Below, piece after piece: positions 1 to 61,653 of a DNA stretch of 61,653 bases. The DNA is from a bacterium (GTDB lineage: Bacteria > Patescibacteriota > Minisyncoccia > Phycocordibacterales > UBA2100). The position numbers and the translations under genes are program-made. The stretch covers positions 1 through 61,653 of the forward strand of contig JAUSGQ010000035.1 in assembly GCA_030674455.1 (NCBI GenBank). Direction: 5' to 3'. The notes under the pieces were generated by a model that was given only the letters and a program-made list of their open reading frames with translations, searched no databases and had not been told where the DNA came from. Numbering within the stretch: the first letter of the stretch is position 1; every line of letters begins with the position of its first letter.

Positions 1-1135
1 AGTAGGCCTGTAAGCCGCAGTTGGAAAGAATGGAAGCGCGAAGCGGGGCCGAAAGCTGGGCGAGATTTTGGTGCGCCAAAATAAGCGACAGCTTATACTT
101 GCGCGCCTCGGCGAGTATCTCCGTGAAGCTCTCGGTGGCGAAATTCTGAAACTCGTCTATGTAGAGATAGAACGGCACACGCTTGGAAGCTGGTATATCG
201 GTGCGGGAAAAAGCCGCCATTTGAATTTTCGCCAAGAGAAGCGCGCCCAATAAGTCCGCATTGCCTTTCAAGTGTCCGCGATCTAACTTCACTAAAAGTA
301 TTTTCTTATCGTCCATCACGTCGCGGAGATTGAAAGTGCTTTTAGGAGAAACGAACATTTGCCGCACGTTGTCGTCGGAGAGGAACGCATTAACTTTGTT
401 GAGAGTGGATTCTATCCACTCGTTGCGCGTATGCGGAGCAAGCGTATCAAAGCGTTCAAAATACTGGCGGCTGATGGGGTGTTTCACTTTCTCCAAAACA
501 AGCTTGCGGAAATTGAAGTCCGTTAGAAATAGCGGCACTTCGGCCAGCGTAAGATCGTTTTCAATGAGCGCGATAAGCGTATTTTTGAGCAAGTCCTCCA
601 TACGCGCGCCCCAAGAATCTTTCCAAATTTTCTTAAAGACCTCCACCAGCTCGCTCGCTACTCCCGCCGGAGATATGCCCTCCGTTTTTTCAAGCACATT
701 GAAACAAACTGTGTTGTCGGGGTCGGTCGGGTCAATCAGTATGACGCGCTTTCTCAAAAAATCCGGCTCGTCTTTTTTGAGCAGATACAGATAGCCCTTC
801 ACGTCTTCCGTCAGGTCGCCGTGCGCGTCTATGATCCCTAAGCCGTCGTCATTTTCAATATCCTGTTTCGCCAGCGACTCCAAAAACTTCGTCTTGCCTG
901 ACCCTGAAGCCCCGACGACGTAAAAGTGCGTTGAGCGATGTTCCTGCAAAACGCCTTTTAATACCCACTCCTCGTTCCCGTCGGCGTTTTCGGTCTGGGC
1001 GAAGCCCAGCGCCAATTCGTCGGGGTTAGGCACGCGCTGAATTATGACGGGCTCTTTCTTTTCGGGCTTGGGAGCAGGGGGCCGCTTCGGTTCAATTATT
1101 CCTACGCCCACCAGAAAATCATTCCACCACCCCAT
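1..1135 (-). CDS. TraG/VirB4-like type IV secretion/conjugation ATPase, 3' end truncated by the window edge
   Basis: Manual minus-strand translation from ATG at 1135 is open to position 1: MGWWNDFLVG..HFYVVGASGSGKTKFLESLAKQDIENDDGLGIIDAHGD..FYLYIDEFQNFATESFTEILAEARKYKLSLILAHQ. Walker A GASGSGKT, Walker B-like IDEFQ. Absent from the ORF track because it is partial. Confidence 0.85.
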   Translation of the reverse strand, partial: MGWWNDFLVGVGIIEPKRPPAPKPEKKEPVIIQRVPNPDELALGFAQTENADGNEEWVLKGVLQEHRSTHFYVVGASGSGKTKFLESLAKQDIENDDGLGIIDAHGDLTEDVKGYLYLLKKDEPDFLRKRVILIDPTDPDNTVCFNVLEKTEGISPAGVASELVEVFKKIWKDSWGARMEDLLKNTLIALIENDLTLAEVPLFLTDFNFRKLVLEKVKHPISRQYFERFDTLAPHTRNEWIESTLNKVNAFLSDDNVRQMFVSPKSTFNLRDVMDDKKILLVKLDRGHLKGNADLLGALLLAKIQMAAFSRTDIPASKRVPFYLYIDEFQNFATESFTEILAEARKYKLSLILAHQNLAQLSAPLRASILSNCGLQAY

Positions 1136-1137
1136 AC

Positions 1138-1650
1138 TCAGACAATATTCAACATTCCCTTGGCCTGTGTATTTATCTTGGAGAAGTCCTGCTGGAGGTC
1201 GGTTGTAATTTGCTCTACCGAGCCGACGACGACACTATGGGCAATGCTCAGATAGGCCGAAATTATTTCTTTTTCAAAAATATTGCATATCGTCAGGTGT
1301 TCCTTTAAATTCGGCGCTAAGAGCCAGCGAGAAACAAGCAGATATGTACCGTAGTCGTGCGCGCCCACTACCGTTATATAAGGGCCGCCGATCATTTTCT
1401 CCTGATTGGTAAAATAAAAACATGGCCGCGAACCCTGCCCAGAGGTTTTAGTATCTCCAAAGAATCCGTCCACCTGCTCCCTCCCATACAGAAGGTTGGG
1501 AATTTCCTTCTCCTTCATTCGGCGTTCTATTTCTTCCCAAAGTTTTTCCGCTTTCCCTTTGGCTTCCGGCACAACTGCCTCCCAAGAACTAATAACCATA
1601 TTTGGCCCCATTCTGATGACACCTTCGGGGCGCGATGTGAAAAGTCCCAT
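1138..1650 (-). CDS. hypothetical protein in operon with the TraG-like ATPase
   Basis: 170-aa ORF ending 2 bp before the ATPase start; same strand. Confidence 0.6.
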   Translation of the reverse strand: MGLFTSRPEGVIRMGPNMVISSWEAVVPEAKGKAEKLWEEIERRMKEKEIPNLLYGREQVDGFFGDTKTSGQGSRPCFYFTNQEKMIGGPYITVVGAHDYGTYLLVSRWLLAPNLKEHLTICNIFEKEIISAYLSIAHSVVVGSVEQITTDLQQDFSKINTQAKGMLNIV

Positions 1651-1678
1651 ACAAAGTTATAAATAAGCTGATAATGGT

Positions 1679-2548
1679 CTAGTAAACTATTGCCTGCGGC
1701 TCGTCGTTTTTGGGCGACTGCCACACAGCCGTTAGCAGGGCTTCCGGCGTAGCCGTATTGTATCGTGTTTCCGAAAGGAACAGATACATAGGGCTACCTT
1801 TGCGGCTGTCGTCCGCGTCCTTGGCCACACGGCAAAGGTTCCTCGCCCGACCTTCGTTGGGCGTTATCGTTAGCACGCGGAAATTGGAAATGCCGATTGT
1901 GTTTTTGAAGCTCTCCTCGCGGTTGTGCCGCCAATACATTTTCAATTTAGATAAGAATCTCGGCTCGTTCTCCGTTGCTCGGTCAGCTTCTAAAAAACAC
2001 GGATACTTGGCCGCCGCCGTTTCCAACACGAAAAAAGCGTCCGGCACTAACGGGGGATTTCCGCCGCGCTGCGATAACACCTTTTTCAAATCATATCCCT
2101 GCACCCAACGAGTAAGCTCCACATCAGGACGTTTTTTCAACGCGAGCATAAGACACACGCGGAATTGTGAAATCATCTGCGAGTGGGCGATGAGCGGCAG
2201 AGTGTGTTCGTTCTCTCGCACGCGGCGCAATATCCCTTCGCGCTCCTCCGCGTTTTTCGCCAATGTCTCCGCGCCTTTGCGACCGAGAGAATAGATAATA
2301 TGAGAGGAGGTGAGGTTCGCGGTTTTCTGAATTGCGGGGCGATCAAGATAGCCGTGCTGATAAAGCAAGCTCAATCGCTGTTTGATATTGCGAACTCCGC
2401 CAGTATGAAGTGAAAGAAGTTGCTCCGTGTTCAAAAACCGGAACTCCCACACATCGCGGAGGAGCGCAATGTCGCGGGGCTGTAATCGGAGGGGGTCGGC
2501 CACCCCACCACGAGAGAACTTTTGAAGACGAGGGTTAGGCTCACTCAT
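1679..2548 (-). CDS. replication-relaxation family-like winged-helix protein
   Basis: 289 aa; N-terminal LQPRDIALLRDVWEFRFLNTEQLLSLHTGG..KQRLSLLYQHGYLDRP resembles Replic_Relax proteins next to TraG-like ATPases. Confidence 0.7.
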   Translation of the reverse strand: MSEPNPRLQKFSRGGVADPLRLQPRDIALLRDVWEFRFLNTEQLLSLHTGGVRNIKQRLSLLYQHGYLDRPAIQKTANLTSSHIIYSLGRKGAETLAKNAEEREGILRRVRENEHTLPLIAHSQMISQFRVCLMLALKKRPDVELTRWVQGYDLKKVLSQRGGNPPLVPDAFFVLETAAAKYPCFLEADRATENEPRFLSKLKMYWRHNREESFKNTIGISNFRVLTITPNEGRARNLCRVAKDADDSRKGSPMYLFLSETRYNTATPEALLTAVWQSPKNDEPQAIVY

Positions 2549-3024
2549 TACCCTAAATTATACGCTTATCCGACCCCCGTTTCCGAGGCCTTCTTCCTTC
2601 CCGTCCTATCCTTTTATCCAGTCAGAACCCCCCCCGACTTGAAAAAAGAAACAGCAGGACGGAAGGAGAAGGCCGAGCCACCAGACGCGGCCCCCGCGAC
2701 ATTTCACGGAGCGCGGCCCAGCAGGGCGCGCGGAGTGAAGTAGGACTGCTGGTTTGAGAGGAGGCAGGGGTGCAAACGCCAGTGTTGAAGCCAGAAACGG
2801 AGAGACGTACCCCATCACTCCGAGGGTAGCCGCATGATGGGGTGAATGATGGGGTAAACGTCAGCAATTTTTGGTAAAATAAGTGCGCGCAAAGGTATAC
2901 TTAAGCACATCGGAAATTGTGATATTCTGAACTTAGGCTGTGTCGATAAAGACTGCAAAAGAACCGGGAGAAAGAACGGTCCGAACCATATTTTAATTTT
3001 GGAGGAAGAAAATCTTTTAATCAT

Positions 3025-3675
3025 ATGAATCAAAAAGGATTTTCAAATACATTGATTATTATTTTAGCTCTCGTCGTAATTGGCGGTATTGCCAGTTATT
3101 TTGTTTTCAATAAGACTTTCAATAATCCCCCGTGTCAATCATCAGATTACTGTAAAGACAGTTCATTCGTTCCAAGTGGACATGGCCGCGTGCCCGGCTG
3201 TGTTAATGTTCTGTTTGCTGGAGGTACTCGAAGAGAACAGGTGAAATCGCTACTCCAACAATTAAAACTAAAAGAACCGGCGGCTTTGTCTGAAGATGCT
3301 AAACCGTTCGGCGCTTTTGTGCCGACGCTAGAAGTGATCGTACATGATTTTGAACAAACCGCAGCTCTTCTTAAAAAGGATTCTAACGTGGTTGATGTTC
3401 AACTTCTTTATCGTTCACTAAATCCTGAGTCAGCGGACTATGGTGATTATCATATCTACGTACTCTTTATTGATTCAATGACACCTAGTCGGGCACGTCG
3501 GTTACTTAGCGATACCTATAAATTGCAAGCGAACCCTGGTATCCCAGACGGTGTTCCACTCAGGCTAGAGGTTCCCCCATGGTCAGTAAACTCAACGGTA
3601 AGAGCTTTGTGGTCATCCTCGATTGTTCAATTTGTCTTACAGTGTCCTGTTCAGGGCCCAGCACGCGCTAATTGA
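3025..3675 (+). CDS. hypothetical membrane-anchored protein
   Basis: 216 aa with one N-terminal TM segment (TLIIILALVVIGGIASYFVF). Confidence 0.6.
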   Translation: MNQKGFSNTLIIILALVVIGGIASYFVFNKTFNNPPCQSSDYCKDSSFVPSGHGRVPGCVNVLFAGGTRREQVKSLLQQLKLKEPAALSEDAKPFGAFVPTLEVIVHDFEQTAALLKKDSNVVDVQLLYRSLNPESADYGDYHIYVLFIDSMTPSRARRLLSDTYKLQANPGIPDGVPLRLEVPPWSVNSTVRALWSSSIVQFVLQCPVQGPARAN

Positions 3676-3806
3676 TTTGAAAAGAGCTTTTTAAATTTAA
3701 AAGAACAAAGAGTATACTGCCAAAGAAAAATTGGAAATTGTTAAATCTTGCGGGGTGACGAGCCCCTACACAGGTGCAAACGGCTAGGAAGTGTATTATT
3801 GTAGGC

Positions 3807-4364
3807 ATGGCTTTCTACACAGGTAAGGGCGACAGCGGCACCACGAAACTTTTTGATTCTCCAAAGGGAAAGCGGGTCTCAAAATCCGCGCCGATTTTTG
3901 AGACCCTCGGAATGCTGGATGAATTAAATACGCTCACGGGTTGGTGCAGAGTTGCGGCGCCGAAGAAGCTCAAGGGAGGAGGGAAAACCGTTCTCGATAT
4001 TTTGCTTGACGTTCAGAATCATTTGTTTACTTTGCAGGCGGAAGTCGCCGGAGCACCGAAATCTGTTCCGCAAGAAAGTGTTGAATCTATGAACATGCTC
4101 ATCAACGAAATTGAGAAATCTTTGCCGGAAGTCAAAACGTTTCTTGTGCCAGGCGGGACGGAGTTCTCGGCTCGGCTCGATATCGCGCGTGCGGTTTCGC
4201 GTCGCGTCGAGCGCCGTCTCGTGCAGCTCCACGAATCAGAAGACCGCGCGATTTCCGATTCCAGCCGCGCATATGCCAACCGTCTCTCCTCGCTCTTTTA
4301 CGCATTAGTCCGGCTCGAAAATAATCGCGCGGGAGTTTCGGAACGGCCTCCGCAGTATCCATGA
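3807..4364 (+). CDS. ATP:cob(I)alamin adenosyltransferase (PduO-type)
   Basis: MAFYTGKGDSGTTKLFDS..ETLGMLDELNTLTGW..FLVPGGTEFSARLDIARAVSRRVERRL..ANRLSSLFYALVR is typical of the PduO-type family. Confidence 0.9.
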   Translation: MAFYTGKGDSGTTKLFDSPKGKRVSKSAPIFETLGMLDELNTLTGWCRVAAPKKLKGGGKTVLDILLDVQNHLFTLQAEVAGAPKSVPQESVESMNMLINEIEKSLPEVKTFLVPGGTEFSARLDIARAVSRRVERRLVQLHESEDRAISDSSRAYANRLSSLFYALVRLENNRAGVSERPPQYP

Positions 4365-4397
4365 ACATCCTTACATACTTGAGAATGTAAGGATGTT
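4364..4397. terminator. stem-loop after the adenosyltransferase gene (13-bp stem, 8-nt loop)
   Basis: aacatccttacat-acttgaga-atgtaaggatgtt beginning at the stop codon. Confidence 0.6.
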
Positions 4398-4424
4398 ATT
4401 AAAAATTAATTCAAAGGAAACATT

Positions 4425-5522
4425 ATGAGAAGATATCTGCCGAAAAATACACAGGAACTCATTAGGTGGTATGAGCGATACGTCTCACCCATCGCCCTCG
4501 TCGCGGGCTTTTTGGCGGATAACTACATTCTTCTGCGCCGCGTTGACCTTTGGACAAGCAATTTGCTTCTCTTTTTCTACCTTGCCGTCGCCGCGCTCTG
4601 CGTCGCGTTAAGCAATTTAATTGCGACAGGCCGACTGCAAAAACCTTTCTTGGTGAAAGCCGCTCCATTCATACCGGTTGTCGCGCAATTCGCCTTCGGC
4701 GGTCTTTTCAGCGGGTACGTAAGTTTGTACAGCAGAAGCGCTGCGTACTCCGCAAGTTGGATATTCGTCGTTCTTCTCGCGGCACTTTTACTTGGTAACG
4801 AGCGCTTCACGAGATTTTACGCACGGTTCACGTTTCAGACAGGCATTCTTTTTACCGTCTTGTTTTCGTTCCTCATTTTCTATCTGCCGGTCGTTCTTGG
4901 AAGCATCGGCCCGAGCATTTTTATCGCGAGCGGCATCTTGAGTTTGGGTATCATGACGTTGTTCATGAGACTGCTTGCGCATTTTATGCCGGAACATGTG
5001 CGGGCGCATCGCACGAAAATCGCACGCAGTATTGCAGTCATCTTCATCACATTCAACGTTCTCTATTTCTCTCACGCAATTCCTCCACTGCCCTTGGCGC
5101 TTAAATCAGCGGGCGTATATCACGACATAAAGAAAGAGGGCGATGCATATATCCTGCGCGCCGAGCCCGTTCCTTGGTATGAATCGTATCTTCGCTACAA
5201 CACTATCTATCACAAGACTGCGGATGAAACAGTGTTCGTATATTCCGCTGTATTTGCCCCCTCGAAATTCTCGACCACGATTCTTCACGAATGGGAGTAT
5301 TACGACGAGAACTCGAAGTCGTGGATTAAAACATCGACCTTCGGATTTCCCATCACGGGCGGACGAGACGGAGGATATCGCGGATTTTCACTCCGTGAAA
5401 GTATAAATGAGGGCAAATGGCGCGTGAATGTTAAAACCGGCAATGGGCTTATTATCGGACGTATTGCGTTTACGATTGAGGATGTTGATGTCCCTGTAAA
5501 GACCGTCGAAATTCGGAATTAA
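4425..5522 (+). CDS. multi-TM protein with DUF2914-like C-terminal domain
   Basis: 365 aa; several TM helices, then AEPVPWYESYLRYNTIYHKTADETVFVYSAVFAPSKFSTTILHEWEYYDENSKSW.. typical of DUF2914. Confidence 0.65.
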   Translation: MRRYLPKNTQELIRWYERYVSPIALVAGFLADNYILLRRVDLWTSNLLLFFYLAVAALCVALSNLIATGRLQKPFLVKAAPFIPVVAQFAFGGLFSGYVSLYSRSAAYSASWIFVVLLAALLLGNERFTRFYARFTFQTGILFTVLFSFLIFYLPVVLGSIGPSIFIASGILSLGIMTLFMRLLAHFMPEHVRAHRTKIARSIAVIFITFNVLYFSHAIPPLPLALKSAGVYHDIKKEGDAYILRAEPVPWYESYLRYNTIYHKTADETVFVYSAVFAPSKFSTTILHEWEYYDENSKSWIKTSTFGFPITGGRDGGYRGFSLRESINEGKWRVNVKTGNGLIIGRIAFTIEDVDVPVKTVEIRN

Positions 5523-5601
5523 ATATCACAGACATTTCAAAAAGCATTGCGATTTCTTGGTTCATGGTTATGATGCGTGGTGCTACGCGCGTGGGCTGTA
5601 T

Positions 5602-5677
5602 GGCGGCTGTGGTGTAACGGTTAACATTGGAGCTTGTGGAGCTCTCGATTCGGGTTCGATTCCCGACAGCCGCCCCA
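5602..5677 (+). tRNA. tRNA-His (GTG anticodon), encoded G-1 and CCA
   Basis: GGCGGCTG..CTTGTGG anticodon loop..GGTTCGATTCC T-arm..CAGCCGCCCCA; cloverleaf with 5' extra G opposite C73. Confidence 0.95.
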
Positions 5678-5755
5678 AAATAATTAAGTGAATGTCCCGC
5701 GAAATCGACTGTTAGAATGTTTTTGCAATTGTGGGATTGGGGTTACACTTTGTGT

Positions 5756-6247
5756 ATGAAAGGACTCGGACAAAGACCGCGAATGAATCCACTGTATGAG
5801 AAGCATAGAACTGTGCAAGTGGAAAATAGGGTCATTCGCTCTATTGCAGAAGATTATGCTAAAAGGGAGGGGCGCACCAAACCAATAATAAGGGATCGCA
5901 AGCACGCGAGGAATCTACTAAGCCGTGCGAGAGAGAATACCAATAGAATAATTCAAGAGGAACTTGTAGATACGGAGTTCAAACGGGATCCAAAATTACG
6001 TAAGGCATGGAATGATGCCCTAAAAAAGTCGGTAAAGAAGGTCAAACAAGCTCAAGCGGGTGGTAAAAGTGAGCTGGAAGTAAACTATAAGTTGATTGAC
6101 GAAATAATTGATTACATGCAGCGTAATGGCGATTTGCACGATGCGTTTAAAAACAGGGGAGACTTGCTCAATAAATTTATCGAACATCTGCAAAAACAGG
6201 CACCCTCAATTACGGAAAAAGAACTTCAAGAGCTCATTCATATTTAG
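5756..6247 (+). CDS. hypothetical charged protein
   Basis: ORF track 5717..6247; likely start MKGLGQRPRMNPLYEK at 5756; rich in K/R/E. Confidence 0.55.
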   Translation: MKGLGQRPRMNPLYEKHRTVQVENRVIRSIAEDYAKREGRTKPIIRDRKHARNLLSRARENTNRIIQEELVDTEFKRDPKLRKAWNDALKKSVKKVKQAQAGGKSELEVNYKLIDEIIDYMQRNGDLHDAFKNRGDLLNKFIEHLQKQAPSITEKELQELIHI

Positions 6248-6255
6248 GCATCTTT

Positions 6256-6801
6256 ATGACCGAAGAATCAAATGTCATGCAATCCGAAAATATTGCTGAA
6301 GTAAAGCATCACGCAGAAGTAGTGGAAAAGCGCGAGCATGCGATTTACGAGGTTTTTATCGGCGCCATAGTGATAAAGGGGGTGAATGCGACGCTCGAAA
6401 TTATCCTTGGCACGCTCCTATTGTTCACGGATGTTGTGGAAGACATCGTTTCTTTTCTAGTGCAGAAAGAGCTCATAGAGGACCCGAACAGCTTTGTCGC
6501 GACATACATTCAATCGCTTCTTTCGACAACGCCGCAGGCGCAATCATTCGGGGCGCTATACCTACTTAGTCACGGCATCGTGAAAGTATTTTTGATCATA
6601 GGACTTCTGCGGAACAAAGTATGGGCATACCCGGCGACGATGGCGGTGCTCACTCTCTTCATCGCGTATCAGCTCATTCGGTACCTTAATACGCATTCCA
6701 TTCTTCTTATTTTCCTTTCGATATTCGATGCGACGGTCATATGGCTCGTGTGGCACGAATACAAACGCCTTCAGCCGAAAGTTGTTGCAGGGAAATGCTG
6801 A
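6256..6801 (+). CDS. DUF2127-like membrane protein
   Basis: 181 aa; four TM segments, VFIGAIVIKGVNATLEIILG..GIVKVFLIIGLLRNKVWAYPATM pattern. Confidence 0.75.
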   Translation: MTEESNVMQSENIAEVKHHAEVVEKREHAIYEVFIGAIVIKGVNATLEIILGTLLLFTDVVEDIVSFLVQKELIEDPNSFVATYIQSLLSTTPQAQSFGALYLLSHGIVKVFLIIGLLRNKVWAYPATMAVLTLFIAYQLIRYLNTHSILLIFLSIFDATVIWLVWHEYKRLQPKVVAGKC

Positions 6802-6814
6802 TATACTTATAGAC

Positions 6815-7021
6815 ATGTCGGAACAGGAAATAATACAGCGCCTTAATGCGCTCCAGCAAAAAATTGACGCCACATATATTTCCGCTGAAAAAACGCGCAA
6901 ATATTTTCTGACTGTTATTATTGTTTCGGTAATTGCATTTGTCTTGCCGCTAGTGGGTCTTTTCTTAGCAATTCCGTCATTTCTTTCGACGTACAGCGAC
7001 ATTAGCGGTCTGATCCAGTAG
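6815..7021 (+). CDS. small single-TM protein
   Basis: MSEQEIIQRLNALQQKIDATYISAEKTRKYFLTVIIVSVIAFVLPLVGLFLAIPSF; TATACT 7 nt before the ATG. Confidence 0.6.
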   Translation: MSEQEIIQRLNALQQKIDATYISAEKTRKYFLTVIIVSVIAFVLPLVGLFLAIPSFLSTYSDISGLIQ

Positions 7022-7130
7022 ACCGGGACTTCCCACACCTCTCGCCCTACGTTGCCAGTAAGAGGAAGTGATATAATTCGTCTAACATATTAATAGAGTA
7101 CTAACTGCGTGCCATTAACTTATAAAATAT

Positions 7131-7949
7131 ATGGAACAGCAATCTGTGCAGGAGATTATCAAGGCAACTCACAGGCCGCGCCAGGCGGCGGCTTGGGCTT
7201 TAGGGTTTTTGGCCCTTTTTTTGCTGGTTTCAACGATAACCGAGCTAAAGGGTTTGCGATACATAGGCAGCGGCGTTTCCGCGAGCAATACGATAAGTGT
7301 GAGCGGGGAAGGAGAAGTTTTTGCGGTTCCGGACACTGCAACATTTTCAGTAACAGTTCTTGAGAAAGCGAAAGAGGTGAAAGATGCGCAGGACGCTGCT
7401 ACCAAGAAAGTAAACGACATAATCGCATACCTAAAACAAGGCGGTATTGAGGAAAAAGATATCAAAACGACGGACTACAATATCAACCCCGATTATGAGT
7501 GGAAGCAGAGCGCATGTCCGCAGGGCGTCTTTTGCCCGCCGGGCAATCAGGTACTCGTTGGCTTTCAAGTTTCGCAGACACTTTCCGTGAAAGTACGCGA
7601 CACGAAGAAGGCCGGTGATTTGCTCTCGGGCGTGGGTTCGCGCGGAGCCACGCAAGTGAGCGGATTATCCTTTACGATAGACGATGAAGATGCGCTCAAA
7701 GCGCAGGCGCGCGATAAGGCGATAGCAGAGGCAAAGGAGAAGGCAAAAGCGCTTGCCAAATCTCTCGGCGTATCGCTTGTGCGCGTTGTCGGATTCAGCG
7801 AGAGCGGAGCAGGCGGCCCGATTTACTACGCGAAAGCTGCAATGTCGCTCGGACGCGGTGGCGCAGAGGATGCTTCTGTGGCTCCGGAAATTCCTGTGGG
7901 GGAAAATAAGATAGTCTCAAACGTTAACATTGTGTACGAGATTCGATAG
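7131..7949 (+). CDS. SIMPL domain-containing protein (DUF541)
   Basis: 272 aa; ISVSGEGEVFAVPDTATFSVTVLEKAKEVKDAQDAATKKVNDIIAYLKQGGIEEKDIKTTDYNINPDY signature. Confidence 0.9.
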   Translation: MEQQSVQEIIKATHRPRQAAAWALGFLALFLLVSTITELKGLRYIGSGVSASNTISVSGEGEVFAVPDTATFSVTVLEKAKEVKDAQDAATKKVNDIIAYLKQGGIEEKDIKTTDYNINPDYEWKQSACPQGVFCPPGNQVLVGFQVSQTLSVKVRDTKKAGDLLSGVGSRGATQVSGLSFTIDDEDALKAQARDKAIAEAKEKAKALAKSLGVSLVRVVGFSESGAGGPIYYAKAAMSLGRGGAEDASVAPEIPVGENKIVSNVNIVYEIR

Positions 7950-7961
7950 GAGGGACGTTCA

Positions 7962-8051
7962 AAGACCGGATGTTTTTTAACGGCCTATCGGGTAATGATA
8001 GGCACCTGTAGACGGGACAAATCACTCAAACCGTTAAAAACACCCGGTCTT
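7962..8051. repeat. dumbbell inverted-repeat element, copy 1
   Basis: aagaccggatgttttttaacgg / ccgttaaaaacacccggtctt outer arms; inner hairpin cctatcgggtaatgatagg, cacctgtagacgg and aatcactcaaaccgt blocks shared with 16824-16921. Confidence 0.75.
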
Positions 8052-8138
8052 CTCTCTGAGGTTAGTAAAATACCAATCGCACGGTTTGTTGCGTGATTTC
8101 TCATAACGCGTTAGGGTGAATCAGCAAAACAATATCCT

Positions 8139-9653
8139 ATGAAAAATCGGATTATCCCAGCTACGATGGCTACCCAGCATCCGGATAATGCTAACGGACC
8201 CTTTTGGGAAAAAGGCGACGGGTTCGTGAGCGTTTCGGAAGAGCCGGAAGAATGCGTGGTGTGCCTGCGCGATTTGGACGTTCAGGAATACATGTGGGAT
8301 TGGGAAGGCAAGTATGCCGATGAGGCGGTAATAGAGAAATTATTTTCTAATCATTACAAATACTTCAGAAAGAACCTCCTCGGCAAAGATAAGTTCCTCA
8401 CGTTCCGCCTTCCGAATGTTTGGAAAGAGAAGGGGTACAGCCTCATCCGCGCCCTCATGGTGATTCTTACCAGTGAAGATTTCGCGCACGACCTCGCTTT
8501 CAAATCCCGCCCTTTGTTTGAGGCAATTTTGCCCATGACGGAAAAGGCGGAGCAGCTCATGTACATCCAAAAATCTTTTCAAAAACTCGCGCGATTTAAG
8601 GCAAAAGTATTCAGCCACAGCACAAATAGCAATACAGATTACGTAGAAATCATCCCCCTCATAGAAGGCGTGGAAGATCAAATACATGTAAAGACCCTGC
8701 TTTCCAGATACATTGCTTTGCACGAGAAATTCTTTCACCGCAAACCGGCATATCTGCGGCCGTTTCTCGCCCGTTCAGACCCCGCGCTCAACAGCGGCTT
8801 TGTGCCGAATGTACTCGCAAACAAAATCGCTCTGTCGGATATATATGAATTTGGGAAAAAAAGCGGCGTACACATGCATCCAATTATTGGAGCTGGAAGC
8901 TTGATTTTCCGCGGCGGTGTAAGCCCGGCGCGAAGCGAGAAGTTCGTTCGTGAATATGGCGGCGTCCGCACCGTTACCGTTCAATCCGGTTTCAGATACG
9001 ACTACCCTCTTCATCAGGTTAAAAAGGCAATCAATTATTTTAATAAAGCTCTTCCAAAAAGTCGTGTCCAAAAAGTTGAGAAGAAGGACTACCCGGTGCT
9101 TCTAAAGATTATTGAGACTTTTTCTAAGGCATACCACTCAACGCTTGCCGAATTACTGGAAGATATGAACCCATTTTTCCAAGCGGTCCCGAAAAGAAGA
9201 GAGCGCCGCCAGCACGTCGGCTTTTTGGCATATCAGCGGCACATGGGAAAAAGTTCGCTTCCGCGCGCCATTAATTTTACGGCGGCCTGGTATTCTTTAG
9301 GCGTGCCGCCGGAATTCATCGGTTTGGGCAGAAGCCTTAAATCGTTAGATAAGAATGAAATTGAAATTCTGAAGAAATATTACATACATTTCAAAGATGA
9401 TGTGGAGGAGGCGGGAAGGTACATTAATCGCGAGAATATCAGGATGCTTGGGAAGACCAACGGCAAGTGGCAAGCAATTATGGAAGATATCGAATTAGCC
9501 GGGGAATTTTTGGGGGTCCGCTTCGGCCCAAAAAGCAACAAAGAAATGCTCCACCGAAGCCTTTCTTTTCAACTGCTCTTGCAGAGAAAGAATCGCGCGG
9601 AGATGAGCCGGCTCATTACCGAGACCGGCAAATTGCGGAGAAGCCTCGGTTGA
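8139..9653 (+). CDS. ppcA: phosphoenolpyruvate carboxylase, archaeal-type
   Basis: 504 aa starting MKNRIIPATMATQHPDNANGPFW; size and MATQHPDN start typical of archaeal-type PEPC. Confidence 0.9.
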   Translation: MKNRIIPATMATQHPDNANGPFWEKGDGFVSVSEEPEECVVCLRDLDVQEYMWDWEGKYADEAVIEKLFSNHYKYFRKNLLGKDKFLTFRLPNVWKEKGYSLIRALMVILTSEDFAHDLAFKSRPLFEAILPMTEKAEQLMYIQKSFQKLARFKAKVFSHSTNSNTDYVEIIPLIEGVEDQIHVKTLLSRYIALHEKFFHRKPAYLRPFLARSDPALNSGFVPNVLANKIALSDIYEFGKKSGVHMHPIIGAGSLIFRGGVSPARSEKFVREYGGVRTVTVQSGFRYDYPLHQVKKAINYFNKALPKSRVQKVEKKDYPVLLKIIETFSKAYHSTLAELLEDMNPFFQAVPKRRERRQHVGFLAYQRHMGKSSLPRAINFTAAWYSLGVPPEFIGLGRSLKSLDKNEIEILKKYYIHFKDDVEEAGRYINRENIRMLGKTNGKWQAIMEDIELAGEFLGVRFGPKSNKEMLHRSLSFQLLLQRKNRAEMSRLITETGKLRRSLG

Positions 9654-9674
9654 TGCCGGTGCGTGCAATTCCTA

Positions 9675-9692
9675 AATTCTTGAGAATTTAAG
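9675..9692. promoter_or_regulatory. palindrome upstream of the HTH gene (candidate operator)
   Basis: taaattcttgagaattta; the AAATTCTTGAGAAT core recurs at 9963-9976. Confidence 0.45.
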
Positions 9693-9713
9693 AATAGATG
9701 GTACGATAGAAGC

Positions 9714-9986
9714 ATGACACTTAATCACACAAGACTCGAAAGAACGGTAAAGGGATTTGCTAACCATCGGCGCATTCAAATGCTCGATCTATTGCAAAAA
9801 ACACCCGAGCTTTCTGTTGATGAAATCGCAACAATACTCAAAATCAATTTTAAAACGGCATCAGAACACATTCGTCGACTTGCTATTTCGGGATTAGTGT
9901 TGAAACGGCATGCAGGGAACGAGGTGCGGCACAAGCTCACGGACAAAGCGGTAAGTATTCTCAAATTCTTGAGAATACTAGAATAG
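9714..9986 (+). CDS. ArsR-like winged-helix transcriptional regulator
   Basis: 90 aa; FANHRRIQMLDLLQKTPELSVDEIATILKINFKTASEHIRRLAISGLVLKRHAGNEVRHKLTDKA. Confidence 0.8.
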   Translation: MTLNHTRLERTVKGFANHRRIQMLDLLQKTPELSVDEIATILKINFKTASEHIRRLAISGLVLKRHAGNEVRHKLTDKAVSILKFLRILE

Positions 9987-9988
9987 CT

Positions 9989-10711
9989 ATGAATAAGGGA
10001 TTAATAATAGAAGGCAGGCTTTCAATCGTTGCGACGCCAATAGGCAATTTGGAAGACATAACGCTGCGCGCCCTGCGCACTTTTAAGGAATGCGATGTGA
10101 TATATGCGGAGGACACGCGCGTGATATCTAAATTACTATCCCGATATGAGATAAAGAAACCGCTTCAGCGGCTTGACGCGGCCACTGAACTAAAAAAAGC
10201 GGAAGAAATACTTGCGAGAATGGAAGCAGGCGAGCATGTCGTGTTCGTATCAGACGCCGGAACTCCCGGAATCTCCGACCCCGGCGCACGTCTTGTTCGG
10301 CATATTCGCACGTCCGCCAAAGGCGGATCCGCCTCCGGCGGAAATGGCAGCGAAATAAAGATTGAGGCAATCCCCGGGCCTTCCGCTCTAACAACAGCGC
10401 TTTCTATCGCAGGAATAGATGCGACGGAGTTTACATTTTTAGGATTTTTACCACACAAAAAAGGCCGTCAAACGGCCATAAAAAGGATGGTCGCGAGCGA
10501 GATTCCCGTTGTACTCTACGAATCACCTCATCGGATATTGAAATTGATGAAAGAACTTTCGGCCGCCGCGCCCGAATGTCGAGTTACCGTCGCGCGCGAG
10601 CTGACTAAAATCTACGAAGAAATAATTGCTGGGACCCCGCAAGAACTAATTGAGCAGCTCGAATCAAAGAAATCCGCGCGAGGCGAATTTGTCGTGATAA
10701 TTAGTCAGTAG
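9989..10711 (+). CDS. rsmI: 16S rRNA (cytidine(1402)-2'-O)-methyltransferase
   Basis: LSIVATPIGNLEDITLRALRTFKECDVIYAEDTR..FVSDAGTPGISDPG..PGPSALTTALSIAG..GFLPHKKGRQ. Confidence 0.93.
   Translation: MNKGLIIEGRLSIVATPIGNLEDITLRALRTFKECDVIYAEDTRVISKLLSRYEIKKPLQRLDAATELKKAEEILARMEAGEHVVFVSDAGTPGISDPGARLVRHIRTSAKGGSASGGNGSEIKIEAIPGPSALTTALSIAGIDATEFTFLGFLPHKKGRQTAIKRMVASEIPVVLYESPHRILKLMKELSAAAPECRVTVARELTKIYEEIIAGTPQELIEQLESKKSARGEFVVIISQ
10313..10342. repeat. double palindromic mini-repeat inside rsmI
   Basis: tccgccaaaggcgga + tccgcctccggcgga, two adjacent 15-bp palindromes encoding SAKGGSASGG. Confidence 0.85.
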
Positions 10712-10725
10712 TCAGTAGTCAGTAG

Positions 10726-11781
10726 CTAGGAGCTTGGAGCCAATGATTTGGCGTATGCATTGCAGATTCTTTTTATTAGACCCGGGCCTTCGAATATCAT
10801 TCCCGTCACGAGCTGAACAAGGTCGGCGCCCGCGCGGAATTTCACGAGCGCGTCTTCGGGAGAAAAGATACCCCCGACTCCGATTATGGTGAAGCGTTTG
10901 CCATAGGCGGCGCGCGTTTTGCGGATAAGTTCGTTGGAAAGTTCAAAGCATGATTTTCCGGAAAGGCCGCCGCGCCACTCTTTTGGCGCGTCTTCAGGGA
11001 AGTCAATAAGCGAATATTTCTTGTTCAAGTTGCCGATGATGACGCCGTTGTATCCGAATCTGTCAATAATATCCAGAAGTTTTTTAAAATCGTCCCACGA
11101 AAGATTGATGGGCATTTTAATATAGCGCGGTTTACGGCACGGAACTGTCGAAAGTTTCGTAAGCAGGCGCGTTAATAGTTCAGGCGTCGCGAATGTTTCT
11201 CCACCGAATGTGTTGGGGCATGAGATGTTGATTGTGTAGTAATCGCCGACATTCAACTCGTTCATTATTTTGAATGTCGCGTGATAGTCTGCGAGGCCCG
11301 CTTCAGCATCGCTCACGCGTTCATCGTTCGTCTGTGCGATAGAAATTCCCACGATAAATTTCTCACGGCTGTTTCTATTGGCGAGACGCTCGGCGATTTG
11401 CACCACACCTTGATTCTTCAGTCCTTTATAAACCACGAGGCTCTTATTGCGGATGAGGCGCGTGAGCTGTGGTTTGGGGTTGCCCTGGCATGGCCTGGCT
11501 GTTACAGAGCCGACCTCTTCTCCGCCAAAAGAAATACACGGAAGAATGCGCGTGAGTTCGCCGTTACAATCGAAGCCGGCAGACAAAAGCACGGGCCGCT
11601 CAAAATGCAGGCCGTCAATGGTTTTAGAAATATCAGGGCCCCGATAACCCCAAACACTTTTTATGAGCCAGCGCGCGGGCGCGAGCGAGCCGAAAATTTG
11701 GCCGAAAAAGACCATAAAATCATGCATAAATTCCGGATTAAACTGAAAGAAAATCGGCCTCAAGATTCTTTTGTAGAACAT
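10726..11781 (-). CDS. pyrD: dihydroorotate dehydrogenase (class 2, quinone-type)
   Basis: MFYKRILRPIFFQFNPEFMHDF..PVLLSAGFDCNGEL..EEVGSVTARPCQGNPKPQLTRL..YYTINISCPNT..IIGVGGIFSPEDALVKFRAGADLVQLVTGMIFEGPGLI. Confidence 0.92.
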   Translation of the reverse strand: MFYKRILRPIFFQFNPEFMHDFMVFFGQIFGSLAPARWLIKSVWGYRGPDISKTIDGLHFERPVLLSAGFDCNGELTRILPCISFGGEEVGSVTARPCQGNPKPQLTRLIRNKSLVVYKGLKNQGVVQIAERLANRNSREKFIVGISIAQTNDERVSDAEAGLADYHATFKIMNELNVGDYYTINISCPNTFGGETFATPELLTRLLTKLSTVPCRKPRYIKMPINLSWDDFKKLLDIIDRFGYNGVIIGNLNKKYSLIDFPEDAPKEWRGGLSGKSCFELSNELIRKTRAAYGKRFTIIGVGGIFSPEDALVKFRAGADLVQLVTGMIFEGPGLIKRICNAYAKSLAPSS

Positions 11782-11881
11782 ACAATTCCCATAATACCAG
11801 CAATTCTCTATCGAGTCTGTGGATTTAAACATGATTTGGAACTACTCAAGAACCTCAAGAGACAGAGTAAACCGAGCTTTC

Positions 11882-11960
11882 CGTCTTTGCGAGCGGAGCG
11901 AAACAATCCAGGTTCTACGCCTCTAACCCTAGATTGCTTCGGCAAAGCCTCGCAAAGACA
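11882..11960. repeat. palindromic dispersed-repeat-like element
   Basis: cgtctttgcgagcggagcgaaacaatccagg..ctagattgcttcggcaaagcctcgcaaagaca inverted arms. Confidence 0.7.
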
Positions 11961-11993
11961 ATTCAGATGTTGCGTGAGTCCTAATGATACTAA

Positions 11994-12012
11994 ATACAAG
12001 ATACTGTATACT
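11994..12012 (+). promoter_or_regulatory. promoter-like sequence with TATACT box, copy 1
   Basis: atacaagatactgtatact; 18 of 19 nt shared with 13584-13602; each lies just before an ATG. Confidence 0.5.
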
Positions 12013-12020
12013 GTGGCGGT

Positions 12021-12254
12021 ATGACCCTAGACACACTCGTCATGCTCGCCGGTGCTTTTGTCGCCACGCTTCCTTTCTTAGGCTTCCCGAACAGCTGGGA
12101 TAAGGCGCTCTTTCTCCTTGCGGGCATCTTTGTCATTTCACTTGGCATAATTGTGCGGAGGAGGGAGGCGCATTCGGCAAATCCGGGACAAAAGAATAAC
12201 GAAGGAGCGTTTGCAGATACTAATCCGTTTTCAACACCGCATGAAAATGCGTAA
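12021..12254 (+). CDS. small membrane protein
   Basis: 77 aa with two hydrophobic segments; overlaps the start of the next ORF. Confidence 0.55.
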   Translation: MTLDTLVMLAGAFVATLPFLGFPNSWDKALFLLAGIFVISLGIIVRRREAHSANPGQKNNEGAFADTNPFSTPHENA

Positions 12255-13533
12255 GTACGCCGGCAGATACGCGCTCTTTTTTAGCGCTTTTGCCATCGCG
12301 GCGATTTTGATTATTTGGGGAGCAGACATAGTGAAAGCGAGCGGAATCAAGTTCCCTGGGCGGTCACTCACATTCGCACGCGCCACAACGACAGCACCTT
12401 CCATTCCGGAAAAGCCGAAAGTGGCGCATATCGAGACGCCGAGTTCAGTGCGTGCGATTTATATGACGCAATGCGTTGTGGGAACCCCCAGCATGAGAGA
12501 TGACCTTGTAAAACTGATAGACGCAACACCATTAAATTCCGTCGTGATAGATATCAAAGATTACGCGGGCAAACTTGCCTTTACTCCGGAAGACCCGTCG
12601 CTTCGAGATTCCGTTTCAGATGCGTGCGGTGCGCGGGACATGAAAGAGTTCATTAGTAAACTGCACCAGAAGAATATTTACGTCATCGGACGCATTACCG
12701 TTTTCCAAGACCCGTATTACACAAAGTTGCATCCGGAGCTTGCAGTAAAAAGACTTTCCAACAAAGAAGCGAACTGGAAAGACCACAAAGGCCTTTCATT
12801 TATCGATGTGAGCGCGAAACCGTACTGGGATTATATTGTAAAAATCTCGAAAGCTTCGTATGACATCGGTTTTGACGAACTGAATTTTGACTACATACGT
12901 TTTCCTTCCGATGGAAATATGAAAGACACCTTTTACACATGGAACCCAAAAATGGAAAAAAGCGAGGCGCTCGAAAGATTTTACATATACTTGAGCGAGC
13001 AATTATCCGCCAAAGGCGGACCCGCCTCCGTCGGAAAATCGGCTGAAGGTCAATGGACGCCCGTTATATCAGTTGACTTGTTCGGCATGGTGACGACGAA
13101 TTACGACGACCTGAATATCGGGCAGGTTCTCGAGCGCGCCATGCCGTATTTCGATTTTATCGACCCGATGGTCTATCCTTCCCATTACCCGACGGGATTC
13201 AACGGATACAAAAAAGTAAACGAGCATTCCTACGACATCGTTAATTTCTCTTTGCTACATGCGGTGGAGAGAACCGTAGCGACTTCAACGTCTATAAATG
13301 GTCTCGCATTTCAAAGGATTGGCACCACAACTCCGGCAATTTATGCAAAGCCGTCGTATCCCGCTTCAAAAATCAGGCCGTGGCTGCAGAGCTTTGATTA
13401 TCCCGTCACATACACGCCGGCCATGGTTTCCGCACAAATCAAGGCCAATACCGACGCAGGCCTTGACTCGTATCTTTTCTGGGACCCGGCTAATAAATAC
13501 AGGAGCTTGCGAGCAGTCTTGCAGGCGGAGTAG
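12241..13533 (+). CDS. DUF4015-like putative glycoside hydrolase, secreted
   Basis: N-terminal TM then SVRAIYMTQCVVGTPSMRDDLVKLIDATPLNSVVIDIKDYAGKLAF..DELNFDYIRFPSDG..FDFIDPMVYPSHYPTGFNGY. Confidence 0.85.
   Translation: MKMRKYAGRYALFFSAFAIAAILIIWGADIVKASGIKFPGRSLTFARATTTAPSIPEKPKVAHIETPSSVRAIYMTQCVVGTPSMRDDLVKLIDATPLNSVVIDIKDYAGKLAFTPEDPSLRDSVSDACGARDMKEFISKLHQKNIYVIGRITVFQDPYYTKLHPELAVKRLSNKEANWKDHKGLSFIDVSAKPYWDYIVKISKASYDIGFDELNFDYIRFPSDGNMKDTFYTWNPKMEKSEALERFYIYLSEQLSAKGGPASVGKSAEGQWTPVISVDLFGMVTTNYDDLNIGQVLERAMPYFDFIDPMVYPSHYPTGFNGYKKVNEHSYDIVNFSLLHAVERTVATSTSINGLAFQRIGTTTPAIYAKPSYPASKIRPWLQSFDYPVTYTPAMVSAQIKANTDAGLDSYLFWDPANKYRSLRAVLQAE
13006..13035. repeat. double palindromic mini-repeat inside the DUF4015 gene
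   Basis: tccgccaaaggcgga + cccgcctccgtcgga; same reading frame as the rsmI copy (SAKGGPASVG). Confidence 0.8.
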
Positions 13534-13583
13534 TTGCGATATAGATAGACAAGGCAAGGTTCGGTTTCCATACCAGATACCCT

Positions 13584-13602
13584 ATACAAGATACGGTATA
13601 CT
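13584..13602 (+). promoter_or_regulatory. promoter-like sequence with TATACT box, copy 2
   Basis: atacaagatacggtatact, 6 nt before the ATG of the following ATPase gene. Confidence 0.55.
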
Positions 13603-13608
13603 AATAAC

Positions 13609-15351
13609 ATGCACCCGGATGCGAACGACCCGGACCGCCGCATCACCTACTTTGCGGCCACTCATACGCGGGGAAAACGCGATATTTTTGGTATTCGCGG
13701 GGATGACCGCGGAAAACATATTTATGTCATCGGAAAAACCGGCATGGGCAAATCTACCATGTTGGAAAATATGGCGATTCAAGATATCCAGAACGGCGAG
13801 GGAATCGCGTTCATCGACCCTCACGGAGCGACAGCGGAAAAACTTCTCAATTTTGTTCCGCACAATCGTATAAAAGATGTCGTGTATTTCGCGCCATTTG
13901 ACACAGATAATCCTATAGGGTTCAACATCATGGAAGACGTCGGCTTCGACAAACGCCACCTTGTCGTTTCCGGTCTCATGGGAGCCTTGAAGCGCATCTG
14001 GGTAGACGCGTGGAGCGCGAGAATGGAATACATTTTGCAAAACACTCTGCTCGCGCTTTTGGAATATCCGGGCTCCACGCTATTGGACGTGAACCGCATG
14101 CTCACCAATAAAGCGTTCCGCGCCGACGTTGTGACGAAAATAACCGACCCGCTTGTGAAGTCATTTTGGACGGAAGAATTCGCGGCGTTCACCGATACGT
14201 ATACGCGCGAGGCGACGCCGGCAATTCAAAATAAAGTCGGCCAGTTCACCGCGAATCCACTCATCCGAAATATCGTCGGACAGCCAAAATCCACATTCGA
14301 CCTGCGAAAGATAATGGATGACAAGAAGATATTCATCGTGAACCTTTCCAAGGGAAGAATGGGAGAGACCAATGCGAGCCTTTTGGGAAGCATGCTCGTG
14401 GTGAAGATTTATCTCGCGGCGATGTCGCGCGCCGACGAGCCGCCTATCCGCATGGCGAAGTTGCCGCGATTTTATTTTTACGTGGACGAATTCCAGTCCA
14501 TGATGAACGAGGCGTTTGCCGACATTCTTTCTGAATCGCGCAAATATAAATTGGCGCTTACGCTCGCGAACCAATACATCGAACAGATGGAAGAAAATGT
14601 CCGCGATGCGGTTTTCGGCAACGTCGGCACCCTCATTGTATTTCGCGTCGGTCCTTTTGATGCGGATGTTTTGGAGACCGTATTTGACCCGACGTTTACA
14701 CCCGAAGATTTGGTGGGCCTCGGAATCGGGCAAATTTACCTCACTCTCATGATAGACGGAGTCGGCTCGCGGCCATTTTCTGCGGAGACAATTCCTCCGA
14801 TTGAGCCGCCGAGTATTTCGTACAGGGACGATGTCATCGAAAACTCTCGCGCGCAGTACTCACGACCGCGCGCGGAGGTTGATGCGGCCGTGCAGAAACG
14901 CCAGACAGAATTCGTTCAGCCTCCGAAACAGAAAGCACCGCGTAAGGAATACGGAAATTCACAAAACAGAACATCAGGTAATAGCAATGATTTCCATCGT
15001 TCGGTAGGAGTCTCTAACCGTGCGCACCCACACCCGCCTGCCCCGAGAGTCAGCGAAGAGAAAATTGCAATTTCTCCCGCCCACGATAACAAAGAAGAAG
15101 TCAGAAAATCGGCTTTACGCGCGGCTCTGGAGAGGGCGCGCGAAAGCACATATTCTGCCAAGATGCATGATGTTCCCCAACAGACGCTGTCGCCGGCGGA
15201 AATCTTGCGCACGCGCATGTCTGCGGGCAAAACGCAGGACAGGCCGAAAGAAAAAGTTACTCAAGAAAACAGCAGAAGCGGAAAGTTGTCCGGCGAAGTG
15301 TCTAACGAAACTTTGCGCGAGGTTCTTCTCTCCGGAGACGAAGACAGATAA
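13609..15351 (+). CDS. TraG/VirB4-like ATPase
   Basis: 580 aa; HIYVIGKTGMGKSTMLENMAIQDIQNGEGIAFIDPHG..RFYFYVDEFQSMMNEAFADILSESRKYKLALTLANQYIEQM; paralogous to the left-edge ATPase. Confidence 0.85.
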   Translation: MHPDANDPDRRITYFAATHTRGKRDIFGIRGDDRGKHIYVIGKTGMGKSTMLENMAIQDIQNGEGIAFIDPHGATAEKLLNFVPHNRIKDVVYFAPFDTDNPIGFNIMEDVGFDKRHLVVSGLMGALKRIWVDAWSARMEYILQNTLLALLEYPGSTLLDVNRMLTNKAFRADVVTKITDPLVKSFWTEEFAAFTDTYTREATPAIQNKVGQFTANPLIRNIVGQPKSTFDLRKIMDDKKIFIVNLSKGRMGETNASLLGSMLVVKIYLAAMSRADEPPIRMAKLPRFYFYVDEFQSMMNEAFADILSESRKYKLALTLANQYIEQMEENVRDAVFGNVGTLIVFRVGPFDADVLETVFDPTFTPEDLVGLGIGQIYLTLMIDGVGSRPFSAETIPPIEPPSISYRDDVIENSRAQYSRPRAEVDAAVQKRQTEFVQPPKQKAPRKEYGNSQNRTSGNSNDFHRSVGVSNRAHPHPPAPRVSEEKIAISPAHDNKEEVRKSALRAALERARESTYSAKMHDVPQQTLSPAEILRTRMSAGKTQDRPKEKVTQENSRSGKLSGEVSNETLREVLLSGDEDR

Positions 15352-15375
15352 GAAATTGAAAGTAATTGAAATTGT

Positions 15376-16824
15376 ATGACTGCTATCCAGATCATACCCT
15401 TCCAAAGACTTGTGGGAATGGCTGCAGCAGCTTCTCTTACCATCTTTCCGCTCGGAGTATATGCTGACGCGATTGGAAAGATTTCTTTTACAACAGATGC
15501 GCAGAGTATTGCAGTCGGAACGAGCTCGAGCCAAATAACGCTTGAAACAGAAGACGTTAATGGGGTTCCAGTGAAGGGTAATACCGTTTGCGTTCAGATT
15601 ACATCGTCTTCTCAAAGCGGCGAATTTTCCACGAACACGACATGGGGCACGGACTCAATACGTACTCTTTCGCTCACCATCGCCTCTAACCAATACCGGC
15701 GCAACTTTTATTATCGCGATGGGGCGGCCGGTTCCTATTCATTGAGCGCGAAAGCCGCGATTAAGCCCGGCGAGACATGCACCACATGGTCTCCGGACAC
15801 AGGAGTTCAATGGACAGCGACGCAAAATATTATAATTGGAAGCGTTTCCCCTCCTTTAAATGAAGAAAGTAGCACGCAGACAAACACACAGACTACGACA
15901 ACCACGACACCATCACCCGCAAGCGCACCGGTCTCATCCTATGTTGCGCCGCCGGAGCCGCAAATCTTTGCGGACGGGGGAGAGAATCGGACGGTAATCG
16001 TCGCGGCGGATACGGAATTTCTTGCACGCGCGTATAATCGGAATAAAGAAACTATCTCGGGCAACATTAGATTCTCATGGAACTTCGGCGACGGCTCAAC
16101 CGGCGAGGGTCAAAGCGTCCTGCATCATTTTGAATATCCGGGAAAGTACGCTGTGGTTTTAAACATTGCGGACAACCGCGACGCGGCATCGGACAGAATA
16201 ATTGTTACTGCAGAACCTGCGAAACTAGCCTTTAGCACATATCCGGACGGCAGCATCATGATTGAGAATCATGCCGGACGCGACCTCAATCTGTCGAGCT
16301 GGCTAGTGCGTTCCTTTGGGCGCGTATTTATGGTGCCGAAGGATTCTATTATTCTCGCGGGCGAAACTTTGCGCATAGGCGAAAAAACGCTTGGCTTCAG
16401 AAGCTCCGCTGAAACGGAATTAGACTATCCGAATGGCGTGCTGGCGCTTCGCGCGGGAACCGCAAATGAAGCTTCGGATTCCGTGAAGGCAAACGTAGCG
16501 GCGGCGTCCGCAGTCGCGAAACCTCGCTCCATCCCCGTTTCAGCAATAGTCGTTCAAGCAGAAAAAGAGCGCGTAGTTGCTTCCATAGCGTCGGATGTTT
16601 CAGATGTGACTCTTGCAATGGAAGAAATTGCTACTGACTCGGACGATGAATCAGGCAGAAGCGCGCAGACAGCATCAGTAGAAGAGCCAGGGTCTGGCGG
16701 AACGGGTGGATACATGTGGTGGCTCGGCGCTCTTGGCCTGGCTGTTGTCGGTACCGGCGCGGTTTTGGCTTCTCGCCGCGCGCTAAAAAAGGAATGGGAC
16801 ATCATTGAAGAAAAGGAGGGGTGA
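15376..16824 (+). CDS. secreted/anchored surface protein with PKD and lamin-tail-like domains
   Basis: N-terminal signal-like segment; FSWNFGDGSTGEGQSVLHHFEYPGKYAVVLNIAD PKD motif; ENHAGRDLNLSSWLVRS..GETLRIGEKTLGF lamin-tail-like; C-terminal TM. Confidence 0.75.
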   Translation: MTAIQIIPFQRLVGMAAAASLTIFPLGVYADAIGKISFTTDAQSIAVGTSSSQITLETEDVNGVPVKGNTVCVQITSSSQSGEFSTNTTWGTDSIRTLSLTIASNQYRRNFYYRDGAAGSYSLSAKAAIKPGETCTTWSPDTGVQWTATQNIIIGSVSPPLNEESSTQTNTQTTTTTTPSPASAPVSSYVAPPEPQIFADGGENRTVIVAADTEFLARAYNRNKETISGNIRFSWNFGDGSTGEGQSVLHHFEYPGKYAVVLNIADNRDAASDRIIVTAEPAKLAFSTYPDGSIMIENHAGRDLNLSSWLVRSFGRVFMVPKDSIILAGETLRIGEKTLGFRSSAETELDYPNGVLALRAGTANEASDSVKANVAAASAVAKPRSIPVSAIVVQAEKERVVASIASDVSDVTLAMEEIATDSDDESGRSAQTASVEEPGSGGTGGYMWWLGALGLAVVGTGAVLASRRALKKEWDIIEEKEG

Positions 16825-16921
16825 GGACAGCAGCACCTATTTTGGACGGCGGAATCACTCAAACCGTCTACAGGTGTCTATCATGAACGATAGACCCGTC
16901 CAAAATAGGTGTTACTGTCCT
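16824..16921. repeat. dumbbell inverted-repeat element, copy 2
   Basis: aggacagcagcacctattttggacgg / cccgtccaaaataggtgttactgtcct outer arms; inner aatcactcaaaccgtctacaggtg and tctatcatgaacgataga. Confidence 0.75.
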
Positions 16922-16990
16922 GCGTAAGAAGCTGGGGTAACATACTTCACGCGCCTCGACGAGTTTTTCTATTGGTGTAATGTATGGCTA

Positions 16991-17875
16991 ATGGCAAGCA
17001 TAAAAAAGACAGTAATTGTGACGGGCGGCGCAGGCCTCATTGGGCCTTCTTTGATAGAGCTTTTGCTCGAGAAATATAGGGTAGTTTCTCTGGACAGTTA
17101 CTTCATCGGCTCCGAGAGAAATCACATAGAAGGCGCTACATACATTAAGGGACATACCAAAGACATCGCAACGCTTCTCGCGAACGAAAAACCGTCGATA
17201 ATTTTTCATCTCGGAGAATACTCGCGCGTTGAGCAGAGTTTTAAGGACATAGAATTCGTGTGGGAATCGAATGTCGCGGGTACATTTCGAGTTCTTGAAT
17301 ACTGGAGAAAGCTCAATCAGGCGGGCAATGAATGCAAACTGGTGTACGCCGGCTCAAGCACAAAATTTGCGGACGGCGGATTGGGGCGCGACCAAAGCCC
17401 CTATGCGTGGATGAAAGCGAGCAATACCGAGCTCGTGAGCAATTACGGAGATTGGTTCGGCCTGCCATTCGCGATTACCTATTTCTACAACGGATATGGA
17501 CCGCGCGAACTTTCTGAAGGGCCATACGCGAGCGTGATGGGAATATTCAAAAAGAAATATGCCGCAGGGAAGCCAATTACCGTCGTTGCTCCCGGGACGC
17601 AGCGCCGCAATTTCACCCATGCAGATGACCTGGCGCGCGGGCTTTTTATGGTCGGAGAAAAGGGGCAGGGAGACGAATACGGTTTGGGAAGCCCCGAATC
17701 ATATTCTCTTCTTGAGATTGCACAGATGTTCGGCGGAACAATAGAAATGCTGCCGGAGCGAAAAGGTAATCGCATGGAATCGGTGATGGACACCTCGAGA
17801 GCGGAAAAAGAATTCGGCTGGAAGCCGGAACATACCGTTAAGGAATATATAGAATCGTTGAAGCATGCCCGGTAG
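16991..17875 (+). CDS. NAD-dependent epimerase/dehydratase
   Basis: VIVTGGAGLIGPSLIELLLEKYRVVSLDS..YAGSSTKFADGG..YNGYGPRE..RRNFTHADDLARG. Confidence 0.85.
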   Translation: MASIKKTVIVTGGAGLIGPSLIELLLEKYRVVSLDSYFIGSERNHIEGATYIKGHTKDIATLLANEKPSIIFHLGEYSRVEQSFKDIEFVWESNVAGTFRVLEYWRKLNQAGNECKLVYAGSSTKFADGGLGRDQSPYAWMKASNTELVSNYGDWFGLPFAITYFYNGYGPRELSEGPYASVMGIFKKKYAAGKPITVVAPGTQRRNFTHADDLARGLFMVGEKGQGDEYGLGSPESYSLLEIAQMFGGTIEMLPERKGNRMESVMDTSRAEKEFGWKPEHTVKEYIESLKHAR

Positions 17876-18003
17876 GACAATTTCAAATTGCCTTGTATGA
17901 ATATCTATCAGCGGATAATAATAAAGTGTTTTCAGAATGGTTTGCAAAACATCCCCTGTTCGACCTGCGGCAGAAATTATTTGAAATTGTACTAACCGGG
18001 CAT
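17865..18003. repeat. boundary inverted-repeat element, family A copy I
   Basis: atgcccggtaggacaatttcaaat..atttgaaattgtactaaccgggcat; one arm carries the upstream TAG stop, the other overlaps the downstream ATG. Confidence 0.85.
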
Positions 18004-19234
18004 GACATACGAAAATAAAAAAAAGAGGATTTTAATCTTCTCTCTCACGTATCATCCATTCATTGGAGGAGCTGAACTTGCGATTAAAGAAATTACCGAC
18101 CGTATTCCCGCGAGCGAATACGAGTTCGACATGATAACTCTCCGATTCGACAAGAATTTACCGGAGATCGAGCGCATTGGGAACGTAACCGTGCACCGCA
18201 TCGGAATAACGACTGACTCGCCGCGCATATCCGACAGGAATATCCCTTTTGCGGCGAAGCTCGCGAAAATCCTTTTTCCGTTCTCGTCGTTCTTCAAAGC
18301 GCGCGCACTTCACAAAGAGCGCGCATACGATATGACGTGGGCGATGATGGCGAATTATGCCGCTTTCGGCGCGCTACTTTTTAAATACGCGAATCCGCAG
18401 ATTCCATATTTTCTTGAGCTTCAGGACGGCAACACGTTAGCGCAAGTAAAAGCGAGGCAGCCGATTTTGCGCTTATTATGGCCGTTTTATAGGAATATTT
18501 ACCTGAAAGCCGACATCATCAAGGCCATCTCGCATTTTATTGAAAAGCTGGCACGCGGAATCGGTTTTACAGGGCCGATTGTAGTAATCCCGAACGCGGT
18601 AGATGTCGCAAGGTTCTCTGCCGAAGTGCCGAAAGAAATGGAGGTGGAACTAAAATCAAAGTTCGGCAAGAAGTTAGGAGATGTCTTTTTGTTCACTGCC
18701 TCGCGGCTCGTTCTTTCCCGCGGAGTGGAGGACGTTATACGCGCGCTCGCGCATTTGCCGCAGAACGTAAAACTTCTGGTGGCGGGCTCCGGCGATGAGA
18801 AAGCGAAACTGGATAGTATCGCAAAAAAATCCGGAGTTCAAAGCAGAGTGATTTTTGCAGGTCAGGTTTCTCATTCGGAACTTCCCGCATATTACAAAAT
18901 ATCCGACATTTTTGTGCGTCCTTCCATCATCGAAGGGTTTGGAAGCTCGTTCGTGGAAGCATTTGCCGCGGGAATTCCCGTCGTAGCTACGCCCGTCGGG
19001 GGAATTAACGATTTTCTTTTTGATCCGGAGAGAAGTCCTGATAAGCCGGCAACCGGATTGTTTTGCGAAGTTAGGAATCCGGAATCAATTGCGCGCGCAG
19101 TCACTCGCTACATGAAAGAGCCGGTACTCGTCGCTGAAGTGGTGCAAAACGCGCGCACATTGGCGGAAAAAGATTATGATTGGGAAACCATCGCGAAAGA
19201 CGTAAAAACAAAGATATTTGACGCTCTAGTATGA
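18002..19234 (+). CDS. GT4-family glycosyltransferase
   Basis: 410 aa; YHPFIGGAELAIKEI..VVIPNAVDV..PSIIEGFGSSFVEAFAAGIPVVATPVGG. Confidence 0.88.
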   Translation: MTYENKKKRILIFSLTYHPFIGGAELAIKEITDRIPASEYEFDMITLRFDKNLPEIERIGNVTVHRIGITTDSPRISDRNIPFAAKLAKILFPFSSFFKARALHKERAYDMTWAMMANYAAFGALLFKYANPQIPYFLELQDGNTLAQVKARQPILRLLWPFYRNIYLKADIIKAISHFIEKLARGIGFTGPIVVIPNAVDVARFSAEVPKEMEVELKSKFGKKLGDVFLFTASRLVLSRGVEDVIRALAHLPQNVKLLVAGSGDEKAKLDSIAKKSGVQSRVIFAGQVSHSELPAYYKISDIFVRPSIIEGFGSSFVEAFAAGIPVVATPVGGINDFLFDPERSPDKPATGLFCEVRNPESIARAVTRYMKEPVLVAEVVQNARTLAEKDYDWETIAKDVKTKIFDALV

Positions 19235-20373
19235 GAATTCTCATTGTCACTGGGATATTTGAGCCGGAAAGCGGAGGTCCGGCCGTTTACGCGCCGAACA
19301 TTGCGGGAAAACTTGTCGAAGCGGGGAATCAAGTTTCCGTGCTTACGTATTCTTCCAAACCCGGCGTAGATGCTGATACACGATATCCGTTCGCGCTCAC
19401 GCGGGTTGTCCGTGGAAATAAATTCCTAAATCGGTTCAGAATGTTCTTTGCCGTGCTTAGGCTCGCAAAAGATGCCGACCTTGTGTACATGCTCGATTGG
19501 TTCGCCGCGGGGTTTCCGGCGGCGCTCGCCGCGCGCTTGCGCGGCATTCCGTATGTCGTCCGCGTCGGAGGAGATTACTTGTGGGAGCAGAAATATCTTG
19601 AATCCGATGCCCCGCCTATTTCGCTTTCCGATTTTTATGAACGCGGCGTGTACAAGAGAATTTCGTACAAGCCGTTTTTCTGGATTATCCGCTCTGTATT
19701 AAATAATGCCGCAAAAGTTATCTTTAATTCCGATAAGCAGAAAGAGCTGTACCAGAAATTCTATGGGTTAAAGAGTGCTGTTACCATTTGCAATCCTGTT
19801 CCGCGCGTGGAAACGCAAGGAATCGTTCGTGGCGCTGTCACAAAAGAATTCGTTTACTGGGGCCGTTTTATCGTGATGAAAAATCTGGGAACATTGATTC
19901 GCGCGTTCGCAAAAGCGCGGATTCCCGAGGAATACAAGATTGCGCTCATCGGTGACGGCCCGCGCAAAGCGGAGATACTCTCGCTCATCGAAAAACTCGG
20001 CCTCTCGTCGCGCGTTCGCGTGGAACCCAGCATTCCGTTTTATGCTGCAATGGAGCGAATAAAGAATTGCCGAGCGTTTATTCTGCCGAGCTGGACTGAT
20101 ATTTCTCCCAATCAGGTATATGAGGCGCTTGCCATCGGACTTCCCGCAGTTGTCACAAAAGAAAATTATTTGAGCATCCGTAATCAACTGCCGGAGATGA
20201 TAGACCCTAATTCTATCGAGGACATTGGCTCGAAACTCGAAATGCTTGCGGATGACGCGAAGTATCAATCTTTCGCGGAGAAGTTTAGGACCATATCGTT
20301 CAAGAATACATGGGATGATGTAGCCCGAGAGCATCTTGCTGTTTTTGGCAGCGTGGTACATAAAAAGAATTAA
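19231..20373 (+). CDS. GT4-family glycosyltransferase
   Basis: 380 aa; MRILIVTGIFEPESGGPAVYAPNIAGKL..FVYWGRFIVMKNLGTLIRAF; 4-bp ATGA overlap with the preceding gene. Confidence 0.85.
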   Translation: MRILIVTGIFEPESGGPAVYAPNIAGKLVEAGNQVSVLTYSSKPGVDADTRYPFALTRVVRGNKFLNRFRMFFAVLRLAKDADLVYMLDWFAAGFPAALAARLRGIPYVVRVGGDYLWEQKYLESDAPPISLSDFYERGVYKRISYKPFFWIIRSVLNNAAKVIFNSDKQKELYQKFYGLKSAVTICNPVPRVETQGIVRGAVTKEFVYWGRFIVMKNLGTLIRAFAKARIPEEYKIALIGDGPRKAEILSLIEKLGLSSRVRVEPSIPFYAAMERIKNCRAFILPSWTDISPNQVYEALAIGLPAVVTKENYLSIRNQLPEMIDPNSIEDIGSKLEMLADDAKYQSFAEKFRTISFKNTWDDVAREHLAVFGSVVHKKN

Positions 20374-20374
20374 T

Positions 20375-21526
20375 ATGCGCGTGTTACAAATAGGAACAGA
20401 CAGGACAATATTTGATTCCAACAGCGCATCCGCTTCGCGTATGCGCGCATACGGAAAACGCTTCGGAGGGCTTGATATCATCGTTTTTTCGCTGATAAAG
20501 CACGGAGTTCAAGACACAAATTTGAGTGAACACGTGCGTGTGCACGCGACCAATTCCTTCTTTCGTTTTATGTACGTGTGGGGCGCGGTATGGCTTTCGT
20601 TCAAATTGCCGAAGCCGGATGTGGTTTCCGTTCAAGACCCTTTTGAGACCGGGATTGCGGGATGGCTCATAGCACGATTGCGAGGCTCGGCGCTTCACGT
20701 GCAGTTACACACCGATTTTCTTTCCCCGGAATTCTCTCGGCTCTCGCTCCTCAACAGGTTGCGTGTCCAGATTGCGGGATTTGTTTTACGGCGCGCGTCC
20801 CGCATCCGCGTTGTTTCTGAGCGAATCAAACGCTCACTCAAAACTAAAAACTATAAACTAAAAACTGAACCTACGGTGCTGCCGATTTTCGTCGATGTAG
20901 AGAAATATCGCAACGCTCAAGTTAGCCCCAAGCTTGCGGCGCACGAGCATTTATTCCGGACGAAGTTGCTCGTGGTCTCGCGGCTCGAACCCGAGAAGAA
21001 TGTAGGGCTCGCGATACACGCATTCGCCAAAGCCGCATTGGAAAATTCTTGCCTCATTATTATCGGCGAGGGCAGAGAGGGCGAGAAGCTTCACCAGATG
21101 GCTATCCAAAGGGGAGTATCAAAATGGGTGTTTTTCGAAGGGCAAACTGATCCCGCGCAATATTACAAAATTGCGGATTTATTGCTCGCGCCTTCGCGAT
21201 ACGAAGGGTACGGCATGGTCGTAGTCGAAGCGCTTGCAGCCGGCACGCCCGTCATTTCGACAGATGTCGGTGTCGCGCGAGAAGCAGGAGCGATTATCGC
21301 AGAAGAAGACGATTTCGCGAAAGCGATTACCAACTGGTTCGCGAATGGCTCGTCCACAGGCGAATCAGCAGATTTCGTGGCTAGGCCTGCCGCCACAACC
21401 GGCGGCTCGTCCACAGATGCCGCCACAACCGGCGGCCCGAAAGAAGGAAAGCTCCTGAACTACCCGTACAAGAATTTTGAGGAATACGTCAAGGCGTACT
21501 GTAAGGACATCGAATCCTCTACCTGA
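20375..21526 (+). CDS. GT4-family glycosyltransferase
   Basis: MRVLQIGTDRTIFD..LLVVSRLEPEKNVGLAIHAF..PSRYEGYGMVVVEALAAGTPVISTDVG. Confidence 0.88.
   Translation: MRVLQIGTDRTIFDSNSASASRMRAYGKRFGGLDIIVFSLIKHGVQDTNLSEHVRVHATNSFFRFMYVWGAVWLSFKLPKPDVVSVQDPFETGIAGWLIARLRGSALHVQLHTDFLSPEFSRLSLLNRLRVQIAGFVLRRASRIRVVSERIKRSLKTKNYKLKTEPTVLPIFVDVEKYRNAQVSPKLAAHEHLFRTKLLVVSRLEPEKNVGLAIHAFAKAALENSCLIIIGEGREGEKLHQMAIQRGVSKWVFFEGQTDPAQYYKIADLLLAPSRYEGYGMVVVEALAAGTPVISTDVGVAREAGAIIAEEDDFAKAITNWFANGSSTGESADFVARPAATTGGSSTDAATTGGPKEGKLLNYPYKNFEEYVKAYCKDIESST
21388..21436. repeat. 30-bp tandem mini-repeat inside a GT gene
   Basis: tgccgccacaaccggcgg at 21388 and 21418; linked ggctcgtccacag at 21347 and 21404; encodes AATTGG twice. 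Confidence 0.8.
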
Positions 21527-21596
21527 AACATTTGCATGGGAAATACACAGGCCTATGCTTCTTAACGTATATTGGCACACATCAATATTTGTTTTC

Positions 21597-21643
21597 GATA
21601 TCCTTAATACCTCACCATGGCGGATTGGTAAGTAAGGATATGG
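21597..21643. repeat. palindromic element flanking the Cas2-like gene, downstream copy
   Basis: gatatccttaatacctcaccatggcggattggtaagtaaggatat, similar to 22235-22274. Confidence 0.6.
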
Positions 21644-21657
21644 GCATGGGAGCGGAA

Positions 21658-22236
21658 TTACTTAAGTTTAAAATGGCGTTTAATCCACGCGTCATTTTCT
21701 ACACTTTCTACCACAGCATAAAGCACGTCTTTCCCTATACGCAGGTCTGCTTTAATGAGCACGACCAACTCCTCGCAATCATGTGGGAATATCCATACGC
21801 TGTCCTGCAATCGCAAGAATCCACACTCGCGCATAATTCCTCGCAAGCGGTCGCGCGTGGCTCTGCGGTATTGAGGCACATCAAACATAACGAGGCGGTA
21901 TCGTTTGTCCCAGTGGCGCGTTATATCTGATTGATTAGCGATTTTCATCTTGTTCAGCGCAAGCGTCTGCCGACCCTTTTCCGTGAGTTCGGCGCATCGG
22001 ACTCCGTTGCGCCTAACGAAGCGAAGAAGCCCCCTTTTTGCAAGCTGGCCAGATGCTGTCTTGACTTTATCTCCAAGTTTATATTTGTCGCCGAGCAGGC
22101 GGGGAAGCATCTGAAAAATGTTCGGAGCAATCATTGCAATGGCAAGAACTCCCGCAGTGCCGACTGTCGAAAGTACAGCTCCCTGAATATCCCTTCTCCT
22201 CCTCCTCATTCTTGCCTCCGATTCGACTTTTCCCAT
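21658..22236 (-). CDS. PaaX-like/HTH protein with Cas2-like C-terminal domain
   Basis: MGKVESEARMRRRRRDIQGAVLSTVGTAGVLAI..RHWDKRYRLVMFDVPQYRRATRDRLRGIMRECGFLRLQDSVWIFPHDCEELVVLIKADLRI. Confidence 0.75.
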   Translation of the reverse strand: MGKVESEARMRRRRRDIQGAVLSTVGTAGVLAIAMIAPNIFQMLPRLLGDKYKLGDKVKTASGQLAKRGLLRFVRRNGVRCAELTEKGRQTLALNKMKIANQSDITRHWDKRYRLVMFDVPQYRRATRDRLRGIMRECGFLRLQDSVWIFPHDCEELVVLIKADLRIGKDVLYAVVESVENDAWIKRHFKLK

Positions 22237-22274
22237 GTCCTTAATAATACACCATAGCGAGGTGGTAAGGATAT
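22235..22274. repeat. palindromic element flanking the Cas2-like gene, upstream copy
   Basis: atgtccttaataatacaccatagcgaggtggtaaggatat directly upstream of the minus-strand start codon. Confidence 0.6.
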
Positions 22275-22376
22275 TTGTAATACGTATAGTATAATATGGG
22301 CAGAATAATGGGAGTGGAGCGTCAGGGTTCGAGATTTGGGCTGGAAAATTGGAGTTGAAAATGTTGTATTTTAGGT

Positions 22377-25292
22377 GTGGAAAACATAAACACATGGGAA
22401 AAGCGATGCAATAATGGCAGTATGCTCTTTTCTTCCAAGGCTATTTCTGAATATTCGACTGTCATAATATTTTGTTTGTTATTGGCATCTGGTTTGTCTA
22501 TGATGCCGGGTATCGCAGGAGCGCAGGATATGGATGCTCCCCCATTGCCGCCAGCGACCTTTCGTGCGGAACATGACGGAATTTCTGTTTACAATGGCAA
22601 TTTTGGCGATGATGACCCTTTTTTGCCTCCCGAAATAACGACATACCGTTCTTCGCAACTTTCTGCAGTAGATGGCAGTTGGATTATTGAAACGTTTCCA
22701 TGGGAACACTATATCCCTCTTGAAAGAGGAGCGTTTCTTCTCGAACGTATAGATCCGGACACGAATGGATTTGAGGGAGGCACCGGTATACGCGGACAGA
22801 ATTACGACTTCGCTCATGCAAGTATTAATACTGCAACGACAACGAGTACAGTTGCTTTCTCGATTCCGTATCTCGGTTCATCCGGACTAGAATCAGGCCA
22901 GTATGCCATCTATCCGGTGGAATTGCCTCAAACAAAAGTAGTATATGACGGTCCCGCAGCGAACGAATCAGTATTTACCGACGAAGATTTGGAAAAAATC
23001 ATTGAGGAAGATCCTTGGTACAGCAATAATGTCAGAGCCGACATTACATACGGGTTTTCAGCAATATTTAATTACGTAAATGACGGTCCGCCTCCATGCA
23101 CGCAGGATTGTTTTTCCAACGTTCTTTTTCTTCCGGGGATTAAAGCGAGCCGTCTGTATAAGTCACGTCCGCCGGGTTGCGTGACCGATTGCGAAGACCA
23201 GCTTTGGGAGCCAAACGCCAACAGCGATGTCGAAGATTTGTTCTTGAATTCGGACGGTACGAGCATTCGCGATGACATCTACACGCGGGATATTATGGAC
23301 GAGCATACGTCGACGGGAAATGGCGACGTATACGGGACGTTTGCCGCATTTATGGGCAATGAGGTGAGCGCGGGAGTCATAAAGGATTGGGTGGCGATTC
23401 CCTATGATTGGCGGCTCGACCTTGAGTACGTGGTCGAAAACGGAACGTCGCTGGACGGAAATCTTTCATACATTGGTGCGGCGGCATCCTCCTACGCGGT
23501 GAACCAGGTTCTTCGTCTCGCAGAAAGCTCAAAGAGCGGGAAGGTGACAATCGTTGCCCACTCAAACGGCGGATTATTCGCAAAGCTTCTGGTTAACAAG
23601 CTCAAAGAAATGGGCAAGGAAAATCTTATCGACAAGATAGTATTTGTCGCCGTTCCACAGACGGGGACTCCGAAGGCAATCGGAACCCTGCTCCATGGTT
23701 ACGAGGAAGCAATTCTTTCGGGCATTATCACCAAAGCATCTACCGCGAGAATACTCGCAGGCAATACTCCAGAAGCATACAACCTGCTTCCTTCGGAGGA
23801 ATATTTCAACGGCGTAGTTACGCCGCCAGTTCTCTTTCCTTTCGAAACTGCGACAGCTCAGAATCTTCGCGCCGCCTATGGCGTTTCAATCGGGTCATAC
23901 GAAGCTCTCCACAGATTCCTGCTCGGGCTTGAAGGACGCCCGAAACCATCTGCAGACGAAACGAATCTTCCCGATGTACTGAATTATGACCTGCTGACTC
24001 GGGCCGAAGCATTACATGCGAAGCTCGATGTATGGACGCCACCCGATGGGGTGGCGCTCTATGAAGTGGCGGGAGTCGGACTTCTCACGCCGTCGGGAAT
24101 CAAATATGTCGACGATTGCCCGATTTTCTGTCCAATGAGAAGCCCGTATTTAGATTTTGAGCCAGAGAATGTGATTGAAGGGGATGGCACGGTGGTTGAT
24201 GCGAGCGCGCTTGCGGGAACTGGGACTAATTATTATTTCAATGTGGACAGATACAATGCCACTAACGGATCATTACCGTCGGTTCAGCACGCCTCTCTAA
24301 TGGGGGCTTCCGACATCACTTCATTTATTGCTCAAATTATTAAGAAGGAAATAGGTGATTCACTCCCCAGCACCATTACAACCACTAAACCGTATTTTGC
24401 CAACGCCAAACATCTCATCTATCGCGTTCACTCACCCGTTTCTCTAGACCTATACGACAGTTTGGGTAATCACACGGGCGTTGCTACGACGACTCTATCT
24501 GATGGGACGGTCGTGAGTTATGTCGAAAACAATATTCCAGGCTCCTACTACGATGAATTCGGGGAAGTGAAATATATCTTCTCTGATGGCTCGGAGCAGG
24601 TAAATATCGTACTCAATGGATTAGGTTCCGGCGTTGCAACGTTTGATATCAACGAAATGACGGGCAACACGTTCGTCGCTTCTACAACATTCGTCAATAT
24701 CGCTGTCATTCCGCAGACGCGAATTACTATGGGTATACAGGCGGGAGGAACTATTTCCGGAGCGTCAGCTCTTCAAGTTGATGAGGATGGAGACGGGACG
24801 GTGGACTCCGAGCTTCCTGCGGGAGGCACGGTAATGTATGACGATTTTGTCAAAGATGACACAGAAGAAGTTTTAGAGACGGTGGTTACTGCGCCGGCCC
24901 AACCTGCTCCATCAGGGGGCGGCAACGGGCCGATAGTAGTTGCGCCGAGCTTCACCCCAAGCATCTCGGTAGCCACGACCACCGTATTGCCCGAGATTGC
25001 CACGAGTACACCCATGCAGATTGTTGCGGCTGCCAGCACTACATCAGTTGCCACCACTACAGTTACTCAAGAATTCCAAGCAGGAACATCCTCAGTCAAA
25101 ATTGCTCGAACCATAGTTGCCCCGAAAGTCACACAGAAAAGAAACAGTGCGACAAGTACGAACAATGTTAGACTAGTCGCAGGCGCGGCGGCGAGTCTTC
25201 CCGCCCCCATTAACCCCCAAGGCGGGGAGAGGTGGTGGTCGAACATATATAAAATGGCGAGAAACATTATTCGCTTAATTATCGGTCTATGA
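22377..25292 (+). CDS. large secreted alpha/beta-hydrolase (LCAT/lipase-like)
   Basis: 971 aa (alternative start 22422); signal-like N-terminus; NVLFLPGIKASRLY, IPYDWRLDLEYV, VTIVAHSNGGLFAKLLV nucleophile elbow; Thr/Ser-rich C-terminal region. Confidence 0.75.
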   Translation: MENINTWEKRCNNGSMLFSSKAISEYSTVIIFCLLLASGLSMMPGIAGAQDMDAPPLPPATFRAEHDGISVYNGNFGDDDPFLPPEITTYRSSQLSAVDGSWIIETFPWEHYIPLERGAFLLERIDPDTNGFEGGTGIRGQNYDFAHASINTATTTSTVAFSIPYLGSSGLESGQYAIYPVELPQTKVVYDGPAANESVFTDEDLEKIIEEDPWYSNNVRADITYGFSAIFNYVNDGPPPCTQDCFSNVLFLPGIKASRLYKSRPPGCVTDCEDQLWEPNANSDVEDLFLNSDGTSIRDDIYTRDIMDEHTSTGNGDVYGTFAAFMGNEVSAGVIKDWVAIPYDWRLDLEYVVENGTSLDGNLSYIGAAASSYAVNQVLRLAESSKSGKVTIVAHSNGGLFAKLLVNKLKEMGKENLIDKIVFVAVPQTGTPKAIGTLLHGYEEAILSGIITKASTARILAGNTPEAYNLLPSEEYFNGVVTPPVLFPFETATAQNLRAAYGVSIGSYEALHRFLLGLEGRPKPSADETNLPDVLNYDLLTRAEALHAKLDVWTPPDGVALYEVAGVGLLTPSGIKYVDDCPIFCPMRSPYLDFEPENVIEGDGTVVDASALAGTGTNYYFNVDRYNATNGSLPSVQHASLMGASDITSFIAQIIKKEIGDSLPSTITTTKPYFANAKHLIYRVHSPVSLDLYDSLGNHTGVATTTLSDGTVVSYVENNIPGSYYDEFGEVKYIFSDGSEQVNIVLNGLGSGVATFDINEMTGNTFVASTTFVNIAVIPQTRITMGIQAGGTISGASALQVDEDGDGTVDSELPAGGTVMYDDFVKDDTEEVLETVVTAPAQPAPSGGGNGPIVVAPSFTPSISVATTTVLPEIATSTPMQIVAAASTTSVATTTVTQEFQAGTSSVKIARTIVAPKVTQKRNSATSTNNVRLVAGAAASLPAPINPQGGERWWSNIYKMARNIIRLIIGL

Positions 25293-25726
25293 TTTTTCTA
25301 AGAAATAATATTTGGAGAATTTTGCCACTGCTTGTTGCGGGAGCGGTCTGGACAATCGGTTATATATACATGCACCAGTTAGCGTTCGGTATTTGCGACA
25401 GTCCCTACACCGACAATGGATATTCTGGTTGTACCGACAGCACTTTCTATTCTATCGGTGAGCCTGCGATTGCCTATAGCCAATGGCTGATAGCATCTGC
25501 CATAATCACATTATTTGTACGACTCGAGACCTTAAAACGTTGGGGTATTTTTGCAATCGCGTATCTTATCGCGACAACCGTCGCGCTTGCGTTTACGCAA
25601 GTGTCGTCAGGCGGAATCGGATTTCAGGAACGATTGACCGTGGCGCATTTCTTCGGCATTCTTTTCCTCGCCATCACCATCCTCTGGGTCGTCATCCACG
25701 CCATCATCCTCCGGCGCAGGTCGTGA
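25289..25726 (+). CDS. multi-TM hypothetical protein
   Basis: 145 aa, about four hydrophobic segments; 4-bp overlap with the preceding gene. Confidence 0.6.
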   Translation: MIFLRNNIWRILPLLVAGAVWTIGYIYMHQLAFGICDSPYTDNGYSGCTDSTFYSIGEPAIAYSQWLIASAIITLFVRLETLKRWGIFAIAYLIATTVALAFTQVSSGGIGFQERLTVAHFFGILFLAITILWVVIHAIILRRRS

Positions 25727-25792
25727 GGAATTGGAGGACATAACCAAAGTTTAAATGAGAGTTCGAGTATCTATTTCCTGGTACTTTGCTAG

Positions 25793-26623
25793 TTACTCGT
25801 TAGGGCAATTATTTCCACGAGCCCATGTTTTGTAGAACGGGTCAAAATTGCTACACCGAACATCGGTAACGCATGATTTTTTTAGCGGGACAGATGTTAC
25901 TCCATCGCAGATGGTTACATCATGTAATTTTAATGCATATGTCGATAAGCAAATATTCTTAGACGAAGGGAAAAAAGCATTTCCGCATTCTTGAATTGCC
26001 GTCACTTTATTTTTTACGAAGAAAGGATTAAAACTTTCGCGAATTTCTGTCTCATGCTCAATCATGCCGTTAACCGCATAGCCCATACCTACACATAAGA
26101 TGGAAACTGCGATGAACATTGTCATGGTTAGCATCTTGAGAGATACGCGCTTCCAGAACATCTGCAGGCACATTGACCAGCTTAAAGCATACAAAAACGT
26201 TGCCGAACAAAAGAGGGAGATTAAGATTCCTAGACCTCCGAAATCCGAACAGCTCCACGCAAAGCAGGTATTCACATTGTATCCGACATATATTAGCAAC
26301 ACTGAAACTGGGAGGATAAAAAGTAGACCCATCCAAAAGGCATGCAAGCGTCTTTTATCCTGGAGCAGTGAGTAGACGGCCGATAGCAAGCTAATAATGA
26401 AACTTGCGTACATTGATAGTGTTGCCCACTTTTGGTAAGAGTCACTGCATGCTTTTACTGCGGCAGATCCTTTGTTTAGGCAGATTATCCGAGAGCCCTC
26501 GTCTGCCAGAAAAAGTAGGATCACAGACAATATGAACAATGAAAATGAAAGCAACACGAATTTCTTGGGAGACAGCACCCGTATTCGTAAGAAGTCCATA
26601 GACACCATTACTATACTATCCAT
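25793..26623 (-). CDS. multi-TM hypothetical protein
   Basis: 276 aa; about six hydrophobic segments, Cys-containing C-terminus. Confidence 0.6.
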   Translation of the reverse strand: MDSIVMVSMDFLRIRVLSPKKFVLLSFSLFILSVILLFLADEGSRIICLNKGSAAVKACSDSYQKWATLSMYASFIISLLSAVYSLLQDKRRLHAFWMGLLFILPVSVLLIYVGYNVNTCFAWSCSDFGGLGILISLFCSATFLYALSWSMCLQMFWKRVSLKMLTMTMFIAVSILCVGMGYAVNGMIEHETEIRESFNPFFVKNKVTAIQECGNAFFPSSKNICLSTYALKLHDVTICDGVTSVPLKKSCVTDVRCSNFDPFYKTWARGNNCPNE

Positions 26624-26712
26624 TATCTGATTTTTTGAGTGTTCATGTCAGCTTGATAATCATCGCCGCCAAATATATTTCTTTGCGACGAAGCAGCACG
26701 CCGTAATCCGTT

Positions 26713-26754
26713 TTTTCTTATGCTAGTGTTTTGCAAAACACTAGCATAAGAAAA
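26713..26754. repeat. 42-bp perfect palindrome
   Basis: ttttcttatgctagtgttttgcaaaacactagcataagaaaa, 21-bp arms, no loop. Confidence 0.95.
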
Positions 26755-26851
26755 CTGTTACTGGATGGGCAGTTTTCGAGAGACCTCGCACAAGCCAAGG
26801 AGTTGCCTCAATCTTGCGCGTTCGGGAAAAAACGGCAATAATGCTGGAACT

Positions 26852-27751
26852 ATGGCTGAAAACAAAAGAAAGAGTCCCCTTATTGGGTTCGTCGGGCAGG
26901 GCTTTGTCGGCAAGAACTATGCCGATGATATGGAGCAGCGCGGCTACACGACTATTCGTTACGCGCTTGAAGAGCCGTATAATCGCAACAAAGAAAAGAT
27001 AAAAGAAGCGGAGATTGTTTTTGTTTGCGTTCCAACGCCGACAAAGCCCGGGGGATTCGACTCGAGCATCGTGGAGGCGGGCGTCGGGCTCGTGGGCAAA
27101 GGCAAAATCGCGGTCATTAAATCCACGCTGCTTCCCGGAACAACGGAACGAATTCAGAAAAAATATCCCGACCGCATCGTCTTGTGTAGTCCTGAATTCT
27201 TGAGCGTCGCAACGGCTGCATGGGATGCCGCACACCCGTTCTCAAATATCGTTGGTATGCCAAAGGACACGCCTAAGCATCGCGCCGCGGCGAAGAAAGT
27301 TCATGCAGTTCTACCGCAAGTCCCGTACGCGGTAACCACAAAGAGCGTGGAGGCGGAAATAATTAAATATTCGCACAACGCGAGCGGGTACGTGCAAGTG
27401 GTTCTGTTCAACTTCATGTATGACCTCGCGCAAAAAATGGGCGCGACATGGGACGTTATACAGAAGGCTATTGAGGCAGACCCGATGGTATCAAACCGCT
27501 ACGCGAGGCCCCTGCACAAGAGCGGACGAGGCGCCGGCGGTTTCTGTTTTATTAAAGATTTTGCCGCTCTGCGCGAACTCTATGAAAAGAATCTTCCGCA
27601 TGACAAGGCGGGAAATGCCGCATTGCGCGCAATTGAGCTTAAAAACATCGCTCTTTTGAAGCAGACCAACAAAGACCTCGACCTTCTCCAAGGTGTTTAT
27701 GGTCCCGGTGTTGTCAAACATCAAACGCGGAAAGCGAAGGCGCGCCGCTAG
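26852..27751 (+). CDS. short UDP-glucose/GDP-mannose dehydrogenase-family protein
   Basis: MAENKRKSPLIGFVGQGFVGKNYADDM..FVCVPTPTKPGGFD..STLLPGTTERI..PEFLSVATA..GRGAGGFCFIKDFAAL; no C-terminal UDP-binding domain. Confidence 0.8.
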   Translation: MAENKRKSPLIGFVGQGFVGKNYADDMEQRGYTTIRYALEEPYNRNKEKIKEAEIVFVCVPTPTKPGGFDSSIVEAGVGLVGKGKIAVIKSTLLPGTTERIQKKYPDRIVLCSPEFLSVATAAWDAAHPFSNIVGMPKDTPKHRAAAKKVHAVLPQVPYAVTTKSVEAEIIKYSHNASGYVQVVLFNFMYDLAQKMGATWDVIQKAIEADPMVSNRYARPLHKSGRGAGGFCFIKDFAALRELYEKNLPHDKAGNAALRAIELKNIALLKQTNKDLDLLQGVYGPGVVKHQTRKAKARR

Positions 27752-27754
27752 AGC

Positions 27755-28822
27755 ATGTATAAAAATATGCGGCTCCTGATCGCGACACAGGCAGTCGACC
27801 TTGATGACCCTGTGCTGGGATTTTTCCATTCTTGGATTCGGGAACTGGCAAAAAGCGCTAAGTCGGTACACGTCATTTGTCTCAAAGAGGGGAGGCACTC
27901 TTTGCCCGCGAATGTTTTTGTCCACACCTTGGGCAAGTCTTCGTTCCAAGGACTACCCTTGGAATCCAAGGGTAGTCCTTGGAAAGCGCGAATTCAGTAC
28001 ATTTGGCGCTTCTATAAATACATCTGGATTTTGCGAAACGAATACGATTCCGTATTTGTTCACATGAATCAGGAATATGTTGTGCTCGGTGGAAAGTTCT
28101 GGTGGCTGTGGGGAAAGCGCGTCGTACTGTGGCGCAACCACAAAATGGGTTCGATATTTACTCACATAGCCGCGGTTCTTTCGCATAAAGTCTGCTTCAC
28201 GTCCCCCTCGGCATATGTGGCGCATTTCAAGAACGCCGTTCAGATGCCGATTGGAATAGACATGGACTTGTTCAAGCCGAAAGGGAACGCTGACCCGAAT
28301 TCAATATTATTTCTCGGGCGTCTTGATGCCGTGAAGAAGCCAGAGATGTTATTGCAGGCACTCGACATTCTTGCAAAGCAGAAAATTACATTCAAGGCCG
28401 ACATTATCGGCGACCCGACTGCGGGCCGTGAAGGATTCGCACAGGAATTAAAGAAACGATTTTCATCAGTAGCGGGCGTTACATTCAAATCAGCCATTCG
28501 CAACGATGAGGCCGCAGCGGCATATGCGAGACATACGATATACGTCAACCTCACGCCTTCGGGCAGTTTTGATAAAACTATCGGGGAAGCGATGGCAAGC
28601 GGATGCATTACTGTTGTGGGCAACGACGCGGTGCGCTGCGAGGTGCCCAGCGAACTTTTCGTAGATGTGAACTCGGCGGATTCAGTCGCGCGCGGAATTA
28701 AGTTCGCACTTGGGATGGATGCGGTCGGGCGCGAGGCGTTGTCTATCAAATTGCGTTCATATATTCGGGAAAATCATTCTCTTGCGCTTCTCGCATCGCG
28801 GCTAAAGACGCTCTTTACATAA
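27755..28822 (+). CDS. GT4-family glycosyltransferase
   Basis: 355 aa; PIGIDMDLFKPKGNADPNSILFLGRLDAVKKPEMLLQAL..GEAMASGCITVVGND. Confidence 0.82.
   Translation: MYKNMRLLIATQAVDLDDPVLGFFHSWIRELAKSAKSVHVICLKEGRHSLPANVFVHTLGKSSFQGLPLESKGSPWKARIQYIWRFYKYIWILRNEYDSVFVHMNQEYVVLGGKFWWLWGKRVVLWRNHKMGSIFTHIAAVLSHKVCFTSPSAYVAHFKNAVQMPIGIDMDLFKPKGNADPNSILFLGRLDAVKKPEMLLQALDILAKQKITFKADIIGDPTAGREGFAQELKKRFSSVAGVTFKSAIRNDEAAAAYARHTIYVNLTPSGSFDKTIGEAMASGCITVVGNDAVRCEVPSELFVDVNSADSVARGIKFALGMDAVGREALSIKLRSYIRENHSLALLASRLKTLFT
27944..27984. repeat. perfect palindrome within a GT coding sequence
   Basis: ttccaaggactacccttgg-aat-ccaagggtagtccttggaa; 19-bp arms, 3-nt loop. Confidence 0.95.
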
Positions 28823-28826
28823 TATT

Positions 28827-29597
28827 ATGTCCATCTTAAAAAAAGTACTGGTATCGATTTTAGCCTTATTCCCAGCCAAACTCTCGGCACTTTCTATTCT
28901 CATGTATCACTCTGTATCGGATTCGGGTGCATTTTTTGCGGTGTCTCCCAAGAAATTCGAACAACAGATGAAATATACCCGCGACTCCGGATTCAATGTT
29001 ATCTTCGCGTCGGAAATAGATGAGCGCATGCGAGCGGGTAAACTGGCGCGCACTGTGTGCGTAACGTTTGACGACGGCTATGAAGATGTTTACCTGAACG
29101 CATATCCGATACTCAAAGCGCTCGGCATCAAAGCGACAGTTTTTCTCATTACGAATGAGATCGGCGGCACGTACACGAATAGCGAAGGGAAAACATTCCC
29201 GCTCCTTAAGCGCGAACAAATTGCACAGATGCGCGCGAGCGGTTTCATTGAATTCATGCCACACGGACATACGCACAAGAAGCTCCACCAGCTCACCGAA
29301 TCAGAACAGGAGAAGGAAATTATTTTGTCCAAAGGAGTTATCAGAGAACTTACAGGAGAAGAGCCGCGCGTATTTGCGTACCCAAGAGGGCGAACCACTC
29401 CCGCGATTGCGGAAATGCTGAAACGTTTTGGATTCGAGATTGCGCTTGGAGTGGTTCCCGGGTTAGTAAAAAGCGGATCAGATACGTATAATGTGCCGAG
29501 AAATGCAGTAGACAACCATGTCGGCTTCCAAGAATTTAAGCTTAAACTTTCTGATCGCGTAGAGTGGTACAACGCGATAGCCCGGCTTTTCCGATGA
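28827..29597 (+). CDS. polysaccharide deacetylase-family protein
   Basis: LSILMYHSVSD..VCVTFDDGYEDVYLNAYPILKALGIKATVFLITNEIGG..MPHGHTHKKL..FAYPRGRTTP. Confidence 0.93.
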   Translation: MSILKKVLVSILALFPAKLSALSILMYHSVSDSGAFFAVSPKKFEQQMKYTRDSGFNVIFASEIDERMRAGKLARTVCVTFDDGYEDVYLNAYPILKALGIKATVFLITNEIGGTYTNSEGKTFPLLKREQIAQMRASGFIEFMPHGHTHKKLHQLTESEQEKEIILSKGVIRELTGEEPRVFAYPRGRTTPAIAEMLKRFGFEIALGVVPGLVKSGSDTYNVPRNAVDNHVGFQEFKLKLSDRVEWYNAIARLFR

Positions 29598-29601
29598 GAT
29601 T

Positions 29602-30738
29602 ATGCGTGTACTTTATTTAGCTCCAATAAGATTGCCGACAGAAAAAGCGCACGGCATCCAGATTATGGAAACCTGCGCGGCTTTAACGCGGGCCGGTGCC
29701 GATGTTGAATTGGTAATTCCGAATCGCGAGACGCATATTAAAGAAAATGCTTTTGATTATTATTCAATCAAAGAAAGATTTCCGATAACAAGACTTCGTG
29801 TTCCCGATACGGTATCTTATGGGCGATTCGGATTTCTTTTTTACGCGGTGATTTTTGCGATTCGTGCGGCGCTGTACGCGCATCGCGCCAAGACGGATTT
29901 TGTGTACACGCGAGACCCGACCACTCTCTCGGTGTGCGCCATGCTCGGAGTCGGCCCTTTGGCGTGGGAGGTTCACACCGCGCACCCGGGTGTGCCGAAA
30001 TTTATTACTCGCCGTGTGAGCGCTCTCATTCCGATTACGCGCGGACTTGCCGATTGGTACAAGTCGCGCGGCGCGCCTGCTGGCGACATACATGTCGCGC
30101 CCGATGCGGTAGACCTCTCGATTTTCAAAGCGATAAAAGACCGTCAAAAGGAACGCTTGGCTTTGCGCGCGCGGCTCGGCGTTCCGGCGGGGGCGAAAAT
30201 AGCGCTCTATATCGGGAGTTTCGGGCTATACGCGTGGAAAGGTGTTGATATCGCGCGAAAAGCGGCAGAATACGCCCCCGATGTCATATGGCTTTTTGTT
30301 GGAGGAACCGAAAAGGAATGTGCGGAACTCACCCGTGGCGCGCCCACGCAGGTAAAGACTTTGCCGAGAGCGCGCCGGGAGGAAATAGCGGGGCTTCTAT
30401 GTGCTGCGGATGTACTTTTGCTTCCCAATAAAAGCGGAGACACTGCTTCCGAGCGCGATACATCTCCGATGAAACTTTTTGAATATATGGCAAGCGGGGT
30501 ACCGATAGTTTCTTCTGACGTGCCGAGCCTACGAGAAGTGTTGAATGAGCGCAATGCATTTCTGGTGCGACCGAACGATCCGAAAGCACTTGCAGAAAAA
30601 GTGCGCCATGTACTTGCATCGGGGCAAGAGGCGGGGCGCCGCGCGGGTGAAGCGCGCGCGGACGTCGAAGCGTACACGTGGGACAAGAGGGCAGAGGGCA
30701 TGTTGAATTTCTTGAAACTGCACGTTAAAACGATTTGA
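29602..30738 (+). CDS. GT4-family glycosyltransferase
   Basis: 378 aa; MRVLYLAPIRLPTEKAHGIQIMETCAALTRAGADVELV..SPMKLFEYMASGVPIVSSDVPSLREVL. Confidence 0.88.
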   Translation: MRVLYLAPIRLPTEKAHGIQIMETCAALTRAGADVELVIPNRETHIKENAFDYYSIKERFPITRLRVPDTVSYGRFGFLFYAVIFAIRAALYAHRAKTDFVYTRDPTTLSVCAMLGVGPLAWEVHTAHPGVPKFITRRVSALIPITRGLADWYKSRGAPAGDIHVAPDAVDLSIFKAIKDRQKERLALRARLGVPAGAKIALYIGSFGLYAWKGVDIARKAAEYAPDVIWLFVGGTEKECAELTRGAPTQVKTLPRARREEIAGLLCAADVLLLPNKSGDTASERDTSPMKLFEYMASGVPIVSSDVPSLREVLNERNAFLVRPNDPKALAEKVRHVLASGQEAGRRAGEARADVEAYTWDKRAEGMLNFLKLHVKTI

Positions 30739-30739
30739 T

Positions 30740-31543
30740 ATGGGATATTTCAATAGGTTAAGAGAACTTTTCTTCGCGATGCGCACGATTTCTACTGTTT
30801 ACGGGCGCGGTTCGCGAGCGCTCCTGTGGTTTAGGATGATGATGACTGTCATGCAGCCGCGTCTTCCGAAATCAATACGCAGAGCGCAACGGCTAGGCCT
30901 CGTTTTCGAGGGAACGCCATTCAGCGTCTGGATGTTGGACCGCACAAGCCTTGCCGCATTTGAAGAAGTGTTCATTCATGGAGAATATTTCGTGCCGGAT
31001 ATTCCCGCGCCTCGCATTGTCGTAGACGCGGGGGCGAACATCGGAGTCGCGAGCGTGTATTTTTGCCTACGGTATTCAGGCGCGCGAATTTACACCATAG
31101 AACCTAATCCTGAAGTATTAGATACATTGCGGAAAAATCTATCCGTCTTTCCTAACGCTTCGGTACATCAGTGCGCTCTCTCTGATGCTGATGGAACAAT
31201 AGATTTTCACATTCATCCGACGAGCAGTATCGCGTCCTCGCTTCAATCTCGCGTTTCCGGAGAGAGAATCGTGGCTGTACCCACCAAAAAACTCGATACA
31301 TTTATGAAAGAACAGAATATATCTGAAATTGACCTGCTCAAGTTTGACATTGAGGGTGCGGAAGGTCGCTTCCTGGGAGCGATAAAAAACAGGCAGGTTG
31401 TGCGAACGTATGTGGGAGAAATTCATCCCGATCTTATGCATGAATCGCTAGAAGAAATCCGGGCACTGTTTGCCGGATTCTCAGTTACGACCAATCCCGT
31501 TGGTTCAAAGCGGTTCTTGATTACGGCCGAGAGGAGTTCCTGA
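30740..31543 (+). CDS. FkbM-family methyltransferase
   Basis: VVDAGANIGVASVYFCLRYSGARIYTIEPNPEVLDTLRKNL..LDTFMKEQNISEIDLLKFDIEGAE. Confidence 0.9.
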   Translation: MGYFNRLRELFFAMRTISTVYGRGSRALLWFRMMMTVMQPRLPKSIRRAQRLGLVFEGTPFSVWMLDRTSLAAFEEVFIHGEYFVPDIPAPRIVVDAGANIGVASVYFCLRYSGARIYTIEPNPEVLDTLRKNLSVFPNASVHQCALSDADGTIDFHIHPTSSIASSLQSRVSGERIVAVPTKKLDTFMKEQNISEIDLLKFDIEGAEGRFLGAIKNRQVVRTYVGEIHPDLMHESLEEIRALFAGFSVTTNPVGSKRFLITAERSS

Positions 31544-32477
31544 TTTTTTGTATCAGCTCCTGCACACGCAACCCGTCCGCAAAAGACGGTTCCATTTGTT
31601 CCTTCCGCGTACATGCGACAACGAATTTCTTGGCTAACTTACGCACTATTTTCACTCTCTCGTCTTCCTGTTTTCGTCCGTTATCTTTCTTTATTTTTAC
31701 AGTCTTTTCTCCTTTTTCGTTTTGTATTTTAACGGCGAAATTATCGACTATCGCGTTCTTGTTTTCAAGCGTGATAATTCCTCTTTCGCAGACGAACATT
31801 AGACGATGCCGGATTATTCCTGGAGTATTGCACGACACATGCACGTCTCCGGTCGCCCCGTTTTGGAATTTCACGAGCATGTCAAGGCCGACTTCTCCGC
31901 CGTTCAAACTTTTTGGCGAGTGTGTAAATAACGTTTTTGTCTCGCGAATCTTGCCGGCGAAGTTCTCCAAATAATAAAGTCCGTGAGAGAAATAAAAGGA
32001 GAGCGCTCCGCCGCCGTCTTTAACGCTCGTCTTCCACGTTCTACGGCCGTAGCGAATGTCACCGCTCATCCAGTTCCAATTCACCGAGATATGCTTCAAG
32101 GCTCCGGACGTGTTTTTATCCAGAAGTTCTTTCACTTTTTTCCACTCAGCGATTTCCGGGAATATAAAGTCGATTCCAGTAATGACCTTTTTCTTCTTTG
32201 CGAGCGCATAAAGTTCCCGCGCCTGCTTGAGATTTGCTGCGAGCGGTTTTTCCGCAAAAACATGCAGCCCTTTTTTAATCGCGGCTTTGGCGATGATGTA
32301 TTGCGCCTGCGGAGGGACTGCAATTGCAATTGCGTCAATACTCTCGTTTTCCAAGAACGCGCGCCACTCATTTCTCCCCTCGCATACGCCAATAACCTTG
32401 CAGCCGCTTACGGACTCAAAAGCGGGCTTGAGGCCAATTACCCCAAAACCAGAGCCGATAATGCCGACCCTAAGCAT
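31521..32477 (-). CDS. Gfo/Idh/MocA-family oxidoreductase
   Basis: MLRVGIIGSGFGVIGLKPAFESVSGCKVIGVCE..IAVPPQAQYIIAKAAIKKGLHVFAEKPLAAN. Confidence 0.88.
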   Translation of the reverse strand: MLRVGIIGSGFGVIGLKPAFESVSGCKVIGVCEGRNEWRAFLENESIDAIAIAVPPQAQYIIAKAAIKKGLHVFAEKPLAANLKQARELYALAKKKKVITGIDFIFPEIAEWKKVKELLDKNTSGALKHISVNWNWMSGDIRYGRRTWKTSVKDGGGALSFYFSHGLYYLENFAGKIRETKTLFTHSPKSLNGGEVGLDMLVKFQNGATGDVHVSCNTPGIIRHRLMFVCERGIITLENKNAIVDNFAVKIQNEKGEKTVKIKKDNGRKQEDERVKIVRKLAKKFVVACTRKEQMEPSFADGLRVQELIQKIRNSSRP

Positions 32478-32895
32478 GTCGTTTTTTGTTGATGTATCCG
32501 AGAAATTCTTCATAGGAGCGAATGTAATCTCTCTCATCGTACAGTGTACTCGCAATCACCATGAGCACGGTTCCTTTTTTAAAGTCTTGCATCGTGTGCC
32601 ATACATAGGGAGGCAGGAGGACGCCAACATTCGGTTTATTAAGAGCCACTTTCATTCTTTCTTTTCCGTTGTCCAGCGCGATTGTGCAACCTCCAGCGAG
32701 AGCGACAAGAACATGTTCCGTTTTGTGATGGGTGTGGCCACCGCGCCTGCTTGTGGGACTCGTATTCGTTACAATGAAGACGCGTTTAATAGGAAAAGGT
32801 ATTGCCATGGCGCCAGTTCCCGCCTGCATCACCGTCAAGGCGCCATTACTATCGGCTTTTGTTGGAAAATTAATGAGTTCGTAGAGCGCATTCAT
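32470..32895 (-). CDS. FdtA/QdtA-like sugar 3,4-ketoisomerase (cupin)
   Basis: PIKRVFIVTNTSPTSRRGGHTHHKTEHVLVALAGGCTIALDNG..NVGVLLPPYVWHTMQDFKKGTVLMVIAS..YDERDYIRSYEEF. Confidence 0.85.
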   Translation of the reverse strand: MNALYELINFPTKADSNGALTVMQAGTGAMAIPFPIKRVFIVTNTSPTSRRGGHTHHKTEHVLVALAGGCTIALDNGKERMKVALNKPNVGVLLPPYVWHTMQDFKKGTVLMVIASTLYDERDYIRSYEEFLGYINKKRHA

Positions 32896-32907
32896 ATACT
32901 CGTGATA

Positions 32908-33873
32908 TCAACCCGTTCTTTTTTTGAAATGAACCACGGTCCTTTTTATACCTTTGTCGAAAGAAACGCGGGGCTTCCATCCCAACTCGTTCTCGAGTTT
33001 CTGGCTCGAAAGAGCATATCTGAAATCGTGTCCCGGACGATCGGCCACATGCTCGATTTCCTTTTCGGTCTTTTTAAGGAGATGGAGCAACTTCTTTGTT
33101 ATTTCAAAGTTGGTATATTCCTCCCTGCTTCCGATATTGTATATTTCTCCCGCTTTTCCTTTTCGGAAAACAAGGTCTGTTGCTTTCACGTTATCCTCCA
33201 CATACAGCCAACTTCTGATATTTCCCCCCTTCGCGTATAGAGGGACTTTTTTCCCTTCAAGAAGGAAGGTGATGAATTTTGGTATGAGTTTTGTGGCGTC
33301 TTGCCCGGGACCGTAATTGTTTGAGCTTCGCGTTATCACTCCCTGCAGATTGTAGGTGTGTATGTAGGAAAGCAGAAGTAGTTCTGCGCTTGCTTTTGAA
33401 GCGCTGTATGGATTGCGTGGATTGTAGAGAGAGTCCTCGGTAAACGGCGGGGCGTACGCAGTCAGGTCCCCGTAAATTTCGTCGGTGGAAACGAGGTGGA
33501 ATCGGGAAAGTTTGTAGTCCAGCGCAAGCTGAAGAAGGTTATTAGTTCCTTCAACATTTGTTTTTATACAAATGCTTGGATTTTTGATGCTCTGGTCTAC
33601 ATGCGTTTCGGCTGCAAAGTGGATGAGATGCGTCGGCCTGTATTTGTTAAAAATATCGGTCATGGAGGCTACGTCGCAGATATCGGATTTCTCGAAAGCG
33701 TAATTCTTTCTATTCTCTACGGATACATTGCGCAAGTCGGCGGCGTAGGTTAGCGCATCGACATTTATAAAAAGCTCACGCGGATATTTCGTTACCGCGT
33801 AGTTGAGGTAATTACTGCCGATGAACCCCGCACCGCCGGTGACAATTGTCCTTCTATCGAACTTACTTTTCAT
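32908..33873 (-). CDS. rfbB: dTDP-glucose 4,6-dehydratase
   Basis: TIVTGGAGFIGSNYLNYAVTKYP..HFAAETHVDQSIKNP..LVSTDEIYGDL..FTEDSLYNPRNPYSASKASAELL..TRSSNNYGPGQ. Confidence 0.93.
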   Translation of the reverse strand: MKSKFDRRTIVTGGAGFIGSNYLNYAVTKYPRELFINVDALTYAADLRNVSVENRKNYAFEKSDICDVASMTDIFNKYRPTHLIHFAAETHVDQSIKNPSICIKTNVEGTNNLLQLALDYKLSRFHLVSTDEIYGDLTAYAPPFTEDSLYNPRNPYSASKASAELLLLSYIHTYNLQGVITRSSNNYGPGQDATKLIPKFITFLLEGKKVPLYAKGGNIRSWLYVEDNVKATDLVFRKGKAGEIYNIGSREEYTNFEITKKLLHLLKKTEKEIEHVADRPGHDFRYALSSQKLENELGWKPRVSFDKGIKRTVVHFKKRTG

Positions 33874-34606
33874 GGGATAAGCGTTTTTTCATAAACAGGG
33901 AAGCCTTGTGCAAGGCGTCTATGTTGCCGATATCAAACCATTCCTTCTTGAGCATGTGCGCGCGCAAAGTACCTTCTTCGAGATACAGGGAATTTACTGA
34001 AGTAATCTCATATTCCCCCCGCGCGCTTGGCGGGATTTTCCTGATTTTCTCAAACACCGTGTTGTCGTACACATATAGGCCGGTGACAGCCAAATTACTT
34101 TTTGGTTTCAGCGGCTTTTCCTCCAGCGAGAGAATGCTGCCTTTATTATTGACCTCCGCGATGCCAAAATGCTTTGGGTCCGGCACTTTCTTCAAGAACA
34201 CAGTTGAACCTTTCTTAAACGACTTAATGGCGGGAGTTATGTCGTCCAAAAATATGTTGTCGCCCAAAAATAGTACGCAATTGTCTTTGCCTACATAGTC
34301 TTCTGCGATAAAGAGGCCGTAGGCGATGCCGTTCGGTTCGTTTTGTATGCCGTATACGATTTGGATCTGTTTCGCGTGGGTCGATTTTGGGACGAAATGC
34401 TGCCCTGAGCCGAGCAATCTCACAAACGAATCAATATGGTGAGGGGAGGTGACTATCATTATCTTTGTTATGCCGGCATCGACCAGCTTTTCTATCGCGT
34501 AGTAAATGACCGGCTTGTTGAACACCGGCAATAAGTGCTTGTTTGTAACTAGCGTAAGCGGATGCAGTCTGGTGCCCGAACCGCCCGCTAGAATAACAGC
34601 TTTCAT
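33863..34606 (-). CDS. rfbA: glucose-1-phosphate thymidylyltransferase
   Basis: MKAVILAGGSGTRLHPLTLVTNKHLLPVFNKPVIYYAIEKLVDAGI..LGDNIFLDDI..FGIAEVNNKGSILSLEEKP. Confidence 0.92.
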   Translation of the reverse strand: MKAVILAGGSGTRLHPLTLVTNKHLLPVFNKPVIYYAIEKLVDAGITKIMIVTSPHHIDSFVRLLGSGQHFVPKSTHAKQIQIVYGIQNEPNGIAYGLFIAEDYVGKDNCVLFLGDNIFLDDITPAIKSFKKGSTVFLKKVPDPKHFGIAEVNNKGSILSLEEKPLKPKSNLAVTGLYVYDNTVFEKIRKIPPSARGEYEITSVNSLYLEEGTLRAHMLKKEWFDIGNIDALHKASLFMKKRLSHEK

Positions 34607-34729
34607 CCCGTTAGAGGCAGTCCGCCCACCGGCGGACCGTACCTGATTTATTGCTGATAATCGACCACACTGATTCTCTGCACAGATGTTCCATATGTAT
34701 AATTTGTCTTCCGCATCCTCTAACGGGAT
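34605..34729. repeat. boundary inverted-repeat element, family B copy 1
   Basis: atcccgttagagg / cctctaacgggat 13-bp perfect terminal inverted repeats; one end includes part of the rfbA start codon; internal palindrome tccgcccaccggcgga. Confidence 0.8.
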
Positions 34730-34772
34730 TCATCCCAGCCATACTATACTCGCCGTGTTATAGTGTCCAATC

Positions 34773-35516
34773 ATGTCGGCAGAAGGCAAGAAATCTGTAT
34801 GTGTGATCCTTGCCTATAATTGCGCCAATCTGCTAGAGAATACCTACAAACGCATTCCCGCTGGCTCGGTAGACAGAATAATTCTCGTTGACGACGCATC
34901 AACGGACAATACGCTTGAAATCGCAAAGAAACTCGGTATTGAATGCTATACCCACCAGCATCTCGGGTATGGAGGCAACGTAAAATATTCCATCAAGAAA
35001 GGGATAGAACTAGGCGCCGAATATATCGTCGATTTGCACGGAGACGGTCAGTACGATCCGGCCGCAATTCCATCCGCCCTTGCGAAAGCAAAAGAAGGAT
35101 ATGACCTAGTCTTGGGCTCTAGGTTTTTTGATATAAAACAGCCTTTGCGCGACGGAATGCCTCTGAGCCGCTATCTTGCGAATATCGGCTTAAGCGCGAT
35201 TGAACGTTTTGTTCTCAAACTGCCGGTATCGGAGTTTCATACTGGATTTAGAGTTTATACAAAGACGCTCGCAGACACGGTCGCACTGGAAAACACGTCC
35301 AACAATTTCCTTTTTGGTTTCGAAATTATAGCGCAGACCGGATTCTGCGGGCTCAAGATAGGAGAGATACCCATTCGCTGCGATTACAAATCGGAACATA
35401 CGTCGATATCAATTCCCCAATCCACGGTATACGCATTTCAAACGTTCAAAACCTTGGCACTCTACCTGCTGGCGCGGCTTGGATTCAAAATAAAGTTATT
35501 CAAATGTGGAAAATAG
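34773..35516 (+). CDS. GT2-family glycosyltransferase
   Basis: VCVILAYNCANLLENTYKRIPAGSVDRIILVDDASTDNTLEIAKKLGI..DLHGDGQYDPAAIPSAL. Confidence 0.9.
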   Translation: MSAEGKKSVCVILAYNCANLLENTYKRIPAGSVDRIILVDDASTDNTLEIAKKLGIECYTHQHLGYGGNVKYSIKKGIELGAEYIVDLHGDGQYDPAAIPSALAKAKEGYDLVLGSRFFDIKQPLRDGMPLSRYLANIGLSAIERFVLKLPVSEFHTGFRVYTKTLADTVALENTSNNFLFGFEIIAQTGFCGLKIGEIPIRCDYKSEHTSISIPQSTVYAFQTFKTLALYLLARLGFKIKLFKCGK

Positions 35517-35528
35517 ACATTAACGAGC

Positions 35529-35951
35529 ATGATAAAGAAACTGCTTGAATTGGTACAAAGGCATCAGCAGATATTTAAATTCCTGATAGCGGGCGGGTTC
35601 GCATTTGCCGTGAACATCGTCGTGCTGTATGTACTCACGGACATTTTCGACATTTACTATCTGGTTTCCACAGTGGTGGCGTTCCTCATTTCATTCTTGG
35701 TCAGCTTCGTTCTCCAAAAGTTCTGGACATTTCAAGATGCATCTAAGGACAACTTACATCTTCAGCTCCCTCTGTATTTAAGTATGCAAGTCGCGAATCT
35801 GGGACTCAATGCGTCCCTCATGTATGCGTTCGTGGAATATCTCCATCTCTGGTACATCCTTTCTCAAGTTATTATTTCTCTCGTTCTTGCGGTCATTGCT
35901 TTTATTATAAACAAAAAGTACATCTTCAAACCTCAAGACATCCCCGCTTAA
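35529..35951 (+). CDS. GtrA-like membrane protein
   Basis: 140 aa; FLIAGGFAFAVNIVVLYVLTDIFDIYYLVSTVVAFLISFLVSFVLQKFWTF. Confidence 0.88.
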   Translation: MIKKLLELVQRHQQIFKFLIAGGFAFAVNIVVLYVLTDIFDIYYLVSTVVAFLISFLVSFVLQKFWTFQDASKDNLHLQLPLYLSMQVANLGLNASLMYAFVEYLHLWYILSQVIISLVLAVIAFIINKKYIFKPQDIPA

Positions 35952-37627
35952 CGGATCTTGCGCACGATATAGGAATTGCCGAGTTGCTTAGATGAGAAAA
36001 AGTCCGGGAGAGCGTTTGTGTCTTGGGGGGCCACGAAGCAAGCTTCCATGTGAATTTGAAAACATGTTCCCGCTCTAATCTCATCCGCTGTGCACGGGTT
36101 CGCGCAGTTGCGCTTAATCATCCATATCGAATGTGTGCCGGCAAAACGCTCGATGTAGGCGGCATCTTCTTCATCAGAATATGTAATGAAAGCAAGAGGT
36201 TTGAATACAGGGTCTTTTGGCAGAATATCGCGATTTTCCAATAGAAACTTGAACCTGCCCATATCGCTTCTCGTTTCACCCAATAGCGGCAGTGATTCAT
36301 AGTTAACCGGCAGAGTCAGTCGTTTCGCCGTGTGGTCGGCGATAAAAACGTTAGCGGGCGAATTATATTTCTCCATAATCGTTGCCAGCAATACAGTTTC
36401 CGAAGAAGGCCGCCAGAATAGTTGTATAGCGTGGACGCCTATGGCAAAAAATAATACGCCAGAGAGTACGAGCGCGCCCCTCACCGCCTTCGGACTAAGC
36501 TCGCTGAGAAGAATTGCTGCGGAGAAACTGCAGGCAATCGTAAGAATAATCGCGTATCGCGCGCCGGCGTCAAGACCGATGCCCGCATGAAAAATAAGGT
36601 ATGTCAGAACCGGATGCAGGCATGCGATTGCAATCCACAGGCGTTTACGCGAATCCGCAAGAATCGATTTGCAATAATATATCAAGAAAAGCAGCACAAT
36701 CGCTGCGGCAATGTAGAGCAACGAAAGCGGCTGTGTGGTAACGGTAAAGATAAGCGGCTTCGTGAGGCGCGCGAACCAATCAATGGCGCCCTCGGCCGTT
36801 CTCGATGTCGTTTCTTTTAATTGAGCAGATATCGTATATGCCCGCCATACGAATGATATCTGGGTAGCGGAGAATAAGACAATCAGATACCAATACTTCA
36901 AGCAGTAACTCCACAGGTCGCGAAAACTGACATGCCGAAGCAGAATCGCGTAAAGCGCGAGTAGCGCGATAGAAAATACTCCGAACCAGCTTTGGAAGAA
37001 GGTAAGCACGCCACTCCAGACGAAAAGCACTATGTAATATTTTTTGTCTATGAACGGGCGCCCCAGGCGTGCGAGATAATATTCCTGTGCGATAAAAATG
37101 GCGCTCATCGCGGAAACAAAGATGATGTAGAACACCCACATCTTCGCAGTGTGCAGAAATTCAATCACCAGAACATTGCTCAAAAGCAAAAAAAGAAAAA
37201 GTATCAGCGTGAGAGCAAGCTCGCGCGGAATTTCTCTCTTCTTGAAATAAAAGAAGAAGAAAAGGATAGTTGCAAGAGCAGAGATTCCATTAACCAGCCG
37301 AAGTATATGCAGCAGTTCTCCGGTATTCTGCGCTACCCAAAGCTTTGCCGCCATTATTGAAAAGTCCGAAGCTGCGACTACCGCGCCCAAAACAGGCAGC
37401 ATCACGAGCGTGTCAATGTACGTTTGCGGACCGCCGTAATAGGCGCCCGATGGAGTAAACTCCCAGCCAGGGATAGTGTGTTTCTCTATGGAGAACAGGG
37501 AAGTGCTTAAAAAATAGCTTTCGTCTCCGATAATATCCGGATTATTTCCGAACGGATTCGGGTTCAAAATAGCGAACGAGAGAAATATGAAAAGGCCGAT
37601 CAGGACTATCTTCTTTACTGCAGTCAT
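35948..37627 (-). CDS. multi-TM glycosyltransferase-like protein (GT-C/GT39-like)
   Basis: 559 aa, many TM helices, conserved-looking acidic luminal motif region near the N-terminus (NPDIIGDESYFLSTSLF). Confidence 0.65.
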   Translation of the reverse strand: MTAVKKIVLIGLFIFLSFAILNPNPFGNNPDIIGDESYFLSTSLFSIEKHTIPGWEFTPSGAYYGGPQTYIDTLVMLPVLGAVVAASDFSIMAAKLWVAQNTGELLHILRLVNGISALATILFFFFYFKKREIPRELALTLILFLFLLLSNVLVIEFLHTAKMWVFYIIFVSAMSAIFIAQEYYLARLGRPFIDKKYYIVLFVWSGVLTFFQSWFGVFSIALLALYAILLRHVSFRDLWSYCLKYWYLIVLFSATQISFVWRAYTISAQLKETTSRTAEGAIDWFARLTKPLIFTVTTQPLSLLYIAAAIVLLFLIYYCKSILADSRKRLWIAIACLHPVLTYLIFHAGIGLDAGARYAIILTIACSFSAAILLSELSPKAVRGALVLSGVLFFAIGVHAIQLFWRPSSETVLLATIMEKYNSPANVFIADHTAKRLTLPVNYESLPLLGETRSDMGRFKFLLENRDILPKDPVFKPLAFITYSDEEDAAYIERFAGTHSIWMIKRNCANPCTADEIRAGTCFQIHMEACFVAPQDTNALPDFFSSKQLGNSYIVRKIR

Positions 37628-37670
37628 TGGTGCAGTATATAACGCAGAATACAGTTGAGTCGAAAGCTTA

Positions 37671-37737
37671 TCTGTCGAGGATAGTGAGGGGAATGAAAGA
37701 GTACGCTCTTTTATGCCCGAGCGGCGCAGACAGCAAA
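37671..37737 (+). ncRNA. candidate structured RNA motif, tandem copy 1
   Basis: tctgtcgaggatagtgaggggaatgaaagagtacgctcttttatgcccgagcggcgcagacagcaaa; CTGTC/GACAG and AAAGAG-TACG-CTCTTT pairings. Confidence 0.5.
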
Positions 37738-37753
37738 GATGGGGTATCTTTCA

Positions 37754-37820
37754 TCTGTCGAGGATAGTGAGGGGAATGAAAGAGTACGCTCTTTTATGCC
37801 CGAGCGGCGCAGACAGCAAA
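37754..37820 (+). ncRNA. candidate structured RNA motif, tandem copy 2
   Basis: 67 bp identical to 37671-37737; followed by hairpin aaaagtta-tc-taactttt. Confidence 0.5.
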
Positions 37821-37860
37821 AGTTATCTAACTTTTCCCCATTCTTCAACTATCGGGTACA

Positions 37861-38535
37861 ATGACCGAAATAGCAGCTATGGACCGTGTAAAAATCCCAA
37901 TTTTGAGCGCAATTTCTGGGGCGTTATCCGGTAAGACCATTGGCAGGGTGTATTTTAACGAAGCGGTTCGCGGGGTAGTCCCTGGGCTTTCCGGGCGCGT
38001 TCTTGACCTTGCAGGAGGCAAAAGCCCCAGTTACTTACCGCTTCTGCCGAATTCGATTGAGCTTGTGCGAACGGATATAACAGCTTCCCCCGGCGTCACG
38101 AAAGTGGATATCAACGAGCCGCTTCCATTTCCCGACAAATCATTTGATGCTGTCTTTCTATTTAATGCGCTTTATGCAACAGAAGACCCTTCTAGGCTTG
38201 CAGGAGAAATCCATCGCGTCCTGAAACCCGGAGGTTCCTGGTATCTCGCGTCTCCTTTTGTTGCAAATGAGATGCCCGAGCCGCACGACTATCTCCGCTT
38301 TACCGCCGAGGGGTTGGAGCGGCTTTGTCATAGTGCAGGATTTTCTTCAGTGGAAATTGTGAGACTGGGGGAGCGTGCAACTGCCGCCACACAGCTTCTG
38401 CACCCGTTTTTTCTTTTTAATGTTATTAGGGCACTCGTATATTCTCTGGCGCTTCTTTTCGACATGCTTATTCCCAGCTCTGTTAAAACGACACACCCAT
38501 CGCCCATCGGTTATTTTGTACGTGCAACGAAATGA
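37861..38535 (+). CDS. class I SAM-dependent methyltransferase
   Basis: GRVLDLAGGKSPSYLPLLPNSIELVRTDI..LPFPDKSFDAVFLFNALYATEDPSRLAGEIHRVLKPGGSWYLASPF. Confidence 0.88.
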   Translation: MTEIAAMDRVKIPILSAISGALSGKTIGRVYFNEAVRGVVPGLSGRVLDLAGGKSPSYLPLLPNSIELVRTDITASPGVTKVDINEPLPFPDKSFDAVFLFNALYATEDPSRLAGEIHRVLKPGGSWYLASPFVANEMPEPHDYLRFTAEGLERLCHSAGFSSVEIVRLGERATAATQLLHPFFLFNVIRALVYSLALLFDMLIPSSVKTTHPSPIGYFVRATK

Positions 38536-38659
38536 ATACACATCATGAGCAAGAGTGTTATTGAATCCGCAAAATCATATATAAGCGAGCGAGCAACCGC
38601 TGCACATGAACAGCTCTCTTCGAAGTTTTGGGCAATGATAAGCTCTTTGGAAGACAGGT

Positions 38660-39832
38660 CTACGTCGTCTCCATCTCAAATATGAGAGGATGTTTCACCC
38701 CGGCAAGTTCCTTGTACAAAGCAATTGTGTTGTCCAGTGTCCTTGTCATCGTAAAGAATTGAGCGCGCGCGAAACCGCGTTTGATGAGGGTTGCCCGCAC
38801 GGGCGCTTTACAGACAAGCGCGAGTGCCTCCGCAATCGCATTGGTGTCTAACGGATTGACAATGATAGCGGCGTTACCTACTACCTCTGGAAGCGATGTC
38901 ACAGAGGACGCGATAACTGGTGTGCCACATGCCATAGCTTCAATTAAAGGGACTCCGAAGCCCTCATTAATTGATACGAAAGCAAGAGCGGCTGCTCCTC
39001 GGTAGAGTGCCGGAAGATTTTCTGTCGGTATATAGCCGAGAAAATGGATATCTGCGCTGAAGGGTGACAGCGGAAGCGCTCCAAATGTTTTCTCGTATTT
39101 TGTTTTGACGCTGCCGCCCAAGGCCAAAATCTCTTTACTTTTTGGATTGCGTTCTCGGTACTTCACGTATGCAGATACAAGATTCCCAACATTTTTGTGT
39201 AATTCGGGGCGGCCGAGAAAGAGAAAGTACGTATGAGCTTTTATATGGTATTGATTGAGTATGCGAGATACTGTCTCATCACTTGGTAGGGATTCATATA
39301 CTGGGTCAAGGCCGTTATAGATGGTGCGGACTTTTTCAGGGGGCATGCGATAGGCATATATGATTTCTTTGTTTGCATATTCAGAAACGGCAATCATCGT
39401 ATCAACATATTTCTGGAACCAGGTAAGCGTGTAGTTGAATACGCGGCGAGAGAACGTCCATGTGCCCCCCTGAACGAGAACGTCGCCACCACCGTGCGCC
39501 ATGACGAGGGTGCGTCGAGCCGGAAACAGCCAAAAGAACGGGAATATCCGTGGCTTAAGCCAATGCACGACGTCAAACCTCTCTTTGGTTGTCAGGCAAA
39601 ATCGTATGAACGACACAAAGCGCGTGGCGTATGGCAGTGGAATCTGGTGGAGCAATATCTCGCGGGCTTTTTTGTAGAGCGGTTCTTCCGGCATGGGCTT
39701 TGAATGGATAAGCGTGAGCTCTATCTCATTTTCCGTAACGAGCCGCTCAATGAGGCGGCGAAAAAAAAGCGTGCGCTCCGGCCGCAGGTCAAAATCATCT
39801 GCCATGATGGCCACGCGAATTTTCTTTTGCAT
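38660..39832 (-). CDS. GT4-family glycosyltransferase
   Basis: 390 aa; [73 protein letters not shown]. Confidence 0.9.
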
Positions 39833-39884
39833 CGAGTTGCAGTATACGGGCTTAAAGGAAAATTTCCATATACTCGAAAAGCTC

Positions 39885-40667
39885 TCACGTAACCTCTCCC
39901 TTCACCTCGTGGAAATCAAGACCTACTTCCTCGGCGATTTTCTTCTTGCAGGCAACACGAACCTTACTCAGTTCCCGAAGGTCAAGAGTGCGGCGCCCCA
40001 TTTCTTCCAGACCGAATTCATCCTCTCGCCCTTGGCGTATCGCAGATTCTATATCCCATACGTGGCCGTTAATCTCTTTCATTTCTTCAACCCACGCATC
40101 CTTGACGTCAATGCCTTCATTGCGGTAGCTATCAAGCACCTTTCGATAGAATGTGTATTCTTTTTTGATAAAAGCGCGGTTATTGTCGTGATGCAACCGC
40201 TCAAGCTTGAGCATGGCGATGGTGACTCTATCAATAGCTTCAGGGAGCGGCAGTTTGAGACTGGTGTCGGAGGCGCTGGATTCAATCGGCACCTCGTAGA
40301 AATCAATCTTTACCTCACCGGCGATTTGACCCTTAATGATATTTCTTTCATTGTTCTTGTCGCGGAGTTGCACGGCAAGACGCCCGACATCTTCAAGCGT
40401 CAGCTTGTTTTTTCTCGCCTCCCGTATGGCGGCCTCCACATCCCATAGCGCGGCGTTAGTCTCTTTCATGCGCGTAATCCATTCGTCCTTGATGACGAGA
40501 CCGTCATCTCGGTAGCTGTCCAACACTTTCCGATAGAAATCGTATTCCTTCTCGGCGATGATGCGGGATTGTTCGTCGGTCAGCCGTTCCCGCTTGAGCA
40601 TGAGGATAGTAATTCTATCGATAGCTTCAAGGAGAGGGACTTTGAGGTTGGTGTTTACGTAGCGCAT
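39885..40667 (-). CDS. protein with two tandem DUF6165-like domains
   Basis: 260 aa; LLEAIDRITILMLKRERL..EKEYDFYRKVLDSYRDDG repeated as LPEAIDRVTIAMLKLERL..KKEYTFYRKVLDSYRNEG. Confidence 0.65.
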   Translation of the reverse strand: MRYVNTNLKVPLLEAIDRITILMLKRERLTDEQSRIIAEKEYDFYRKVLDSYRDDGLVIKDEWITRMKETNAALWDVEAAIREARKNKLTLEDVGRLAVQLRDKNNERNIIKGQIAGEVKIDFYEVPIESSASDTSLKLPLPEAIDRVTIAMLKLERLHHDNNRAFIKKEYTFYRKVLDSYRNEGIDVKDAWVEEMKEINGHVWDIESAIRQGREDEFGLEEMGRRTLDLRELSKVRVACKKKIAEEVGLDFHEVKGEVT

Positions 40668-40741
40668 CGGATGAGTATATCAGGCCGCTTCCTGCTGTGC
40701 GCGAAAGGAGGTCTTTTTTTGAGTGAGTTATAATTATCGCT

Positions 40742-41623
40742 ATGCCACTTCTTGTTGCGGTTTTATATAATCTTGCGTTGCCCTACTGGGACACGCTTAG
40801 GAAAAATCTTGCGCAAAAGGGAGTCTCATCGCTGACGATTCTTCACGCACCCAATCTCATCGGCCACCCCATAGGGATAGCGGTTCTATTCGCGCTCGGA
40901 CTTTTTGCGATGCCATCCGACCCCACCTTTTTCTTATTTTGGTTCGGAATGATAGTGATTGCGTCCGTGGCGCAAACTTTCAACATCTGGGGATTGCTTG
41001 AGACGAAATTTTTTGGCGTACAAGTCCTCAATAGCTTGGGATTTCTCGTCAACAGTATCGCGGCGGTGATCCTTGTTGGAGAACATCTGAACTCTATTCA
41101 ACTCATAGCAATCGCACTCGCTACTATCGGAGTGGTTTGTTTTGCTTGGCCGCAACGCATGGCGCCCGGTACCTTCAAGTGGGACAGAGGCGTCATGTTC
41201 GTCATCCTGTATCTCGTACTTTCTGGGTTCTCGGCGGCACTCTATAAGCTCGCCACATTTCACACGCCCGATTACAACACGTTTCTTACGGGCCGTTTTG
41301 TTGGCGACCTAATCGGATGGACGATTGTCTGGGTCATCGGTCTTACTTTAATCAGCCATCGCAGTCCTGCCGCAGAATTAGTTCGCTGTGTGAGCAATCC
41401 TTCGGGGCAGAAAATGATAGCGGGTATTATTCTCTCAACGTTGGTAAGTTCGTGGCTGATATACACGTTGCCGCTCTCAACGGTCGCAATGCTCGGGACT
41501 CTCACGATTCCGAGCGCGTATTTGTACGGACGCTTCAAATATAATGACAAGGTAACAACGCGAATGTGGGCAGGAACTGCTCTTATTGTTCCGGCGGTGC
41601 TACTTTTTATTTATTTCCGATAG
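40742..41623 (+). CDS. EamA/DMT-like transporter
   Basis: 293 aa, about ten TM segments; NSIAAVILVGEHLNSIQLIAIALATIGVV..GTLTIPSAYLYGRFKYNDKVTTRMWAGTALIVPAV. Confidence 0.75.
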   Translation: MPLLVAVLYNLALPYWDTLRKNLAQKGVSSLTILHAPNLIGHPIGIAVLFALGLFAMPSDPTFFLFWFGMIVIASVAQTFNIWGLLETKFFGVQVLNSLGFLVNSIAAVILVGEHLNSIQLIAIALATIGVVCFAWPQRMAPGTFKWDRGVMFVILYLVLSGFSAALYKLATFHTPDYNTFLTGRFVGDLIGWTIVWVIGLTLISHRSPAAELVRCVSNPSGQKMIAGIILSTLVSSWLIYTLPLSTVAMLGTLTIPSAYLYGRFKYNDKVTTRMWAGTALIVPAVLLFIYFR

Positions 41624-42370
41624 TGTCGGTTTATGTATGACGGAGACGCCGCGTTGCTGGACGACCTGCGTAGTGCAAATATTCGCAAACCGGATGGCAT
41701 CTTCAATATTGCCAGTCTCTGCATACCGCACCAAGAGAGCGGCGAAGAAGCTGTCTCCTGCACCTGAAGAATCTTTTGTTTCTATTCTTTCTACGGGGTA
41801 CATCTTTCCTTTAAAATTGGCGCCATGCTCGCCTTTGGTGCAGATTATTTTCCTCGCGATATCCTTCGCGATTGGCCACGAGCGGTCGTACTCGTAGGCG
41901 TTTATTTTAATGAATTTTGCGCGCCGCAGGAAGGCACCAACGGGCTTTTTCGTATCTACGAAGACGCAATCGTGATGCTCGCAAATATACTGCATGTCCT
42001 CTTTGGTCAAGAATCCTTTGTTGTAATCCGATATCGCGATGATATCGTATTTCTTTAAAGGGAGCTGGCGCACATTTATACGCTTCATGGTGTGGTCCGC
42101 ATCCACTCTGAAAAAGCCCTGGTTGGTTCTGTGGTGCATGTAGCGTATTTTGGTGACCTTGCGCCAATTTGTGTTTGTCACAATGTCGCACAACTTGTAA
42201 AGCGCCTTCACGTTGCGCTCCACGTTCTTCGCCATGCCTGGGTTCTCTGTCTCTTCAACTATTTCCAGGATTGGCACAGGAATATCCGGCGCTAGTCGAA
42301 GGCTGTTGCAATACACGAATATGTCGTAGCAACTCTCACCGACGACGAGTATTTTTTTATGGTTTTTCAT
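41600..42370 (-). CDS. PfkB/RfaE1-like kinase, probable heptose 7-phosphate kinase
   Basis: KILVVGESCYDIFVYC..LAPDIPVPILEIVEETENPGMAKNVERNVKAL..ISDYNKGFLTKEDM..DTKKP..DSSGAGDSFFAALLVRYAETGNIEDAIRFAN. Confidence 0.8.
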   Translation of the reverse strand: MKNHKKILVVGESCYDIFVYCNSLRLAPDIPVPILEIVEETENPGMAKNVERNVKALYKLCDIVTNTNWRKVTKIRYMHHRTNQGFFRVDADHTMKRINVRQLPLKKYDIIAISDYNKGFLTKEDMQYICEHHDCVFVDTKKPVGAFLRRAKFIKINAYEYDRSWPIAKDIARKIICTKGEHGANFKGKMYPVERIETKDSSGAGDSFFAALLVRYAETGNIEDAIRFANICTTQVVQQRGVSVIHKPTLSEINKK

Positions 42371-43404
42371 GAAAGTGTGATTGAGGGCGCCAGATGCAAC
42401 TCTTCAAACGTCAGCACGTGCTTAATATCAGGTTTCTTCATGGCTCGCAAGACAGCGTTCGCGATGTCCACTTTTGTCGGATAGTAGCTCTCGGTCAGCG
42501 CGGTGGAGGTCGGGCAGGGGACTGCGGGAGTGCAAAGAGCAACCGGCTTGTTTTTAAGCGGCATGACTTTTGCTACAGCCGCGATAATTTCAGAACCGAT
42601 TGAAAACGCGGCTGGCGCCGTATCCACACATAGGAGGCGTCCAGTCTTTGCCACTGACTTAGCGATAGTTTCGTTGTCAACGGGATTAATGCTCACAACA
42701 TCAATCAGTTCTATGCCCGCGGATTTTCCGACCAGGTCATATGCTTCAAGCGCAGATACCAGCCCATCGCCGTATGCAACCACTGTTATATCAGCCCCCT
42801 TTTTCAGCACTTTTGCCTTATCAAGCGGCTCCTCCCACATTTCTGCAGGCACGTCTTGTTTTACCTTGTAGAGCCAGCGCGACTCTAGAATAATTACGGG
42901 ATTGTTATCGCGAACTGCCGAGATGAGGAGCCCCTTTGCCATTCGCGGTGTTGACGGTATGACGACCTTAAGCCCCGGGGTTCCTCCGAACAGGCCGTAT
43001 AGCGATTGCGTATGCTGCGGCCCGTTGCCCCATTGCCGACCGACAGCGATGCGTAATGTAATCGGCACGGGGTTTCCCCCACCGAACATGTAATTCCATT
43101 TTGCAGCTTGAGTGAGGATTGGGTCCATCGCTAGCAAACTGAACTCGACTCGCCCATGGTGCACGATAGGCCGTAGACCGCTAAATGCCGCGCCGACCGC
43201 CATTCCGGTGAATGCATTTTCTGACACGGGGACGTCCAGCACTCTTTTTGGATATTTCATCGCAAGACCGGAGGTTGTTCCGTCTGCTGCACCGTCTTTA
43301 TATGAGACGCCGAGTCCAACAACGAAGACCGACGAGTCTTTTTCTAAGAGTTGGTCGGTTGCTTCTCGGACCGCATCTGTATATTTAAGTATTCTTTCAG
43401 ACAT
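42367..43404 (-). CDS. TPP-dependent E1 beta-subunit-like (transketolase C-terminal family) protein
   Basis: MSERILKYTDAVREATDQLLEKDSSVFVVGLGV..VLDVPVSENAFTGMAVGAAFSGLRPIVHHGRVEFSLLAMDPILTQAAKWNYMFGG. Confidence 0.88.
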   Translation of the reverse strand: MSERILKYTDAVREATDQLLEKDSSVFVVGLGVSYKDGAADGTTSGLAMKYPKRVLDVPVSENAFTGMAVGAAFSGLRPIVHHGRVEFSLLAMDPILTQAAKWNYMFGGGNPVPITLRIAVGRQWGNGPQHTQSLYGLFGGTPGLKVVIPSTPRMAKGLLISAVRDNNPVIILESRWLYKVKQDVPAEMWEEPLDKAKVLKKGADITVVAYGDGLVSALEAYDLVGKSAGIELIDVVSINPVDNETIAKSVAKTGRLLCVDTAPAAFSIGSEIIAAVAKVMPLKNKPVALCTPAVPCPTSTALTESYYPTKVDIANAVLRAMKKPDIKHVLTFEELHLAPSITLS

Positions 43405-43421
43405 ACAATGAATCAGGCAAA

Positions 43422-43550
43422 CCCGGTTAGTACAATTTCGAATAATTCTTGCGGCTGCTGGTTCGAACAAAAACTGGTCGTTCGCATCAGCACGCTTGTG
43501 TTTTCAGTGTATGTGTTCATATCAGAGTAATTCGAAATTGTCCTACCGGG
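43422..43550. repeat. boundary inverted-repeat element, family A copy II
   Basis: cccggttagtacaatttcgaat..attcgaaattgtcctaccggg; includes the stop codon of the E1-alpha-like gene. Confidence 0.85.
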
Positions 43551-44544
43551 CAAACACGTTAGTATAAAGTGTTTCCGGTTTCGGATACGGAGCCGCAAAC
43601 GCAAAAGCGATGCTTTCATCGGCGTATCTGATTTTCTCGCTTTCGATCGATGCGAGTTTCTTCTCGGACACGCCTGCACGCCGAAGTTCCGATCGAAGTC
43701 TTTTAATCGAATCTTGCTGCAATCGTTTTTCCAGCACATCCTCTTTTCGGCTGCTTTCGTCGAAGATCGGAGCGCTATGCGCCATGTGGCGGTGCGTGAA
43801 GCACTCCAACACCCCCGGACCGTTGCCCTTTCGCAAATACGCGACCATTTTTCCGGCTTTTACGCGGACGTCGCGATAATTCTTTCCGTCTGCCTTAATA
43901 TATTTTGCGCCAAATCCTCTAACGATTTTGGCAACGTTATGTCCCTCGGCTCGCCTGTCTTTGAGCGGAGAATTGACTGAATATAAATTATTCTCCACGA
44001 CTATAAGAAGCGGAAGCTTGAAAAGCCCGGCAAGGTTAATGGTTTCGTAGATAACGCCTTCTTCAAAAGCGCCGTCTCCCAAGAACGCAACAGTGACACT
44101 TTTTCTCTTATTGTATTTTTGTTCAAAGGCTACCCCGCAAGATAATGGAACTACGCTTCCAAGAATAGGCGTTGAGCCGACAAAATTAACCGAGCGGTCA
44201 ACCATGTGCATTGACCCGCCCTTGCCTTTGGCGAGTCCGCCTTCTTTCCCGAGCAATTCGCATACCATGCGCTTGAGATCGCCTCCTTTTGCGAGATAGT
44301 GCCCGTGTGAGCGGTGATTGCCGAGCATCTTGTCCTTGAGTCCAATACTGTCTGCAACGCCGACCGCTACGGCCTCCTGCCCTATGTAGAAATGAACGAA
44401 GCTCATTATTTTGTTCTTCAAATACAGGGCGGCTATCTTTTCTTCCGCAACACGTATAAGAAACATTTTCTCGTATGCGCGCAGAAGAGCGCCGGTTGAT
44501 AGCGCCACGTCTTGCCTTTTATTCTTGCGCGATATTATTGCCAT
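43543..44544 (-). CDS. TPP-dependent E1 alpha-subunit-like protein
   Basis: LLRAYEKMFLIRVAEEKIAALYLKNKIMSFVHFYIGQEAVAVGVA..MLGNHRSHGHYLAKGGDLKRMVCELLGKEGGLAKGKGGSMHM..FLGDGAFEEGVIYETINLAGLFKLPLLIVVENN. Confidence 0.93.
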   Translation of the reverse strand: MAIISRKNKRQDVALSTGALLRAYEKMFLIRVAEEKIAALYLKNKIMSFVHFYIGQEAVAVGVADSIGLKDKMLGNHRSHGHYLAKGGDLKRMVCELLGKEGGLAKGKGGSMHMVDRSVNFVGSTPILGSVVPLSCGVAFEQKYNKRKSVTVAFLGDGAFEEGVIYETINLAGLFKLPLLIVVENNLYSVNSPLKDRRAEGHNVAKIVRGFGAKYIKADGKNYRDVRVKAGKMVAYLRKGNGPGVLECFTHRHMAHSAPIFDESSRKEDVLEKRLQQDSIKRLRSELRRAGVSEKKLASIESEKIRYADESIAFAFAAPYPKPETLYTNVFAR

Positions 44545-44545
44545 A

Positions 44546-44679
44546 CCCGGTTAGTAGAATTTCGGCTTGCCGAAGGCGAAAGCTGAGAATAATAGACGAA
44601 GTATACACATCTGTACTGCGTGGTCGACCTTACCCATCTCAGGGGCGGCAAAAAACATAGCCGAAATTACACTACCGGG
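44546..44679. repeat. boundary inverted-repeat element, family A copy III
   Basis: cccggttagtagaatttcggct..agccgaaattacactaccggg; abuts the E1-alpha-like start codon and contains the stop of the next gene. Confidence 0.83.
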
Positions 44680-45713
44680 CATATATCTATCATGATTCTG
44701 TTTGCCTTACCGTCTCTCATGAGAGCGATGGCCTCGTTTATGTTTTCGAGCGATGTGCGGTGCGTGACGAAGTCGTCTGCCTTCAATTTGCCTGAACGAT
44801 ATAAATCAATATATCGCGGTATATCGCGCGCAGGTGAGAATTGTCCGCCCTGCGTTGCTTTGATCATTTTGCCCTCTCCGCCGAATAAGTGAAGCGCGTC
44901 CACCAGACCAACGCTCTCTCCAGGTTTAGGTTGGCCCACCATAATGTAGCGACCAGAACCAGCCAAGAGGGGAATGGTATCCTCAATACTCTTGCTATTC
45001 CCGGAGGTCTCCACAATAACATTGACCCCCTTGCTTCCGCATACCCTTTCAACAGCTTCTCGTACATTTTCTTTTGCACTGTTTATGAATATGTTTGCCC
45101 CGAGGGATAATGCGGCATCCTTTTTACGGTCGTGTATATCGACTGCGATTATCGGGTTTGCCTGCGCAAGAACTGCGGCCTTTATGAAACAAGCGCCTAG
45201 CCCGCCCAATCCTACTATCATGACACTTTCTCCGGGCTGTACCCGTGCTTCATTCTCTATGGTCGCGAGAGCGGTTGAGAGGCCGCATCCGAGCAATGCG
45301 CAGAAATCATTTGGAATATCCGCCGGCACTTTAGTAATCCGATTTTCCGACACGACAGAATATTCGCTGAATGTCGTTACCTTGCCGCTCGGCATCTTTT
45401 TCCCTTTATATGTATACGTGGGAAAGTCTGATTCAATACCGTCTCCCTTGCGCCAGTGCAACACTACTTTGTCGCCCTTTTGCACTTTTGTTACATCTGC
45501 GCCCACATCAGCGACTTCTCCGCATCCTTCGTGTCCGAGAAGGTGAGGCACGAATTTCCCATTGCCTTTGTTGCCGGCGATTTCTTGAAGCTGGGATCCG
45601 CATATTCCGCTTACGAGGATTTTTACCAGCACCTGACCGCGCCCTAGCGCTCCGAGTTCAACATCGGCAATGACGAGCGGAGCGTTGATTGTCTCTAATA
45701 TGGCGGCTTTCAT
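44667..45713 (-). CDS. zinc-type medium-chain alcohol dehydrogenase-like protein
   Basis: GRGQVLVKILVSGICGSQLQEIAGNKGNGKFVPHLLGHEGCGEVADVGADVTKVQKGDKVVLHW..VMIVGLGGLGACFIKAAVLAQANPIIAVD. Confidence 0.9.
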   Translation of the reverse strand: MKAAILETINAPLVIADVELGALGRGQVLVKILVSGICGSQLQEIAGNKGNGKFVPHLLGHEGCGEVADVGADVTKVQKGDKVVLHWRKGDGIESDFPTYTYKGKKMPSGKVTTFSEYSVVSENRITKVPADIPNDFCALLGCGLSTALATIENEARVQPGESVMIVGLGGLGACFIKAAVLAQANPIIAVDIHDRKKDAALSLGANIFINSAKENVREAVERVCGSKGVNVIVETSGNSKSIEDTIPLLAGSGRYIMVGQPKPGESVGLVDALHLFGGEGKMIKATQGGQFSPARDIPRYIDLYRSGKLKADDFVTHRTSLENINEAIALMRDGKANRIMIDICPVV

Positions 45714-46480
45714 AGACGATTTCCGGTTTTTTGCACGTTCAATTCCCGCACGAAAAGACTTTCTGTTTTGCAGAGTCCAACGAGGAATTCCGCCAGCTCC
45801 GACGGGTCAATAAGCCCCGCCACATCCGCTCGGTGCGAGGACATGCCGGTCGCTATCGCGCCCGAATATACATCAATCATACGCACGCCCCGCTTCAGCC
45901 ATTCGTCTTTTACCGCTTCGGAGAAGCCGCGCAAACCGAACTTTGATGCAGAATACACCGCCTCATGATAATTGCCTTTAAGACCGGCGACAGAATTTAT
46001 GTTTATTATTGTGCCTCCGCCGCGCGCCGAGAAATATTCGTATGCGCTTGTGCACAGAGCGATGACGGAGGACAAATTGGTATGAATGACGTTCTGTATG
46101 TCGGATACTTCACTCATAGCATTGTGTCCCTGCAGTTCAGGATTTACGCCGGCATTGTTTATGAGCACATCAACATTCTGTTTAGCGAGTGCTGCCTTGA
46201 TTTCTTCCAAGCCCTCGGCACTTCGGATGTCGGCAATGACCCCGACGAACTTTGAGTCCCTCGATTTTTCTAAGGCGCTTTTTAATGTGGCGAGTTTTGC
46301 TTCATCTCTCGCATTAGCGACTAAGTTGTAACCGGCGCTCGCGAAAGCTTTTGCCAGGTGTGTTCCGAATCCTGAAGAGGCACCTGTTATCATTACAGTA
46401 TGTTTCGCATCTGTCCCTCGGTGCGGTGTTTTTCCGCCGTGAGCCTTGTTTTTTTCTTGCGGACTTGCCATTTGCGTCAT
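45710..46480 (-). CDS. short-chain dehydrogenase/reductase
   Basis: VMITGASSGFGTHLAKAFASAGYNLVANARDEAKL..VDVLINNAGVNPELQ..ININSVAGLKGNYHEAVYSASKFGLRGFSEAVKDEW. Confidence 0.93.
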   Translation of the reverse strand: MTQMASPQEKNKAHGGKTPHRGTDAKHTVMITGASSGFGTHLAKAFASAGYNLVANARDEAKLATLKSALEKSRDSKFVGVIADIRSAEGLEEIKAALAKQNVDVLINNAGVNPELQGHNAMSEVSDIQNVIHTNLSSVIALCTSAYEYFSARGGGTIININSVAGLKGNYHEAVYSASKFGLRGFSEAVKDEWLKRGVRMIDVYSGAIATGMSSHRADVAGLIDPSELAEFLVGLCKTESLFVRELNVQKTGNRL

Positions 46481-46538
46481 AGTATAGCAAGCATCGTGTT
46501 TTGTTAAGTTGTATGGAAATTTTCATCCGATTGGAGCT

Positions 46539-47438
46539 ATGAGAGTGCTCGTCACCGGCGGCACGGGATTCATCGGCTCAAATATTGTGATTGAGCTCAT
46601 TCGGCGCGGGCACGACGTTGTAATAACGGGTTCTGACGCCGAACAGAAGATTTCGGGTTTCACCGGCAAGTATCTACAGCCGGGCTTGGACGGCATAGAT
46701 TGGGGAGCGGTAGGAGTGTTTGATGCCGTATTTCACGAGGCCGCAATCAACGATACTCAATCGAAAGATACGCGAGAGATGATGCGTGCGAATGTGGGCG
46801 CGTCGATGTCCCTTTTTGAGTACGCGGTGAAAAATGGCTGCAAACATATTGTGTACGCCTCCTCGACCGCCGTCTATGGCGATGGGGCGACGCCTTACCG
46901 CGAGGACCAGAATCTGAAACCTCTCACCCCGTATGCGGAATCTAAAAAAATACTTGAAGAAAAAGCTGCTGCGTTCGGCGCCGAAAATCCGGACGTCGTC
47001 ATAGTCGGACTTCGCTACTGCAACGTTTACGGCCCCGGCGAATCGCACAAGGGCAAGCGCGCGAGCATGATTTACCAAATCGCACAGCAGATGAAAAAAG
47101 GGAACCCGCGGCTCTTTAGAGGAGGCGAGCAGAAGCGCGATTACATTTATGTGAAAGACGCCGTGCGAGCCAATATGCTCGCCCTTGAAGCGAAAGAGAA
47201 CATGGTGCTGAATTGCGGGTCGGGGACAGCGACACCGTTCAACGACCTCGTGCGCATTTTGAATGGCGCTCTCGGAACGGACAGGAAACCCGAATATTTT
47301 GAGAACCCGTTCGCTTCATCCTACCAAAATCACACCGAATGCGACATGTCGCTCGCGAAAGACAAACTCGGATTTGTTCCCGAATTCAATGTAGAGCGCG
47401 GTATCGCGGATTATTCCGCGAGCGGATTCCTGGCCTGA
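46539..47438 (+). CDS. HldD-like ADP-glycero-manno-heptose 6-epimerase / NAD epimerase
   Basis: MRVLVTGGTGFIGSNIVIELIRRGHDVVITG..FHEAAINDTQSKDTREMMRANV..YASSTAVYGDGATPY..RYCNVYGPGESHKGKRASMIYQIAQQ. Confidence 0.8.
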   Translation: MRVLVTGGTGFIGSNIVIELIRRGHDVVITGSDAEQKISGFTGKYLQPGLDGIDWGAVGVFDAVFHEAAINDTQSKDTREMMRANVGASMSLFEYAVKNGCKHIVYASSTAVYGDGATPYREDQNLKPLTPYAESKKILEEKAAAFGAENPDVVIVGLRYCNVYGPGESHKGKRASMIYQIAQQMKKGNPRLFRGGEQKRDYIYVKDAVRANMLALEAKENMVLNCGSGTATPFNDLVRILNGALGTDRKPEYFENPFASSYQNHTECDMSLAKDKLGFVPEFNVERGIADYSASGFLA

Positions 47439-48010
47439 AGCGCGCGCATGCGCGCAATTATAGCGGTAGTGGAATGTCCTTTGATGAGCGGTATCAGAAC
47501 TAGGCGCCCGCCTCCCGCCTCAACAACTTTTTTCTCTACAATCTGGCCGGCTGTTCGGTCTTGCCCTTTTGCGTGCACGTTCGGCTTGAGTTTTTTTATC
47601 CACGCGTCTGGGGTCGTTTCGTCAAATATGAATACGGCATCAACCGATTTTAGCGACGCAACCACTTCCGCGCGCTCACGCTCTGGAATTATTGGCCGAG
47701 AATTCCCTTTATTGCGCCGGACAGAATTGTCGGAATTAACACCAACGATGAGCATGTCTCCATAGCTTTTTGCAGTTTTCAGATTAAGCACATGTCCGAT
47801 GTGCAGAATGTCAAAACAGCCGTTTGTGGAGACGATTGTCAACCCTGATTTCTTGGCCATACGCGTTATTTTGAGGATTTCGGCAAATGAAAGCACCTTG
47901 CTATACGCGCCTTTCTTAGGCAGTGCTTTTGAGGTATTCTTCAGACGCGGCTTTGTCGCGATACTATGGACCCTAAAACTAGTCTTTTTTTGTCGGCGTT
48001 TCGTCGGCAT
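47411..48010 (-). CDS. RfaE2-type heptose 1-phosphate adenylyltransferase
   Basis: VLSFAEILKITRMAKKSGLTIVSTNGCFDILHIGHVLNLKTAKSYGDMLIVGVNSDNSVRRNKGNSRPIIPERERAEVVASLKSVDAVFIFDETTP. Confidence 0.88.
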   Translation of the reverse strand: MPTKRRQKKTSFRVHSIATKPRLKNTSKALPKKGAYSKVLSFAEILKITRMAKKSGLTIVSTNGCFDILHIGHVLNLKTAKSYGDMLIVGVNSDNSVRRNKGNSRPIIPERERAEVVASLKSVDAVFIFDETTPDAWIKKLKPNVHAKGQDRTAGQIVEKKVVEAGGGRLVLIPLIKGHSTTAIIARMRALQARNPLAE

Positions 48011-48541
48011 AGCGATGTTATAGAAGAGAGTATGCGGCACATTTTGCCGGATGTCGAACGCGGTGCCACGATACTCGTTGCCGCATTGCGGCGCGGCAAG
48101 AAGGTGCTTATCTGCGGCAACGGTGGCTCGGCGGCCGATAGCCAGCACTTCGCGGCAGAGCTCGTCGGAAGATATAAGGATGATCGCCCTCCGCTTCCGG
48201 CGCTCGCGCTCACGACCGATTCGTCCGCGCTAACCGCCATCGGCAATGATTACGGCTTTGAGGATATTTTTAAACGGCAAGTCGCAGCACTTGGGAAAAG
48301 CGGCGATGTCCTTGTCGTGTTTTCCACGAGCGGTGCGTCAAAGAATGTGCTTGCCGCAATCTCGGAGGCGCGATTGAGAAAAATCAAAGTGATCGCACTT
48401 ACCGGAACACGGGGGAGTGGTTTGCGCCGCCGCGCGGACGCAGTCATTGTTGTGCCGACCAAAGAAACGGCACGCATTCAGGAGGTTCATCAGCTTGTAT
48501 ACCACTCGTGGTGCGAATACATAGATGCGACGCATGTCTAA
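47966..48541 (+). CDS. gmhA: sedoheptulose 7-phosphate isomerase
   Basis: ILVAALRRGKKVLICGNGGSAADSQHFAAELVGRYKDDRPPLPALALTTDSSALTAIGNDYGFEDIFKRQVAALGKSGDVLVVFSTSGAS. Confidence 0.94.
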   Translation: MDPKTSLFLSAFRRHSDVIEESMRHILPDVERGATILVAALRRGKKVLICGNGGSAADSQHFAAELVGRYKDDRPPLPALALTTDSSALTAIGNDYGFEDIFKRQVAALGKSGDVLVVFSTSGASKNVLAAISEARLRKIKVIALTGTRGSGLRRRADAVIVVPTKETARIQEVHQLVYHSWCEYIDATHV

Positions 48542-49109
48542 AAGATCTACCGCTATAGCAGCTGTTTTTCTTGATCGCGACGGAGTCATAAATGAAGAAG
48601 TGGAGTACCTAAGCGATTCTTCAAAACTGCGTCTGGTGCCTGGTTCTGCGCGCGCGATACGCCTCTTAAACGAACGCGCAATACCCGTTATTGTTGTTAC
48701 CAATCAGTCTGGTGTTGCACGCGGGTATTACCCGGAATCGCGGATTGCACACTTGCATCACGCGCTTGATGAAAGTTTGAAGGATGAGGGAGCGCATATC
48801 GACCGGTTTTACTATTGCCCGCATCATCCGGAAGGACTGGGAAAATATCGCATTGACTGCGAGTGCCGTAAACCGAAACCGGGACTCCTTCACGAAGCCG
48901 CGAAAGATTTCAGCCTAAATCTCAAAAATTGCATCATCATCGGCGATAAGGCGAGCGATATTGGCGCAGGCATTGCGGCCGGATGCCGGACGATTTTGGT
49001 AATGACCGGATACGGGAAAAAAGAATTGGCATCTTGGAATCAGCCATTCCAGCCAGGCCACGTTGCGGAAGATTTGCAAGGGTCAGTCGAATGGCTGCTT
49101 CGCGACTGA
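48534..49109 (+). CDS. gmhB: D-glycero-D-manno-heptose 1,7-bisphosphate phosphatase
   Basis: AAVFLDRDGVINEEVEYLSDSSKLRLVPGSARAIRLLNE..VVTNQSGVARGYY..YYCPHHPEGLGKYRIDCECRKPKPGLL..IIGDKASDIGAGIAAG. Confidence 0.93.
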   Translation: MSKRSTAIAAVFLDRDGVINEEVEYLSDSSKLRLVPGSARAIRLLNERAIPVIVVTNQSGVARGYYPESRIAHLHHALDESLKDEGAHIDRFYYCPHHPEGLGKYRIDCECRKPKPGLLHEAAKDFSLNLKNCIIIGDKASDIGAGIAAGCRTILVMTGYGKKELASWNQPFQPGHVAEDLQGSVEWLLRD

Positions 49110-49150
49110 GCCATATGATTTTTTGGATGCTCTGAATAGCCTACTATTTT

Positions 49151-50767
49151 TTACCGGACTTTCGTGTTGGTGACGCTAAGCACGATCTGAAGCTTTTCCG
49201 CCGCGGCGAGGCGAAGCTGGTCAGTACTTCTGAAGAGCTCTGTGTATTTCAGATACAGCCAATCCGTGACACGCGGATCGTCCTTGCGCCCCGCGGTGAC
49301 GGTAATCGCGGCAGTCGATGTTGCCGTAAACCCCCGGTCATCTTTGCCCGCGCCGTGATACTCGCGCGTGCCAGTTAACAGCTCAAAATATCCGTCGTAT
49401 TCCTGACGCGAGATAGTGCGGTTGTTCCAGTTGAGACCCTTCATTTCGTCATCAAAGACAAAGAACGTGTCTCGTGGCGCATCTCTGATTATGGCAGGCA
49501 ATTCATGCAGAATCGCCTGCTGTTTGTACCAGTCCATATCAAGGAGGAAGAAGTTGTACCAGATAAAGGCAATGCAGAGAGAAAGAAGCGCAATATGAGC
49601 GCCTTTCTGCATGTTTTTGCGAATGAGGACAACAACGGCGCCATATATGAATAATGCACTGCCAAGCGGAAACAACAGGGAATGTCTGAGTCCGAATCCA
49701 TAACCGTAAATATGTGGCGGTTTTCCGACCGCGACATACGGAAAAAGCGCAAGGAAACAGAGCGCCACACCCGCGATAAGGATCGCAGCACTTTTTGATA
49801 TACAGATCCTCCCGAAATTGAAATCAGAATCGGCCTCCGTGTCATGTAGAAGGGCGCGGTATCTGCGGAATAGGAAAAAAACCAGGACGGCAGCGATAAT
49901 GAGTCCGACCGCAAAATATTTACGCTCGAGAAGGACGATAGAATGTGCAAATGGCCAGAGTATACCGGTGTACATACCGCCCCAGTAGCCACTGATGAAG
50001 CTTGAAATTGTTGATAGTAACGTCGCCCCTTCCCGGAAAATAATCGGTTCGTTATACCCAATGCGGTCGCCGAACGGTTTGAAATACATGAGTTTAATTG
50101 CAAGGAACGCGACAGGGAGAATCAACAGATAAAAATAACGCTTGAGCCACGCGAATACTGTTGTTCGGGCGAATTTATGCACGTGTTGTTGCGCGAAAAG
50201 GTACATATGCAATGCAAGGAACGAAAAAAAGAAAACCGGGAATGAATTGACGAGAAACGACAAGACAAATAATATACAGGCGCCTATTTCGCGTACGGCA
50301 CGTTGGAATCCTCGTCTGGATATGTCAAGCGAGAGAGAACACGCGATTAGGAATAAAAGATTAGCCAGAGAGTAATACGCGAGGAACAATTCAAATCGTA
50401 CAAAAAACGTTGGGATGATGAGGTAATATAAGACGAGAAGTATTGCTGCTGCATCATTCCACTTGAGGTACCGCCGTAGTATGTGCAGAAGTACCAGGCC
50501 GGATATAAGCCACGACGCAAATATGATTATCCGAGTCGCCAATAACGGATCAGGAAAAAGCATGGTAAAGCGAATCAGTGCGTAGTAGTGATACAGTCGT
50601 TGCGGATCAATGTCCGAGAGATACAGCCAATTGAAGTCAGGTCGAACAAACTGGTTTAACAATCTCCACCCATCCCAATAATCGCCGCGCAACAAAAGCA
50701 TCGGACCCCATGCGATCGTGTAGAGTGTGGTGAGAAGAATCGCCGGTTTTTCAAGAAATCTTTGCAT
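49151..50767 (-). CDS. multi-TM hypothetical protein (GT-C-like)
   Basis: 538 aa with roughly ten TM helices in the polysaccharide locus. Confidence 0.55.
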   Translation of the reverse strand: MQRFLEKPAILLTTLYTIAWGPMLLLRGDYWDGWRLLNQFVRPDFNWLYLSDIDPQRLYHYYALIRFTMLFPDPLLATRIIIFASWLISGLVLLHILRRYLKWNDAAAILLVLYYLIIPTFFVRFELFLAYYSLANLLFLIACSLSLDISRRGFQRAVREIGACILFVLSFLVNSFPVFFFSFLALHMYLFAQQHVHKFARTTVFAWLKRYFYLLILPVAFLAIKLMYFKPFGDRIGYNEPIIFREGATLLSTISSFISGYWGGMYTGILWPFAHSIVLLERKYFAVGLIIAAVLVFFLFRRYRALLHDTEADSDFNFGRICISKSAAILIAGVALCFLALFPYVAVGKPPHIYGYGFGLRHSLLFPLGSALFIYGAVVVLIRKNMQKGAHIALLSLCIAFIWYNFFLLDMDWYKQQAILHELPAIIRDAPRDTFFVFDDEMKGLNWNNRTISRQEYDGYFELLTGTREYHGAGKDDRGFTATSTAAITVTAGRKDDPRVTDWLYLKYTELFRSTDQLRLAAAEKLQIVLSVTNTKVR

Positions 50768-50893
50768 ACCTTGTCAAACGCTACTTTCGGAAACAGTATA
50801 TATTGACCGAACCTTCTTTCATAATGTCGTTGCCAAAGCATGGGCTACTCTCTATAATGCGCATTTCTACGTATAAATCCCGTTAAAGACCGC

Positions 50894-52120
50894 ATGACTA
50901 CATTAGCTACCGATAACACACGACTGCGAGATGTCTCTAACAGGGTGAAGCGAACTGGCAAACTCAAAGTGGCGATTGTGGTCAATGATCTCTTGCGGGG
51001 AGGGGCGCAGAGGATAATTCTAGATATCGTGCGCAACGCGCCGTCTCATTTCGAGTTTGTGGTTATTGCAATGAAAGCGGACGATGTTTTTACAGAACAT
51101 GCAACCTCAACTCTACGCAAGGATGTCGAAGAAGCCGGGGCTCGAGTTTTCAACATTTCACATACGCGGCGCTTCAAGCTCGGCGATGTATGGAAGCTTC
51201 GCGCGCTTTTGCGAAGCGAGCGTCCCGACATAGTGCATACGTTCCTTCCTCACGCGGGAACTCTGGGTCGTATTGCTGCGCGCATGGCCGGAGTCCGTGC
51301 AATTGTTACCACACAGTGCAATGTCCGCGTCGCGTATGATTTCTGGCGCTATTGGATCGATCGGTTAACGCTTATTCTGGCGCATGCATGGACGGGATCG
51401 ACGGAAGGAATTGAACTCGAATATGGAGGATCAATCGCGTACTTTAGCAATGCAGAGTGGAGACGTGGGCGCCGTCATTTCACTATCCCTTCCGGCGCGG
51501 ACTTAAATGCGATTACGGCATCGCGAGCGCACCTCGATCGCGAAAAGAAGCGAAAAGAACTTGGCCTGCCCGCGGATGGAGTGATGATTCTTATGACGGC
51601 GCGTCTCATCAGGTGGAAGGGGCACACCGATCTCGTGCGGGCGCTCGTTCATCTGCCGCCTTCTGTGCACGTTTTTTGCGCCGGATGGGGTCCGCTTCAC
51701 GAGGAATTATTACGGCTCGCACAAGATCTTGGTGTTTCTAATCGCTATCATCTTCTCGGATCGCGTCAAGATACTCACGAGCTCCTTGGAGCCACCGATG
51801 TCTACGTCCAAGTCCACAGTACGGCTTCTGACGGCCGAATATGGATGGGACCGAATATCTCGCAGACGGAGGCTTGTGCTGCAGGCGTACCATCGGTCTC
51901 CACGCGCGTCCCGCTCATAGAATATTTGATAGAAGATGGCATCACGGGGAAACTTGCGGAGCCTAATAATCCGCGGAGCCTTGCGGCTGCGATTACGTGG
52001 GTCATAGACCATCCGAAAGAGGCTCGTACTATGGCGAAGGCCGCTCAAGAGCGCGTGCGCGAACGCTACACTGTGGAGCATATGGTGAGTCAGTATGCGG
52101 ACATGTATCTTTCTTTGTAG
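50894..52120 (+). CDS. GT4-family glycosyltransferase
   Basis: 408 aa; VNDLLRGGAQRIILDIVRN..HTFLPHAGTLGRIAARMAGVRAIVTTQ..ACAAGVPSVSTRVPLIEYLIEDGITG. Confidence 0.85.
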   Translation: MTTLATDNTRLRDVSNRVKRTGKLKVAIVVNDLLRGGAQRIILDIVRNAPSHFEFVVIAMKADDVFTEHATSTLRKDVEEAGARVFNISHTRRFKLGDVWKLRALLRSERPDIVHTFLPHAGTLGRIAARMAGVRAIVTTQCNVRVAYDFWRYWIDRLTLILAHAWTGSTEGIELEYGGSIAYFSNAEWRRGRRHFTIPSGADLNAITASRAHLDREKKRKELGLPADGVMILMTARLIRWKGHTDLVRALVHLPPSVHVFCAGWGPLHEELLRLAQDLGVSNRYHLLGSRQDTHELLGATDVYVQVHSTASDGRIWMGPNISQTEACAAGVPSVSTRVPLIEYLIEDGITGKLAEPNNPRSLAAAITWVIDHPKEARTMAKAAQERVRERYTVEHMVSQYADMYLSL

Positions 52121-52166
52121 CGGAATAGTATTATGACCGCGCCGTAAGGATTTTTGCGCAACAGAT

Positions 52167-53981
52167 ATGAAAGTACTTGGAATAAAAATGACGGGACACG
52201 ATACGGGTGCGGCCCTTATAGCGGATGACAGAGTGGTCGCTATATCCGAGGAGCGTCTCAATCGCATTAAATACAGCCCGCATCTGTTCCCGAAACTTTC
52301 CATTGACTATTGCTTGAAGGCGCTCAATATTTCTCCAGAGGAGCTTGACCTTGTCGTCTACGATCCGGCTGGCACTGAAGATATAGACATACCAGATTAC
52401 ACTGTGGAGGATGTGCACATGAAATTGGGCAGCCGCTTCGCGAAAGTCCGTCTTGAGTATGTCAACCATCACGCCGCGCACGCGGCGACGGCCTTCTTCT
52501 GTTCCCCGTTCCGCGAATCCGCAGTGCTTGTTTATGACGGCTCCGGTGAAGTATTTAAAACCCATTTTGGGGTTACCGCTGCCGAAACAGAATCGTTTTA
52601 TCACGGTTTGAACGCGGAACTTACGCTCATAAATAAGACGCTTCATGCACGCTCAGGGCCCGGGCGCTATCCATACACAGTAGGTATCGGCAGGCTCTAT
52701 GCACTGCTCTCCATGGGTTATTTGTCGTTCGGCCGCTATAACGAAGGAAAGATGATGGGCTTGGCCGCGTACGGGGACGACTCGTTTCTCAAGCAGTTTC
52801 CATATGAGCGCTGGGTCGGGGGTAGGGCAGGGCAACTCGTTTGTAATGGTTCGCTCGTCATACCGCGGAGCGGACTCGCGTCCCGTACAAGTCGTGCAGA
52901 TTTAATTCGCCTGCCAAGACGCATTGCAAGTGCGTTGTATGTTCGCGCAGGTCGCGCCATTGAGAGGTTTGCCATGTTTCTTATTAGAAAAAACGGACGT
53001 CTTTTTATAGCTCCTAACATATTTGAGCCGATTGTCATGCCGCGGCCTGCACGGGACCCTAAACGAGATTCGCTCCCCGACGACTATTTCAGCTCGGTCG
53101 CGTTTGCCGGGCAGAAAATATTTGAACGTTTCGCGCTGGACACTGCCAAACGCCTGCGCGGTGCGACGGGAAGCGATAATCTGTGCGTGGCTGGCGGATG
53201 CGGGCTCAATATTGACGCGAACCTGAGTTTTCTTAAAGACGCGGGATTCAAGAATCTATTTGTTCAGCCGGCTTCGTCGGATTCCGGCATACCGCTGGGC
53301 GCGGCGCTTCATGGATACCATGTTATTTTGAAGCGCCCTCGCGAGTGGGAAATGAAGAGCGCTTCTCTTGGGCGAGCGTATTCGGAAAGCGAGATAAAAT
53401 CTGCGATTTCTGAATTCGAAAGCAAGATAATCGCGCGGAAATCTAGTCGCGTGTGCGAAGAGGCAGCGAAGTTTCTTGCCGATGGGAAAATAATAGGATG
53501 GTTCCATGGAGGTTCGGAATATGGCCCGCGCGCTCTCGGAAATCGGTCAATCCTTTCCGACGCGCGCTCACCCGAAGCAAAGGATATTCTTAACGAGCGG
53601 GTGAAACATCGGGAATTGTGGCGGCCTTTCGCCGCTTCCGTACTTGAGGAGAAAATGGGTGAATTGTTCGACCCAGCTATTCCAAGTCCGTTTATGCTGC
53701 TTACATCCCGCGTTCGCGAAGACAAGCAAGCGGTCATTCCATCCCTCGTACACAAAGACGGCACTTGCCGCACTCAATCCGTGACGCCCCAGTCAAATAA
53801 AAAATATTATGAACTCATCAAAGCATACGACGCGATTACGGGCGTTCCCGCTATTCTGAACACATCGTTCAATCTCGGCGGCGAGCCGATTATTGAGTCG
53901 CCGCACGACGCGCTTGACACATTTACGCGGACCAGCATGGACTACCTAATTCTCGAAGATTATATCATTACGAAACGATAG
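52167..53981 (+). CDS. carbamoyltransferase (NodU/CmcH family)
   Basis: 604 aa; MKVLGIKMTGHDTGAALIADDRVVAISEERLNRIKYSPHLFPKLSIDYCL..VNHHAAHAATAFF..WFHGGSEYGPRALGNRSILSDAR..LNTSFNLGGEPIIESPHDAL. Confidence 0.95.
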   Translation: MKVLGIKMTGHDTGAALIADDRVVAISEERLNRIKYSPHLFPKLSIDYCLKALNISPEELDLVVYDPAGTEDIDIPDYTVEDVHMKLGSRFAKVRLEYVNHHAAHAATAFFCSPFRESAVLVYDGSGEVFKTHFGVTAAETESFYHGLNAELTLINKTLHARSGPGRYPYTVGIGRLYALLSMGYLSFGRYNEGKMMGLAAYGDDSFLKQFPYERWVGGRAGQLVCNGSLVIPRSGLASRTSRADLIRLPRRIASALYVRAGRAIERFAMFLIRKNGRLFIAPNIFEPIVMPRPARDPKRDSLPDDYFSSVAFAGQKIFERFALDTAKRLRGATGSDNLCVAGGCGLNIDANLSFLKDAGFKNLFVQPASSDSGIPLGAALHGYHVILKRPREWEMKSASLGRAYSESEIKSAISEFESKIIARKSSRVCEEAAKFLADGKIIGWFHGGSEYGPRALGNRSILSDARSPEAKDILNERVKHRELWRPFAASVLEEKMGELFDPAIPSPFMLLTSRVREDKQAVIPSLVHKDGTCRTQSVTPQSNKKYYELIKAYDAITGVPAILNTSFNLGGEPIIESPHDALDTFTRTSMDYLILEDYIITKR

Positions 53982-54037
53982 AATTCTTCGGTGCAACTCA
54001 CTTATCTTTTCCTGCATTAACGGAGGACGAAAGTCAA

Positions 54038-55264
54038 TCAGTGGACCATCTCTTTTATGAATTTCGTTACGGTCTCTGTCACGTAGCGTATATGTTCATC
54101 GCGAAGGCCATGATGACAGCCGATTAATAGACTGCGCTCCAATACCATGTCCGCATTCGTCAGTTTGCCGTGGATTCTAAACGGCGTTTCTTTATACGCC
54201 GGGTGACGGGCGATGTTGCCAGCGAAGAGAACGCGGGTTTGGATTTTATGCTCCTCAAGGTAGCGCATGAAATTGACCCGCTTAATTGGCGATTCCCTCC
54301 GTAGTGTAATTGGATATGCCAGCCATCGCACGTCGGAATCGGGCAGTTCGCGAGGAAGCGCGAAATGTTCAGGATATGTCTTGAAAAAAGCATTGAGCGC
54401 CAAGAAATTCTTCCTGCGTATACGCGCGAATTCCGGCAATCGCTCGAGTTGTACAAGGCCGAATGCCGCCTGAAGGTCAATTGGCTTAAGGTTGTATCCT
54501 ATCCGATTGAATACGAACTTTCCGTCATGCGCGATTCCCTGAAGCGAGAAAGAGAAGCGCTTATCGGTAGATTCATCAAATGCTTCTGGCAGTGCCCGTC
54601 CCCAATCGCGCCGCATCTTTGCATCGTCGGCGAATTCTTTATTTTTGCACATGAGCATGCCGCCTCCGCCAGCCGCAGTGATTATGTGCGAAGCGTAAAA
54701 ACTTGTGGTAGAAGCATCCGCGTACGCGCCAGTTGGTTTGCCATCTATGCAGGCACCTATTGTATCGCAACTGTCCTCAATAAGTTTAAGTTTGTGCTTG
54801 TCGGCTATAGCACGCAGGCGTTTCATGTCATTCAGATTGCCGACGAGATGCGGAATCATGAGTACCTTCGTTTTCTTTGTGATTGCCTTTTCCAACTTGT
54901 CGATGTCTATGTTGAATGTATCCGCTTCGATATCTACTAATACTGGAATCAGACCGCATTGGAGAAGTGGATTTACTGTCGTAGCAAACGTGCAAGCCGG
55001 AGTTATTACTTCCGAACCTCTTGGAATCTGAAGTGTGTCAATCGCGAGCAAGTTTGCCGATGACCCGGAATTTACGAACAGTCCGAATTTTTGCCCGAAT
55101 ACTTTTGCAACCGCGACCTCAAAACGGCGCGTATATTCACCCGGCCCGAGCCAATCTGAATTCAAAGATTCGAGAACGGCGGCGATTTCGCGCTTGCCGT
55201 AAACCGCTCGGCTGTACCAGACCCAATCCTTACCCGGAATAAATGACGATTTTGTTTCTGCCAT
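54038..55264 (-). CDS. DegT/DnrJ/EryC1-fold protein resembling 3-dehydratases (RfbH/ColD type)
   Basis: LGPGEYTRRFEVAVAKVFGQKFGLFVNSGSSANLLAIDTL..LIEDSCDTIGACIDGKPTGAYADASTTSFYASHIITAAGGGGML; His at the position of the PLP Lys. Confidence 0.8.
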   Translation of the reverse strand: MAETKSSFIPGKDWVWYSRAVYGKREIAAVLESLNSDWLGPGEYTRRFEVAVAKVFGQKFGLFVNSGSSANLLAIDTLQIPRGSEVITPACTFATTVNPLLQCGLIPVLVDIEADTFNIDIDKLEKAITKKTKVLMIPHLVGNLNDMKRLRAIADKHKLKLIEDSCDTIGACIDGKPTGAYADASTTSFYASHIITAAGGGGMLMCKNKEFADDAKMRRDWGRALPEAFDESTDKRFSFSLQGIAHDGKFVFNRIGYNLKPIDLQAAFGLVQLERLPEFARIRRKNFLALNAFFKTYPEHFALPRELPDSDVRWLAYPITLRRESPIKRVNFMRYLEEHKIQTRVLFAGNIARHPAYKETPFRIHGKLTNADMVLERSLLIGCHHGLRDEHIRYVTETVTKFIKEMVH

Positions 55265-55318
55265 GGGTCAGATTATAACCTAAAAAATGACTGTTTGTCG
55301 CGCGGCAAACGTGAAGCA

Positions 55319-56488
55319 TCAGGCACTTTTCTTGTTTGCGAGGGACTCAAGGTTTTCAACGAATTGCCGTGATACAACGTCCGCGTCAAAAACGCGCACG
55401 CGCTCTACAGCTCTTTTCGCGTACGCATTGCGTTCATTGGGATTGTTGAAGAAAAACAGAATGCATTTCACGAGGCCCGCGATGTCTTCTTTTGGGAACG
55501 TCATACCGGCATCTCCCGCGACCCACGCAGGGGCGGTATTCTCGGTCGAGATTATTGGTAGACCGCAACCAAGCGCGTCCGCTACTACTCTTGAGAATGG
55601 GTCAGGCCAGCGGGAAGGATGGACGAATACATGCGCGTTTTTGTAGAAGCCGAGCAGTTCTTCTCGGCTTTTCCATCCGTGCAGGAAGACTCGTTCGGTG
55701 AGGCCGTTATCTCGGATAAAATCTTTCAATCGTTCCTCCTCGTTTCCGCGTCCGATTATGTGTATGTGAATGGCATTCGGCAATTGGAGAGCCGCTTTGA
55801 CAATCAGGTCGGGTCCCTTATCCGCTATTAAGCGCCCAGCGAATATCACACGGAACGATTTTGTGTCATTGCCGAACGGCGTAGGCGCTTCTTTGTTCGT
55901 TACTCGCTCTATTGGAGCGGGAAGGACAATGGATGAACGCGCCCTGTATCCGAATCGCTCAAAACATTCTTTTATAGTTGGCGAGTCAAAGAAAAGAAGG
56001 TCAACGCTTCGCATGAGCGGGATGCCGATAAGCTTTTGCCACAGGTACCATTTGATTGTGTGGATGCGATGGCGCGCGCGACCAAATAGGCGTGTAAGAA
56101 TATTTCCTGAAAAGGGGGGGGGACTAGTGAAACCCATGCCAGGCGCGTAATTGTTAATGCTTGCTACTACCGGAGCCGTTCCTCCTCTTTGCTTGTATAT
56201 TCCTCCAGCCCACATCACAGTCGGCCCGTAGAGGTGGTGGATGTCGGCGTCCGCGTTCTCGCTCATCATCTTTGCAATGTGCCGCTGGAGTGCCAGAAAG
56301 CCGCCGCTGAAATTTTCCTCGCGCATCTCGCAAGGTTTTTGCGCGTAGTTGTTATCGTCGGAGGAAAAAGTAGTTAGTATTGGAATATGACCTTGCGTGA
56401 TAAGCGCGCGAATAAAAATCTCTAGCGAATGATGCGAGCCCCCGCCGGAAACCGTGTTGTATCTCAACGTGTAAATATAGACTCGCAT
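55319..56488 (-). CDS. GT4-family glycosyltransferase with G9 homopolymer tract
   Basis: 389 aa; VIFAGRLIADKGPDLIVKAALQLPNAIHIHIIGRGNEEERLKDFIRDNGL..ADALGCGLPIISTENTAPAWVAG. Confidence 0.88.
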   Translation of the reverse strand: MRVYIYTLRYNTVSGGGSHHSLEIFIRALITQGHIPILTTFSSDDNNYAQKPCEMREENFSGGFLALQRHIAKMMSENADADIHHLYGPTVMWAGGIYKQRGGTAPVVASINNYAPGMGFTSPPPFSGNILTRLFGRARHRIHTIKWYLWQKLIGIPLMRSVDLLFFDSPTIKECFERFGYRARSSIVLPAPIERVTNKEAPTPFGNDTKSFRVIFAGRLIADKGPDLIVKAALQLPNAIHIHIIGRGNEEERLKDFIRDNGLTERVFLHGWKSREELLGFYKNAHVFVHPSRWPDPFSRVVADALGCGLPIISTENTAPAWVAGDAGMTFPKEDIAGLVKCILFFFNNPNERNAYAKRAVERVRVFDADVVSRQFVENLESLANKKSA

Positions 56489-56623
56489 ACCCGCACACTA
56501 AGTGTGCCTTAATTTTATGCCGAGGCAATTCCAGATGCACCAAAGCTTTTCTCCCATTATTGCAAGGTCATGCATAGCGACTGGGTTCATAATAAGAGGC
56601 GAAGGCATACTTAGTGTGCGGGT
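56489..56623. repeat. boundary inverted-repeat element, family C
   Basis: acccgcacactaagtgtgcct / aggcatacttagtgtgcgggt, 21-bp arms with one mismatch; one arm abuts the GT start codon. Confidence 0.85.
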
Positions 56624-56760
56624 GGGTGGGTTTAGCGTTCATAAATCCACGGCATCTCTGATAGGATTCGGCATGACAACATGGCTTGAATACTTGATTA
56701 TAGGGATGAAAGAAGCTAGTATCACACTGTACTGTTGCCCCCGAGTCCCCTCAATGTAGC

Positions 56761-58506
56761 ATGCCCTCACATCCTAACAAATTCACGAATGTGGTACGTC
56801 TCCTCATATCAGCGTTTGGGTCGTATTACAAGCATCTCATCGTAATCCTAGTTCTCGGCTTTTTTGCGAGCCTTCTTGAAGGGCTTGGAATCAGCGCGGT
56901 AATCCCGCTTTTTTCATTCGTGACCGGAGGCGGAGGATTTACGGCCGACACGGTCACGCAAGTATTTTCAACAATCTTTGGGTTCTTCGGATTACCCTAC
57001 ACCTTCCGATACTTGCTCTTTTTCGTAGGCGTTTTGTTTGTCGTAAGAATTGTATCGCTGTTCGCGATTCAGAATGTAACCGCCCGCATTGTACTTGGAT
57101 ATGAGCGCGACACGCGCAAGCGCATGTTTAATGCGACGGTACAGAGCCGCTGGCCGTTTCTGTCAATGCAAAAAGTCGGGCATTTAGACCAGCTTCTCAT
57201 AACTAATACAGCCATCACCGCCGGTTTTTTCGGAATATTTTCTACGGCTATCCTCATTATCACGAAAACGATTGCGTACATCGTTATTGCACTAAACATT
57301 TCGCATATCATCGCGCTCTTGAGCATTGCTGTTGGTGCCGTGCTTTTTTTCGTACTTCAGCCTCTTTTCCGCATAAACAAAAGATCTTCAACAGAAGCCG
57401 AACGGCTGAATCGTTCACTCGCGCATTTTGTAAGCCAGCACATTTTGGGAATGAAATCTGTAAAATCAGCCGGCGTGGAACCCCCCGTGTCTCTTGAGGC
57501 CTTGTCATATTTTGACAATATACGAAAAATGCATGTGAATATCGTGACGATACGAGGATTTTTGGAAATGGGCATCCAATTTGCCGGACTCGCGTTTGTC
57601 GCCGGCGTGTTTACGTACATGTACAGAATGCCGGGGTTCAACTTCGCGTCGTTTGCTGTCATCGTATACGCGGTGAATCAGATTTTTACACAGATACAAA
57701 CGGCGCAAATTCAACTTCACGCGCTTTCCGAGATGCTCCCGTATCTCTCGCGGGTGCGCGCGTACCAGAACGATGCTGAAGCGAATGCCGAACCTATGGG
57801 AGGCACTGATTCTGCCGCCATCGCGGAAGGAATAGAGTTCCGGAATGTCTCGTTCTCGTATCCCAAACGGGGGGAGGTTTTGGGCGATGTGTCCTTCTCT
57901 GTAAAGCAGGGACAGATTGCCGTAATTGTGGGTCCGTCAGGCGTTGGCAAATCCACTATCGCAGATTTATTATTGCGTCTCATAGAGCCGACCTCCGGTA
58001 CCGTCCTTGTGGACAACAAAGATGTTCGCACGGTCTCTGTTGTGAAGTGGCGCAAAACTCTGGGTTACATACCGCAGGACCCTTTTCTTCTTAATGATTC
58101 AATCCGCAACAACATCGCTTTTTACAATCCATCAATGACGGACGATATGATTAGCGATGCCGCGAAGCGTGCGAATATCAACGAATTCATAGAATCGTTA
58201 CCAGAAAAATATGACACGCATATAGGTGATCGTGGCGTTCTTGTCTCCGGCGGTCAGAGGCAGAGAATTGTCTTGGCACGGCTCCTCGCGCGGAATCCGA
58301 AAGTTCTGATACTGGATGAAGCAACAAGCGCCTTGGACCCAGAATCCGAGCGCGCCATCATTCGATCAATCGAAAATCTGCGAGGGAAAGTTACCGTTTT
58401 CATCATCGCGCATGGCGGGGAGATGCATGCCTCGGCTGATATCACGATCAAGCTTTCAAATGAGCGTGTTGCCTCAGTAACAGAGACCTCTTCTGTACGT
58501 GGATAA
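56761..58506 (+). CDS. ABC transporter with fused permease and ATPase domains (MsbA-like)
   Basis: 581 aa; IAVIVGPSGVGKSTIADLLLRLIEPTSGTVLVDNKDV..LGYIPQDPFLLNDSIRNNI..VLVSGGQRQRIVLARLLARNPKVLILDEATSALD. Confidence 0.95.
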   Translation: MPSHPNKFTNVVRLLISAFGSYYKHLIVILVLGFFASLLEGLGISAVIPLFSFVTGGGGFTADTVTQVFSTIFGFFGLPYTFRYLLFFVGVLFVVRIVSLFAIQNVTARIVLGYERDTRKRMFNATVQSRWPFLSMQKVGHLDQLLITNTAITAGFFGIFSTAILIITKTIAYIVIALNISHIIALLSIAVGAVLFFVLQPLFRINKRSSTEAERLNRSLAHFVSQHILGMKSVKSAGVEPPVSLEALSYFDNIRKMHVNIVTIRGFLEMGIQFAGLAFVAGVFTYMYRMPGFNFASFAVIVYAVNQIFTQIQTAQIQLHALSEMLPYLSRVRAYQNDAEANAEPMGGTDSAAIAEGIEFRNVSFSYPKRGEVLGDVSFSVKQGQIAVIVGPSGVGKSTIADLLLRLIEPTSGTVLVDNKDVRTVSVVKWRKTLGYIPQDPFLLNDSIRNNIAFYNPSMTDDMISDAAKRANINEFIESLPEKYDTHIGDRGVLVSGGQRQRIVLARLLARNPKVLILDEATSALDPESERAIIRSIENLRGKVTVFIIAHGGEMHASADITIKLSNERVASVTETSSVRG

Positions 58507-58508
58507 CT

Positions 58509-59930
58509 ATGCGGCTCTTCCTAATCAATTTGGGGGGTAAGCGGCGCCGCCAGATAGATGCGGCGCGAGAACTGCAAAAGAAACACACAATACAGTATTG
58601 GACCCGTAATGACACTCATTTCCTAATGGACGAAAGCGAGTTCCCCGGCACGGTCTTTCACGTGTATCGAGATGCACTGCAAGGCATACCTGCAAAAAAT
58701 ATTGATGCCGCCAGTTTTGAACCGTGGAGTGCCGAGGATATCGCAGAATACGCTGAAACAGAATGTGAGTTTATAACCATGGCCGATAAGTGGTATCCGG
58801 ATTGGTCTGTCAACCGGCGTAAGGATTTGTATTACGACATGCTCCGATATTGGGGAGGAGTGCTGGATAAGTTCAGGCCCGACTGCATCATTCTGCTCGG
58901 GGTTCCGCACGAAATGTTTACCTTTGTGTTGTATCGGATAGCCAAGCATCGTGGAATACGAACAATCATCCTTGATAACACTGTATTGGATACTGACCGC
59001 TACGTCTTGATAGATGACTACACGGTCGGAAATACAACTCTCGCGAAGGCGAGAGAAAGCGATCGGCTCGTTACCATTGATGATCTATCGCCTGACATGC
59101 GCGACTATTATCTGCGGCGTTCACAATCCGAGAACCCGCTTCCTCCGTATATGCAAGAATTTAAGAAAGACCATACTCTGTGGCAAAGTGTGCGCCGCTT
59201 CATCCGCGTATCTATTGCATTCGTAAAAGACGGTACAATCGTCGAGCGTGGAGTATTGAAATTGCTAAAGATGTTTAAATCGAGTCTCAAGGACGAGCAT
59301 CATTCGAACGAGCGTCTGGCAGATTTCGGAAAACCGTATGTATATTTCCCGCTCCAGTATCAACCAGAACTTACGACATCTCCTTTAGGCGGCGTGTACG
59401 TCGACCAGTTGCTCGCGATAAAAACGGTCGCCGCCGCGTTGCCGGAAGGATGGGAACTCTATGTGAAAGAGCACCCTGCTCAAATCGGTGTCCATGGAGG
59501 GAACACGACACCGGCCCGCTATACCGGCTTCTATAAATCTATTGCCGAGATTCCTCATACACGCCTCGTTCCTGTTGCTACAAATACATTTAAGCTGATG
59601 GATAATGCACAAACAACTTCTGCTCTGACAGGTACGGCGGCATGGGAGAGTGTCCTGCGTGGCAAACCCGCGGTAGTATTCGGGTACCCGTGGTTCATGA
59701 ATGCGCCGGGTATAATTCGGGTTGGGAGCGCGGAGGATTGCCGAAAGACATACGAGAAAATCGCACATGGATTTAAGCCGCAGGAAGCCGATACGCTTCG
59801 ATATTTGCAGGCTGTAGACGAAGTTAGCGTTAAGGAACATCTCTATACAAACGCTCCTGACAGGGAAGGAGAGGGGCTCGCAATGTACCGAGCGATAGAG
59901 GGTGCCCTCAACATAAAACCAAATAAATAA
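58509..59930 (+). CDS. capsule-polysaccharide-synthesis-like protein
   Basis: 473 aa; YVYFPLQYQPELTTSPLGGVYVDQLLAIKTVAAALPEGWELYVKEHPAQ..TGTAAWESVLRGKPAVVFGYPWFMNAPGI. Confidence 0.65.
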   Translation: MRLFLINLGGKRRRQIDAARELQKKHTIQYWTRNDTHFLMDESEFPGTVFHVYRDALQGIPAKNIDAASFEPWSAEDIAEYAETECEFITMADKWYPDWSVNRRKDLYYDMLRYWGGVLDKFRPDCIILLGVPHEMFTFVLYRIAKHRGIRTIILDNTVLDTDRYVLIDDYTVGNTTLAKARESDRLVTIDDLSPDMRDYYLRRSQSENPLPPYMQEFKKDHTLWQSVRRFIRVSIAFVKDGTIVERGVLKLLKMFKSSLKDEHHSNERLADFGKPYVYFPLQYQPELTTSPLGGVYVDQLLAIKTVAAALPEGWELYVKEHPAQIGVHGGNTTPARYTGFYKSIAEIPHTRLVPVATNTFKLMDNAQTTSALTGTAAWESVLRGKPAVVFGYPWFMNAPGIIRVGSAEDCRKTYEKIAHGFKPQEADTLRYLQAVDEVSVKEHLYTNAPDREGEGLAMYRAIEGALNIKPNK

Positions 59931-59932
59931 CC

Positions 59933-60655
59933 ATGACTAAAAAAAGCCCGCTCTCTCGGCGCGACATCCAGTCCTTTACGCAAGAAATCGGGAAGTACGG
60001 TCTTCCGCCGAGGAAAAAAGATTATTACGGAATAATTTATAGGATTCTCGAGAAAAATAACATAAAGTCAGTGTTGGATATTGGAACAGCATCTGGCGAT
60101 TTCTTGTATTTTATGCCGGAGACAATTAAAGGACTGGGAATAGATAAGAGCAAAGACTTGATTAAAATAGCAAAGGACACCCGCAAGAAAAAGAATCTTA
60201 AATTTGAATGCGCCGACATTCTTTCGGATAAATTTGATAAGAAATACGAATGCATAACCATACTCGGAACTCTGCTGACTTTTTTAGATTTTCGTCCAGC
60301 GCTTGAAGCTTGTTTTAATTTGCACCCGAAGCTTATCATTATCAATGATTTTTTTAATACAGATGGAATTGATATACAACTTGGCTTTCGGTATGCCAAC
60401 AAACCAAAAAACGCATATCAATTTGCCTACAATATTGTTTCGTTAGCCACAATGAAAAGTTTTCTTGAAGAAAAATCTGCGCAATTCTCGTTTGAGGAAT
60501 ATAAACTTAAGACAAGACTACATAGAGATGAGGCACATCCGATGTACAATTACCACGCTGAATTAAATGGGGAGACAATTATTACCAATGGTATGGGCTT
60601 AATCCTTCGGGGCTATAACTTAATAATAATTCCCAAAGGGAATTATGGAGTATAA
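59933..60655 (+). CDS. class I SAM-dependent methyltransferase
   Basis: IKSVLDIGTASGDFLYFMPETIKGLGIDKSKDLIKIAKDTRKKKNLKFECADIL. Confidence 0.8.
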   Translation: MTKKSPLSRRDIQSFTQEIGKYGLPPRKKDYYGIIYRILEKNNIKSVLDIGTASGDFLYFMPETIKGLGIDKSKDLIKIAKDTRKKKNLKFECADILSDKFDKKYECITILGTLLTFLDFRPALEACFNLHPKLIIINDFFNTDGIDIQLGFRYANKPKNAYQFAYNIVSLATMKSFLEEKSAQFSFEEYKLKTRLHRDEAHPMYNYHAELNGETIITNGMGLILRGYNLIIIPKGNYGV

Positions 60656-60683
60656 TCAGACCATTAGTAAATAATTAAACTAT

Positions 60684-61370
60684 ATGGATTATCTAGAAAA
60701 GAATAAGGATTTTTGGGATAGTGGATGCCCTGCGGAGAATCCCGAAAGCCATGTATTCAGAACATACGGCCGTATTCTAAAACCCGAACTTGGTATTACA
60801 GGAGAAAAACATGAGAAACTTCTTGACTTTGCCTGCGGAGAAGGAGCTAACATGCTGTTCTTCAAGAAAAAAGGCCTCGATGTGTACGGGGTAGAGATTT
60901 CAGAATCTAATTTAAAGAAGTGCCGCGAAAAGATGTCCGACATCGCAGACCATTTTCAGATGATTGACCCCAAGCCGTCGAAAGGTGATATGTGGTATGG
61001 GGGGGGTTTTGATGTCGTCATAGGAAATCATGCTTTTTATTACTACAACGACACAGATCTGGAAATCCGATTAGAAACAATATATAACATGCTCAAACCT
61101 GGCGGGATAATTTACGCCACTATGATGGGTACGAAAATGACGCAGTTCTACGATAACTCTAAGGAAGTCGGGGATGGATTGAGCGTGGTGAACTTCAAGC
61201 ACTCGCGTTTTGAGATTAAGGATTACTATATGAACTTTATGGAGTCGGAGCAGGATTTATTACATCACTTCAAACTATTCAAGAAATTACATCTCGGCTG
61301 GTATGCGGATAAGTATAGAGAGGATGAGAAAGAAAATTTCCACTATAACTTTGTTGGGATAAAAGAATGA
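60684..61370 (+). CDS. class I SAM-dependent methyltransferase
   Basis: KLLDFACGEGANMLFFKKKGLDVYGVEISESNLKKCREKM..FDVVIGNHAFYYYNDTDLEIRLETIYNMLKPGGIIYATMMG. Confidence 0.87.
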   Translation: MDYLEKNKDFWDSGCPAENPESHVFRTYGRILKPELGITGEKHEKLLDFACGEGANMLFFKKKGLDVYGVEISESNLKKCREKMSDIADHFQMIDPKPSKGDMWYGGGFDVVIGNHAFYYYNDTDLEIRLETIYNMLKPGGIIYATMMGTKMTQFYDNSKEVGDGLSVVNFKHSRFEIKDYYMNFMESEQDLLHHFKLFKKLHLGWYADKYREDEKENFHYNFVGIKE

Positions 61371-61434
61371 TAAGTGTTGTGTGTGAGTGTGTGGCGCAGA
61401 CTTTATGTCCGTGATAGGATTTATTTTCATATGA

Positions 61435-61638
61435 ATCCCATTAGAAGCCATCTTTCGGGAGCAGATATAGGATCGAGGTAGTAAAACAGAAATCAACATT
61501 ACTTATGCAGAAAAAAGCCTGCCCGCCAAAGCCAGAGCGATGCAAGTTATACTTAAAATAAATGTTATGTATTTACTAACTAATCAAGTCAGTAACCATC
61601 GCAACTTTAGGCGATGGCAGGCGGGCTTCTAACGGGAT
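61435..61638. repeat. boundary inverted-repeat element, family B copy 2
   Basis: atcccattagaagcc / ggcttctaacgggat; nested ccatcgcaactttaggcgatgg hairpin; right end overlaps ATG at 61637. Confidence 0.75.
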
Positions 61639-61653
61639 GAATTACGACACGAC
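61637..61653 (+). CDS. possible CDS start truncated by the window edge
   Basis: ATG AAT TAC GAC ACG AC directly after CTAACGGG, the same context as rfbA. Confidence 0.3.

Follow-up and report, generated by a model that had tools for sequence, protein, structure and literature searches.

Family B elements at two start codons

The window, by which we mean the whole stretch of DNA that was analysed (61,653 nucleotides), contains two copies of an inverted-repeat element, here called family B, one at the start of an rfbA-like nucleotidyltransferase gene and one at the window end. The first is bounded by a perfect 13-bp inverted repeat with arms ATCCCGTTAGAGG (34605-34617) and CCTCTAACGGGAT (34717-34729), whilst in the second, with arms at 61435-61449 and 61624-61638, 14 of 15 arm bases are paired. 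Both copies abut an ATG, and in these respects the description given by an earlier sequence-only reading of this DNA proved accurate. The element proper has the ends TCCCG..CGGGA and occupies 34606-34728 (123 bp) and 61436-61637 (202 bp), the terminal inverted repeats of the 123-bp rfbA element being TCCCGTTAGA..TCTAACGGGA. The features at the two sites are:

33863-34606, minus strand: host gene, rfbA-like nucleotidyltransferase (PF00483)
34602-34605, minus strand: right (gene-side) TGAA duplicate, which together with the last A of the element (34606) makes the rfbA ATG
34606-34728, minus strand: family B miniature element, 123 bp, TCCCGTTAGAGG...CCTCTAACGGGA, in the same orientation as rfbA (read from the sequence; empty site in genomes G019 and G046)
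34611-34733, minus strand: upstream ORF MNPVRGCGRQIIHMEHLCRESVWSIISNKSGTVRRWADCL, which opens at the original start and closes at a TAA lying 4 nt ahead of the regenerated rfbA ATG; 41 codons including the TAA (read from the sequence)
34729-34732, minus strand: left TGAA duplicate
34731-34733, minus strand: original rfbA ATG, now the start of the upstream ORF (compare the empty site ...TATGGCTGAG-ATGAAGGCC)
61436-61637, plus strand: second family B element (202 bp), which has an additional module (CCTGCCCGCC...GGCGGGC) in its interior and TGAA duplicates at 61432-61435 and 61638-61641
61637-61653, plus strand: first part of the host gene that follows the second element; the same junction lies in contig C15 (L007), before a 220-aa methyltransferase (PF05175)

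The TGAA flanking the 123-bp element is a 4-bp duplication from the rfbA start ATGAA. Across copies with flanks the family B layout is host ...ATGNN-TCCCGTTAGA...TCTAACGGGA-TGNN... host gene, with TGNN on both sides, such that the ATG of the regenerated gene consists of the last A of the element and the duplicated host TGNN. The window contig appears to be broken at the second repeat (61640-61653), and the end of C15 has the same junction followed by the methyltransferase gene; the shared sequence suggests that C15 continues the window contig.

The interiors of the two window copies differ, one having an extra internal GC-rich inverted-repeat module, and no recognisable nuclease sequence is left in either. 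Their description as unrelated is correct for this pair but misleading for the family, as the interiors of the other family B copies in this genome are related to one another. An Rfam scan of the window returned tRNA only, with no match to a known structured RNA leader. A promoter reading from the right end of the element (TATCTC-TAACGGG-ATG) was considered and dropped on its weak -10 box match.

Insertion and target-site duplication

The motif CTAACGGGAT occurs 24 times in the 1.25-Mb genome (reversed-pattern control, 0), nearly all occurrences forming facing pairs 100-230 bp apart; the genome-wide statistics given here are based on pattern searches and fetched loci. Neither a random placement relative to start codons nor a lack of the partner arm, the two outcomes against which the sequence-only reading had set its proposal, was found in the genome search, in which starts are favoured and the partner lies within 250 nt.

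Orthologues of the rfbA-like gene in two genomes of the genus (G019 and G046) are without the element and represent the empty site: G019 reads ...CACTATAACACAGCAAGTATAGTATGGCTGAG-ATGAAGGCC and the window ...CACTATAACACGGCGAGTATAGTATGGCTGGG-ATGAA-(element)-TGAAAGCT. Similarly, for a ruvX gene carrying a full-length copy, element-free genomes of that genus begin the gene directly (L239, L242), the ruvX orthologues having been fetched with a partly approximate query sequence and then read directly. An exact 4-bp duplication is present in 92 of 136 distinct family B copies; it is absent in about one third of all copies, some being shifted by one base. Where the duplication is not TGAA (TGAG, TGCG, TGTA, TGGA), both sides agree in 25 of 29 cases, and the duplication therefore derives from host DNA. 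Copies that are 98% alike occur at different genes within one genome. At the level of sequence comparison these observations establish that the elements are insertions with target-site duplications, which the earlier reading had not foreseen. The copies are short and multicopy, with terminal inverted repeats, no transposase, a target-site duplication and an empty site, and have autonomous relatives with the same ends in the full-length copies of related genomes, the features by which miniature inverted-repeat transposable elements (MITEs) are recognised.

At some genes there are tandem insertions (L194, L096, L105, L173), in which a later element has entered the ATGAA junction that its predecessor had created. 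Some family B copies (L018/L019, L080) contain nested hairpins of the CCCCGTTAGAAG...CTTCTAACGGGG type.

The full-length element encodes a GIY-YIG nuclease

A search for full-length elements (approximately 280 bp between the ends) yielded 27 loci in 23 of 397 genomes, against none for the reversed control. The full-length form measures approximately 275-280 bp and its single gene encodes a GIY-YIG nuclease of 93-95 aa, the consensus protein at most of the 27 loci being MNPVRDxxxWYVYVLxSKKDGxWYTGSTxDLRKRFxQHNxGxxxSTKxRGPxxLIYYEACxxExDARSRELYLKSGMGKRYLKNRLKRFLSLTG. It matches PF01541 with E of about 1e-14 to 1e-16. In scans of the nuclease ORFs only this domain and a weak, overlapping T5orf172 match were found, with no DDE, HUH, serine or tyrosine transposase, and elements of 275-310 bp leave no space for a second gene. 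In an AlphaFold model (mean pLDDT 80) strands and helices follow one another as in the GIY-YIG fold; the solved structures nearest to it are UPF0213 proteins (1zg2, 1ywl), with I-TevI and UvrC domains lower, none of these matches reaching E 0.001.

In many copies the nuclease ORF starts at the original start codon of the host gene, such that the MN of MNPVR.. is host-derived and PVR comes from the left repeat; in the remainder an internal ATG or a shifted left junction serves as the nuclease start. In order to read insertion sites independently of ends and flanks we used a protein-only scan of one genome per species, which gave at least 458 relatives, of which the best 80 loci were read. The ends CCCGTTAG/CTAACGGG are present at 75 of these 80. 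Among 50 distinct insertions with T..A ends the right side is flush with a start codon in 46 and the left side in none, 45 of the 46 being followed by an ORF of at least 60 aa or one open to the contig end, and ATGA is found in 44 of the 50. The nuclease stops at +1, in the TGA within the host ATGA of the right duplicate, in 41 of 45 start-codon insertions. The element thus borrows both its start and its stop from the duplicated host start codon. Values of dN/dS are about 0.05-0.2 in most close nuclease pairs, and the protein is therefore kept by purifying selection.

Both window copies belong to the miniature, MITE-like derivatives that lack the nuclease. Two other copies (L207, L177) retain the beginning and the end of the nuclease but not its middle, and some miniature copies, at least, are therefore internal deletions. 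Of 68 miniature copies, 22 (the window rfbA copy among them) have an upstream ORF that connects the old start with the new, compared to 4.7 expected from shuffled interiors; with only this fraction keeping the ORF, coupling cannot be the rule for deleted copies. The window's own genome assembly has no family B nuclease, though it contains about a dozen family B miniature copies, which may be relics or may have been moved by a partner that was lost or left unassembled.

A full-length copy in G008, a genome of the window's genus, is identical over 2482 bp to Candidatus Kaiserbacteria MFKV01000004.1. Most relatives come from Patescibacteria; others are in Omnitrophota, Planctomycetota and further MAGs, in which C..G ends at non-start sites are common. 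A phage origin was considered and is unsupported, IMG/VR viral contigs having given one weak relative only.

The start codon as target

The search for miniature copies was made unbiased by leaving ATG out of the pattern, and gave 70 distinct copies, 59 with T..A and 11 with C..G ends. Of the T..A copies, 56 lie directly before an ATG and 46 before an ORF of at least 60 aa, whilst 3 of the 11 C..G copies are at starts (GTG). The family B relatives with C..G ends (L266, L267, L291, L307, L324 and similar), from Omnitrophota and other phyla, are for the most part found away from starts, with TTTA among their duplications; a difference in one terminal base pair (C..G for T..A) is accompanied by a different target.

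Placement at start codons could in principle reflect survival only, with insertion at any ATG and loss of the intragenic copies, a reading that concerns target choice alone and is otherwise compatible with the explanation proposed below. A copy inserted in coding DNA would indeed be selected against, and copies with the nuclease depend on a start codon. The window holds 46 ATGs at gene starts and 191 intergenic ATGs that are not starts, and tolerance alone hence predicts about 19% of insertions at starts; the 46 of 59 found among the unbiased miniature copies, which need no translation, speaks for targeting, and we regard survival alone as an unlikely, if not negligible, account of target choice.

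A TANNNT box beginning at -13 or -12 from the original ATG is present at 29 of 76 sites and at 25 of 161 other ORF starts (p = 2e-4, against a rough background set). Shine-Dalgarno sequences are rare at the insertion sites and no commoner there than in the background ORFs. Within the limits of that background set, the two observations fit genes with leaderless promoters.

Family A and other end families

A further element, family A, has the ends CCCGGTAG..CTAACCGGG and in this genome 4-bp duplications such as TATG, CATG, TTTG and TACG, its subgroup with TTTCGAAT arms lying nearly always at the starts of long ORFs. Three family A copies and one of another type, family D, lie in the window:

17868-18000, plus strand: family A miniature, duplication CATG, flush with ATG 18002 (glycosyltransferase)
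43422-43550, minus strand: family A miniature, duplication TTTG, not flush, the next likely ATG being about 17 nt downstream
44546-44679, minus strand: family A miniature, duplication TATG, flush with ATG 44544 (dehydrogenase E1)
56490-56622, minus strand: family D element (CCCGCACACTAAG...GTGTGCGGG) of the CCCGCACACTAA type, flush with ATG 56488 of the ORF 55319-56488; the end motif is common to the GIY-YIG-coding loci L340 and L343

The placement of family A at start codons claimed by the sequence-only reading is thus seen in two of its copies but not at 43422-43550. The dehydrogenase E1 gene has its 3' end at that copy, with the ORF stop TAG (43543-43545) inside the left repeat of the element. 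The likeness noted between the junctions of the two families holds for the right junctions, but the insertion offset differs, being after NATG in family A and after ATGNN in family B.

The sole full-length family A copy in this genome (G000:C15:59946-60247) encodes a GIY-YIG protein (MPGRTISNRFYYVYVLQ...NNSKLY) that runs from the host ATG to a TAA in the right repeat, with TATG duplicated. An exact search of the genus for the full-length family A pattern returned this copy only, and the protein search added three relatives (L327, L328, L329). GIY-YIG genes are present in 49 of 52 genomes of the genus. Further end types, among them CCTGTCACACGAAATGACC, CCCGCACACTAA and CCCCCACACTAA, flank GIY-YIG genes, many at start codons (30 loci read). 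As had been claimed, different inverted repeats do converge on start codons, and the reason is that these codons are the target of related nuclease elements. The ATG context is the site that is inserted into and not a motif shared by the repeats.

The window region 56478-56634 spans the family D inverted-repeat element, for which a left duplication was not found at 56490-56622. An intergenic inverted repeat at 16824-16921 (AGGACAGCAGCACCTATTTTGGACGG, 26-nt arms at 92%) is by eye unrelated to the ends studied. Yet another element type is present at G000:C10:72102-72323 (L086), where a perfect inverted repeat of 23 bp, ACCCAGCACCTTGTTTGTTTATG, flanks a GIY-YIG gene and contains an ATG that the gene may use as its own start.

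Proposed mechanism and alternatives

From these sequence patterns we propose that family B is, very probably, a mobile element whose GIY-YIG nuclease moves full-length and miniature copies alike and whose host gene survives by translational coupling. The staggered cuts that move both forms would be made by the nuclease, its substrates being the repeats and a target site that includes a start codon, in many cases closely preceded by a -10 box. The native promoter and start codon would drive nuclease expression, and the host gene would be translated by stop-start coupling at ATGA (or TAA-CGGG-ATG); its survival through coupling is what, we propose, makes insertion at a start codon tolerable. Miniature copies would arise by internal deletion and then be mobilised in trans, start codons being selected by the nuclease or by the transcription machinery. 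GIY-YIG enzymes are known as hydrolytic nucleases and not as strand-transferring transposases; a host repair step may take part in strand joining. To our knowledge strand joining by a GIY-YIG enzyme would be new.

That chemistry is one argument for an unrelated transposase, encoded elsewhere, that moves the elements with the GIY-YIG gene as passenger or helper; a second is the presence of family B copies in the genome without a family B nuclease. The GIY-YIG gene is nevertheless the sole coding content in several repeat families, spans the element from one end to the other and is maintained by purifying selection, and we consider a transposase acting in trans improbable. Marginally less probable still is ectopic homing, in which the nuclease would cut at start-codon sites and the break be repaired from the donor via shared ATGAA, the duplication then being donor homology and not the product of a staggered cut. 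GIY-YIG nucleases are the classic homing enzymes (PMC1564403) and TGAA is common to most sites, but under donor homology TGAA should be found on one side at least, contrary to the agreement of both sides in most non-TGAA duplications. Host regulatory leaders (attenuators or translational switches) in place of parasites would account for the fixed position and orientation before starts and for upstream ORFs that are complete more often than expected, but are very improbable given the functional diversity of the host genes, orthologues without the element, the lack of an Rfam match, variable interiors and copies nested in tandem.

Returning to the nuclease-driven element, we lean towards regarding it as a transposable element of a new class, with a single-domain GIY-YIG nuclease (approximately 95 aa) as its entire mobility machinery. 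Such an element would target start codons, in many cases those of genes with leaderless promoters, where a -10 box immediately precedes the codon; what it recognises may be the promoter or the transcription bubble. It would own neither start nor stop codon, borrowing both from the duplicated host ATGA and coupling host translation to its own.

If this is correct, few of the self-sufficient mobile elements known would be as small (about 280 bp, one gene), GIY-YIG nucleases could drive transposition with target duplication, and it would become clear how a parasite can settle in important genes, smc, ruvX and a probable topA among them, and leave them functional. Patescibacteria genomes are very compact and safe insertion sites scarce in them. 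The proposal would also account for repeats otherwise resembling regulatory leaders, and would serve as a caution in annotation, a start codon in these genomes often being the product of an element; an enzyme able to place DNA at start codons would also have practical appeal.

Comparison with known systems

The novelty of a start-codon GIY-YIG element is provisional: no description was found in a search limited to open-access full text on GIY-YIG with transposons, MITEs at start codons or GIY-YIG in CPR/Patescibacteria. The small GIY-YIG proteins of the UPF0213/YhbQ-like group (1zg2, 1ywl) are the closest in solved structure, whereas the gene described here is bounded by terminal inverted repeats and takes its start and stop from the host gene. 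REP/RAYT and IS200/IS605 systems are similar in combining small repeated palindromic elements with a single small enzyme; here, in contrast, there is no Y1 (HUH) enzyme, and the elements have long inverted termini and a target duplication. Rickettsia palindromic elements, of about 150 bp, also enter genes in a manner compatible with translation (reviewed in PMC10969869). Those lie in frame within ORFs and become part of the protein, whereas the elements here sit at the start codon and regenerate it, the full-length form encodes a separate protein, and in-frame intragenic insertion is not seen, the nuclease frame ending at the TGA of ATGA.

With GIY-YIG homing endonucleases (I-TevI type) and free-standing homing genes the elements have in common the GIY-YIG catalytic domain, selfish spread and a host gene that tolerates the insertion, but they differ in having no intron or intein, in their inverted repeats and target duplications, in a single domain of approximately 95 aa and in hitting the start codons of many unrelated genes and not one cognate allele. 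A classical insertion sequence or DNA transposon has a known transposase, which these elements do not. Prokaryotic MITEs, non-autonomous derivatives of insertion sequences, resemble the miniature copies in their 100-230 bp length, terminal inverted repeats, short target duplication, multiple copies and proposed mobilisation by a full-length relative; what distinguishes the present elements is that the full-length relative has a GIY-YIG nuclease in place of any known transposase, and that insertion is specific to start codons.
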